From positions 14,925,856 through 14,989,855 of the forward strand of contig NC_135246.1 of assembly GCF_947623445.1 (NCBI RefSeq): a stretch of DNA of 64,000 nucleotides, written 5' to 3'. Both the position numbers and the translations under genes were made by a program. The DNA is from Clavelina lepadiformis. Taxonomy: Eukaryota; Chordata; Ascidiacea; Aplousobranchia; Clavelinidae. Under the pieces are notes generated by a model. It was given only the letters and a program-made list of their open reading frames with translations, ran no database searches and had not been told where the DNA came from. Shown here piece after piece: positions 1 to 64,000 of the stretch; position 1 is the first letter of the stretch, and the number at the start of each line of letters is the position of its first letter.

Positions 1-1236
1 TAGTACGGTACAAAGTGCAGTGAAGCGTAGCGTTGAATCCTTTGATTTATTTGCGCTGTTCGGATGCATACTGAGAATTTGTACAGTAGTTGATATTTAC
101 GAAGAAAGAAATCCTATTTCTTTGAAAACTGTACCTTTCGTATTAAATTTGTGTATTTACTGTAAACAAAAATGCTTTAAATTGAAGATCATTTATACAA
201 AACATTGGCTCATAGTGCTATGTTCTTAATTTCAACTTTACCGTGCTTTAACATTTTGCTGCACGATATCGGTACTTGGCAGCATTTTAATATTATTTTA
301 GTATTTTAGCAGTAGTTAGTATATTAGCTGCTGGGCAGTATTTCAGGTTTTAACACTGACCAAAACAGAACGAAACTTGACCCAGAATTGTAAGTTTAAC
401 TTGTTTTAAAACTTATTGAATTAACCACTGCAAGCAACCGTTTGCTGCTGTAAGTTCGTCACTTTTAAACGTCATTTTATCACGCCCGCTATCATATGAT
501 TGACAGCAATAGTCAAACTCTTGTTCAGCTGCGCGTGTGACGTCATAAGATGATAGTGTAGCTTGCCAGTCGACCTAACTTGCAGATAGCAGCTGATAAC
601 CGCAATCTATAGTATACTCAGTTCGTTATAGTTTAGGTTAAATATCAAACAGTTGTGAAAAGCGAAGTTTTACCATGGATTATCCTGGCAAACTTTTTGC
701 TTATTATGTAGTTTTCAAGTTCACTTTCGAAGATGTTTTCTACTGTTTTGCATTTTGTTTCTTTATGTCCGAGTTTTGTAGAAAGAGTTAGTTTCGTGTT
801 GCTTGTCATGAAATTATTTTGTTAGCAAGAAAATATTGAGATATGTAGAAAGTGCAAGTCTTTCTTAAAATTCACAAGCACCCGAATCAAAGCTACCATG
901 ACGTAAGCAAGTCGCGTCTATTTCTAATTTGTTTCAACTACCATGCTAATAGAACGCCGTTTACTTTTCAAAAGCGGTTTGTTGCATGTTAGATATGAAT
1001 TTAAAGCCTGAACGTTTATCAAATTAGCAAAGCTCTTTGTTAGGTTATTGCTTGGTTTTAGTGCTTGCTTCATTGCTAAATTTGAGTAGTTTACAGGGGT
1101 CAGATTTTATAGCTTTGCGAAGAAAAGTGTTACCACGTTTGCAAAAGAATTTGCAGCTCTAGTCGCTAAATAATGAACATCGTTTCATCCTCTATTAGCC
1201 TCGCTTTCGAATAGCATTAATGGTACATGTACTAAC
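1..1236. other. 5' flank of the ASB1-like gene, no gene recognised
   Basis: No convincing coding gene is seen here. A perfect cAMP-response-type palindrome TGACGTCA lies at 538-545. A 38-codon ORF with a good start context (ttaccATGG) runs from 675 to 791, but it has no recognisable domain and could be chance or a 5' leader ORF. This tract probably holds the promoter and 5' UTR of the gene that starts at 1237. Confidence 0.4.
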
Positions 1237-3473
1237 ATGTCTTTTAACCCAGATTTAGAGAGTTTTCTGGTAACTGCAATCAAAATGCTTGACCAATCGC
1301 TAAATGCCGATTTTCCGCAAAACGACACTAGAGAGCAATTGGCAATAAAAAAATTTAACATCGCCTCAATGTTGGCCAAACCATTTCAAGGTCTGACGAT
1401 GGCGGTAGAGAGCAACCTCCACATAGCATGTCGGACGGGAAACTGCACATGGGTTGGTGAACTGGACGTATACTTTTAAAACACTTGTTTTAATAAGTTT
1501 AATAAGGAGTTGTATTGTTTGATGAAATTTTGTTTTGAAAATTTGCATCCTTAAAAATTCTTAAATTCTATACCGTATTAACTTTGTTTTGTCAAATAAG
1601 TTTAATTTTTGATTCTTATATTTCAAATTTTTACTGATCCCAGATACTGAAATATTAGTTTTAAAGCGTGTTTTAACCGAACTCTACTCAATTCAACGCC
1701 TTTGTAGATGAAAAACATCCTCGATGGTTGCTCGGTTTTTTATCCACCGATTGGCACACACCTCGATGTCATCCGCACAAAACAAACAAAACCGATAAAA
1801 GAATTAATCAATGAGAGGAACAGGTTAGGGGCTTCCCCGTTGTGGTTGGCTGCTGTCATGGGACACGAAGAGGCGGTTGAATTGCTGGTGGATTATGGAG
1901 CTGAGTAAGCGGGAAATGTTCGACGAATTCATTTATACTGATTTCACACTTTTGTCTAAAGTTTTCTGAAGTATATGTATCTGTACTTTGTAGGTACTGA
2001 ATAAACATTTGGTGATCGTTATCCGGTTTCATATACACATTACACCAACAGCACACTGACAAACAAATTTTATTTTTTACTAGCTTTACTAGCTCTGAGT
2101 ATTTGTTTCAATATAAAGACCTTGAAGAAGCCAAATTTCCCTTTGCAGTTTGGAAACCGAAGACATCAAAGGGCAAACCCCCTTATACGCGGCGACGAAA
2201 TTCAATCATATCAAGTGCGTCAGGTTGTTGTTGGAAGGTGGGGCCAACCCAGATGGAAGCGGCACAAACATATCGACCCCAATTTACGTCACTGCAAGGG
2301 ATAACTACCCCGAAGTCATGGCCCTTTTGATTCGTCACGGTGCTGACGTCAACGGACGCCACGGCCGTAGCCATTCAAGCGAGATGAGAAGGGCCGATTA
2401 CAATGGCAACCTTCCTGTTTACATGACATTAGGTAATTTTGAAAACGTCTTTGTTGGAAATTTTCCATAACAAATTAGATTGTGTAAGACCGCCTATGCA
2501 GAGGTTGTTACGTAATGATCGTCACAATAATATTTTGCAATGCCAGACATTAGACAAAGATGAATATCCTTATACAGCCATGTTAGCAGCGCTCACGTGT
2601 ACAAACCGTGGTCTCTTTGTAACCAGAATACATAAAACAATGGCCTATTACACATACTTTGACAACTTGTACTTTAAATGTTTTCAAAAGAATACGCTTT
2701 CAGTGTACCAGCATTATGAATGTTTCCGTCAACTTGTAATGGGAGGGGCCGATTTGTGCCTCCCGGTATCTTTTAACGGAGCCGGCGGTTCGACATCGGT
2801 ACTAAATGGCATTCTGCGGTACGCGTGTGATGTCAGATACGCGAAACTACTTGCTCTCTGTGGAGGAGTACAGAGCAGCGAAGAAGTAGAAGATGTTTTC
2901 CGGATTTATAGAAATCGACTGGGAAGTCCGGCAAAGGCAAGAGAGGAGTGTTTAAGCTTCTTGGCGGAATGGAGAGGTAAAGTTATATTTATCATGATTA
3001 CTTTCGACGCTGTGAGCTGCAGCAAGATTCATCATAAAAATTGAGCTTATTAAAAATGTCTGATTTGATTATACGATTAATTATGCTATGAGCATCCAAC
3101 CTTATATGGAAGACGTGCTATGACATAGACAAAATCTACGTCTTGTATATACTCACTTTCAAACAAAACAAAGTCGGCAATCGGTTGTTTTGAGGAACAT
3201 TTTATAAAAATACTCTGATATAACTTGAACAACCCATATACAACAACACACAAAGAAGTGAAACATAGATGCCATAAAATTAAATGGCGTGAAAGGATCT
3301 ATTGTTATAGACGTTGCGGATTGTATTTTTGTCTGTGAATTTCAGAAAGGCCGATGACCTTAACAAATGCTTGCCGAATTGCGATTCGACGACTACTCGG
3401 CCAAAAAAGACTAAAACAGGTGGAAGATTTGCCGCTTCCACTGCGAGTGAAATATTTTCTATCGATGAGGTAG
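1237..3473 (+). CDS. ASB1: ASB1-like ankyrin repeat and SOCS box protein
   Basis: Substrate-recognition subunit of a Cullin5/ElonginB-C ubiquitin ligase, by family knowledge. The model has six exons: 1237-1467, 1708-1904, 2149-2432, 2554-2618, 2712-2976 and 3346-3473, giving 389 aa with all phases closing. Ankyrin repeats are clear around GASPLWLAAVMGHEEAVELL, KGQTPLYAATKFNHIKCVRL and STPIYVTARDNYPEVMALL. The last exon encodes a SOCS box: NACRIAIRRLLG (BC box) followed by LPLPLRVKYFL (Cul5 box). The order, including the poorly conserved fourth repeat and the direct run into the SOCS box, follows vertebrate ASB1. Start chosen: the first ATG at 1237; an upstream 5' exon cannot be excluded. The 93-nt intron 2619-2711 is in frame and could be retained, but removing it gives the better ankyrin spacing. 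Confidence 0.8.
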
Positions 3474-6155
3474 GAGCTGATTGAATTTTATTCCTTGTTC
3501 TATTACTGTGTTCCATTTGACCAAGTTTGTAGTTTCGCCCAAGTTTTTCGATATGTTTAACCTTTCTTTTTCTTAAAGCTTGCTGGAGTTGTAGATCTGA
3601 CTGACGTAACCTATGGCGACGGTTCCTTTCTTCAATCTTCACTCTGAGCTCTCTCTCTCTCTTCTTTGCTTTTTCTTGTGTTTTCTTAGAGTTTTTCTAA
3701 ATGGCCTTTTTCGAGTTTACTCCTTTCTAACTTGGTCACGTTTTTCAAATATTAATCGCGCGGTTGATATACTGTATATTTGGTTCAAAAGAGAAAGAAT
3801 ATAGGAATCTATATGTCGTATGATTAATCGATCTCTTATTCAGTATGAATCAGGGGCAAACTTTGGCTCTATTTTGATTTAATAGCACAAAGTTAAACTA
3901 TATATACAATTTAAATGTTTACTGAAGGAGTTTACAATTTTTTCGAACGTGAGTTTTTTCCGTTTCAACTTCTTATACGTTTTTGTAAGTTATTGTAGAA
4001 TTTTGGATTGATGATGGATCTTTTGCAGTTTGTACTATTTTAGTCAATTTATTTCAATAGATATAAGCGCGGGCTCTTTGACGCACGAACTGAGCTGGTT
4101 TTTATCCATTGCCCATAAACTTTCCCACAGACATCACATTTCCTTAAAAACGTGCACGTTATCAACTGCAGTCAATTCATTTAAATTGATGTAAACTTTC
4201 CACGTCACATTGTTACCAATTATAGAAATGCATACACGTCAGTAAGATTTAGTAACGGAAAAGGAATTTGTGTTGGTTCGGTTTCATTCAAACCAACATC
4301 ACTAAATCTAATATGAAATAATATAATATGAAAAAATATATTAACGACCTTTTATTGACCGAAAACATGTTTTGGAAAAATGTTGAATGAAACTTTTTAC
4401 AAGCATTGCCGTGATCAATATTTTTCTGGTAAGTGCGGCGGCGACCAAGCGTAACGCTACGTCACAGTATTTTCCATGGAGCTGTTATTCGTGTATCACG
4501 CGTGAATCACGCATAGTTTGTTATACAGTTAAACTTAATACCGGTAACCGGTCGGGAAACTCAGTAATTTGACTACGTGTTTACCGTAATGCAAACAGTC
4601 ACAAATTCGGCACAAATAGTCTTAAAAAGCACGTAATTATTTCGCTTGCCTCACCTGTGAATGCGCGCGTGAATACCGCGTTGCAGACAATTGGCCTTCT
4701 TGTCTTGTGACCCAAATATCTATCCGAAAGAGAAAAAGGAAATTGCCTTTATATAACCAAAACAATTAGGTTTACACCGAATTATTCCATTTGCGCGATA
4801 AATTGTCGGAACGGCTCTTTTCGCGAAGCAGGGTCATAGTTTTAATTTCAAATAGAAAATGCAGTTTTGTCTATTAGAGGTTTTAGTTTTAGAGTTTAGT
4901 ACTAAGTTTTTTAAATGTATTCATTTGTATTGCTGATATAATCATTTAGAGTTATAGCTGAAAGCTACAACGAGTTAATTTTGCTTTTCTGAACAAAATC
5001 TGCTTTTGTGAAAATGAATGAAAAAAAGGTATTTAGTTTATATTTTTTTCGAATAAATAGGAAGATTAAGAGTTTCCAATCGGTATTTAACTTTTAAAGA
5101 AAACTATAACAAAACGCTTCCGATAGTTTTTCTAAAATAAACACACTATTACTAACAATACAATTATTATTAGTATCAAAATAATTATAAATTGTTTACT
5201 ACGGTGGTTTGAGTTTTCGCAACATTTGTTACGTAAAATGCATCTCAAAGCAAAGAATCCGGAAATATCTTGAGCAGACCTTGGTCACAATGCTTAGTTA
5301 ATTTATAGAAGCTATATTATATTAAAAGTGGTTGTATTTAGTTTTGCTGTGACAAAGTTTTCAGTAGCGCTATAGTCGATTTTACGCTGATTGTTAAAGA
5401 CTCTTTCGAAGTCGTTAAAAAATCACTGAGGCATAAACCAGCAACGGAGTAAACATCACAGGTTTTGTGCTAATCTGACTTGAAGTAAAAAATTTCCACG
5501 TAAGTCCGGTTTAAATCGCATTTAACGCTGACGAAAACAACTTCTAGACGACAAAAGCCCTAACAAAGTAAACAAAAGATATTTGTGCAGTGGAGCTCAG
5601 TTAATTTGACCCTTTTGAGGTATTTTTTTGTTTACATTCGAAGCCATTACCTTAAGCTGTCAAGAGTAGAGCGGCGCCGGATTAATTTTACGCGCTGAGA
5701 TCACAAATGAATTCATTCTTATAGGACAATTGGAAAGTTGTGTCGACAATTTCCATCGTGAAATGATGGATTGCAATATGTCGTCATTACATATTGACTG
5801 GCAAATATACACCGGTTTGATAAATATTGCCTTTTGAAACAGATGCTTAATTGTTTGCACATTTCGTTGATCAATCGTTTATTTCGAAAGTGCGAGACGT
5901 TATCATGACAACCAGAGAAAAGAGCTAAAACTTTTTCTTGGCAACGAGTGAAATGCTGAATTCAATGACGCGTAATTTTGTGGCCAAATTGGCTTTACGA
6001 GCTCACATTTCATAACATCATTAAAATCTGTTACACAAAGAAACATCGCTAAACTATATTTCAGGATCTTTTATGTAAACAAAGCCTACAATAGGAAAAG
6101 TTTATTCAACTTTACAATACTCATTCTATAACCCATACTTCGTTATAATTGCATC
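3474..6155. other. Intergenic stretch, no gene recognised
   Basis: 2.7 kb between the ASB1-like gene and the first SLC6 gene. It contains a short CT-rich run at 3651-3664 and a foldback at 4245-4309, listed separately. Short ORFs are present, but none has a recognisable domain or paired splice sites. The last few hundred bases are probably the SLC6 promoter. Confidence 0.5.
4245..4309. repeat. Small foldback (nested inverted repeats)
   Basis: The outer arms AGATTTAGT (4245-4253) and ACTAAATCT (4301-4309) are perfect reverse complements. The inner arms TGTTGGTT (4271-4278) and AACCAACA (4291-4298) are also perfect. The spacer between outer and inner arm is unequal on the two sides. This could be a remnant of a foldback or MITE element, or a chance hairpin. 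Confidence 0.45.
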
Positions 6156-9100
6156 ATGTTTTTTAACAAGGATATCGCGTCCATGGAATCGAGCGAGACG
6201 TCAGAAGTGGAAGATACGGAGGAGAATCGAGAACAATGGGGTAGTCAGTTGGAGTTTCTTCTCTCCTGCATCGGGTACTGCGTCGGGCTGGGAAACGTCT
6301 GGAGGTTTCCTTACTTGGCTTATCAGAGCGGAGGAGGTGACGTATCATTCCGAATGCCCTCCTTGCTGTCTGTGAATCAGTTTGTTTTATAAACGTTTTT
6401 CTCCCAAAGGCGCTTTCCTTATTCCGTACCTAATCATGCTGATTCTTTGCGGAATTCCGCTCTTTAAAATGGAACTTTCCTTCGGTCAATTTTCTGGTCT
6501 AGGCCCGGTGTCAGCATGGCGTGCCTCGCCTATTTTTAAAGGTGATTTAACATTGACTGTAGACAATCAATAAAGCAAAACCATGGACTATTAGCAATTA
6601 GTAAACCTGTATTATGCAGCATTGCACTTAAAATGTGCCGGACTATTTACAAAAGCTTTTTTTTTCATTTCATAGGAATCGGGTTCAGCATGATGTTGGT
6701 TTCTTTCTTGGTGTGCATCTATTATAACGTCATAATCGCTTGGTCCCTCTTCTACTTGTTTGCCTCTTTCCAGTCGGTCCTACCTTGGACCTTGTGTGAT
6801 CAATGGTGGAACAAGGAGTCGTTTTGCCCGCCGGTATGTGAAAATTCCATGATCCTACTTGGACATGAAATACGACAGACTTTTAGTTTTGGTGGATACC
6901 TGCATCTACAGACGAAAAATCTTTGTTTTTGTTTGAGAAAAATGAATGAAATTAAAATGCTTCTTCTTTATTAACAGTGGGTAAATAAGCTGTTTGAATT
7001 GAATCAAATTAAATCCTTATGGTGAAGGTATTCCTCCTAAACTAATTATATCGGTGCCAACATCAAACACGTCATTCAAATTTTGAAGGATTTAATTGAT
7101 GTTTACGAGTTGAAATATATAGACTCAGCAGTCGTTCTGTCGGTTGTAAAAATTACGTACGAAATTTACAATTTAGGAAAATTCCACTGTGGCCAATTAC
7201 ACGACAACAATGGCTACTATGACAACTACAATGGAGGCAACTACCACGAACGTCACTTCTAACATAACTTCAGGTCGGCCGGTCAGTACAGCTGAGGAAT
7301 ATTTCAAGTGAGTACGCAAAGGGATGTGACTTTCATCGCTGTTTATCTCGATGCTCAAGCTCGATGCACGTTTATCCCTGCTTTGTCTCATTTCTTTAAA
7401 TGGCTATCTAACGCGCAATCTTAGTATGTTGCTATACAAATGAATATAGATCTCGTCGTATGCATTTCATTTTTATTTCAAATGAAAAGACAGCGCACAT
7501 TTTAAACCTTATAAAATGCGTGCCGGCAGATATCGCGTGTTGCGCATGGATCAGAGTGATGGAATTGGCGACCCAGGGGCGGTTTTATGGGACCTCTGTC
7601 TCTGTCTGTTGCTTGCTTGGGTAATCGTATATGTGTGCCTTGTCAAAGGCGTCAAGTCGACAGGAAAGGTACTAACTAATTACCGATTTCCTGAAAACCA
7701 TGTGTTTCTCCGTAAACAGACAACTTCAACTATTGGTCATTATTTCAAAGTTAATTAATGTTTTTTAATGATTATTTCAGGTTGTCTATTTCACTGCCAC
7801 GTTTCCTTACATTATTCTGATCATTCTACTTATTCGAGGATGTACGCTAGATGGCGCCGGGGATGGGATCCTTTTTTACATCACGCCGCAGTGGCATAGG
7901 CTTCAAGACTCTACGGTAAGTGCGAGAGGTAGCGTATGGGTAAGTGTTTACCTTGCAAATATAGAGAACGTATCTTCAAGCACTTAAGCAAATGTTAAGT
8001 CCAATTTCTTAAGATTGACTGCAAGCAAATGTGAAAGTTGGAACAAGCTATTTTAAAGTCATAATTTTTCAGTCTCAGCAGTGATATGAACTGATAAGTG
8101 ATACGAAGTGATATGATAGGAAATTATAGGTATGAAGTGATATGATATGCCTAAATGAACTTGATCTCTGACTTGAGCACATTGCTCATATACTGTAGGT
8201 ATGGAGTGCCGCTGCCACGCAAATATTTTATTCTCTGGGTGTTTCTTTCGGGGGGTTATTGACTTTTGCTTCCTACAACAAGTTCAACAACAACATACTC
8301 AGGTTCAAAGTGCTTTGATATATATTTAATGTTTTTATTACGTCACAAAATGTATTAATCATCATATATCATTGTAGAGATACGCTCATCGTTTCCATTG
8401 GCAACTGCGCAACGAGTGTCTTCGCCGGATTCGTCATTTTCTCGGTCATAGGTCACATGGCTTTCAGACTCAACCTAAAAGTGGATGAAGTGATCGATCA
8501 AGGTTTGTTTTTGACGTCACAAAACTGCTCACCAAATTTCATGAGAATATTATTCGCAATGCGGAGATGTATCTGAAAAGCTAATAAATATTTGTGACGT
8601 AACAGGGCCGGGGTTGGCTTTCGTTGCTTACCCAGAAGCAGTGTCCTTGCTCCCAGTTCCCCAATTGTGGTCGATCTTATTTTTCTTCATGCTACTTACC
8701 CTGGGGTTGGACAGCCAGGTGGCTATTTAGCTCTTGTCAATAAAGCTTTTGTATCATCATAATCGATTCTTTGTAATCTTAATAAGGTTCTCGTGCACTA
8801 AGGTATTTGCTTCATTGACTTTTCACTAACTTTAAGAGTGTCGTTAACTAAATTCGACGCACTTTCTTTGTTTTCACAGTTCGCCATGTTGGAAACGGTA
8901 GTTACTGGGTTTATAGACGAGTTTCCTCGATTTTTGCGCAAAAGAAAAATGCTTTTCACTCTCTTTATTGCAATAATCGCTTTCCTGCTAGGCATTCTGC
9001 TGGTTACTGAGGTTAGTATGATACTGTTGTCCTATGCCTCGCGCATATTCGTTGAGAATTCGTCTGCTGTTAATGGATGTACTTTGCATTGATATTTTAG

Positions 9101-10077
9101 ATTCAATAACATGAACTCAGTAAAATATTTTGACATATTTTGTCAACAAAAATTCAATCCTACAGGGCGGTGTGTACTGGTTTGAGCTCTACAACTACTA
9201 CTCTGCATACTACGGCCTCCTCGCTTTGTCCTTTTTGATGTGTACCGCTATAAACTGGGGATACGGTGAGTGATTAAAGCTTTGAATAATGTTTATGCAA
9301 GAAAATGAGGTATTAAATCAAACAGTAACCTAGCAATTTATCGTGCGGTCGGTATAAGTCATGTGCGAGTTACTCTCCCAGGTTACTTTTTCACTTATCG
9401 CTGGAGATTCAACACCGATATCAAGCTGATGCTGGGCAACGAACCTAGTTGGTATTTCAAATTAGCCTGGATGTTTGTTACACCGGTTATGCTGCTGGTA
9501 AGGACAGTTTTCAAATAGCTTAAAAAAGTAAAGCGTTGCTTGCTGTGTTGTAGTTAGGCTAAACAGTGCTGGTTAGCGTAAACTAATGTTTTTGAAATCT
9601 AAATATTCAGTTCCTTTTAATTTACACTGGAATCAATTCGTCCACCATAACATATGGCGATTACACCTACCCCAAGTGGGCCAACGACCTTGGCATATGC
9701 ATGAGCGTCTCGGTTGTCGCTGTGGTTCCTATTTACGCGTTCTGTCGTCTAGCTGTGGCCTGGAAGAGAGGAGAAACCATAAAATCGGTAAAAAAATTCG
9801 TTTGAATTGATATCTCTAGAATTGTCTGTTACTAAAAATTCAGCAAGAAAGTAAATACAATTTTCTTTTTTTACATCATGTAAAGTGAACAGTATTGGTT
9901 AAACGCTTGATTTTTTTTTAGTTAATTGTACCCAACATTAAATGGAGACCCGCCGATCGTTCCGTTAAGTACGATTCGATGAAGGGCGCCATCTCGCTAC
10001 AATACACGACGTATGAACAGAACGTCTCTGACGTCATTACCAATCCTTACCCGGTCAACCAGAAAAGCAGACTATGA
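6156..10077 (+). CDS. SLC6 Na+/Cl- coupled amino-acid transporter, copy A
   Basis: Twelve-TM plasma-membrane symporter of the neurotransmitter/amino-acid transporter family. Fourteen exons: 6156-6336, 6410-6541, 6676-6833, 7177-7307, 7530-7668, 7781-7915, 8199-8302, 8378-8502, 8606-8718, 8880-9011, 9166-9265, 9382-9497, 9611-9787 and 9922-10077; 632 aa, all phases close. TM1 carries the hallmark [13 protein letters not shown]. Gly replaces the amine-binding Asp of monoamine carriers, so an amino-acid substrate is likely. TM6-TM8 show [29 protein letters not shown] and [15 protein letters not shown]. The nearest vertebrate groups are GlyT (SLC6A5/A9) and SLC6A14; which one cannot be decided by eye. 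Extracellular loop 2 (exon 4) is Thr-rich with four N-glycosylation sequons. ATG 6186 is an alternative start. Confidence 0.93.
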
Positions 10078-11654
10078 ACACTTTGTACTCTAATGCCCAC
10101 ATAAGCATTTCATCCCATAATGTTTTCTATGAAAATAAGCATTTACGCGTTTTAGGCTAAGTTTATGTAATAGCTCGTCGTATACTTCCTAGACATCTGA
10201 TTATCGATATTCCTTAAAATCTGTTCTGTGAGCGAAAACAACTTCTAAATTTTCTTAAAGGTTGCATTTCTGTAGAATGCATGTGAACTAAATAACGACA
10301 GTACTAAGTGGTTGTTTTATTTAGCCAAGAATAAAATACATATACAGGCTTAGCAACGTCATAAGTGATGGAGTTAGTTATTATGCTATCGTGTGCGGTT
10401 GTGCCTTTCACTATGTATCATGATCCGCATATCCGTATTCCGTCAATACGTCATTATATCGTTCTCTTGTCGGTTTTAGATATAAATCTATGTCTCGTTT
10501 TTTCTTGTTGCTGTGCAATGAGAACGGTTGCATAAATTAATGAATTTAATAAATTTTTGTTTAAAGTAAAACTTCACAGTGCTTTTTTTGCAGATAAGTA
10601 GTAAGATGTCGATAACAGTCCTATACCTCAACTACTTTTATTGACGTGAAATAGAAATAACGTAATGGAGGCTACTAATTAAACTGGCTAAGCCTAGCAC
10701 ATTCTATACCAGAAATATTTACTTGAACCATTATTCACTGCAGATCGTTGATTTACCATTTCGTTTAAGTTTACACAAAAGTAAAACCCGCTCGTGCAAA
10801 ATCTGCAAACCTGCGTGTGAAGTTTTAGTTTATGAAAGATAAAAACCGAGGACGACAAAGCCGATGCACTTGACGTTGTGACACTGTGGCAAGCATACGT
10901 GGATCATGCGCGCAAGTAAAATTACCATCAACCAAAAATACTGAAACCATGTTGCTTAAACAGATCTAGAAGATGCCCACATTTGCGACAGCCTATTTCT
11001 GAAGAACGAGAAATAGCACCAAGATAAAAGTGTGGCGGAGCTGATTAATTGAGTTTTAAACGCAATATTTGAAGCTTTGTCAACACCAAGTGGTCAACTG
11101 TGTTATACTGTGCAATGCAGTTCTGATGTGTTGACTAAGGTTCAAAGATTGCATTTTACACTCAATGAACCCACACCGCCACAAAAGCGTGTTAACAAGC
11201 CTATTTAATTGTTGATGTTGACGTTATTAGCAAGCCTGATTCACTTTCAAATTAATAATATTTTTTCGGTTATTAAACCCGATTTTTCACGAAACGCTAC
11301 TTTTCTTATACGTATTCGTAACTGATAGGCGGCAAATAAAAGTCTGTCATCTGAATCATAAACTCTTTGTTTTATATAATTTTGTATTATCTGTAAATGT
11401 TTTTTCAAATATAACTTTTTTCATGTATAGCCAACTAATGCTAGAATTGTTTACTTTTGCCCTTCAGCGAATAAAACCAATGTTTGCAAACAACTTTGTT
11501 TTGTAAGTTTTTTTGAATCAGTAACCCACAAGTATTTATGGCAGTTAATATTTAACCATTTATGCGACACAGTTAATGTAATGCAACATTGCATGTATTT
11601 GCTGAAAGATAATTTGCAGTACGACTTATCATTAGTAGGTTTGCATGCGGTAAT
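10078..11654. other. Intergenic stretch, no gene recognised
   Basis: This is the 3' UTR of SLC6 copy A followed by the upstream region of the MFSD4-like gene. Apart from a poly(A) signal at 10330-10335 I see no gene, RNA or repeat I can support. Confidence 0.5.
10330..10335 (+). terminator. Poly(A) signal AATAAA
   Basis: Canonical hexamer about 250 nt after the SLC6 copy A stop codon; the likely 3' end signal of that gene. Confidence 0.5.
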
Positions 11655-14269
11655 ATGGGATTTAGTAGTTCAAGTGAAACTAGCTCAGATGAAAATCATA
11701 ATCAAAGACCAAGTCAAGCTTCGGTGATAAGTCTGGTCGTAATTATTTCTCTGACCAGAATTGGACATGTAAGAACCGTTCGTGGTATCTGTTATAGCTT
11801 ATCTGCTTGATGTATAGTAAAACCTAATTTATCTAAACTGTTGCAACACCTCTGAGTTTGACAAAACGGAAATGACTAATTTCCGAACCCAATTTCAAAC
11901 AGTTTGTTCGAAAATTCGCTTGAATAAATCCATGTACTGCAGGGCTTGTTCATGTCACTCTCCGGGCCAACTCTTCTTTATTTGGTTGACAATGTCAACG
12001 GCACAGTAAGCCAGGTATCAGCGATGTTTACCGGTAGATCAGCAGGTTTCTTTGTTGGAACTATACTATTCGGTCTTGTCAAGAAACGTTGGCCTAAATA
12101 TAAACCACTAACTACAATTGGTAAGATATGTTATTAATAAGCTAATGTAAAACTAAAAAGCCGTAAACGTTATAAGATATAGTAGACTCGACGTCATGTC
12201 CAGCTGATTTAATAGCTTAATATCGTTATTTGGATGTATGTTATTATATGGCTCATCAGTTTACAACATCAACACTTTGAAAGTCTCTACAATTTACATA
12301 ATAAGTCACCTCTTTGAACTTATTTTTTCACATGTTACCTTCCAGCTGTACAAATTGTGATAGCTGGCGTCTTAGTGTTAATCGTTCCATGGCTGACGAA
12401 CTTGGCTCTTCTTATTGTGGATACCACAATCATTGGGCTGATGTTTGGCTTTTTTGACGCAGGTACGAGTCGAAATTAATTTGATGTCGTTGCAAGGTCG
12501 ATGATTTAACAATAAATTAAAGCACACTTGCTTCTTTTAGGACTGCAGTCAATTTATCTGCAGTTATGGGGCGAGAAAGGGTCAAGACCATACTTGCAGT
12601 CATTTCACTTTTTCTTTGGAGTGGGCGCTTTCCTAGCACCAATTATTTGTTAGTTCTATTGACGTAAATAGAATTTGCCTTGTTTTCTTGTGAATGCATA
12701 TTAATGTAAAAAACTTTCAACATAGAAAATATTTATGAATTAGGTCTATATATAATTTCGATTTTAAAATGCTTGTTTATAACAGCGGCGCCGTTCTTAG
12801 AGATGGCTGACCAAGTTAGTGACGATGACACATGTCCGGGGACAGTTGATGGCGTAAGCGTGACTACTGTCAGCTACAATGACACGTCATCTCCTACGTC
12901 ACCAAGTCCTTACGAGGGGCTAAACCCAGTGTCATGGACTTACATTATATCTGGAGCTTATACCATAGTCATAGGAGTGATTATGTTCGTCTCTGCCGTT
13001 CTGAGAATTGAAGACAAAATAAAAACCAACCACGAAGCGTCAGCAGAGAGCAGAAGAGAAGAGCCAATACGAGACGTTGTGTGGTTGTTCATACCAATTA
13101 TGATATATTACTTCATGGCTGCAAGCGTTGAAACCGTGTACCAGAGCTACATTTACTCCATAGCATTATGTTCCGGGCTCCAGTTTTCCGTAAGATATGA
13201 ACTATTGATGGTGATCCACTAATATGTAAATAACTCTAAATAAGAACAAAATTGGTCCTTCGCCAATGTCATCTACAAACTGAATTTTAAATTGTTTTCT
13301 TCTTACTTTAACTACATATGCAGATCAGGGACGCTACGACATTAAACACACTGTTTTGGATTGGTTTCATGGTAGGCAGGGGATCTGGAATATTTTACGC
13401 CAAATACTTTACGCCAAAGACAATAATCATATTTGACCTTATCACTACAACATTGGCTCTGGTGAGTGTTAAGTAATAGGCAATTAATTCCTACAATCCA
13501 GCAACTTGCAAGCTGAGTTTGGGTTTAATTATAAATTCTAAAATCCAGTGATAAACATAAACGTATGCGTATCGTTTTTTGACTTTTTTCTTTCTGTTAG
13601 ATTATAATGTCTATATTTGGAAGTTACATTGCTATAGTACCGTGGGCCGTGTCAATATTTTATGGCTTGACAGTTGCAACTCTCTATTCATCAGGTAATT
13701 AATATAAATTATCATGATCAGGTAATCAGGCCCACAGAAAACATCAGGCTGCAAATTTTGCAGTAAGATTTTAAGTGAGACAGAAATAAATTGATTGTTT
13801 CATATTTTCAGGGATCTCCTGGACCTCAAATGTTACAAACGTTTCATCGACATACATCTTAATTTTTGGAGCTGGAAACACCGTTGGTGTAATGACAATG
13901 AGTCCGTTAGCTGGCGCATTATTTGACATGAGTCCATTCAACGTAGTAAGTTTTAAAATACTTAAAAATGTTTAAAAATACTTCAAACTTGGTTAAGTTA
14001 ATCAGTGTTAGGTGTATTTTTTCTTTTGTAAATCGAACGTAAGATTAACTTTGTGAAGAAATTCAATTATAATAACCCATCATGATCTCGCAAAACATGT
14101 CCATTGTCGCTACTAGATTTATCACATATTGGCAATGAGCATTTGCAACGACCTGGTTTTTTTGTGGATGATGTGGATTGGTCGAAGGCATGTAAAGAAA
14201 CTGAACATATCGGAATCGAAGTTGAACCTCGCCGAAGATTCTGAAAAGAACTTAAAAACCAGACTTTAA
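11655..14269 (+). CDS. MFSD4-like major facilitator superfamily transporter
   Basis: Twelve-TM major facilitator carrier resembling MFSD4A/MFSD4B (the latter is the Na+-dependent glucose transporter NaGLT1). Nine exons: 11655-11768, 11943-12120, 12346-12462, 12541-12648, 12786-13189, 13324-13461, 13601-13694, 13812-13945 and 14117-14269; 479 aa, all phases close. TM1-TM2 read GLFMSLSGPTLLYLVDN and VSQVSAMFTGRSAGFFVGT, the arrangement typical of MFSD4 proteins. A large loop with Cys and the sequon NDTS (exon 5) precedes TM7, and the central cytosolic loop is charged. The start is the ATG in GGGATTT context at 11655, with a Ser-rich N-tail. The gene is convergent with SLC6 copy B (485 bp between stops). 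The substrate is unknown; sugar is an inference from the family. Confidence 0.85.
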
Positions 14270-14312
14270 CTTAAGTGCACGGAAATGCTAAAAATCACCA
14301 TTTCTTTATTAC

Positions 14313-14318
14313 AATAAA
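14313..14318 (+). terminator. Poly(A) signal AATAAA
   Basis: Canonical hexamer 44 nt after the stop of the MFSD4-like gene, at the usual distance. Confidence 0.6.
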
Positions 14319-14753
14319 GCCACAATTTTCTGAATTATGATTTCAATTGTATTTTGAACAATGTTTTGGATATATAGAGATTAGTTGGACATAGATTAGA
14401 CGGACATTAGATGCGACTGGTTTTGTATTTACAAATAGAATAAAAATAATGGGTTTTTATTCGAAAGTTTTCTTTTGTGTTGGCGTAAAGATTGATTTCA
14501 ACAATATATTTATAAATTTTTTGATCATAAGCTGTTTTATACGAGTAATCAGTTCGCTAAGTCAAGTGCAGAATTAGCAAAAAAGTTTTAAGCTTGTTCT
14601 CTATAAATGAAAGAGCGTGATCAAATGCACGTATTTGAATATACCTAGTCTAAATATTACTTAATAAAACACAGCACTTTGAAAATAAACATTCTAAACT
14701 ACTGCTGTATCAATAATGCTTTTATGATGCAAAAAGCATTTTTACGAAAGAGG

Positions 14754-17700
14754 TTACAGCTTCTTTTCAGGAAAGGGATCAGTGATGTCATCATTCACAG
14801 CTTGCTCGAATGTGGGTGGGTCAGACCCAATAGCATAAACACCTAACGGTGTAGTCGTATTTGCACCGGTCAGTTGATCGTACGGTATGGATCGATCCTG
14901 AGGACCCCATTTCTTACTTGGCTTGAAAAGCTACAACACAGTGCAGTTTGTGTGAATATAAATAGTATAAACGTAACATATAAGTGTTACATGAATAATA
15001 AAAAAATATCCAGGTAAGTAGACAATGAAAATTAGTCTGTACGTAACCTATATAACATCGGTATACTATAGCCTACTTCGAGTGTGTCACTGTTTGTATG
15101 GTTATAGCCTATGGCAAAACTCACTTCTGAGATTGACTCTTTTTTCACTAGAGCCAGTATAATTCGGTAAATCATGTAAATTGGCACAATCGCCACACAG
15201 GTTGCACTTAGACACAATCCCAAGTCATCTGCCCACTTCGGGTAAGTATAATCCCCCAAGGTGATCGGCCCGTGAGACATGGCAGAAAAAATTATAACAA
15301 ACTGAAAATTAAAATTAAAAAAGTTTGTAAAACAATAAGCAAACAAGAGTTGTCTACGAAGTCGAAGGAAAGATTTTGCCTAATCTGTAAAACGATAGAT
15401 TTCAGACAGTAAGGTTTTACAGTGACAGTTGAATCAAAATGTAAATCGGTGAAACAGCTGTTTAATCGCATTACCAATAACAGCCCAGGGGCCACAAGCA
15501 TCCAGTTTCCAATAAAAAACCATCCTGGTGGATGACCAATCATCAGTTTAATATCATCACTGAATCTCCATGGGTACGTGAACCAGAAACCTGCGAGTTT
15601 TAAAGCAAGTTTAATTACAATAATCCCAGCTGGATTCCTCTTGTACATGTTGGTCGTTTGAATGGAAAAATCATGCAGGTTGTGATAAAGAAAAAATATT
15701 ACCCATAAATTGCAAATCGAACTCACCGTAACCCCAAGAGACCACCACACAAAGAATAAGAGACAGTACGAGCAGACCGTAGTAAGCCGAGTAACTGTTG
15801 TAGAATTCAAACCAGTAGAGGCCGCCCTAAACATAACATTGAAATTCTTACCGGATGATCTTGATTTATTAGAACGGGTAAATGCGTAAAATAGTTGTAA
15901 TAGTTTACCTCGGTTACAAGAAGAATTCCAAGAAGAAAAGACACAATACAGATAGCTGCGGTAAGGAAATATTTTTTAGGTCGAAGAACTCGAGGAAACT
16001 CGTCCAGGAGACCGGTGATGACTGTCTCCACCATCGCAAACTTTAGACAAAACAGGAAAAATTTTTAAACCGTATTTTCATCAACACAGTAAACCAATAT
16101 GAAAGAATCGTCTTTGCGCAACTATTGCAGATAAAATCCTGTCAAAGATGGCCGCGACCACGACGTGAACAGACGCACTCTGCCGCGTGTGACCACTAGT
16201 AGCAGACCTCACCTGACTGTCCAGTCCAAGAGTGAGCAACATGAAGAAGAATAAGATCGACCAGAGTTGAGGGATCGGGAGAAGTGATACCGCTTCAGGG
16301 TAAGCAATGAACGCTAATCCGGGGCCTGTTCATAAAACACACGATGTTATTTTGAAAGCCTACATCTCATGCCGCTAGCTTTGAAACACTTGCTAACTAG
16401 CGCTTTAGCGTGACACATTTAAAAGCTGCGCCATATAACCCGATCGGTTTATAGCCACCTTGATCGATCACTTTTTCGGTGTCTGTTCCAAGGCGTAACG
16501 CCATGTGGCCAATCACAGAAAAAATGACAAAACCTGCAAAGATACTTGTGATACAGTTGCCAATGGCAACGATAAAGGTGTCTCTGAAAAGAAAAAGTGC
16601 GTAGATTGAAAAATATAACCTACAAGCTTGCTCACAAAGTAGACTACAATAAAAGTATTTCGGCATTGACAGTCTTGTCTTTCAAAAAGAGATGAAGCAC
16701 ATGCGCAGTTTACTTACCGGTACAGATTGTTGTTAAACTTATTGTATGATGCAAAAGTTAAAAGCCCTCCAAACGATATTCCCAAAGAATAGAAAATCTG
16801 TATTGCCGCGTCTTTCCAAACCTACATGGCATTAAGCAAATGTCTCAATGATGTAAGGAAAATGAAACATTGCCGCGTTCTATATTTCCACAGCTTTTTA
16901 TCGACTTCATTTCATTCATCACCTTACATCTTACATCACCTTTGCTGTTTGCAGCAAATGCCATTTTGGTTTGACGTAGAAAATTATCCCATCCAAGGCT
17001 CCTTCTAGTGTACATCCACGAATGAGCAAAATAATCAGGATGATATACGGAAATGTCGCGGTAAAGTATACAACCTTTAGGCAAATAAAAACAACACAAA
17101 AGGACATAATGTACACGGTAATGGCTCTGCACTCATAAATTGTAACTTCGGGGTATATCCAAACTTAAAGAGAAGTCCTTTTCATGACTTGAGGCCGATA
17201 AAATTAACGTTTTAAACCGCAACAACGCAAAATTTTCTTCTTATAAGAATAAAAAGAACTTCTAGTTAAACCTATAGCTTAATTTGTACCCAGTCAGAAA
17301 TTTATCTTTGGCCTTACTATATGATATCTACTGCACATGTTAGGAACAAAGTTGGCCCAAGGTATGTCCGCCATTCAACAGCCACAGATATATGTTAGAA
17401 AGAGGTCAGGAAATTTGACAATGGGCAATGCTTGGCCCAAGTATGGCGACCGATCATAAGCCTTATATAACCATGCAAGAGCCTGAGAAAAATTATCTTA
17501 CATTTTTCTCTGGGCCTAGTCTTTACCTGACATAAAACCCTTTCAGTAACATTACTAATAGCTACGATCATTTGCGGTTTAATGCAACGTTTACGTTTTA
17601 ACTGACATTTATTGAAAGTTTTACTTGACAAAAGCAAGAACGCAGGAAATTAGAAAATGAAACGAAGATAAAATACAAAGTAAAATAAGAATTCTTTATA

Positions 17701-20700
17701 GGTATTTCTTCCCCACTGCTGCAAGACTCGTCCTCTGGCAAAACGTCAGAAATGTTACACTCTAATGCGGCTCTTTTGGTCGTTAGGATATTGTCACAGC
17801 AGTCTACTGCAGCCCTCTTTGCCCTCAAACCATCCCAATCTCCGACTCCACTAAATACAAACTGGTGTTAAACATTGACATTAAGTTTAGCATAGACTAA
17901 AAAATTACACATTTTCAAACATCTACAATAAACACACACGAACCAAGAATGAATGCCAGCAATTTTCAGCAATGATAACAGTAAATGGAAAAGTATTTAC
18001 CTTTCATCATCAGTTCGTACAAGACTTAAGCTAATAGTGATCTTGTATTTTGGTTACATTCCTCATCTGGCTCACTGGACAGCACACTGGTTGAGCACTG
18101 CTGCGTAGTATACGCTAATCGGCAGCACTTTTCATACAAACCTAATAAAAATAATGGAACAGGTAGCCTAAGTCTCGTTAATCTAAATGAGTTTACACAA
18201 AAAGGTTTGCTTCAAGTAAAATGATATTTTTGTGATGTTTTGTTTCTCCTGTTAGCGAGTTACATGCTACAAGATTACAAAACCTCACAAAAATATCTCA
18301 GTAATGCCAACTAAACAATATTTGTATTACCTGCGTATAGTCATACACAACAATTAATACTTAGGCCTATGTACTCACTTGACGGACACAATACATTGCA
18401 GCTAAATAACTTCCAATTTTTTTTTCAACTTCCATTTCATACTAAATTGGCTGGGATTAAACTGATTTGCTAACACAAAGAACTGGGGGTTAACTTACAA
18501 GCACTAGCGCTAACTAACACTAGCAAACAAGTCACGGCTCATCAGATCTAAGGACAGGAATTCAAGACAAAGAAAAAGAATTCCCATGAGGCTAGATTTC
18601 GTAAAAAAAGCGCGGAATAAATCAATGCCACGCGATTGGTCAAGGGGAAAGACCTCATTGGTAGAACTATGGGTAGAGTGATGACGTAGAAACTCTTCCG
18701 CGTAAAGAGAACAACTATAAAGGTTTGCGATTTGGTCGCCATGTTGAAAATGAATATTGTGTACGAGCTGTTGAAAGCGTGGCAGTGAGTTAGGTTTTAT
18801 AACTACAAATGATTCCAAAAGGAACAATTTTGCGTTTTTTACATAAAATTTCGAAAATGTACGTTCCATCTTATAATAATAATTTATAATTAAGTTAACC
18901 GGTTAATTGTTCTACATGCGCCTTGCATTTTATCGCGACTTATTGTAATATCGAACCACCACAATTATCATTACAATACAGTACCTACTGTGTGATCATT
19001 ATCATATTATAGCCTACAATTTTCACACCTACAATGTTGGTAATCATCTATAGTCCATATACAACTAATTGTTTCCAATTACCTGATAGGCTTACAGTGA
19101 CATGCCGAAATAAGGTCTTTCAAGTTTGGTAAAAGGATACGTAAATAACAATCCAATATTTTTGATAAAACGTAGGCCTACATAAAAAATTGCGATTTTT
19201 ATACCAACATTATGCAAGAAATTCTTACTTGACGCAAGGTTGAGAAAGGTACCATGAACCATCGATGGGCTGTTTATGATAAACTAGGATATATGTAAGA
19301 TTATGTAACTCTTTCTTACTAACAAACATATTACATACATAATCTGTTATAATCAGACATAAGTGATCAAATGGCCATACATAATCTGGTATAATTTCCG
19401 ACTGGGTATGTACGGCTGTGTAAGTTTTACCAATGACATTAATCACATCAATCGTCTAATTTTATTTCATACAAAGTCCAGCGGTACCTTGCCAGAAGAC
19501 TTGACACCTTTTATCAAACAGGCAAAGACAATAATCCAGGCGAGGAGTAGGCAAAGACACAAATCCCACAAAACACTTCCCGGATCTTCCATTCCGGCGC
19601 TGTTATTGATACGCAAGACACGATTTCTGAAATTTGAATAAAGCAGCTTGAAAGTTTAAGTGTGCGTATATATTGCACCGCTAAGACATAACTTGTGAAT
19701 GTAATGCGTCCGTAAAGATTAATGTACTAAAGCTTGATGTGTATAATATAATTAAGCGTATACAAACAATAGTAACGGTAATCGTAACGGTATCAATATA
19801 GAAGTACAATAACCCGAACAGCACTAACTATTAGTTTACACTCACTGCCAATATTCTTCGCTGGGACTGATGCGTTTCACTTCGACTGCTTTTGACACAT
19901 TCTCAATGGGTGCAGGTGTAGTTGCCATGAGTACTGTGGCCTGAGTTTCGTTAAAAAGTTTTATTTACCTGGTTGGTATCAAAACCGACCTTCTTTCGAA
20001 GTATACTCTTTACTCAAGGTAAAATCGTGACGTGATGCTTACGTTGTATTCGTCACACGTCATGCTGTTCCATTCCTGACCACAAGGGTGAGTCCAAGGA
20101 AGCACGGATTGGAAAGAGGCGAAAAGATAGTAAAGTGCCCAGGCTATTATTACGTTATAATAGATGACAACAAAAAATGAAACCAACATCATTCCCATTC
20201 CTATTCCTGTGAAGCGCAACAAAAATTTTTGATTGATCGGGTTTTATTTTAAATATTGTTTATTGTAATTATTGCAAACATTGTTATAAATCTAGGCCCT
20301 AAACTATGAAAGAAATGCAATTACACTTTAAAAAATTCGCAGAAGATTAAGATTTGTTTAGCGATTAAATTCTAAAAGCTCGTGCTAGAAATACAAATGC
20401 CTGCCCTTGGGCCCATTTCTTCACAGATATGCAGCGTAAAGTACAATTTACACTGGACATCGTGGACAACCTTCTCTCAATAAAAACGATGGATCATCGA
20501 ACAAAGTGCTTTTACAAGTTTCGCTTTTAGCTTATAAGCAGTTTTCAGATTTTGTATTTACCTGGCGTGGTGTGAATGTTAACATAAAAAGAGAACTCAG
20601 AAATCATAACAACACACTGGCAGATATCAAAATACCGGAATCAAGTTTCATTGCTAAACGAGAATAGATTAAATAAACCTTGAGTAAAATGAACCGGCTG

Positions 20701-22421
20701 TAAATATTTTACCTTTGAAAATCGGACTAGCTCTCCAAGCGGTCATTGCACCAAATCCTGAAAACTGACCAAGACTCAACTCAATAAGAAAAAGGGGAAT
20801 CCCGCAAAACGTAAGCATGATGACGTACGGTATAAGGAATGAACCTGTAAGCAAGTTATGCCATTGAGTATAAAGATATTCATTCTCAAAGCCATTAGTA
20901 ATTTTTTAAAGTTTTTAACCCGATGTACCTCCACCATTCTCATAAGCCAAGTAGGGAAACCTCCAGACGTTTCCCAGCCCGACGCAGTACCCGATGCAGG
21001 AGAGAAGAAACTCGGCCTTGTTGGCCCATTTACCCCGATCTGCTCGAGCGTCATCTTCAATTTCCTCCTGAAATAAATTTAATGAAGAGAATCACTTCGA
21101 CGACAAATGATGGAGCTAAAACAAGAACATGTTTTACTGGAAACCCTAACGAGGTCGCACGTCATATCATTTTCCGAACTATGATGAATTGGCCGGTAAA
21201 CATGCTTGTAACATTTGTAACTCTGTGTTTGGTTAAATTTAGTTTTTGGCACAAATTTTCCCGGAAACCGGAAAAATGAAATCGTAACAAAATCTTTTTA
21301 TACTGGTCGAACAGCTCATCCGACGCCGTATGCGTAACGATTATGACGTTTTATAGAAATTTTCTCCACGTAAATTATGAGTTGGGCCTGACTATAGATT
21401 ATAAGGTTTCTTTCTAAAAATATGATTCATTATATCTGATGAAAATATATACTTATAAAGAATAAGCCTTAAGGTGTATTTGTTTGCAGTTAACCTCGGC
21501 ATAAACCTGCTTTAATAGTATACTTTAGCCAACAGGTTATATGGATCATCTAATTGCAGCTTCAGGCAATGTTCGTCTCAAATCTATTAAATTTTACCTG
21601 CCAACAAAAGGTTGTGCTTAAGTACAAAGCGGTTGCTAATGTCACGCCGATGATTTTTCGTTGGATTTGACAGTTAAATTAGCAATGATTTTTGCACGGT
21701 TGGCTTGAGGCAGCTCAAGTTAATAATAAAATTTAGTAAACAAACTTTGGCTTAAAATTGGTTTAAGAAACAATAATAAGGTAGTTTGACCTTTCTCAAA
21801 CAAAGCAAAGGTGTAGTTACAAAGCAAGCACTCAGATTATTATTCATACTACCGCCTTCTTCATACGCAAAAATGCATGCGTTTCTCTTACACCCTTGCA
21901 TCATACTGTAAGCCTATACGTAAGTTTTTTTACGCGGGCGTTTTTATAAACCGTATTCGACAACAACAACAACAACCTAACAAGATTAAGTGCTCCATTG
22001 CACAGTTGGAAAAAATACAAACCACTGTAGATTTTATTTTATGTAATAAAAGTCATTCATTTTAAAACAAACACAAATTTATGACCAAGTTTCGGATTTA
22101 CAGGAGTTGTTCTGCGTTAATTGATACCAATTAAAACAAAACTTACATACATACATACATACAAAGAAACATAAATAGATACAATTTTTCTCTAACTTTC
22201 TGTTTGCTGTATGTTAAATTTTTTTGTTTACTATGTTTGTGTCTACCTACTGTAGCTATATGCTTAATTTTATATGAGCCCAATCATTTGTCAAGTTTAT
22301 CGTGCACCTATAATTCAGCGAACAAGTGAGAACAAAAAATACATAAAGATAAGTTATAATTGCTATGAACGTAAACATTTTGTTTACTTACGATATTCTT
22401 GACTTCCTTTTCTTCGTCCAT
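14754..22421 (-). CDS. SLC6 Na+/Cl- coupled amino-acid transporter, copy B
   Basis: Paralogue of copy A with nearly the same exon structure. Fifteen exons in transcript order: 22392-22421, 20929-21067, 20713-20844, 20043-20206, 19846-19940, 19488-19626, 16940-17074, 16718-16821, 16459-16583, 16213-16325, 15909-16040, 15727-15826, 15475-15590, 15125-15301 and 14754-14930; 625 aa, all phases close. TM1 [15 protein letters not shown]6 [15 protein letters not shown] and TM8 [15 protein letters not shown] are shared with copy A. Loop 2 is shorter than in copy A, with one sequon (NVS). The N-terminus is a 10-codon first exon ([10 protein letters not shown]) separated by a 1.3-kb intron. The intron between 17074 and 19488 is much larger than its counterpart in copy A and holds other sequence. 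Substrate class is as for copy A. Confidence 0.93.
17600..18141 (-). CDS. Nested exon-like unit of unknown identity in the SLC6 copy B intron
   Basis: Lies in the same orientation as its host gene inside the 2.4-kb intron. A donor after 18001 (GAAAG/GTAAAT) and an acceptor before 17850 (tatttag/T) join in frame to give [18 protein letters not shown], continuing into an acidic stretch [14 protein letters not shown] further Cys-rich open stretch with its own acceptor lies at 18041-18141 ([17 protein letters not shown]). I do not recognise the family. It may be an alternative or nested gene, or a decayed transposase-derived gene. No complete start-to-stop model could be built. Confidence 0.3.
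18600..18790. promoter_or_regulatory. Promoter-like block inside the SLC6 copy B intron
   Basis: A compact GC-richer block with two reversed CCAAT boxes (ATTGG near 18634 and 18657), a CRE-like TGACGTA near 18681, a TATAAAG near 18716 and a YY1-like motif at 18738-18746 (CGCCATGTT on +, AACATGGCG on -). On + it is followed by a short open stretch beginning [12 protein letters not shown] that runs into a consensus donor GTGAGT; on - by an open stretch starting MATKSQTF. It could be an internal or bidirectional promoter, or part of a transposable element. Inferred only from motifs. Confidence 0.3.
21959..21976. repeat. (CAA)n microsatellite
   Basis: Short run of CAA/ACA units in intron 1 of SLC6 copy B. 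Confidence 0.7.
22143..22163. repeat. (ACAT)n microsatellite
   Basis: About five uninterrupted tetranucleotide units in intron 1 of SLC6 copy B. Confidence 0.8.
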
Positions 22422-25040
22422 GGTGAGATATATTTCGAAATTTACTCTTAAATGTCAATTTTTTTAACTTGACCTGAAGCAACGCAGATCGTGTAAAAGC
22501 ACCACGGTAGACCTGGTATTTTAAACCGAGTCCCATATAAGTTGCCTTTTTTATCGTGTTCTGACGTCATGTTGGACTGGGATATCGGGTGTCGTGTTCA
22601 GAAGCTGTAAAAATGAATTTTTGTTCTGTAAAATAAAATTGCTTTAGGCCCAAGACCGTTATTGAATGTTGTTGAAAATGTTTCTGCTTAAAACTTTGCT
22701 CGAGCGGTATGCATACAATACAATCATTTTTGATACATATGTGGTTTAGTCTACTTTGGGGTTTGCATATATCATATCGTTCATTAGTTGTAAGTTAAAC
22801 TCGCAGCAAAAGTTTTCCATTCAATGTTTTTTCTTTCTTGCATACGCAGCATACTAGCAATGATTTTGACCGTATTTTATATGTTATGTTGACTATTGCT
22901 GCATGGTTCAGGCATTATAACATTACCCGTCAGCACTTTCCCTCCGTTGTTCAGTTAATGATGTTCACAGTTGAACGCTTAAGAGGATTGATGTTGTGAA
23001 ATTGAGCAATTTATGTTTCCGTTCACACACTTTTTGCAAATGTATGAGGGTTATGGTGCATTTTTTCCATAAATCACTGCTTGAACATATCACTTCATTT
23101 GACATTCGAATATTTCTTTATTGCTTGATACAAGTCAAGCGCCTTGGACCACATTCCCCGGCGATTCTTTAACGCAAACGAACTTCGCTAACGTATGTTG
23201 ACTTGATACTGCTCGTATGTCCACAAAACAAATTTGTAAGGTAATTAATTGACTCTTATGAAAAAAACGTCGGGTTATAACACCGCGACTTTTTATGTCT
23301 TGTAAATAAAATCGTGTGGAATCATTATAAACATAGCCATGTGTTGGCTCATATAGTGATGTTGTTATTGTTTACTATGCTTTACTTTTATCTACTTCTC
23401 GGTGGTTTTGTCTTGAAAGATCGTGAATCTCCACATCTCAAATTATAAACAATTTGTGATTTATCATTAACGTGACACAAGGAGACGCGGTTTCGTAACG
23501 ATAATAGAAAACTTATACTCCATCCGGATAAGTTCAAAATGGTTTGAATAACTTTATCAAAAGAATTAGTTGATATAGTTTTTCTATATAGTTAACTCAT
23601 TACGTTGTTTATTTTATTCTATTCAATGGTGGTCATATTTCATTAACACGAGCGCCCTCAGTTATGTTCCCACTGCTTGCTTAATTGGCTGTATTTGGTG
23701 CCCAAACTTGATAGAATGAATCCTTCATCATATAGAAATCAGTTTATGCAGTGTCTATGCACTTGGACCTGTTGCTTGCAGAACTATGTGTTTTGAGTAG
23801 TTTGAGTCATAACCATTATCACTTCATTGACGGCGAAACGTAACAATATAGTCACTGAAGAAATGTTGGTTATATATTTAAAATCCATGCACAAAAGTAG
23901 GCGTTAATTTGAGTAAAAACATGAAATGTAACTCGAAACTTGGTTAACGCTTTCCTAATGTTTTAATATATGAAAAACACGCTAACACACCCTGAGGCGG
24001 CAGTTTACGCAAAGGCGACAAGAATGCGCCCGTGAAGTCGCCGAAAAATTTGAAAGCACAGAACAAAATAACTTAAAAGGAACGTTCATCTTACGACGTA
24101 CTGCCACCAACACTTCAAACTGTCTGGATATTACGAAAATTTTACGCGGCACTCGGCATGATAAAAACAAAAAAGACCAGAAGGATACGAATTTAATAGT
24201 AATAAAAGCAAAGCAATACCTGTACACAGTAAAGTAAAAATTATGCTAATAAAGATGCACAAACACAAACGTAAATAGTAAAATACAAACATTGACAACG
24301 GATCACCAAACAGAAAATCAAAAGAATTAATAACATAGCGGCACTGTCCAGGCTAATATAAACTTCATTGTCGCCTTCACAATAACGCCAAGGCAGGAAA
24401 CTACATGCATAAAATCAAATCCCAAAGTGCTGAAAGGCAAAGACAAACTGGATTGCGATGGGTTTGTCACGATTGGAAGAAAAATGTGACTGTACCACAG
24501 TTGGGTTCAACTCAGACAACCATGCTTGGAATTTAAACTGGGACAATATACTGCTTCACCAAACACAAACAGCAAGACAAAATGATGCCCAATCTTTGCT
24601 CTCTATTACTTCTGTGCAAATATAAAGGGTTCATAATCGTGTGCTGCGTTCGCATGAATTCTTCCTCAAATCAATCATCATCTTTCAATTCATTTTCTAA
24701 AACTCTTGGAGTCGTTGTTGTCAGAGTAGCCTAACCGGTATTGGTGCTGCTGACAGGAAATTAATAAATGTCCAATAGCGTGTCTGGCTATCTGACAGCT
24801 ATTCTTGCTCTTCCTTTGAAGCTTAAATGCTCATATTTCGAAATGACGTTACAACGACTGCTATATATCTAAGAATCTGTTGTTAACATTTTGCGTTATT
24901 CTTGTAATTTAATTGAAGCAAAAAAGTCGTAGTTGAAACCGAACTGCACAGTACACAGCGTCCATAAAGCACTGGAAGAATTGATAACATGTTATTTTTT
25001 CTATAAGTATAAATATGTAATGCTGGAATGTTAATTTTTT

Positions 25041-25572
25041 AGGGCTGCCTCCAAAATATACATTTTCGCTTGGATCGATTTGACAACTTCGATCGCTTAA
25101 AGATAAGTTGAAACTGTAAAGTTCAATTGAAGCCTAAGATGTCCTGGTATCGATATTCATCTCACAAACTTTGTGCAGTAATTTCGGTTTAATGTACATT
25201 GAGTTATTGTTTGAGTCATGTTTAAAATAAATCATGTTTAAAATAACGGATGCTATTTAAAGCATTGTTGATGTTCATTGTTGCATTTTTTGCTCGGGGA
25301 TTTTTGCGCATGTCAATTCCTTCTGTTTATATATAGGGCAGACATCGCGGCGTTTTGTGCACGCTTTGTTCATACCTAATTCAATTGGCGCATTTTCTTG
25401 AAGGTGTTATGAAAAGAGTTCAGCATCCTTTTTAATTCGGTTTCAATTATATTTTACAATTTTAACCCAGCCGCAAGCGATCAAAGTTGTCAAAACGGCC
25501 TAGAATTCTATAGGCGGTCTCGGCGGTCGAAGCCAGCAATCCAAGCGAACCTGTACATTTTAGAGGCACCCT
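25041..25572. mobile_element. Non-autonomous DNA transposon with long imperfect terminal inverted repeats
   Basis: The left end begins AGGGCTGCCTCCAAAATA and continues to TTCGCTTGGAT. The reverse complement of the right end begins AGGGTGCCTCTAAAATG and continues to the same TTCGCTTGGAT. A second inverted pair lies further in: TTGACAACTTCGATCGCTT on the left against TTGACAACTTTGATCGCTT on the right, with about 38 extra bases between the two blocks on the right side. It is about 530 bp long with no coding capacity. No clear target-site duplication was found, so the superfamily is undetermined. The arms differ by several substitutions, suggesting an old copy. Confidence 0.7.
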
Positions 25573-28500
25573 CAAATAACTATTTTTAGCATACACCTAC
25601 AGTGGTATACAGTCATACACACAGAGGAACTCAAGGTAGCCTTAGAGTTGATATGATAACTCTCTCAATATTTTAGTTTGTTTCATCAACCATCCTGCAC
25701 CAGTCCATGTTCTCTTGCACTTAAAGTATGATGTGTTGGCCTGGCGGAATATAACGTGGTCACTGTAACTTCATTTGGGTGTTTTGCGTTTGTTGTATGT
25801 GAATTTTTTTGAGTTTACTATTTAGCTTAATTGGTTTTCGTCACTTCACCCTTTTACCTTTTCAATGCGCGACATTTCGTTTATTTTTAGGCGGTTATCA
25901 AACGTGCCGTACTTGTCTTGTCACCATCATTACGTTGACTTGTTGATTTTAATTAAGTCCGTTAAGGACAGTTGTGCAGTGACCCAGGTAATTAAATCCT
26001 TACAATTGACCTACGGCACTTTTCATGTTAAACTTGGGTGAACCTTCGTAGTAAGCTCTTATGCACTGTGAGATATGGATTGTACGAGCTCAACAATGAC
26101 CTTTAAAACGTCCTTGACTAGTAGTATAGCCTATATTTTGTAGCTTGAACCATTCAACTTCAATCTGTTGCTGATTTTATCTACAATAAATATTGAATGA
26201 TGTTTTGTTCATTTTTCTACGATTGGCTTAAAACTTCTTATACAAATCTGGCAGTAAGATTTTGTTACAACTAGCTTACTGCACATGGAAAAGCAATATT
26301 ACTGGCAAACTTTTTAATCATGTCTATAGGTAAATGTTTCGTAATTTAAGGATATAGCCTACAGTTGTTATTCAATACAAGAATATAGAACAACGAAAAA
26401 TTAGTAATAACCGAAGTATATTATTTATAAATCTCAAACGTATACGGTAAGTGTGTGATGCTTGCGTACGATAATAATTTAGCGAAGTTTACTCTATTTG
26501 AAGAACAGGTTCTTGAAAGCAAGAAAATGTCCACAATAATTGCAGAATCAGCAAAATATCGCTCGTCATCTGCATGAACATTCGTCACACAAGGTTAGCG
26601 TCATCTGTGTTTTACTAGAAGAGGATGACTTGGAAACTCATCTACGTAATCCCAAACTCAGGACATATCTACACCTTTTGAGTTTTTAAACCTTTAAAGT
26701 CGGTGACGTATTGACGACACCATATTTTATTTCCGTATTCGTGCCTGGAGCAATTTACTTGTCAGCACTATGTGATGTCACATTCCTATTGCTCTTTAAA
26801 TCTGTAAGTTACTGTATAATACCATGTTTGCGCAATGCCATCATTAACGTTGAGAAAGTTTTTTAGCGATGTATATATGAATATAGGTTATTCCATTTAT
26901 GCTACAAATTACCAGCCGCTTCAATTATTAGGCCATGCACTGAAAAGTTTTTCAGATAAATAAAAATATTCCGTATACTGTATAGTTTCTTTGATTATTA
27001 CTTAGCCGAAGCTGTTTGACAAGGTGATTGCAGTTTTGAAACTCGTGTTGAAACGAGTATTTTCATCAGCAATGATCGCATCGGGTGGAAAGATAAGGTC
27101 GCCTGTTACATCTATATTTATTCATTATTATTCAACAAGGTGAAGTTGGTTATGCGCTACACGTATGCAAGCGTAGATTTATGAATCCAAGTGTGCAAGC
27201 GTTCAAATTGTAAGGTATCCATAGTTCACTTATATACGTGCGTGCGTGCTTACCTACGGAAATCATGACAAATGCATGCATCTTAGATATGTTTAAGCGA
27301 AGTACCTAACGTGACATGGTCCTCGTAGAAACCTTACAGAAAATTATCATTTTTTCGTAAATTAGTAAAGAGCTACCAAATCTGCGTCACACCTGACGTC
27401 AAACCTGTCACGGCTTTTTCAGCAATAACCACCTATAACGATGTTGTGTAAAATATTTTTTTAAATTCTTTAGCTAATTTGTTTAGTTAATATCAATTTT
27501 TCAATTTCAAATTCAAGCTAGAACAACGACTGAATAAAGAGCCTCATCTTGTAGTTAGATTATTGGAAAAAATTCAAGCGTAGTAAAAGCATATTTTCAA
27601 TTCTACTGTAGGGCAGGCTATCTACAATTCTAATCCATATCACACAACAATCGTATCTCCGCCAGATGACGCTATTATCTTATATAGTAGCAAAATCATC
27701 CGCTTATAAATTTTTCAGCAAAGACTTTGTTAGTCAATAAAAGTTAAAAGCCAACATTTATACACTTTCCAATGCCGCATTACATCAAAAAGTAAAAAAT
27801 TATTTCGACAAAAACTAGATGTCTTGCTTAAAAACACATCTGATTATTTCTCACAGGCCGTTGACGATTTTATTGTCGTTAAACTCGTCTCACCTCGTCA
27901 ATATTTATCATAGAGTTGGTGTTTTTCTGTTCGGAAATCAATTTATTGAAATGAAAGTTCCTTCCCGTATTTACACGCTGACCCAATTGTAAAGATTTAT
28001 GCAAACAAGCATCTGCTGCAATATTGACACAGTGACTAAAGCCGTCGGTAAGCAAACCTAAATGTGTTAATTTTTGTAAATATTTACAAGAAAATTATCC
28101 TTGATTTTTATTATCTTTGATTGTTCACAAAATACAAAAACAAATTGGCGTGCTTTGAAGCACAGAACAGGGTCAGAAACAAAATTAAAAATAATTTTCA
28201 AAAACACGGCAATTTTTCTTGCAATATAAAAGTTTTGGGCGGCTAACAAGTTTGTTTACAGTTTAAATGTTTTGCAATCAACAAAACTGGAGATGATAAA
28301 CTGAGAAACATAGAAACTAATTTTTGAGCAAGTTTTACAAAACTTGTCCCCTATTTGCCAGCATGCTTATTACAGGAAAATCAACGCTATTGTGGCCACC
28401 AAAATCCATAGCAATTGATAAAGAAGTGGAACGGTCAAGCTTTCAAGAAAGTGAAAAAAATACGTAAAATTAATGCAAAACGTCGAAAACCCAAAAGACA

Positions 28501-28575
28501 TGCATAGTTTTAAAAACGCATTATTGTATAAACTGCAAAAGAAAGGTTTATACATCTACAGTACGTCATGGGTAG

Positions 28576-28937
28576 TGTGACGTCACCATGACGGAGGTTG
28601 TTGGGAGTTCCGCGCTTTTATTGTACGACATAACAGTGTCTTGTCTAGAGTTGCTTCGTTCTGTTTTCGCCGTTAGCTGGTTTTCTTTGTTAGTTTTCAA
28701 CAGGTTTTTGATGAATCTTGAATGAAGCAGTCCAAACCTGTAACAAAAGAACAGACATTAAGAACATAACCGTTTACAATGCAGGCGCTATAAGACCGAA
28801 ACAGTGCCGGTAAATCGTTCATCTGTCACGCTAAATTTTTCTTTTCTGGATCTCGCCGCTTATACGGCTAGTCACATAGCCACTGTTTTCTCTTGGAACT
28901 TTTAATAAACTTTAATTTCTTCACTGGTGTGCAATCA
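28576..28937 (+). mobile_element. Possible LTR fragment of a retroelement
   Basis: The tract starts with TG and ends with CA. It contains an AATAAA about 35 nt before its 3' end and is followed directly by TGGCAACG, which looks like a primer-binding site next to a long terminal repeat. No second LTR and no gag/pol reading frames are visible nearby, so at most a fragment remains. Family cannot be assigned. The call is weak and rests on end structure only. Confidence 0.25.
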
Positions 28938-29776
28938 TGGCAACGTTCCTCATCGTTCTCCAACAAAAACACCAGTCCGTCTTACAGAAAAGAAAACGTA
29001 GAATGAAAAGTAAAACTCTTGTCCACAAAACCAGAGCGCTATCAACTATAATTAAGGTGTGAGATTAGAAATTGCGGGCAGCGTAACATGCCTCGGCGGG
29101 GAGTTGTGGGTAAAGGCGTAAACCGCGTACGTGGGTAGAAAACTTACTAAAAACAATAAAAAGAGTCACAAGTGGCATATCGATGAATTATATTAATACC
29201 AAACACGCAGTCACACATTGTGTACAAGAATGGCCGCAACAACACGGGTGGAATACATCTTAATATACACCTAAAAACACATTGTGGAATACAGTACATC
29301 TAAATATACGCCTTAAAATATATCAGAGTGTAGTGCTATATTAACACGCCTGTCAGCATGGTTAATACACAAAGAATCACCAAACGTGAAATTTGGTGAC
29401 ACATTCGCCATACCTAAGCAGAAGCATCAACTGACACCTGTTTCTGCTTACTCACCCACATTATCTTCCTCAAAAAAGTTTATGGTGGTTTGTGGTCATT
29501 TTATTTCAATCAATTATACAATTGTTCGGTAAAAACGCTCAGAAGCTCAAATATGAAACAGTATGCTTTCAGGCTAAACACGTCATATTAGTTAGGTTGA
29601 AAATAGGTGAGGCTTGATGACAGTGTATGACATCAGGTTTTGACTTTGATCAAGTTAAGTTGGTCATGACAAGCGGCAAACTATTTTATGCTGATCCGAA
29701 TATAAAATATATTGACCAGTTTTAACAATTCGCCTTCAGGATAAAACAACAAAAATACGAAAAGCTTACGTTAGGT

Positions 29777-29782
29777 TTTATT
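29777..29782 (-). terminator. Poly(A) signal AATAAA (minus strand)
   Basis: The hexamer on the minus strand lies about 160 nt downstream of the micropeptide stop codon, fitting a short mRNA. Confidence 0.4.
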
Positions 29783-29939
29783 GAGAGTTCTCTTATAATA
29801 CGCAAAACTTTGTTTCCGTTTTAAACATTTTGTTTTATGCAATAAAATGTCTCTAATGCGTACAACCAATTTCCACAAATTGGGTCAGGCTCTACAACTA
29901 ACAAAAAGTATCAAAACACAATTTATCTGCTTTCTACAC

Positions 29940-30113
29940 TCACCAACTAAGTATCAAGTACAAGATAAACACAAAGAAGGCAGCAATTGTAATTCCAATA
30001 GGAATCCATTCGTAGGAGGTGAGCACGTTTGTCGAAATATAAACTTCTGTGGTGGCATTGACCGGGTCAGGACTCTGCGTAGCGGTCTCGTTCAGTCTCT
30101 CAAGTAATATCAT
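29940..30113 (-). CDS. 57-aa single-pass membrane micropeptide
   Basis: Starts at the ATG at 30113 (an in-frame stop lies just upstream) and stops at TGA 29940-29942. The polar N-half carries two N-glycosylation sequons (NETA, NATT), followed by YEWIPIGIT and a C-terminal hydrophobic helix IAAFFVFILYLILSW that ends exactly at the stop codon. This tail-anchored form resembles SERCA-regulating micropeptides (sarcolipin, myoregulin, insect sarcolamban) in architecture. The last residues, rich in F, L, I and Y, are similar in character to the sarcolamban helix, but identity is not established. The codon before the stop overlaps a good splice donor (TTG/GTGAGT), so this could instead be one exon of a larger type I protein. 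Head-to-head with the CTR gene, 731 bp apart. Confidence 0.45.
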   Translation of the reverse strand: MILLERLNETATQSPDPVNATTEVYISTNVLTSYEWIPIGITIAAFFVFILYLILSW

Positions 30114-30844
30114 ACTTACAGGTTAAAATCAATTATAATCTTTTACAATCTGTCTGCCTTGAAAATAAAATTTGTTAGTTCGAGACCAAGTATTTGCTCT
30201 TGACCTTCAACATCTCCGCTAAACTCCTTCATCAGCCTTTTAATGTTCTGTATTCTTACTCCCTTTGACTAAAGCCTGTTGAGTTGTTTACTTCAACACA
30301 CTATTTGTGTCCGCGGAAAAGCAGACCTGTAATTAAATAAGTGCCAGCAATTGTGGCATTGTAAACTTTCTTCTCTTGGTAGGCCTAGAACAATTGCTGC
30401 GTCGAGGCTAAAAGTCGTCAGAAAAATATTGACGCAACGCAGAAGACAGTAAACGCCGCAAAGTGTTTGCGAAGCAATGACAAGTGAGTGACGACAACGC
30501 TTAAACGTTTACACAAACTTTAAACAACGACATACTTGTAGTTGGAAAGTGGGACAGGCAGATTAATAACACCTTTAAAATTAGACTGTATCTTATATAG
30601 AATATTAGTAACGACAAAGAAGTTTTTGATAGGCATTCCAATACCATCTTGTAGACGACAGGAAAGAGTTAGATAGGCAATAACAGCAGGCCTATTATGT
30701 AGTAATTTTATCGTTAAATCTCTCTTTCAATTATTTCAAGGCCAATTTAAAGCTAATAACTTTTTGGCTGACAAAAAGTATATTTGGCAGTATAATAAAC
30801 CATGCAGTTCAGATAAAGTTTATTATTATAAGTGTATCCTCGAC

Positions 30845-32648
30845 ATGGACTCCAGTATGTTGCCTTACGATGATACTGTTGACACCACTACATACCATGT
30901 CTTAAATTTGCAATATCCTTTTTATGTCATATTTTCTTTCTGGAAGGTTGAAGGCAACCTAGGTGAGTATTTTGTTGGCGCAACAAGTTGGGATAAATTA
31001 ACCGTAAACAAGTGGTATCTTAACATTCTCCGTTTTATCCAAACTGTCTGTAAAACGCGTTCTATTTTGAAAGGAAAATAGTTAGTCTTGGAAAAGCAAT
31101 ATCTTATACAGTATACAGTTAATGCCGAGTACACTCCCCATCTTTAACTAACAAAAATGGAGTTGTTCGAAACTATATACGCATTATGACACAAAGAATA
31201 GGCTACTGTTATAATGTCTTGCCTTTTATAATGAAATTTATCAACTAAAATATTCGGAGTACGGCAAAGAGTTTTTTGATCAAGAATGAATTATAGTCTA
31301 TACCAGACGTGGGCAAACTGCGGCTCGCGAGCCGCATGCGGCTCTCCGGCATGTTTTTTGTGGCTCTTCTAGTCGAATCGAAAAATTCCAAAAAATGTAA
31401 AGGCTACCAAGAGTACCGTTTATGAAAGTTTCTGTGTAGTTTTTCTTTATTTAGGCCAGGATTTCGTTTATGACGTAACACTAAACATCGATTCCGACAT
31501 TGTTTTCAGGTATAGATTCTATACTCTATGGCAAAGGTTGTCAAAATGCACCTCACCAACATGTTTTATGGGTCTTTTAGTTAAAAAGTAATATCCCAAA
31601 ATGACTACTAATAGTATAATAACCAAATTGACAATCATTACTGATTTTGCGGCTCGCTGGTGTTTATATTTTTCCGCAAGTGACTCTTTCATTGAACAAA
31701 TTTGCCCACCCCTGGTCTATACTCTATACAGTAGAAGTTTTTCGGTATTGTAACATGTTAGCAGTTATCGCTTTTATGCATTTTAGAGCTTTTGTATTCG
31801 TCTGTTTTTCTATTTCTGTTTGGAATCGGACACGAGTTTTTCAATAATCTACAAGCAAAGTTTACCAATCATGGCCTATGCACGAAAGTGACAAAACACG
31901 ACACTGGTGACGACAAGAATCTCGTCAAACAGCCAAAGAATGACAAACAGAATATCTGTGAGCAGGTATTCAAGCAATCAACTTTGTAATCTTACTGTTG
32001 CCTTTTTTAAACAGTCAACTTTAATTTCGAATAAAACCTTTCACGGTTTCGTCGTAAACATTCTATAGGCAATATTTTGGACACAAGGACTGCTTGGTTT
32101 GGTTAAGTAAAGTTTTCTTTTATATTTTATTAGAAGACGAAGTCAGGAAAAAAGGCAAATAACGAAGATGGCAAATGTAAATACACCTGCTTTCCACCGT
32201 AAGTATACTCTCAATCCATCGTTGTTAGAATTTCTTAGCATTGTAGGTTGAAGTTGCAATCATTAGTTAATGATTAAACTGGCGTCAGAAAGTGGCAACA
32301 TTTATATTGACCATTATATGCGTTATTCCATCCTTATGCGGTTTGGATAAACCCCTAATACTTTTGCACTTTTGTTGCAGGAACGTAGAGCTGCTTCTGA
32401 AGCATTGTGTTGACACGATCGTGTATTGTTTCATGCTCATGTGGTCCTACGTTCTAATGCTCTCTGTCATGACGATGAACCCAGTTATAATCTGCAGCGC
32501 CGTTAGCGGATGTACGACCGGATATTTCATCTTTCACAAACAGAAATTTTCCAGAAAAGCAGAAAAGACAGAAAAGAAAATGCCAAACGAAACTACGCAT
32601 TTAACAAATAGACAAGATAGTTTGATGAAAGAAACAATTTTACGGTAG
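30845..32648 (+). CDS. CTR/SLC31 copper transporter, copy A
   Basis: Trimeric Cu(I) channel of plasma or endosomal membranes, by family. Four exons: 30845-30962, 31787-31965, 32134-32198 and 32381-32648; 209 aa, phases close. TM1 reads LLYSSVFLFLFGIGHEFF, preceded by the usual FSFW motif. TM2-TM3 show the diagnostic MxxxM-x12-GxxxG exactly: MLSVM, twelve residues, GCTTG. The extracellular tail is short with only two early Met (MDSSM) and lacks the Met-rich repeats of CTR1. The C-terminal His-Cys-His is also absent, so it is closer to CTR2 in those respects. The C-tail is Lys/Thr-rich. A hAT MITE sits in intron 1. The start at 30845 is the first in-frame ATG; an upstream exon is possible. Confidence 0.88.
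31304..31714 (+). mobile_element. hAT-superfamily MITE with 8-bp target-site duplication
   Basis: A 411-bp non-autonomous element. The left end CAGACGTGGGCAAA and the reverse complement of the right end CAGGGGTGGGCAAA form the terminal inverted repeats, typical of widespread hAT elements whose next bases read like CTGCGGCTCGCGAGCCGC. It is flanked by perfect 8-bp direct repeats GTCTATAC (31296-31303 and 31715-31722), the hAT duplication length. It lies in intron 1 (30963-31786) of CTR copy A and has no coding potential. The intact duplication suggests a fairly recent insertion. Confidence 0.92.
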
Positions 32649-35600
32649 GTTTTGTGCTAAATTGAAAGCGCAAAAAATGTTTCTAAAAATGCGGCGTTTT
32701 GCAATCATAATGATATGTAGATATACGGTATATGTCAATAGCAAAAGGACTTTACATCGTATAAGAAGTAACCAGCATAAAATAGAGTTTATGTTTTTGT
32801 GTTGTATAACCAACTTCGTTTACTACTGTATCGGTTATATTACCGATGTTATGAACTTTTAATCATGTCGTTAGGTGTGCAGCAGATAGCAATGTTGAAG
32901 TGCTGTCTAAAATTGAAATCATTGTTATGCATTTTGTCCATGTTTTCAATTTTAAAATGCGTCTTGCCGTGCAATGCATTCCACAGTCAAAATAGCATCA
33001 ATAAAAGAGACGGCCTTCTGTAAAAGTGAATTTTCTGTACAATAACAATAACACCATATGTAAGAAACGTTTACTCTTATAAGCGGTATTGTGAGTGTTT
33101 TTCAATCCAGAAGAGACAACTTGAAAAGATATAGATAGATCAATAGCGTACGTGCAGAAAGTTTTGAGCGAGGCCTTTAACAAAACACTTTAGATTTCCA
33201 TTTGACGAAATCCAAGAATCAAGTTATGTTTTACAGCAAACTTTGGTAAACAAACTCCCTTTTTTGGGTGAAAGATGGGTTGTTTTTGCGGTGAACCCAG
33301 ATTCGTATCATTGCTGTATGGCAGTCATATATGACGTATGAAATGACGTGCCTCCAGAACGCAATCAAGCGTGTTTTGTTGACATGAGGTAAATAATGGA
33401 AACGTGTTGATCAGACTTTGCAACGAACGCCATGTCAAAATCTTGTTGTTACCAGGAACTCGTATCAAACGCCACTGAAACGTGAAAATTAATATTTTAG
33501 TAGCTTATCACACCGGCCATCTATGGAGGCAACGAATGAAAAATCCGAAGCGATTACAACTCCCGTTGACTTTAGGACTTTGGAAAAGTTTGAAAAGTCA
33601 CTAGTTAGTCAGTTTTAAAAACAATTATATATAGGTCCCAAGAAATCAATGGTTGATTTATACCTTTTAACCACCTTCGGGTAATTCAAAATTATTCACT
33701 AACTTTCACAAAAATAGCCTATTTGCGTGCAAACTGCAAACGTGATAATAGGTTAAGTGACAAAACCGAAAGTTGATAAAAAACTTATGGGTTCAAAAAA
33801 TCAAAAAGAATCAGAAAAAACAAGACAAAAAGCTAAAGTCAATCAGCCACACAAGGTTTGTTAACATTTTGCTTGTACAAAACAAGGTGGCAATGAATTA
33901 ACGGAAAACACAAAACAACTCCGATTCATAGGTCATGCATGGTTGATTAAGCGATCACATGCAACAATATTTACGTCATGCTTATTTGACGTTGATAGTT
34001 TGTTTATCGTTACAAAAAAAATATTGTTTTTCAGTAGGAACTCAAGATATTTCGAACAACGGTTAAAAAGTAACCTTGATCGGAACGTCAACTGTAAATA
34101 TGGGGCCACATCTGTACACCGGACTAATCCCATATAGTACACTAGAAATACCGTAAAAACGAAAATAAGTCATGGAGAAAGCTTGAAAATGTCTGAAAAC
34201 AACAACGAAAAAAACTGATCCCACGATCTGTTTCTTTGTTTCAAATTTATTTTATGAATTATAGCCGAAGTATATAGACACATAACAATTGCCTTATCCT
34301 TCGTTAAGTTTATAATTTACTTTTTACGTGATTATTTATATCTTTTGCATGATAACTGAAAAGTAAAATTGACCAAGTTTTAAACTCTCCATTAATCTTA
34401 TACGGAAAAATTAAATTTAAATCCTTGCGATGACAAACTTGCGATATAATTTATATGTCACAAAGCGGGAAGGCCGGATCCTTAAAACCATTTTTACCCA
34501 CATGGGCAAAATTAAAATAAAAGCATAACACAATTTCAAAACAGCAAGACAACTGTCCGTTTGTGATTCAGGCCGATTGACAAAAGCACCAATTGTTACA
34601 CCGAAAACTCAATCAATCCGTTAACGGTTAATCACACACCGGCTTTGACGAACGTATTCGGACTTTCCAGCAAGCCTGCGGTTATAGTATTCATCTACCA
34701 GTGGGCGTAGACTGCTTGGTTAATATCACACGCAATCATTATCTTTTGAATATCGTTATATTTTCTAGAAAGTTTTTTTTATCAATGCCATCATCTATAT
34801 TTCTTTTCGTCGCAACTGTCCATCTTTTCACCTGGCATTTATTGGGTGGAAAACTAGTCGTAGAAAAATGTTTGCAGTTTGTTCTTTCGAATTGCGCACC
34901 TACTCGTCGTATATCACTTTCAAGTCTCCCTTCGTTAAATATTTGTCAATCCTCTCTTCGATGATAAGGCTATATTCTTAATTCAACAAAAAACTTTAGC
35001 TTCGACTTGGTATTAGCTTACAGAGTAAGTCAAACTATATGCAGGCTGAAACGCAGTTTAGCAGAAAACGTGCTGTTTAACTAACTTATTTTATTTTCCG
35101 CTGCCTGAAAGATACGAAAGACCTAGCTTCAAAGCACATATTTCTTTTGCATTTAAATAGCAACATTTTTTGCTTAAAATTCCAGCCTTGTGAGTTACTC
35201 GAAGTCGAAGTCAAACTTGAAAAGTCAAAAGTTGACAGGGAAGTAAAGCGGTACAGAAAAAATACAGAATGGGTATGTTTTTCTTGGATGGCTTGTACGT
35301 TTAAAAAATGACTAATGCAGTGGGTGTTTTCGCCAAACCTGCAAGAGGGTCTGGAATAAGTCATCAGTGTTTATTCAGGCCGAAACTTTGATTGCACTTA
35401 TTTTGATAGCTCGCATGCTGACGTAGAAAGTACGTAAAAGTAATCTCATACCGAAACTGTTTTTCCAGTAAGAAAACATTACACCAGGGATATAGGCCTA
35501 CCGTTAAACAAAAAAAGAACAAAGTTGGGCAAATGTGTTTCGGACTTAGCCTGCAACAAACCGATGTATTTAGAAGGTGCTGCATGTCTTGATCAATAGT

Positions 35601-36041
35601 TGTTTAAAAAACTTGGCTGAAATGATGAAAGCTTATATTCATCATAGCAGTTATGTCTGCTTTATTCGACTTTTCTCAAGAAGTCCAATGGCCACTCAAT
35701 AGAGTATCTTTTTAGTGAGTGAAAGTAACTCAGAAAGGTTAAATCTGGTCCGTACGTTTTTAACTTAGCCCAGTTGGCGGGAGAGCACGTTGGCCCGGTT
35801 AAAGAAAGGTAAACTCCGCTTGCGAGAAGTTTGTTTGTGGAACCAGCTTAAGGATATTGGCGAGGTTCATGTCAATAATGCTCTTTACTAAAAAGTGTTG
35901 AAATATGAATTAAGCGGATGGTATTAAAGCAACACATCTTGCAGGTCAACACCAGTACAATACTAAACACATAACCGCTTATACTGCTGTAGCTGAACTA
36001 CAGAAGATATTAATTTGTTTTTATTTACTGGAGCAAAGAAG
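32649..36041. other. Intergenic stretch between the two CTR genes
   Basis: 3.4 kb without a recognisable gene. A tRNA D-arm-like string occurs near 35766-35787 but has no matching B box (see rejected items). A poly(A) signal for CTR copy A lies at 33000-33005. Confidence 0.5.
33000..33005 (+). terminator. Poly(A) signal AATAAA
   Basis: First canonical hexamer after CTR copy A, about 350 nt past its stop codon. Confidence 0.4.
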
Positions 36042-37336
36042 ATGATAATAGACTTTCACTTTCCATTTTTCACTCTATTCAGCTTTTGGGAAATCAAGAA
36101 TAACTACGGTAAGCTTTCCCATGCTGTGTGAGACGTTTATTAAACTTCATTTGGTTAAAGTAATGTAGTAATCGTATAACATACACAGGTGACGAAAATA
36201 ATCATACAACTAACTTCAGTTTTTGGAATTATTTAGCATAAAATCGGTTCTTAAAGAAACCGGACCTTATATTTATGTCCACTTGGTCGCGGCAAAGCAC
36301 AACACATCTGATATTATAAGTTCAACGTAATTTGATAGATTTGCTCTTCTCATGCGTCTGCCTGTTCATTTTCGGCGTTGGATACGAGTTCTTCAAATTG
36401 CTCAAAGTTCAATTAATTAAAAGAAGTTTACGTCAGCTGTACTCAGACAAAACAAAGGTAAGCGTGACGTAATGAAACGAAATCACCGATGTGAACAGAT
36501 TTGGAACAAAAAACTGATTAGCATAATAAATGCAACTTGTACAGCGTATTTATTGTGCTTGCGTCCTGCAGAAATGTTTTCCGAATAAAAACAACATGAA
36601 AAAAGGAGATCTCCATACAAGGTTGGTTTATGTCTTGCGTTTGAAAGTTTATTTTTCATTTTTTACAACTATAACAGTTTTTTATATCTCACGAAATTCA
36701 AGTTTATCCTGTAATTTTGTAAATGGGAAAGTTTTGCGTTGGCCAATAGCAAGAACCAAAGCAACTGAAAATACAAAATCTGTGTTTGCAGACAACGTTT
36801 GGTTTAAACTGTGCATAGGTTTTTGCTTGCGTGAAACATTTCCAAAATTTTGTTCCTAGTCGTAAAAAATCAATACACGGAAATAAGAATTGCTCTGCGT
36901 TAGACTTCATTGTTTTTTGGTAAAGAGACGATTTTTTCTTTTAAAACATAACCCGATAAAAATCAACACCAACATTGATCTTGAAACATTAACACGGAGT
37001 AAATTTATTTGTTTCATCAGCAAGATGACGACTCTTCCGTGGCACGGAATCCTCTCCTTGTACCACATTTTCCTCCTTACTTGGTCCTACCTCCTCATGC
37101 TTGCGATGATGACGATGAACCCGGCTCTGATGGGGAGCACCATCGGAGGCTACGCGCTGGGATACTTTATCTTTTGTGCACCTGAATACGAAAGCAAAGC
37201 AGCGGGAATCCCACAGCAGACGTCGATCCAATCAAGACGACAAGATCTGATACTCACCAAGAGATGTTTAAACCATGAGTGGGAGGTTAGAGACTCAGAA
37301 GTTAAACTGATGACCGGATCGGCGCGCGTTGTTTAG
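36042..37336 (+). CDS. CTR/SLC31 copper transporter, copy B
   Basis: Four exons: 36042-36108, 36339-36457, 36572-36621 and 37021-37336; 183 aa, phases close. The protein starts almost at the membrane, MIIDFHFPFFTLFSFWEI, with no Met-rich ectodomain. This is the CTR2 (SLC31A2) layout. TM1 is DLLFSCVCLFIFGVGYEFF. TM2-TM3 keep MLAMM, exactly twelve residues, then GYALG. No C-terminal HCH motif is present; the tail is about 60 residues long and charged. It shares with copy A the four-exon layout, the phase-1 and phase-2 junctions and the string MTMNP in TM2, so the two arose by tandem duplication. A poly(A) signal follows at 37546. Confidence 0.88.
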
Positions 37337-37545
37337 CCTCCTTTATCCAGATATTGACATCCATACGTGGCCATTCTATCCTGACATCGTCAACTGCACC
37401 ACTAGAACAATCGATTAAGTAGCTGTAGGACAAGCGCACCACACAGCGGATGGTAAAGAATGCAGTGTTTTTAGTCCCTGTCTGGCATTGGAGACCGTTG
37501 GTAATTTGATTTCAGTAAACCACAAACAATTGTTGCGTATTATGC

Positions 37546-37551
37546 AATAAA
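37546..37551 (+). terminator. Poly(A) signal AATAAA
   Basis: Canonical hexamer 210 nt after the CTR copy B stop codon. Confidence 0.55.
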
Positions 37552-38537
37552 AAGTTGGGCAATGTGCTGCTCTATGTGTTAAATCAGTGATGCAACACTA
37601 ACACGTTGTGCTGGTTCTTTTCGGCAAACAAATACTGTTTATTATTGCCACCCTTAGACAGCCACTTGTTCTTTACCATTAAGTGGCGCTATTGACAAAA
37701 CCAAAACGCGTTCAATTTCTTTAATTTGAGTGGCAAGTCTAAAAAAAAGTTGATCTCATATGAACATTATATACTCACTGAATATTCTGGTAAAATAGTT
37801 TTGAAAAATACTTCTTGGTTAGGTAATTATAAGCAAAAGAAAATCGCAAAAATTAGCCTCAATTGTGACGTTGATGAAGTCATACGTAATCACAGACAAC
37901 ATTTGTAAATTCCTAAATTTAGCAATACCTATTGTATATCACGTATGCCTTGTATGTATCTGTTACAGCTGTATAGAATGCTCTAAATGCCAATAGCTTG
38001 ATAGGTAACAGCTTATAGCCCAACTACGGCAACCAGTACGGTACCGGTTTGACGGGCGGCCTATGCGATTCAAAGCATATCATAACTTCACGGACGCAAA
38101 TGATTGGCTACTGGGCTTTTTATGTTTAAAACAATCGTAATTTATTCGATTACAAAGCTCAACGTTGCTAATTTCTTCACATAATGCTTAATTGGACATA
38201 GGCTAAACTCCTATGACGTACACTTCTGACTTCAGTTGACCACCGCGCAAGGAAAGCAACAGTGTGTTGTCAATCAACTTCACTAATCTATGACATAACA
38301 AGAGTTTTGATCAACGTCACAATAAAGGCCAAAAACTGAGATTTTTGCGATTTTCTTTTGCTGATAACTAACTAATCACAAATTATTTTTCAAAAATATT
38401 TTACCAGATTGTTCAGTTAATAGTGTTCTTTCATACAAGATCAAATTGTTTTTGGACTTGCCCCTCACTTTAAATGAATCAATTTAACACGAATATAAAA
38501 CCATCTAAGAATAAGCGCAAGATAATATTTAGTTTAG

Positions 38538-38744
38538 TATGGAAAAGATACGAGGACTTATTGCTTTGATGGAATTAATCAAGTTGTTGTTGCTGTCATA
38601 CCAGGAATGATATTATTCTGCTGCAGATATAAAATAGCGACCTATTACAAACAACAGCCTTTGAAAAGAAAGAAAAAGATTGTCAGGTTTCATTCCGTAA
38701 ATATTTTATTTCAAGATTGCATAAAGCGACTCAGTAAAATCTAA
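38538..38744 (+). CDS. Weak candidate exon with one hydrophobic segment
   Basis: An open stretch of 68 codons plus stop that begins after a plausible acceptor (atttagtttag) and lacks an early ATG. It reads YGKDTRTYCFDGINQ, then a hydrophobic VVVAVIPGMILFCC, then a basic tail QPLKRKKKIVR. The pattern of polar, membrane and basic segments is suggestive of a small type I protein, but no partner exon was found and the length is short enough to be chance. Confidence 0.15.
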   Translation, partial: YGKDTRTYCFDGINQVVVAVIPGMILFCCRYKIATYYKQQPLKRKKKIVRFHSVNILFQDCIKRLSKI

Positions 38745-39653
38745 GCTTAAACTGGAATCCGGTAATATACCGACACCGGAATAATGCCACCACGCAAAAA
38801 ATAGCAAGTTCAAAGTAGAAAGCTCCAATAAGTTTGGGCATTAATATTAATAAGAGTGGAAAATTTCAACAACATTCTTAGTTAGAATTTTTTACGTGGG
38901 TTATACCATTCTGGCGTGGGGATCGATGTGTAGGGACCCGTTCAAACGCGTACAAACAAGACAAGGTACAAAAATAGAACTATGCTGTTCGCTGTACAAA
39001 GGTATCAGCAGTACGCAATTGGCTGGAAAATATTTACAAATTACTTCAACGGCATAGAATTTCAAAATCATGCGAAGAATGCAGAAAATAGTACACGGTG
39101 TCGATTAAACAATTACAGATTGATCGAAAACAATTGCCAATCAAAATGGATCGCCAATGTCATAGCAAACAAAGGACAAGTGTAACTACACGAACAGAAA
39201 TTACAAAAAGATCCCTTTAATTTTCACAGTATATAATGTGTGCATTTGCTAACTTTTTACCATTGCTACCAATACCACAATCCACAAAACATATGACATT
39301 CTTCATGCCAAATGACATCATAATATTCGCAATAAAACGCAATACAAATTACATAATACTGAGGCAAAACTAAATGTGAGTATCTTGATAACTAGGAAAA
39401 GTAACTTGTGTATGCGCGGGATAGATTGCAAGGCGACAAATCGGGCAAAAGACTGGGGCCCAACAAAGTTTAGCAAAACCACCACAACACAAAATGTTTT
39501 GCCTATTTTCAGTTTACAAAGTCGCCCGTAATCTAATGCAATAAACAATTAAACCTACAGGCAATTGAGGCATTGAGCATTGCACGAACTAGGTTTACAG
39601 TTTAATCCAGTTTCGAGAAACATGAATAAGATTCAACTGAAACCCAAGTTACT

Positions 39654-42600
39654 TCACATATTTCTGTTCAAGGCAGCCTGGACGGCAAAACGGACAGTCG
39701 GGAACGGAATTGCGATACCATCTTCTTCATTAAGAACTCCGACTTTTGTGAGTTTCTCAAAAACGGGCGGTTGCAATCCAGCCAAGAATACACGAAGTTT
39801 GACTGATTTCAATTCGTTGCAAATCTGCACAAATCATTGTTACTTTACTACACGTACAAGTTTTTAAATAAAAACGCCAATATAAACGTAAAATTAAGAG
39901 CAGAAATTCGTTAGTATGTTAACTGTATTCATAAAGTGATTGCAGGTTTTAACTGCGTTTTATACTTCACTGCGATTCTGCGATTTACGTCATACAGGAA
40001 AAGGGCTTGCTTACGTCACTATAAAGCCCACCTGCTTAACTATTTCCATGCCCATTATGTCAATGAAGGTCCATCCGCTGCAGTCAAAGATGACCGTATG
40101 AAAACAATGTTCCTTGTTCAGGCCGATTTCACCCAATGAAGAAACGCTGCTCGATTGTGGCGTCACAGAAGCATCTGTTTGTTTGTCAATGACTTGTTTC
40201 GCGTCACCGAATGCAGCGTTGCCGGTGTGAGGGTCGATTACCAGCACGTAATCGTCCAGCGAGCAGCCGTTGGAGGCTTTACCGTTGATTATTTTACCGT
40301 TAGTTATTTTCTCAGGACTGCTGGCTTGCTCGTTTTCACTCGAGTCCTGATCTAACAGTGGTCTTGATTGTTCGCAATCGTTCTGTTGTCGGGATCTCGC
40401 TATGATGAATGAAACAGGAAGTTAAATCAAAAACGCTGCTTTGTCTAATAAAATTTTGCTAATAAAGAACGAACAAAGCAAATTCTACGTGATATTGCTG
40501 GTATGATATAGTTTTCTAAAGCACTATAGCTTAAATGGAATAAATAAAAAAATCGAAAACATTCAGCCGAAACTGATGCAATGCGAGTCGGAACTGCAGT
40601 TGAGATCAAACAGAAAATAACCTTCAATTAATAAACGTGACGTCACATTTGTTAGTGTTTGAAATCCAACACGTCATAAGAACGCAGCTGGTGGCAAGTA
40701 ATACCACGCAAAACATATTTACAACACGGATCAACGTAATCCAGCGTTATAAATCGAATAGACACGAATCATTAAGTAGGACATGCGCAGACGCATCGAC
40801 ATGGATTAGAAAATGTGAAGACAAATGCATGTTATTTACTGTTATACCTCTTTCCGCTCTCTCTTCACAACGCTTGTGGGCAGTTAACAGGCTGGCGCAG
40901 ACCTGTTCTAAAACGTTCTTGTTACCGAAAAACGGAGATTGCGGGAATCGCACGATCTTCACACCTTCCACTTCATCCGCCTAAAAATCGTTAGGGTTAG
41001 TTTCGAAATAAAGTAATTCTTGTTCTTGATCAATCTGATCTGGGCTAATAATCACGCGATTGTTTTTCGACTGTCGCACATGCAACAGTTGTAACACGTA
41101 AAAGGAGATCGAGCCGTGTTTACAGCATATATGAAAATAAAACTAGCGAAGGTGTTACATTAATTTACACGGCATCCATGAGCACGGCAAGGCTACAAGA
41201 ACGTGCCTATATGTGTATTAACCATGTGGAAAATACCTTGGTGAATTTATCAACATCTCTGTACAATTCCGTATTTCCCAGCACGCCACGTACGGTCACG
41301 CTCGGATGATAAACACGTAATACAACGGTTACCAGGAGACCAAGGACACCAACGGCCAATCCAAGGTCGACCCCAAGAAGTGCCACGGCTGTAAATGTCA
41401 GCACCCAAACCGCCTGCAATGCACACGCTCTTAAGTCAAAAATAACTTAGACATGTCGATTGGAAAAAATGACAAATTATCAATTATTTATGGCAAGAAT
41501 CTTAAGGTAAGTTACTAATTACGCTGATTAACTACACACACCGCAATAGCGTATTTAAACATTAACATACAGGTGATGTTAAACTAATTATAGAACAGTT
41601 GCTCAACGCTTACAAAGTCGAATTTACACAATCTCCAAAGCTTTGGAAGGTCAAAAAATTGATTGAAGAGTGTCCGTATGTTGACGATGATTATACTCGA
41701 CAGACAAGCGACGGGCAGCGGGGACAGCATTGGTCCAATGAACAGAAGAACGAGGACGATAACAACACAAGATGGGATATCGGAGAACTGCAAATAATAA
41801 ATCTTTTCAAGACCAATAATATCTCGTATAATAGCGCATCGAAGATCAAACAAAATCTCTTTCTATTATCATAACATACTTGCGATCAGCGATTCGCATA
41901 TTTGCATAAACATCACCTTTATAATCGTTTTTGTTGCTGATCAATAACGCAAAATTTATATAAAAACGTCCACTTTCATTTTACATTATAATGCTATTAC
42001 TTTAATAAATTTATTAATTTCAGACTAACTAACAGCCCCTAACACCTCAAGACTACAATAAAGTGAGAGGATGAAATGGGGTTACCTGGGTTTTTGTACC
42101 CGAACTTTCTTTTACGCTGCTCCGAGCAAGCGACCCAGAACAAGCGTGGCCTTGGAAGAAAGCGCATGATAACTGTGAAATTCCGAGAGCTAACAGTTCC
42201 TGCGTTCAATTATTTAATCACCAATTAATATTGAATTTAATTAATTAACACACAAAATCAAAAGAGTTTGAGTTTTACAATACAACCACTTCAATTAATG
42301 TACTAACTAACGGATTCTGCTTACTAAAGGTAAAGGCGACCAAAGGTCGATTACACAATCACAGTTAAAGGCCGAAGTAGCAATCGCCGTTGGGGATAAT
42401 TACCTGGTTTGGCGCTATTTTATAGCCGTGCCTCTTGGCAAACAATTTACCGACAGACACAGTGATCGCAAAACTGACGATAGAGATTGAGAACGCATCG
42501 GCTATAAGGGATGGCCATGTGCTCACATTAGGAACATCTGGAGCCGGAAGCCTAAAAAATAAACAATGTATGAATGTCACGTACATAATCCCAAGCCCTG

Positions 42601-45600
42601 AGCATAACTACTGGAATGCGCCTGCTCAATTTCAAGTACGAGGTTGTGGTGTATTTGAAACGACCTATCAACGTTTCTAAACGAAGATAAACAACCTGAC
42701 TCGTGTCAAACAAAAAAACCACATGTATGATAGCTCACGAATAACAACATTTATTTTCGCTTTAACCCGTGTGGGTTTCGTGAATGGATTACGGGAATTA
42801 ATTACTGGTGAAGGCAATTCGACTTGACCATTGAAAAACAATTCGCCTGTTTTGGAAAGGAAGGCTTATCGCGGCCGCAATTTTCTGACTCACAAAAACA
42901 AATTGGTAATAATCCACTTGTTTGTTCAAAAACTTCCATCCGCTTTTTAAATTAACAAACAAGGTTACAAAAATACGATTGCCTTGAGGGAATATATTCA
43001 TGCTTGCATAACATTAACATTTGACCGCTGTGAATCATTCCAAATTAAGATGTGTGGATGAACTGATACAGACCACCTGTGATTGCACGGGAAATTGACC
43101 TTTGTAGTGTAAGCATATATACTGTTTTGAAGAACAGTGGCCGATGCACTGTTCAACTTGAGTTTGGTAAAACAACAACTGCCATGAATTAGTAGAAACG
43201 GCCCATGAGAAAAATTATAGCTTGCAGTAAGTTTGCTGGCTAAGCTAATACGCCAAATGGCAAAATTTTGATGGCAACAGACTAAGATTACTTACCCGCT
43301 GGGTATGGCGCCCACAACTTCAACTCCATAGAGGGCTTTAAGATCAACATTTGCTGATACAATGGTTGCTATTATCACTATTATCAGTTCCATCGGGATC
43401 GGAATACTGCGCAGTTGTTTCTTGTATTTTCTGACAAAAAAATGCCGTTTTAAAAATACATTCAAAAGTCACGTATTTATATGCAGTTATGGCAGACATC
43501 GGCCCATGGCAAAATACGTTTAATAAGGTTGCTTAAATGCAACAACGTGTCCGCCGTGTTAATGTTATTTTCTTCAGAGCACTTTCTAATAAAAACATCT
43601 GCAAAGTGTCCATAATAATGTCAAAGCAGATTGCAAATTACCTGCGGAAATTATTTACGAGGAGACTGTTCAGCAATAAAAATACATAACAGTCACTCAC
43701 ATATTTATTAACTTGACTGGATATAGCAGCACGATGGTTAGAACAGAAATGATGACTTCAGCAGGCTGGGTTTCCGTTATGCGGGTGAAGAGCTCAATGT
43801 AAGTCTGGGGCAAGAAATTTGTAATTGCAAATTGTAAAATAACTTGGTGCTGGCAATACAGTAAACTGAGTGAATCAATGTTTCGTCTGGCCGGGATTTG
43901 CTATGTTGCATGCTTTTAAATCCCAGCAGTTTGCATGTATTACTGCTATCTACCTTCACAAGCGCAAATGGAGCCTGATGACGATGGAGATTAATTCCGA
44001 AAAAATATTTGACTTGTGCAGTAAACACAAACAATGCAGCTCCTGTTGTGTAACCTGCCACCAACGGATCAGATAAAAAGAGGGCAATAAACCCAAGATT
44101 GAGTGCACCCATGATAATCTGAAAAGTAAAATTAGCATTGAGTATAGCGCATACATGCCTGAATAAACATCTGAGCGCATTCTGAGTGTGTGCAATGTGC
44201 ATTCACAAAAGGTCTTGACCACAAAACTTGTTGTTAATCACATGAAACCTTTTAGCATGAGCATGCTAAGCATTTAACATGTAAAACTATGTGCACCACG
44301 TTGTCTAACTATGTAAACCTAATACATTTCTTGTTTTATTTGTGCTAGCAAGTTTTTTTGTGTGTGTGAAAACAGAGATTCTTTGCATGTTTGGATTATG
44401 CAGTAGTTTTTCCAGCGTGACTTTTTCAGAATATTTAACTGATTTTGCCAAGAAATGCACATAGCGTGAAGGTTATATCAAAATTTAACAAATAATAAAA
44501 ACAAAACAGTACAGTTACAGAAATTTTTTAAAAGTTTAAGACAATTTCAATGCAACAGTTGCTAGAACATTGCTTTTAATGATCTTTTTTGCAAAAATAG
44601 GAACGCCCAATGGATAAGAAAAACCAACAGTGAGCATGCCATAAATAATTACTTTACTTAAATAATAACCCAACAATCAATCAGAAATGAAGATCTGAAT
44701 TTTGCACAAGCAATGAATGAAATAGGTTAGTGATAGGCACGAAACTGAGCCAAAGCAAAATGCAATGGAACATTTTACAGGATTGTACAATAAATAATTG
44801 GAACACTGTGCAGTGTGTGCACTTCAAACACAGTGCACAGCATTTAAGACACAAGACAGTCAAATGACACTCTTAAAAGCAAGCTGTGCCCCAAATGTTA
44901 GATACATAACAGGATTACACTGATTGCAATAATGGACAAAAAAGATGTTGCTTATGTGATGAGCTGTTTAAATCTTATACATTTCCCTCTTAAGAAAGAG
45001 AGTCCATTGTTTGCAAACAATCCTTTTTAATCCTATTCCAGAAATAAGGTCAGCAAAGATTATGTGGCAATATTAAAGTAGAATGGCAGGGGAAACCAGA
45101 GATAAAGACAACTGTGCAGTAAATGCAGAAATTATCAGCATCAGTGCACAGTGAGAAAGCAAGTTGATGAGTTTTGGCATAAAGCTGAGTATGATTGAAA
45201 AGTTGTTTCTCACCTGCATCAAACCAACCAACAGAGTCAGAGATGAAATGATAGCCAGCTTGTACATTGCTTCACCAGTGTCTGTTGAAAGCTCTGCAGA
45301 TACAACATTCATCATGACCAATATATTCAATTACAACAAGCTGGTACATGTGAGTACAAATACTAAATCAATCATCATTTGCTTTAATATTATTGTCGGT
45401 TTAGATGTTGCTGATATAGACTAAGTTATTTACAGTAGGCTAATGATATGTCAATTACAAGCTTGGCAACCAAAGCTAGTTGGTTAGGAATCATTGCCAT
45501 GTTTAAGTCAAGCACAGACTTTTCATTTTTGTCAAGATAAGTTTTTAACACTTTCATGATGATATTTCTTGTGACATTTATACTTTGACAATATTTTATC

Positions 45601-46612
45601 ATTTGCAATAAATGTGCTGGTAATGCATTAATAATTAATAAACGTACTGTATATATGCAATCTACACTTTTTATTCGTTATTTAATTCATCAAACTTACC
45701 AGTAGCCGCAGTAGTGGTGCCCATGGTTGTTTCTATAGTGGCATTAGAAACCATACCTTGATAAGGATTTGCAGCAAGATATTTATCTAGTGCTGAACCC
45801 ATCATTAAGCTGACAACTGCAAAAGTACCTGTGGCATAAAAACATTCGCTTAGAAACTGTTATTGGAATCGGACTCGTATTTGGTGATAGGACAACAGAT
45901 TGCAACAAAAACATTATATACCCTGTTATTTTATGTCCGGTTACAAATCAGATTGCTTACATAACTACAACTATGTTGCTAACAATTACAACCCACCTAC
46001 AGATACATGCTTAGATGTGCCTAAGAATGTATAAACTAATGGTGAAAAGAAAGCCGTGTACATTCCATTGATAGGGTCTACACCAGCCAGCAATCCATAT
46101 GCTAAACCTGTTTAAAATAATTAATGCATTTACTTATTTATTTTTTATTATTTTATCACTGTAAAGCCTAACCCCAAAAATGCTGTCATATATCCTTTTG
46201 AGTATATGTATATATGGCTATCTTACTTTGTGGTATCCTCACGATGGCTGTTGTAACCCCTCCAATTATATCACCAGGTAAATATTGCTTCACAGAATAA
46301 TTTGGAAGCCATGTAAGAATTGGTAAAAAGCCAAAGATAAACTTTCTACATCGACTCGGGGTGCATGAGACAGCCTCTTTTACTTTCACCCTTAATAAAA
46401 GTAACATATTCTGATGATGCAACTCACCATTTGCAAACAGTGACTTAAAAAATTTGTTAGGTATACAAAACACTCCTACAAATCACAGAAAGAGAGATAA
46501 CTTATGTTTAACTGAAATTAGACCTTGAAACTTACTTTAAGGGTTTTTCTTCTGGTGCATGATAATCAAACTCTTCTCGAAATTCATATTCAGTAACTGT
46601 GTTGTTATGCAT
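39654..46612 (-). CDS. SLC26 anion exchanger/sulfate permease, copy A
   Basis: SulP-family anion transporter (sulfate, chloride, bicarbonate or oxalate) with a cytosolic STAS domain. Fifteen exons in transcript order: 46536-46612, 46227-46390, 45997-46107, 45700-45828, 45214-45293, 43954-44118, 43701-43804, 43296-43430, 42404-42551, 42086-42199, 41614-41787, 41237-41413, 40848-40980, 40032-40399 and 39654-39824; 749 aa, all phases close. The family signature appears as GDIIGGVTTAIVRIPQ, then AYGLLAGVDPINGMYTAFF, then GYTTGAALFVFTAQVKYFFG. STAS begins in exon 12-13 and is split by an insert of about 70 residues, polar at first, before the core HTVIFDCSGWTFIDIMG. The usual Gly after IPQ is Ser here, created at the exon 2/3 junction. 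The first loop has a NAT sequon. Head-to-head with copy B. Confidence 0.92.
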
Positions 46613-49600
46613 GATGTATCACAATAATTCCACAGTGGGGAACTTGATTACTTTGCTGCTTGATTACGCACAAAGTTATAATCACCAACATAAACTTTAA
46701 AACAGATAACACCATCTGAAAACAGTACACCTTTTATATGATTGCACTTTCTGGGCCTACGTGTTACAAGAAAAAGTGGATTGAAAAAGGTGCATTTAAA
46801 AAACCACCATATGCGTCTCAGCTGTTACATGCCCCCCAGGCCATTTACGTGAAGGTTTGCTTTTCACAAACACGCGCGGTTTTCACCACTTGGCAGAAAA
46901 CAACAACAAATGATGTCACAGCTTCAATGCCAGAATACTGAGAATCTACACTAATACTCCAAACAGCAGGAAGAGATCACTAGATTATATCGGACATATC
47001 CACATATGTTCAAAACGCTGCTGACTAATTTCGTGGAAACTAATTGCAGAGTTTGGGCCAAATATAGATTTTATTAAAAATCATATCCTGATTAGCTTCA
47101 ACCTAAGTTGGTTTGAGGATTGTTTCTTGCTTTCAATCACAAATGAACCACCAAGCTTGAGGTACAAAACATGTCTTTTATATATACAAATTATTTTTTG
47201 CATGCTTAGGCTACAAGTTACAGGCTTTACAGCACCTATGTTTTGATGTGATGTGATGAAAAACAAGGCAAATGCAAAACACAATGAGGCCAGTGTACAG
47301 TTTACCTGTTCCTCTCAGTATTAAATAGTACTGTGTGGCACTCATTCCCTTTATCAGTGCATAATGTAAACCTTTATACACTTCCTAATATATGGTCAAA
47401 AGCATGGTATTCGTCAACCTTGATATAGTAACACAAGAATACAGCAATAGAAAAAACAATACTTAATTCATAAATATGACATTATCCAGACCCCTTGCTA
47501 AAGTAATTTGAAATTAACCAGCGTTTGTTTTTCGGTGGTTGCACTTTGGAGAATTTATGCCAAGCAAATAAATATGCTATGGGGATGTTTTCGTTTGCTT
47601 TTACCGATGTTCTGCAAGACAAATACCGGTATCCAATGGTTTTCCAATGCAAAAAAGGTTTTAAAACATTCATTTCCAACCAGCTACGTCTGACGATTGA
47701 CAGGTTACTCTTACTTGTTCTAAGCCACGACACTCTTGCTGCTCGGCTATCGCTACAACTGTGACAGTACCTGCTGAATGACGTTATACTCTTAAAAACT
47801 GAAAGCGATGATAACATGACGTAGGCAAAATGATATTTACACAAGTCATGTGAAAAGTTAGAGTTGTGCAACTGCCTAAATGCCTTTGAAGTGAAATTTT
47901 AATGTTTTTTGTTGGTGTTAAGAGTTTATCTACCGTTAGTTCATTGCCAAGCAAAAGAAAGCAATCTATAATAAGCAAAAAAAGTTGCGTAATTCTTCTA
48001 GCTACCAAAAGTATTTAATTGCTTATCGCACAGTATCACAGATCGCGGAGTTTACTGGCTGTACGACGTCTCAGCTGACTCAAGGCAACCGTGACGAATC
48101 TTTTGTGACGTAATATAATAACGCAAGATTGTATACAGTGATACACGGAATTAATTTTGCATCAATGTTATGCATTTTAGATATAAGATTTTTGTTGCTT
48201 TCCACCCTGCATTAAGTGACGTTAATTGTTAACCTGGTACTCGATTAAGGCGGTGCAGTACCAAATCTGTACAAATCGATTAAACCAAACTTAGTCTTAA
48301 GTATGTGACAATATCAGCTGTTTTGATAACGTCATGCTTACACAAGCAAAATTGTTTCTGCTATTACTTTGCACCAGATACTGGCCACTAAACTAATTAC
48401 GAGATAAAGCATAGATATCCACTCCTTAGCAAACCTTTTGCCACAAAAGCTCGCCAGATAACCTGTTAAAATAGCTTCTTTTCTCTCCTACGACCTTTGT
48501 AGCACACGAATAGCGACACTTGCGGCGATCAACTCATCCGACTTAGATCGGATTCGGAAATTATACTTCATTATTCGACTTTGATGAATCACTATCCGCT
48601 CTTGGTATAGCACAAGACATACACGTTTGAGCTGGAAAATATATCCCGCTAATAAACAATTATTGACTTGAGCTGTAAGCGAGGTTTGTAAGCCAAAAGG
48701 TGAAGGCCTTGGCCTACCTATGCGAAACAGTTTTACCCAAAAATACAATTGTAACCCATATACCGACGTTTGAATTTTCTTTATAGATTTTTTTGGGGGG
48801 TTAAGTTTCAACCTTAACCTGATATCACATGCATTACCAATAAAACAAATTGCATTTTGATTTTTTGGTATTAGAAGTGGTATTTCCAACATTAGCAGTT
48901 ACAGACCCTGTAAACTTTGCAAATGGCGACAATTGCAGCTCAACGCCAGCTAACGACTAATCATAACCGGCTAACGAAACTCAGCTATATTCCCTCCTGA
49001 AGCCTATAACACAGTAAATTATTGAATTTAAACAAGTAATTAATTTAATAATATAACTTGATATAATTTAATGATATAATGTACCGCCCGTACCGGTAAT
49101 GATAATTTAATTTAAGTTTTTATTGGAGTTAGATAATACCGTGGAATAGTCACTCCGAAATAAAAATGGGATAATTTCAAGCTCCAGCATGTTTCTATCA
49201 TATCAATGTGCAGTGAAACACAGCGACAATGTTTTTCAAAGATTGGTTTACATTAGGTTCAGTACTATGTGGAAAATTATCCTAACGTACTGTAATCCAA
49301 CACTGGATTAACGTATGGTGGCAAAGGTAGCGGTTGCCACATTCTCCACTCCAGTAACTTTTGTGTTTTACTCAGCTGATAAACTTTTTCATTTTACGCC
49401 TTTATCTATTAGGGACTAGGCTATTTATAAAGTTTGAGTAATTTTTTGAAACATTTTGCAAGTAAACATTACATTAGGTATAGTTGAGCTTGTGTTTGTT
49501 AGTTTTCTGAAAAAAGCTTAAAATGACTTCTTAAAATAGCCTAAAAGTTTGCCACGGGACCCGACCTCTGTTGCTTTGTCCGGTCCTGGCGCAATCAACT

Positions 49601-50880
49601 CTAATTCCTTTTCGGTGATAATTACTGGTAGACCACTAATCCAGTCACAAAAAAATAGGACGTGATAGGGCAATTCTGCCGCACACAATGGTATCAAGTT
49701 CCGGAGAGTGCTTCACTTGCGGAAGTAGTGGTTTCAGGCTTTTGAAAAGGTAACACGTTTAAACCGTGTAGGCTACAGTCAAAAGTTCCTCTTTGTATCG
49801 TTCACATGTAAGAATACAGGCATAATTGCGACATGGCAGTTGTATACGTGGGGGCGTGTAAGTTTCGTGTAAAAATTTTCATTGTTTGAAAACCCAAATT
49901 GATACTAGTGATTGTCCGCTGGTCCCGTGTGGCCCTTATTAGTTTTCATTTAGTTGGCTTTCAGGGGGTGTAGCTTCAACCTATAGCTATTTAAGCTGAA
50001 GTTTTTTAAGTCAGTCTTCGTACTAGGCTACTGGTAATTGTATCTTCTACATTTTTTAGCATCAGTTTAGCCTTGTAGGACTAAAAGAGCAGCAAATTTA
50101 AACTTAAAGTCTAAGTTGGTTGAGCAGTCAACCATTGAAAGCCCCATGGTCGATCTAGCTTAAGATCGGAAACAACAGAAGTTGTTAGAGCTGCCACGAA
50201 AATGTGCAATGTGTTGCTTAATTTACAGCAGTATAAATGATCCTACTATGTGGTTTAGTTGTTGATGGCCATGTGGTCTTTAAGATAGTTAACCAGGAAC
50301 AGTGCGAACCATTTATATGTTGAAAACTAACTTAGGCCTAGTGTACTAGATTCGATTTAATTCATTGCTGTAAAATCCTCACAGTTGTTCAGTCATTGCA
50401 TTCATGCCTAGGTTAAACGAATCGGTTGCTAGATGTACCATAAATATTATCCTTTGCACTACCACATTTCCCTAGATTGCTATTTTCGGAATGTCCTTGA
50501 ATAGCGTCGGAAGATGCGTACTTTGCATGGGTCACGTAGACAGTCAATACCTAACACAGTGAAAAACAAGTTTATGTTGAAGTGTTGCGCAACACTTGCC
50601 ATTTTTTTCTATTTTTTCTAAATCCGGCCGCGATGGTTAATGCACGTGACATGACTGACGTCACAGAAAGCCCTAAGAAACAAGAAAAGCACGCTGTGGG
50701 TTTATATAACGTTAAAAATGCTGTGTCATCAGTTGTATTTATAAAGTGTCGTTTTTGCTATTTAATTTGGTATGCACCGTTTTCCAGATCTATAGTTGCC
50801 CAAATTCTGCATGTAATCACTTAAACGATAACATCGTAAGTTTGATACACTGCAATAGTTATAGAAATAATATTTCAAAA
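46613..50880. other. Divergent intergenic region between the two SLC26 genes
   Basis: 4.3 kb between opposing start codons; it should contain both promoters and 5' UTRs. Short ORFs (for example around 47482-47871 and 48488-48892 on -) show no domain, repeat or splice context and are treated as chance. The 49000-49120 tract is extremely AT-rich. No RNA gene or mobile element could be supported. Confidence 0.5.
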
Positions 50881-53800
50881 ATGTCTGAAATTGAGAGTTC
50901 AAGTGAGGTCGCACCTTGTGACATCATGACTGACGAGCAATTGCTTCAATTGTATGGAAAACCGGAAGAGAAGCAAGATCCAATTCATCAGCGCGCTGTT
51001 TCGAAGATAAAGAAAGACTGCACATGTTCTAGTGAGTAAATGGTTACAGATTAATTGCAAACTCAAACTGCAACTACGCTTTTGCAGAGGGATTTCAAAA
51101 TTTAATTGTGCTTCTACATCTGCAGCAATGCTACGACAGTTAGTTGCTTAGCGGTATTCCTTGTGGTGGTTTGTAATTTTAAGAACCTCTAATATTTTGC
51201 ATGCATAGGGGAACGAGCAAAGAGCATCATCCATTCCATCCTCCCAATGTCTAACTGGCTTCCGCACTACAAACCAAAGGAACAGTTGCTTGGTGACGTC
51301 ACCGGAGGCATAACGGTGGGAATTGTACATCTACCCCAAGGTTTGTTAAATTGATTTTTGTCAAGCCATATTTTTGACAAGTCATCATAATGGTCATAGA
51401 ACTAAATGGCACAAATCAATTTACTTATTTATTAGCATATTATTAGCAATTTATAATTAATTGCTAATAGCAATTAGGTACAGCGTACAGTCTTATACTG
51501 CAATGGAAATCTGTTTTAAAACTCAGACCGCAAACGAAACCTAAGCTACATAACTACCACCACATAGTCTCAAAACCGTTTTATGTTTGCCGTAGCAATG
51601 GCATACGGACTACTAGCATCATTGCCGCCAATTAACGGTCTTTACGTGTCATTTTTTCCTGTCTTAATTTACGCCATGTTCGGAACAACACCTCACATGT
51701 CCGTTGGGACATTTGCCGTTATATCCCTGATGATTGGTGCCGCAATAGATAAGGTATTGTGTCATATTTCAAATCGATGCGTTGCGTATTGTCTTTTAAT
51801 TATTATTACCTTTTCTATAATTCCATACCCCGCATTAAGCCTATTGTCTTTTGGTCAAACGCATTTTCGTATATTTTGTTTTCATCAGCACGTGCCAGAC
51901 CCTGGCTGTAGTTCGATGCTAGGGACAACGTCGATGCCCACAAATTTTTTAAACGTGACGGGCACAGCTGACGTTACGGTCACTTCTTATGACGCCACTC
52001 AAACAAGTTTTCCAGAGTTTGATTCGTCGTTATGCGAAAACGATTACAATGCAAGAAAAGTAGAGGTTGCAGTGGCGTTGTCTGTAGCTGTTGCCGTAAT
52101 ACACGTGAGTGCTATCTAATGTTCATGCTATTGTTACAATACATCTTAATATACATCTGTTTTACAATAACTGTACCGGGAACATGGTGCTATGACAACA
52201 CACAAGTTTAACTTGTCTATCCAATTATTTTTAATTTTGCGTTTTCTTTGAAACAGTTTGCAATGTACATCACAAGGTTAGGCATCATAACAATCCTTCT
52301 ATCCAGTCACATGGTGTCGGGATTTACTTGTGGCGCAGCTTTCCATGTTATGACGTCACAAGTTCCAAAATTGCTCGGGTTAAACATTCCAAGGAAATCA
52401 GGAATATTAGCGCTGATATATGTATGTAAGTATTTTTACCTTGTTAGCATTTTCTTCAATTGACGCTGGAAATATTTTGCAGACTTATGTAGACGTTTTC
52501 AAGAACTTATATGCAATCAACTGGGCCACAGTTATAATTTCAGCATGTTGCATTGTGTTCCTAATGATCGGAAAGGTATATGGTTTAAATTTGGGGTTGT
52601 TTGAAGTATATTTGTGCATATATTGCGTATAGCTTATGCATGGTCAAGAGCTTTATTTAATCGTATAACTTATTTAAGTGTGAGTATTTGGAACGTAACT
52701 TTCGCTGTTTGTTTGGTGAAGTCGCGTGAAATTTATCTTTGATATTTCGGCAGGAGATAAATGTTCGATTTAAAAAGAAGCTCCCTTTTCCCCTTCCCTG
52801 GGAACTCGTTGTTGTCATAGCGACCACCCTTGCGTCACAGTTTGGTTACCTTCAACCGAACTATGGCGTCGAAATTGTGGGAGAAATACCACAAGGGTAA
52901 GAGGTTTACTTTACATCTGCTATAATAAGCGTTTTTTGTGATTTAGTCATTGACAAATAGCTCAGCCGACACATTCTAAAGGTGCTTGCAACCTGTATCG
53001 TTTCACAGAATAAGAATCTCTGTACCGGCTCCACCAGATATACTATTGGTTGCAGTTGACGCCATACCCATCGCTATTGTCATTTTCAGTGTTTCCATTT
53101 CACTTTCAAGATTGTTTGCCGCAAAGCATGCCTATGAAGTTGATGCGAATCAGGTGGATTTTCCTTTGTTCAGATATGCTGATAAGTTAGAATTTCAGTT
53201 GCATAACAGTTCACTAATCAGAATTAGTTACATAGCATAAAACTGCTGATATAGGATTTAAATTTTAAACTTAGTTCAATTAACATAATTCGAGAAAACA
53301 ACTTTGACCGGCTTTTGAAACATTGACGAAAGCTGGAATTAAAAATATAATTAGCATTTTTGATGCAGGAACTGCTAGCCTACGCCATGGCCAATCTTGT
53401 GTCTTCGTTTTTTTCTTGTTTTCCGTGCGCATCTTCCTTATCTAGATCTGTCATTTGGGAAGAAACTGGTGGCAACACTCAGGTCATTTAAAGCTATTAT
53501 TGTGGTCATATCACAGGTTTTCATTCTAATTAACAAATTCTAATATAGTAAATTAGACAATAGATTTATGACGTGATACTAGGCAAAAGCGTTAAAGTGC
53601 ATTATTGTTTTTCTTAAGATTACAGGATTGATATCATCAGTGATTGTGTTGATTATATTGCTTTGGATCGGTCCTTTATTCCAATCACTACCACAAGCCG
53701 CTCTCGCTTCTATAATTGTTGTAAATTTGAAGAGAATGCTCTACCAATTCTCGCAGGTATACGGATCTGCAAACGTTTTCTTCACAGAAATAAATGTCTA

Positions 53801-55419
53801 CTGAATTGGCAACCGTTTTGGATGAAAGTAGGTTGGCTTGTAATAAGGAGAATTGCTTGTTTCAAAGCTTAAGTCGATTTGGCAAGTAAGCAAGATAGAT
53901 TGCATTTCCTGGTTCGTTACCTGGCTTTCTGTCGTGCTGCTCGGAGTAGATTTTGGCTTGATGGTCGGAGTGGTGTTTTCTCTTTTGACCATTATATTCC
54001 GAATGTTGATGTAAGAATGTATATTTACATTTATTCTAAATAGATTTACATTTATTGCAATAAGTATGCTTAGTATATATGATATAGTATACTCACGTTT
54101 CTTCATTTACGCGAAACAATTTTGTACAAGTGTATGCAAAACTTTTCATACACAGCAATAACTAATTTGTCTCGTACGTAATGCAGACGTTTTTGAAAAG
54201 ACAATAATGGAAGTCCGTTAACTCATGGCTAAAATGCCCCACTAAACTCCTTTGCGTAGACCCAATCTAGTAGTTAAGGAATTTGTGTAAACAAGCTTTC
54301 ACTGCTTGTCTATAATGCAGAGCACAAGGAGGAGTTTTAATAGCTGTTGGAGAAACAGGTCTGTTCAGAAGCAAAAAGGAATTCAACAGCGAACCGAATA
54401 CCAACGATAATCGCATTTTAGTTTTCAAATTTTCCTCTCCACTCTACTACGCAAATAAGCAAAGGTAGATTTCATGACTTCCACTTTTAACCGTCATGGC
54501 GTTTTTGTGATGCCTGTGCACGTTTCAAAACTCGTATTGCAAAATTGGTTAAACACTATATACCCGCTATACTGTACAAAGTGTACATATAGTAACACAA
54601 AGCCCGCAAAATGATTTTCTTCGCCCTTCGCAGATTTGAATGCCAAGTTATATCTGCTTTGGGATTTCAGCCTGCAGTTGAGGTCGCAAGACGAAAGAAA
54701 GAAGAACTCAAAAGGAAAAAAATGCAGAAAAAAGAGCTCATAATGTCATCTAGCGGCTCGGTAGTAGCCAACCAAGGTTTTGTTGAGGAGGAAAACGGTG
54801 TAATCAAAACAGTTAGAGCAAATGAAAATCGTGAAGAATCAAGTCGACCGAAAATAAACGAAAACGGTATTATGAATCGTCACAACAAGGACGATGTAAC
54901 TGATTTGGAAGCACAAAATCGTACCACAGAAAAGAGTATCGGTAAAAAGACATCAGAAGAACGTATTTCTCATCTTGTCCTGGATATGGCTTCATGTTCT
55001 TTTATTGACAATGATGGCGTGAAGTCGTTAAAATCTCTTCATCAGACTCTTTCGAAGTTGAATATAAAAGTGCTGTTAGCAGAATGCACAAGTAAGGTCA
55101 TCTAACCAAGATTCTCTACAGCCGTATAGTGTAGGCTTATAGAAAAAATATTTTTTGTAAGTAATTTAAGCTTTCATAAGATATCCATAAAATAGATATG
55201 ACCGATTTTCTAGGTGAAGTTAGAAGATGTCTCCAAGCAGGAAATTTTCCGTCCAAAGCAGAAGAAGAAAGCGCAGAATATCAACCAGTATATTTTGTTT
55301 CGGTTAAAAAAGCGTTTAATTACGCAACCAAAGACATCACTAGCGCAGTCCTCTCTGATGCAATAAACGAATCGAATGATACTACCTGCAACACAGGAAT
55401 TGATGCCACTCGCATGTAG
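50881..55419 (+). CDS. SLC26 anion exchanger/sulfate permease, copy B
   Basis: Fourteen exons: 50881-51031, 51209-51340, 51596-51753, 51889-52104, 52257-52421, 52483-52575, 52754-52896, 53009-53153, 53369-53482, 53619-53756, 53868-54010, 54321-54464, 54634-55091 and 55214-55419; 801 aa, all phases close. Signature segments are [35 protein letters not shown] and [20 protein letters not shown]. Exon 4 encodes a long extracellular loop with two Cys and an NVT sequon. STAS opens with [18 protein letters not shown] and resumes with [20 protein letters not shown] after an insert of about 100 residues, whose first half is very Lys-rich. The donor after exon 9 is a non-consensus GTCATT. The start is the ATG at 50881. 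It shares most intron positions with copy A, indicating an old inverted duplication. Confidence 0.92.
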
Positions 55420-57267
55420 CGCATTAGTGACTTTACATTGTATACGATGTATTCTTGTTCTTTAATTAATTCATTATAGCTAACTTATCGTGATCATTTC
55501 TACTCAACAGAATTTTATAGTTTTAGTGTATGGCGCAGTGTAGCCCATACAGTTATGTACTCGCTATTGTGTGGTATTTGTAGCCCCGTATTTTGGTGCA
55601 GAAATGTCATACCGGTACTATGTCTTTATGTTACCTTCTGTTTTTTGAGCGTAAACTAGTCGCAAAGGCAAAACCCAGCAATAGTACTAAGGTTCCGAAA
55701 TTGGCTTTCGTAATATAGTACCTGAATATTTTGTATTTCAGTAGTTTGTTAATGAAATGCGCTACAAACGAAAAGATTGTTTTTCTGAAATTGGTGACAA
55801 CATAAAGCCAAATTGAACCCCTCCGTATTTCTAAAGACGATACAGGGAAATACCCGTTAAGATAATAAAAACATCTGTTCTGTTAAGCACTTTATCTGAC
55901 TGAAAAACATATGTGATGTTTTTTGATGTAACCGTACAGATTTAGCATTCTAGTAGAGCCTATTAAGCACCTGCCTACCATAATACAGAACGTATTTTTG
56001 AATACCGAAACAAGGTATTGATAAATTATTGTTGCCAGTAAATTAAGAAAGGTATGATACCGGTAACGTTTAATTCCCTGGCAAAAAATTATCCGTTCCA
56101 AGACGTTTTCTCTTAGGCTTATTAGCAGGTAAATAAGTTTAACTTGCCTATTCGTGTGTCTTTTTTTCTAACCCAACTGGCAACAGCCCATGTCTCAGAC
56201 AACGAATTCTGCCGGTGGAAATAGCCTAGTCACTTTGATTTTGAATTTAACATAATTTCTCAGAATTGCACCAAATCATTAGGCTTATTTAATTATCAGC
56301 CAATTGAATTTGAATTCAAGGAGAATTTCACTTCATAAGCTTACTGTCAGACAGTAATAAACAGGTACGGTAAAAAGTAAAACGATACATTAAAATATCA
56401 ATAGCCTAGGTAAATAATTGGCAATAAGTTGAAATAATAGCCTTCATATTTATCCAATTGAAAACGTTGATTGCGCACAGGCTTAATCTTCTTACAGTTA
56501 TACCAGTACAGGCTTACTGAACTTTAGGGCCTAGTTTGAGTGTGTGGGACAGTGATATTAAGATTACTAAGTGGCCATCTATTTATTAAACGAGTTAACA
56601 GTTACCTTACCCTTTTTGGAAGTAATGGTTGTTTAGGGACTTCAATGGGTTTAGTGTTCGTACTAACCATTATTCATTTTTATCATTTGGATACATAATC
56701 CTTGCACGTTTGAAGCCCCCTCCTTTTTCCCACTTTTAGTTTGCTGGTGGAGTTGTTATTTTATCACTCTATAATGGTTGGCACTTTATTTTTCACTGCC
56801 CCACAAAAAATTATGAAAAATAAACAATGTGAATTTCCAGCACATACATTCGAGACTCTCATTCAGGTGAGAAAGTCTTGCAGATGACCAATGCTTTAAC
56901 TTAGTAACGTGACAGGCTAATGCAGTGATGGCTTAAATGACTACCAACCAGTCTTTTTTGCTGAAAACTTTATAATTGAAGGAGAATAGTTATCTATTTA
57001 AAAAAAGTAGAGTAAAGATATACTGATACAATATATATTCACTCCTCGATTACAACTATTATTTAATATTTATAATTAAAATTAAATAGGATCATAATAT
57101 TACTTAGGTACACTCGTCTACCTTCATGTTTTACTAGCAGGTTATAAGACTTTAAGTTACACGAAAGGTTATGTTCAATTCTGAAACAAGTATTTCTAAA
57201 CCTTTAGAACCTGATCTGCTAACGGTTCGAGTTCAAGGCACGGTGCCACTGCCAATAACAAGTCAGC
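55420..57267. other. Intergenic stretch, no gene recognised
   Basis: 1.85 kb between the SLC26 copy B stop and the FAAP100-like ORF. Only short ORFs without features are present. The last part presumably holds the promoter of the downstream gene. Confidence 0.5.
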
Positions 57268-58869
57268 ATGATGGATATTTTGGACGAATTTCCTTGTAAC
57301 ATTACTTGCGTAGACCATATCCACTTTGAAAACAATATCACACTGACATTTGTTTCCTGCAGAATTGGAGTTCATGTTTATGGAAATGACAAAAAAATTG
57401 GATTCTGCAATGTGCCCATGCAATGTGAGAGGCTTGCCAAACATCTTTTGAAGCTTAAACACATAAAAGATATGGCAACAGCAATTGATAAAGTTAAAAA
57501 GTCACTTCTTCCATTTCAAATGCAAGCCGTGTCTATGTTTGACTTTGTTGGAGAATATTTCATTGCTGTGTTAAACAATGGAGATCTGATATTTTTTCAG
57601 AATGCTCTGAGGGAAGGCCTTCTCAAGGAAAAGATCTTTAGTAACATTTTGGGTTATGCTACTAGCACGGTAAGCCTAACCCCCGTCTTGAAAGACAAAC
57701 ACACCGTTGTACTTACCAAAACAATATCCCTGAAAAACAACAATAATGGATCTATTGTGGTGGATAAGCATGGATTTGCAGCTTTTTTTGGTCTTGAAGC
57801 TTCACTTTGTTGCTCAGACATTCTGCTTTTGTGTTTATCAAATGGAACCATTTGGTATTTGCCGCTAAATTCAAGTTTGGGCACACCATCTTTTTTGTAC
57901 TCTCTTAATGATGAGTGCATAGAAGTAGGCACAAGGAAATATGATGACACAGTTACTTTATTATTTTGCACGAAATGTGGGAAAGTGACATCGCTCATAC
58001 CAAAATGTGACCATTTCAAAGTTGAAGTGCACTGGATCAAGAAAGATGATGATCAACTGCCAAATATATGCTGCAATCGAACCAACTACTTTGAACAGTG
58101 TCGAAATAGCCTTATAGCAAAACGTAATGTTTTAGTTTTGCCAAGAACTAATGTCTTTGCTGTAACTAATTCCACAAATCTCCATCGATTGAGAATGGAT
58201 ATTTCTGAGTTGGGAAAAAGAAGAAAGACCCTTAATAAATTTCATGAGGAAGCACAGACAGCAATAATCAGACACAAAGACCTGGCAAACTTGTCAATCA
58301 AAAGTGAAGATTTATTTAAATACCACTTCACTGAATCGTATTTGCATGTTGAAGTGACTGATACGAACGTTTCTCCACTGGATTTTCAAGTAGTTTTGCA
58401 ATCCAATTCAAGTTCTAAAACTATTTCAAGCTCAAGTCATACCATTAGTGTCCCTTTCAGCGATGCTGTAGACTGTTGTCAAGCCAAATGTTTCGTCTGC
58501 AGAAATGATGTGCTCATAGGAAGTGATTCAATAAAATTTAATATTCTCAACTTTATGACGTATTCCAGCAATGTTTTATGGCTTGAAAAACGTTTTTCAT
58601 TTAAGCTTTTGCTATGCAGAAGTTTGACTTCACAAAGCATTGATTTCCTGAAATTTTTATTTCAACCAGAAATAGTTGTGAAAAAGCAAATATTTTCCTT
58701 AAAAATTGCATCAGATGAAATATTTGTCAAGTTCATGCTTAGTTCAAATGAAAAACAAACTGCGTTTCATGCGACTTCATCAAATGAATATATTCTGTGG
58801 AAATTTAAGTCTCTTATGGTATACCGTCTTCATAATATTAATAAAGGAAGTGAATCAGCTGCGTTGTAA
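57268..58869 (+). CDS. FAAP100/FANCB-like Fanconi anaemia core complex protein
   Basis: A single intronless ORF of 533 aa. The N-half reads like short beta strands of a propeller (VGEYFIAVLNNGDLIFFQN, SDILLLCLSNGTIWYLPL). A helical, coiled-coil-like stretch (ISELGKRRKTLNKFHEEA) follows, then a beta-rich C-part with HVEVTDTNVSPLDFQVVLQ and a Ser-rich hairpin ending HTISVPFSDA. This order matches vertebrate FAAP100, and more loosely its partner FANCB, which cooperate in monoubiquitination of FANCD2-FANCI. In human FAAP100 the propeller strand before the coiled coil and the hairpin after it fall at the same relative places. It is shorter than the human protein (about 880 aa). The identification is by pattern, not alignment. 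ATG 57268 follows an in-frame stop; ATG 57271 is also possible. Confidence 0.5.
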   Translation: MMDILDEFPCNITCVDHIHFENNITLTFVSCRIGVHVYGNDKKIGFCNVPMQCERLAKHLLKLKHIKDMATAIDKVKKSLLPFQMQAVSMFDFVGEYFIAVLNNGDLIFFQNALREGLLKEKIFSNILGYATSTVSLTPVLKDKHTVVLTKTISLKNNNNGSIVVDKHGFAAFFGLEASLCCSDILLLCLSNGTIWYLPLNSSLGTPSFLYSLNDECIEVGTRKYDDTVTLLFCTKCGKVTSLIPKCDHFKVEVHWIKKDDDQLPNICCNRTNYFEQCRNSLIAKRNVLVLPRTNVFAVTNSTNLHRLRMDISELGKRRKTLNKFHEEAQTAIIRHKDLANLSIKSEDLFKYHFTESYLHVEVTDTNVSPLDFQVVLQSNSSSKTISSSSHTISVPFSDAVDCCQAKCFVCRNDVLIGSDSIKFNILNFMTYSSNVLWLEKRFSFKLLLCRSLTSQSIDFLKFLFQPEIVVKKQIFSLKIASDEIFVKFMLSSNEKQTAFHATSSNEYILWKFKSLMVYRLHNINKGSESAAL

Positions 58870-58875
58870 AATAAA
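58870..58875 (+). terminator. Poly(A) signal AATAAA directly after the stop codon
   Basis: The hexamer begins on the base after the TAA at 58867-58869, so the predicted 3' UTR of the FAAP100-like gene could be only a few tens of bases. The next gene ends on the opposite strand 460 bp away. Confidence 0.5.
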
Positions 58876-59332
58876 ATTAACTGTGAAGTGTTGTACTTTT
58901 TTTCAAAATGCAGCCCAGACATACGTAAAATTGTACTAATCTGTGTTATAACTGTTCCATACATCATCACTTGCATTAAAAATCAATAACGAACGGCACC
59001 AATTAAAATGAAGATTAAAACTGCAAGATCAAAATACCATGAAAAAGAATATCTTCGGTCCATATCTAAAATATATAGATTAGCTTATTAAAAGAAACAT
59101 GTGAGAAATTCATTTAATACTGGTTTATAATCATTCTCACCAGGAAGATAATTTCCTAGGTTTGATTGAGGTCAATTGTTTTTGCTCACTGTCAACTGAA
59201 GGTCTTGCTAAATAATTCATATCTGATAAATTTTTGGACGGACCTCAATAAGCGTTTTTTGATAAATATTTATGAGACTATCGGTATTGGACTACAATGC
59301 TCACCTTACAAGCTCAAGAATTGTGAATACTG

Positions 59333-62326
59333 TCATGATGACGTTTTTTGATTAGTAATAATATCTTTCGTTTTCTTCTCATCTAGCATAGTTTTTTGTT
59401 TCAGTTCATCAATTTTCTTTTGCAAAGTTGATGATTGTTTTTTCAAGCCTCCTCTACTTGGTTGTAGTGATGCATTTTGCAAATAGTATTTCGATGTTAT
59501 TGAAACTACAAAGCAAACAGTTGTCCATGAAGTGAACTGTGCATATATACAAGTGTAGCAAAAAATTAAACCTGGTAAACAGTTTTTTAATTCTACTAGC
59601 ACACTTGCTAAAATGCTGATGGATATAGGCTGCCTGTAAACAGATAAAATATGCTGACATTGCAATACTTACCATGACTGGATATTTCAGAGCAATCCTT
59701 GCTGGAGTCTTCCTTTAGCTTTTTGCACAGGGCTTCATACATGCTATTACTGCATTGGACACAAAGTTTAACTTCAAATAATCAGCTCGTTGCAATGTAT
59801 AGCATCATTAAAATAGTGAAGGCCAATAAAGTATGTATGAATATGGCCTAGCGGCTAGGCCCTAGCCAATATAAACCGCAACTACCTGCTACGCTTGTTT
59901 GTTTTTGCATTCTTGCTTTTATGTTTAGAAAACCAGGTCGTAATAGACTTTTCAGAACAGTTCAGATCATCTGACAATTTCTGGATGGTTTCACTGTAGA
60001 ATACATTTCAACAATATCATGAATCCCATATTTTCAACAGCTTGAGATATCGTTTATATATCTAGTCATACCACGAAAGAAATAATACGGCAAATTTAAT
60101 AAATTATTGGCTAATAAGCCAAAGCTTTTTAACAGAAATTGAGCTTAATTGTTCGTGGGTTGCCAAGACGCAAGAATAGTGTAATGTGGCCCATACACAT
60201 AAAACTTTGGGCACTCCTGAATGTGAAAATATAAAGTTTTACTGCATACTTATCAGGATTTGGATTCAAAGAAAATGATTTAAGTAAGATTTTTGTTGAT
60301 TTCACATCAAACATGTCAATATTTCGTTTTTTTCTTTTGGAAACACCAATAAAGTTGTTGAATTCATTGTCTCCCTAAAATAACAATTTCAGGTCAAAGT
60401 AGTAGTTTTTTTCAAATGCTTTTAATATTACGTATGGTATATTAGACAACAGTAACAAATACCAACTTTAAAAATTCCTAACGAAATGATGTCTAAACAC
60501 AATTACACAGGATGTACAAATCAGAATGCTTGAAATATACACACTGTAGCTAAGCTGCATGTAATGAATTAATCAAGGTGACTATTAAAAATACTGAAAT
60601 TTACGTAGTGCGCCATGCGATTGAAAGATCATACAACAGACAAACCTTTTGCTTTTGTTGTTGAGCATTTTTCAACCAGTCATATAAAACTGGATACAAG
60701 GAAATCATACATGAAATTGATAGTTCCAACATTTCAAACCTGTAAACAAAAATTTGATGCATTTCAATAACACAAAAAATAGATTTTAGCTTTACCTAAA
60801 AGCGACAACACATGGCAACAGAATATTTATTTTCGAACTGAATAAAATCCTTGCTAGACTTAAACTCGATGGTTATTTTTACCTGCTCAAATCCTGATAA
60901 TCAATTTTTTGTGCATTGTTAACTGAAGATATGTTTTTGTAGTCTTGCCCGAATTTAAAACTGTTTATCAGGACTATTGAACAGAAACGAGTTCAATTAA
61001 AAAGTTTCAAACAGCGCCATTGCAATGATAGCACGGCATCGTCAAACATTAAACCTAGAGTCTGGCACTTCAACCACTATAATACTGAGAGTCAATTGTT
61101 GCCTTTCCAGTAACAAGTGTTTTGCCCAAATCAGTCAGCAAATTTACTTTGAAATTGTTGATCTATTAATCGGTTTTCTTCTCCATTTTCCAATTGATGT
61201 GGCAACTTGACGTTGCGTTACATCCATCGAAATTCGAGCATCACGAAACTTTTCCGCAAATTTGGCTATTTCTTTAAAGTTGACGTTTAATTTCTTTTCA
61301 AGCCCTTCATGCACTTTTGTGTTATCTGTATTGGAGTTTATGAATGGAGTGAATTTATATATGGAGTGTAAGCCACAACAATTAACATATCTCCAACTTA
61401 CCACTATGTTCATTGAAAATTGATGGAGAAGACTTCATGGCTTTCTTTGAACCTTTCTAAAAACATATTAGTTTGTAATATATTCGAAGCAAAAACACTA
61501 GAGCCAGAGTAGATGCAACATTTTAATAACAGGCGTTTTGAGTAACTTGTATGAGTATAGTTATTATTTGAAATGTCTACTCTGGCTATAGTGTTTTTCC
61601 TTGGAATTACTTGATCTTCCCAACATTGTTCTCCTAGATGCTTAATAATGCAGCTGAGGTTTAAAAAAAATGTTTGTATACAGTATATATAAAAACGCGA
61701 TTACTTTCTGTATGAGGTTTGACAGTTCTTCATGGAGCTTATCTTCTGCTTGAACAATTTCTGCTGAAAGACCACAGAATATTTAATCATGTTAATACAA
61801 GTTATATCACTTTCCATGCTGTAACTTTTCAAATGATTGATTTTCTTGGAAATAATGAGTACAAAATATGAACTTTATGTGCATCATGCATGCATACATG
61901 CGTTCCATCTGTGGCAACAAATTTGCTTTTAGACGTGCCGTATGTTTCATAATTTGATTGGAATTTGAAAGAATAAAAACCAATCAAGAACAATTTCTGA
62001 AACTGGTGAACTTGTAATGCTAAAGGTGTTCCAAATATTCCTAACTCATAGTCATCACTACATGCTAAAAAATGCAACCAACTTGAACAGATACACACAC
62101 AGCAACACACTTGAAAAAATCAGGATATGCAATAATTACCCGTATCATGAGAATATGCAACATCAACAATGTAACCCTTGATACCATTCAATTCAACAAG
62201 CTCAAGTTCAGCTTTCCTCTGTGAAACTTTTTCCAGTAAATCATTGTATCCCATATTTTCATGCAGTACAAATGATTGGCCAGCTCCGTCTTTATCAGAT
62301 TCTGAATCACAAACCGTTTGAGGCAT
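59333..62326 (-). CDS. Divergent POU-homeobox transcription factor
   Basis: Exons in transcript order: 62140-62326, 61705-61763, 61402-61456, 61148-61325, (60883-60960 optional), 60646-60739, 60250-60374, 59886-59993, 59673-59749 and 59333-59451. It encodes 333 aa without the optional exon, 359 aa with it; phases close in both. Skipping it restores a full-length POU-specific domain (about residues 115-188): FKEIAKFAEKFRDARI, DVTQRQVATSIGK, NRSTISKFEMLELS, LYPVLYDWLKNA, with the same spacing as Oct1 between the GK and SxFE motifs. A basic linker SKRKKRN leads into a homeodomain at about 206-265 (STKILLKSF, NPNPDNETIQKLSDDL, SITTWFSKHKSKN). L16, F20, W48 and F49 are kept, but Asn51 is Lys, and in the POU-specific half the usual SQTT reads NRST. 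The acceptor of the last exon is the weakest. The N-terminus has a short coiled coil. The POU class is not assignable. Confidence 0.82.
60883..60960 (-). other. Candidate 78-nt cassette exon inside the POU-specific domain
   Basis: Flanked by a usable acceptor (gataaacag) and donor (AG/GTAAAA), phase 2 on both sides, with no stop. Inclusion adds 26 residues between STIS and RFEM, in the middle of the DNA-recognition helix, and would disrupt that helix. Skipping joins the flanking exons in frame to STISKFEM. It may be a true regulated exon or a chance open segment. Confidence 0.35.
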
Positions 62327-64000
62327 ATCTTATCTGTATGAGTGATGTACAGTATACTGTAGATATAGGCAAACCTAAGTACATACCACCAACTAATGAA
62401 TCCTATAAGGAAAGACATTTTGGAAATTATAGACAAGATCGTAGCAAAACTCACGTACCAACATAGGAATAAACAATTCCAACGTTAAAATTTGAAATGC
62501 GTTTTCATTAGGCTAGCGGCTAGCCTACTCCAATACAATGTTTCAAATTTCAAAATACTGAAATATCCGTCAGCAAAAATTAATCGTCGCAATTCGTTTT
62601 AAAGCTTTAAACGCGTTTTACCTCAAACATCACGTGCAGAATAGTATGCTCATACTTCATGCCTGAGCACAGATTACTTATACGCTACTACAGCAAGCTT
62701 GTCATGCTGGTTGTTTTGTATCCGGTTGCCGCCGCTTAGGTAAGCAGTTTTCACAACCGCAGCACGAGTGCAAAGTGATTTAAACATGTCAAAAAAACCG
62801 TTATCGTGCTTTGGCGCCATTCAATACCACAACTTGCTTAAGTTAGCAATAGGCTAGATACCATTAGAATAGTCAACGTCAGGAACTAAGGCAGGTTTTA
62901 GATGAATACAGTATTTACAGACAAAAAAGTGACAATGTTCGGTGGTTAAAGCGTATAGCGTCACATCAACTGTTTGCAGCCTGCTATATATACAAGCAAA
63001 AAGTATTAAAGACCTAGTTCATCTGAGGCGAGTAGGCTAAAGCTACCCTTCGCCCTTAGAATGGTCGATCACCCTTTTTAAGAATGAAAAAAGAATTAGC
63101 GTGTTACAGAACGCAACGTGGTTAGCTGAAAGTGAACAACAGGCAGTTGTATATCTTGTAACTGCGTGAAACTGAACGTTGTGATTACTTTTTCCGCAAT
63201 CGCCTTAACTTATGAGTAGTTGCGTACAATTGTGTGATTAGTCACGATTACTGTACTTGTGTTCTTTATTCAAAACGATCGAAAGTTGTTACAGTACACC
63301 ACTTAATTTCAGCCATTTACAGCTTTATATCTGAAACCTAAAATGAGTCCATTTCATCGATTAACAAGTTTGAAGTTAACTTAATGTTTATGCGTGGCAT
63401 AGTGGGTACCAACGTAATAATAAAGGAAGTTACATTTTATGCTTCCATAGTGCACAGTGCACACTAAAGAGAATAGAATAGACCTTTCACACTGCCGCCT
63501 GCCATTTTGAAAGGTTGAGTAAGGCGTTACGAATCGTAAGTACCGCAACTTCGTTGCGTCTGTGAAACATAAACAAAGACTGACGAGGTCAGTCTTCCCT
63601 TTCCGTTTTTCTCTCTCTCGCTCCACAGACACATCGGCATCGCAACTACGTGCAAACAGGAAAATGTCCTTTAGCCGAGCTGGTCTCAGAAAATGCTTTG
63701 GCCCAATCAGATTCATTCGGCTAAAGGCCAGACATGCCAAAGGTCAACGCAACTTAGTTTAGGGTGCTTGTAAACGCATAGAAAAAGTTACTTCGCCACA
63801 AAGCTGAGAGAATATATTTGTTAGTGTGTTTTGGAAGTTCTATGCTACACATCGAGTAAAAAACATTTGTCAATAGGCCGTGGAACGTATGAAACTGGCA
63901 GAAGTGTTAAAACGTTTCGCAGCTTCGCTTTGTTAAACACAGACGAGAACCAGATTCATGCACCTATTTCAACATGGTGGGCTGTAAAGGTCTACATTGC
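62327..64000. other. Upstream region of the POU gene and right end of the window
   Basis: Contains the POU promoter and, at 63483-63596, a cluster of small perfect inverted repeats. A 66-codon ORF (63562-63762, +) has no recognisable domain. No other gene is supported; a gene that starts beyond 64000 could have its promoter here. Confidence 0.45.
63483..63596. repeat. Cluster of four short perfect inverted repeats
   Basis: CCTTTCA (63483-63489) pairs with TGAAAGG (63508-63514). TTACG-aat-CGTAA spans 63527-63539. CGCAAC-ttc-GTTGCG spans 63544-63558. AAGACTGAC-gag-GTCAGTCTT spans 63576-63596. Three have loops of exactly three bases. Role unknown. Confidence 0.6.

Follow-up and report, generated by a model that had tools for sequence, protein, structure and literature searches.

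POU proteins combine a POU-specific domain, a linker and a homeodomain in that order, and the residues with which they contact DNA have been named for Oct4. A simulation study gives Gln44, Thr45, Arg49, Ser56, Lys94, Arg95, Arg97, Arg105, Asn143 and Gln146 as contacts and Arg20, Lys40 and Arg145 as contributors of energy (PMC4720428), and Val139, Asn143 and Gln146 are described as contacts in a second source (PMC9943670); subtracting 92 from the Oct4 numbering gives the homeodomain numbering used here. An older survey of 346 homeodomains, cited in PMC2211742, had Asn51 in every one of them. Human SEBOX has Lys51 and Trp53; it was suspected of being non-functional, and the authors provisionally treated it as a functional, if divergent, gene (PMC2211742). 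Within the POU genes, the POU6 class is marked by Phe at homeodomain position 8 and Leu at position 56 (PMC3340352), and in POU6F2 both DNA-binding domains are spread over exons 10 to 11, where use of an alternative acceptor inserts 36 residues into the POU-specific one (PMC10436210). In ascidians, fast-evolving POU genes are known from the POU-X/POU3 clade, whose genes are single-exon, POU-X being reported only in Styelidae and Pyuridae (PMC8948423). An ascidian POU6 is not described in the available text of PMC8948423, PMC4245813, PMC9953854, PMC5882950 and PMC3340352.

Here we describe a POU gene from chromosome 7 of Clavelina lepadiformis, found in a stretch of 64,000 nucleotides (the window, C7:14925856-14989855), that shares the architecture of these proteins and has lost much of their DNA-reading face. 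A preliminary description had proposed a highly divergent POU gene with both halves of the domain in order within 59333..62326, and on all of these points, including the exact limits, it was right.

Gene structure and domain architecture

The gene lies on the minus strand, with its ATG at 62326 and a stop codon ending at 59333, and its coding sequence of 1056 nucleotides (351 amino acids) is divided among nine coding exons, which were joined by hand from open frames and not by a gene finder. All eight introns (76-408 nt) are bounded by GT-AG and their phases are consistent. The parts of the gene are as follows (a slash marks the splice site).

62140..62326, minus strand: coding exon 1, N-terminal region, ATG at 62326, donor ACGG/GTAATT
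61705..61763, minus strand: coding exon 2, TTTCAG/CAGAAA to CAGAAA/GTAATC
61402..61456, minus strand: coding exon 3, TTTTAG/AAAGGT to ATAGTG/GTAAGT
61148..61325, minus strand: coding exon 4, initial two thirds of the POU-specific domain, its end splitting codon 49 in phase 2
61156..61164, minus strand: codons R44-S45-T46 in place of Q44-T45-T46, from sequence and alignment
60646..60739, minus strand: coding exon 5, remainder of the POU-specific domain and start of the linker
60250..60374, minus strand: coding exon 6, linker with POU6-like NEFNNFIG, homeodomain arm and helix 1
59886..59993, minus strand: coding exon 7, homeodomain helices 2 and 3 (WFSKHKSKN)
59924..59926, minus strand: codon AAA, Lys at homeodomain position 51, where the reference rows have Asn in 11/11
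59673..59749, minus strand: coding exon 8, C-terminal, ATGCAG/TAATAG to GTCATG/GTAAGT
59333..59505, minus strand: coding exon 9 with the stop codon, acceptor TTTGTAG/TTTCAA

The division into short exons had been recognised before, but with ten of them; nine suffice. A frame-2 open reading frame is present near 62055-61930, where a tenth would lie, and could be an exon but is not needed, since exon 1 joins exon 2 in phase.

As joined, the nine exons contain no stops, frameshifts or lost introns, which still leaves room for recent silencing. At intron composition, 351 stop-free codons have P = 3e-12, a value that is overstated because the exons were picked for being open. GC content by codon position (0.401, 0.321, 0.298) resembles that of a neighbouring open reading frame of 536 amino acids (0.403, 0.326, 0.330), and the codon-usage score is negative for both alike. 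The chosen frame is the best of the three sense frames overall, but in only 3/9 single exons; the training frames may include non-coding ones, and codon usage carries little weight here. The neighbouring frame (57259-58866, plus strand) is convergent with the POU gene and ends about 460 bp from it; it has no Pfam match above cut-off, and its best match among solved structures has an E-value of 0.77.

Pfam, the search that had been suggested as a check, finds both domains in the spliced protein: the POU-specific domain at residues 117-185 (69.6 bits, E 2.2e-19) and the homeodomain at residues 212-261 (35.3 bits, E 1e-8). Both scores exceed the curated cut-offs, and the E-values exclude chance matches. 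The order is that of the POU class, with the POU-specific domain followed by a linker and the homeodomain in one protein. In a genome-wide search, exons 4 and 5 alone reach the PF00157 cut-off of 27 with 36 and 27 bits, and these single-exon matches are independent of the joining by hand. Among 44 sequences of solved structures matched at E up to 1, the best across both domains is POU6F1 (3d1n, 69.5 bits), followed by Oct-1 (64.8 bits). The region encoded by exon 1 has no Pfam match at E up to 1. Coiled coils were considered for the N- and C-terminal parts and dropped, as the heptad excess is no better than in shuffled sequences (P 0.51 and 0.53).

Some smaller features accompany the gene. Intron 2 contains an inverted repeat (61482-61513 and 61576-61607; 32 nt, 91 percent complementary, 62 nt apart), possibly the relic of a small mobile element. 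Just upstream of the ATG, an acceptor-like CATACAG at 62334-62340 on the minus strand, found by eye, is compatible with an intron in the 5' UTR or with spliced-leader addition, which occurs in ascidians. Rfam gives no match at gathering score in 57000-64000.

Residues kept and residues replaced

The protein was compared with 11 reference POU sequences, two from the Clavelina genome, six agreeing with solved chains and three unconfirmed. They share 33 invariant alignment columns, with position 57 judged on the 10 rows that reach it. The Clavelina protein keeps 16 of the 33, unevenly divided between the POU-specific domain (11/18: F12, R20, T26, Q27, V30, I47, F50, E51, L53, L67 and W70) and the homeodomain (5/15: L16, F20, P26, W48 and F49). 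Changed in the POU-specific domain are K17R, L23M, G24D, G31A, S43N, Q44R and R49K, and in the homeodomain R5I, T6D, A35S, V44S, R46T, V47T, N51K, R53K, Q54S and K57A. The usual POU mark Asn51, which is not part of the architecture that defines the class, is thus Lys, as had been reported, in the codon context TGG TTT TCT AAA CAT AAA AGC. An error in one codon cannot account for the finding, because 17 of the 33 invariant positions differ.

The changes in the homeodomain spare its core. The signature L16/F20/W48/F49 (PMC4901127) is kept in all four positions, in line with the earlier claim that core residues are retained. By contrast, R5, V47, N51, R53 and Q54, all named as DNA-contacting in Oct4 (PMC4720428, PMC9943670), are changed, so that the emphasis previously laid on Asn51 was correct as to the residue but too narrow. 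T6, A35 and V44, which are also changed, are not obviously reading residues, and the division into core-signature and DNA-contact residues was made after the list of changes had been seen. The reading helix of the POU-specific domain is altered by Q44R, T45S and R49K. The replacement of the QTT triplet by RST is real but smaller than it had been made to appear: only Q44R is radical, because rows of POU4 and POU6 can have Ser45 as well. Compared by eye from the alignment, 3/11 equivalents of the Oct4 contacts are identical (Ser56, Lys2 and Arg3); of the energy contributors, Arg20 and Lys40 are kept and Arg145 (homeodomain position 53) is Lys. A core signature that is kept while the reading residues are replaced points to a POU protein that folds but has a homeodomain without the usual base reading; the POU-specific half could still bind, with a changed preference.

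Class of origin

To judge by class-specific residues and the linker, POU6 is the most likely source class. We counted residues found in every row of one class and in no other class. The gene carries 7/42 of those of POU6 (permutation P 0.006; about 0.04 corrected for six classes), compared with 1/32 for POU1, 0/6 for POU2, 2/16 for POU3, 2/32 for POU4 and 2/35 for POU5. Without the unconfirmed rows the counts are 10/56 for POU6 (P 0.0016) and 5/53 for POU4 (P 0.27). As controls, five rows left out singly each returned to the correct class; when whole classes were left out, POU5 was assigned to POU3 (P 0.006) and POU1 to no clear class (POU3 P 0.07, POU6 P 0.09). This leaning of POU1 towards the two classes means that ancestral states may make up a share of the POU6 signal. 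The linker, compared with 11 linkers by shuffling, is closest to POU6F2 (P 0.005) and POU6F1 (P 0.009), with POU4F1 next (P 0.046). Further likenesses to POU6 (POU6F1/Brn-5 and POU6F2) are the order and spacing of the domains, TQxQV and Ser22 in the POU-specific half, F(V/I)G in the linker, Phe at homeodomain position 8, in a column where it is otherwise confined to POU6 rows, and, as in POU6F2, an intron that splits the POU-specific domain. This intron interrupts codon 49, presumably the same codon as in POU6F2.

The gene differs from POU6 in having Lys51 instead of Asn51, in its replaced base-reading residues and in Asn at position 56, where Leu is typical of POU6. Identity is flat across the classes (POU2F1 29.7, POU4F1 29.3, POU6F1 29.0 and POU6F2 25.3 percent). 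The phylogeny that had been called for leans weakly to POU4, where residues and linker favour POU6. On a branch of 3.8 (LG+G4) or 10 (mixture model) changes per site, the gene is joined to POU4 in both trees without firm support (63/89 and 85/100). A POU6 grouping, when constrained, has AU p 0.18 (LG+G4) or 0.045 (mixture) on this very long branch and fares no better than a POU2 grouping, which is not rejected (p 0.38 and 0.30); POU1 is rejected, POU5 is borderline and POU3 is borderline rejected (p 0.049 and 0.047). On account of this mixed evidence, residues and linker against trees, identity and position 56, we call the gene a POU gene that is probably POU6-derived and refrain from placing it in POU6.

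The other genes of the same genome bear on this question. The assembly (209.06 Mb, 95 contigs) was searched with PF00157 at E up to 10. All eight best-scoring candidates gave a match, six of them exons of three POU genes and the remaining pair (C9; E 1.2 and 2.1) apparently chance; as only the best candidates are scored, a very divergent extra copy could escape. Besides the gene described here there is a POU4-like gene (C1:8093757; helix 3 WFCNQRQKQKR) and a POU2-like gene (C2:18733649; WFCNRRQKEKR, branch also longish at 0.9-1.1), both with Asn51. They differ from it in keeping WFCN(R/Q)RQ and the QTT or QST triplet, and each has a different intron site in the homeodomain. The phase-2 intron in codon 49 (AA/G) agrees in site and phase with that of the Clavelina POU4 gene (AG/A), whereas the POU2 intron lies, by eye, seven codons further on. 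No close paralogue was seen among 18 genome matches; the best of them outside the gene's own exons (E 0.005) is a weak one at C1:20279761, where there is a WFHNYR homeodomain, by eye of CUT type. As expected for an animal gene, one scan of viral contigs (10 pattern matches) and one of prokaryote genomes (60) gave no confirmed relative.

Descent from another class, be it a diverged POU4 or POU2 duplicate or a derived POU3 such as the POU-X of Styelidae and Pyuridae, is somewhat unlikely. The position of the gene in the trees and the intron it has in common with the Clavelina POU4 gene speak for POU4, and POU2 is not rejected. The class-unique residues of POU4 and POU2 are, however, not above chance, the shared intron may be ancestral, and both the three-residue insert that POU4 has before SQSTICRF and its WFCNQRQ helix are missing, the helix being different here. 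POU3 is a poor fit because the Clavelina gene has nine coding exons and the ascidian POU3 and POU-X genes one (PMC8948423), and the tree tests point the same way.

Loss of Asn51 in the genome and proposed function

The gene is not alone in lacking Asn51, which tempers the earlier impression that its loss is unusual. Human SEBOX likewise has Lys at position 51, and its position 53 is changed too, but it is a PRD-class gene whose function is doubted (PMC2211742). We surveyed 52 distinct homeodomain stretches of the Clavelina genome, at loci chosen by score and not at random, of which overlapping ones may count a domain twice. The helix-3 pattern is matched by 40 of the 52, 28 with Asn51 and 12 without; these 12 are nine stretches at C5:867-922 kb, the POU gene itself and two pattern artefacts from incomplete rows. 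In three further stretches of 10 kb on chromosome 5, two of them in the main array, 14/17 domains reach helix 3 by eye, and in 12 of the 14 position 51 is not Asn but I, E, D, S, T, K or P. Loss of Asn51 is not confined to the POU gene in this genome. The chromosome 5 array (loci L021, L025, L028, L029, L055, L064, L065 and L066) occupies two regions.

C5:847530-924314: dense array, at least 29 divergent homeodomain matches in about 77 kb
C5:1200390-1252208: at least 8 further divergent homeodomain matches

Its recurring helix-3 types are WFLERR/WFLDRL, WFEIRR and WF-SCT/HTR, mostly without Asn51, and as putative genes these matches may be more striking than the POU gene.

The best explanation of the locus, to which we give a probability of about 0.45, is that it is a protein-coding, very fast-evolving POU-class gene that descends from POU6, without a close genomic copy in sight, and whose product would bind DNA led by the POU-specific half. 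The protein would be nuclear, given the basic KRKKR arm. Any binding would run mainly through the POU-specific domain, in which R20, Q27, K40 and S56 are kept and T45S and R49K are conservative, while the homeodomain would contribute backbone or protein contacts of a non-specific kind and have given up reading the usual AT-rich half-site. We speculate that such a protein, its specificity changed or relaxed, acts as a modulator or a competitor, and not as a classical activator of the octamer type.

Other readings accept the gene and question its function. Relaxed constraint or early decay, in which fold residues linger and reading residues drift without a selected new function, is unlikely; the flagging of human SEBOX, with Lys51 and Trp53, as a possible non-functional pseudogene (PMC2211742) provides a precedent, and the homeodomain has lost 10/15 invariant residues, but the frame is open over 351 codons in nine intact exons and the core signature is complete, though this contrast could be the relic of an earlier selected state. 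That specific DNA binding is wholly lost, the protein acting through contacts with other proteins, for instance by competing for POU partners, appears quite improbable. All of R5, V47, N51 and Q54 in the homeodomain and Q44, T45 and R49 in the POU-specific half are indeed changed; against this, two of these changes are conservative, R20, Q27, K40 and S56 persist, as do K2 and R3 in the arm, helix 3 remains rich in Lys, and the N- and C-terminal parts show no coiled coil beyond that of shuffled sequences. Still more improbable is a retuned factor that would recognise DNA with a new specificity through a surface newly made of Thr47, Ser50, Lys51 and Ser54. It would account for a reading face that changed while the core signature stayed, in a genome whose homeodomain array also varies at position 51, but specific binding through Lys51 is not known from any homeodomain.

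A wider reading, which we consider doubtful, would have a POU6-derived gene in which selection kept the POU fold and discarded base reading by the homeodomain, as part of a broader escape from Asn51 in Clavelina that includes the tandem array. A bipartite POU domain whose homeodomain has lost its reading and kept its core would show how unbalanced a two-part DNA-binding domain can become. In the ascidian POU survey, POU6 served solely as an outgroup from vertebrates (PMC8948423); if the gene is the tunicate POU6, such divergence could explain the difficulty of recognising this class in ascidians. The context of the Clavelina genome makes the question of Asn51 testable within one species.
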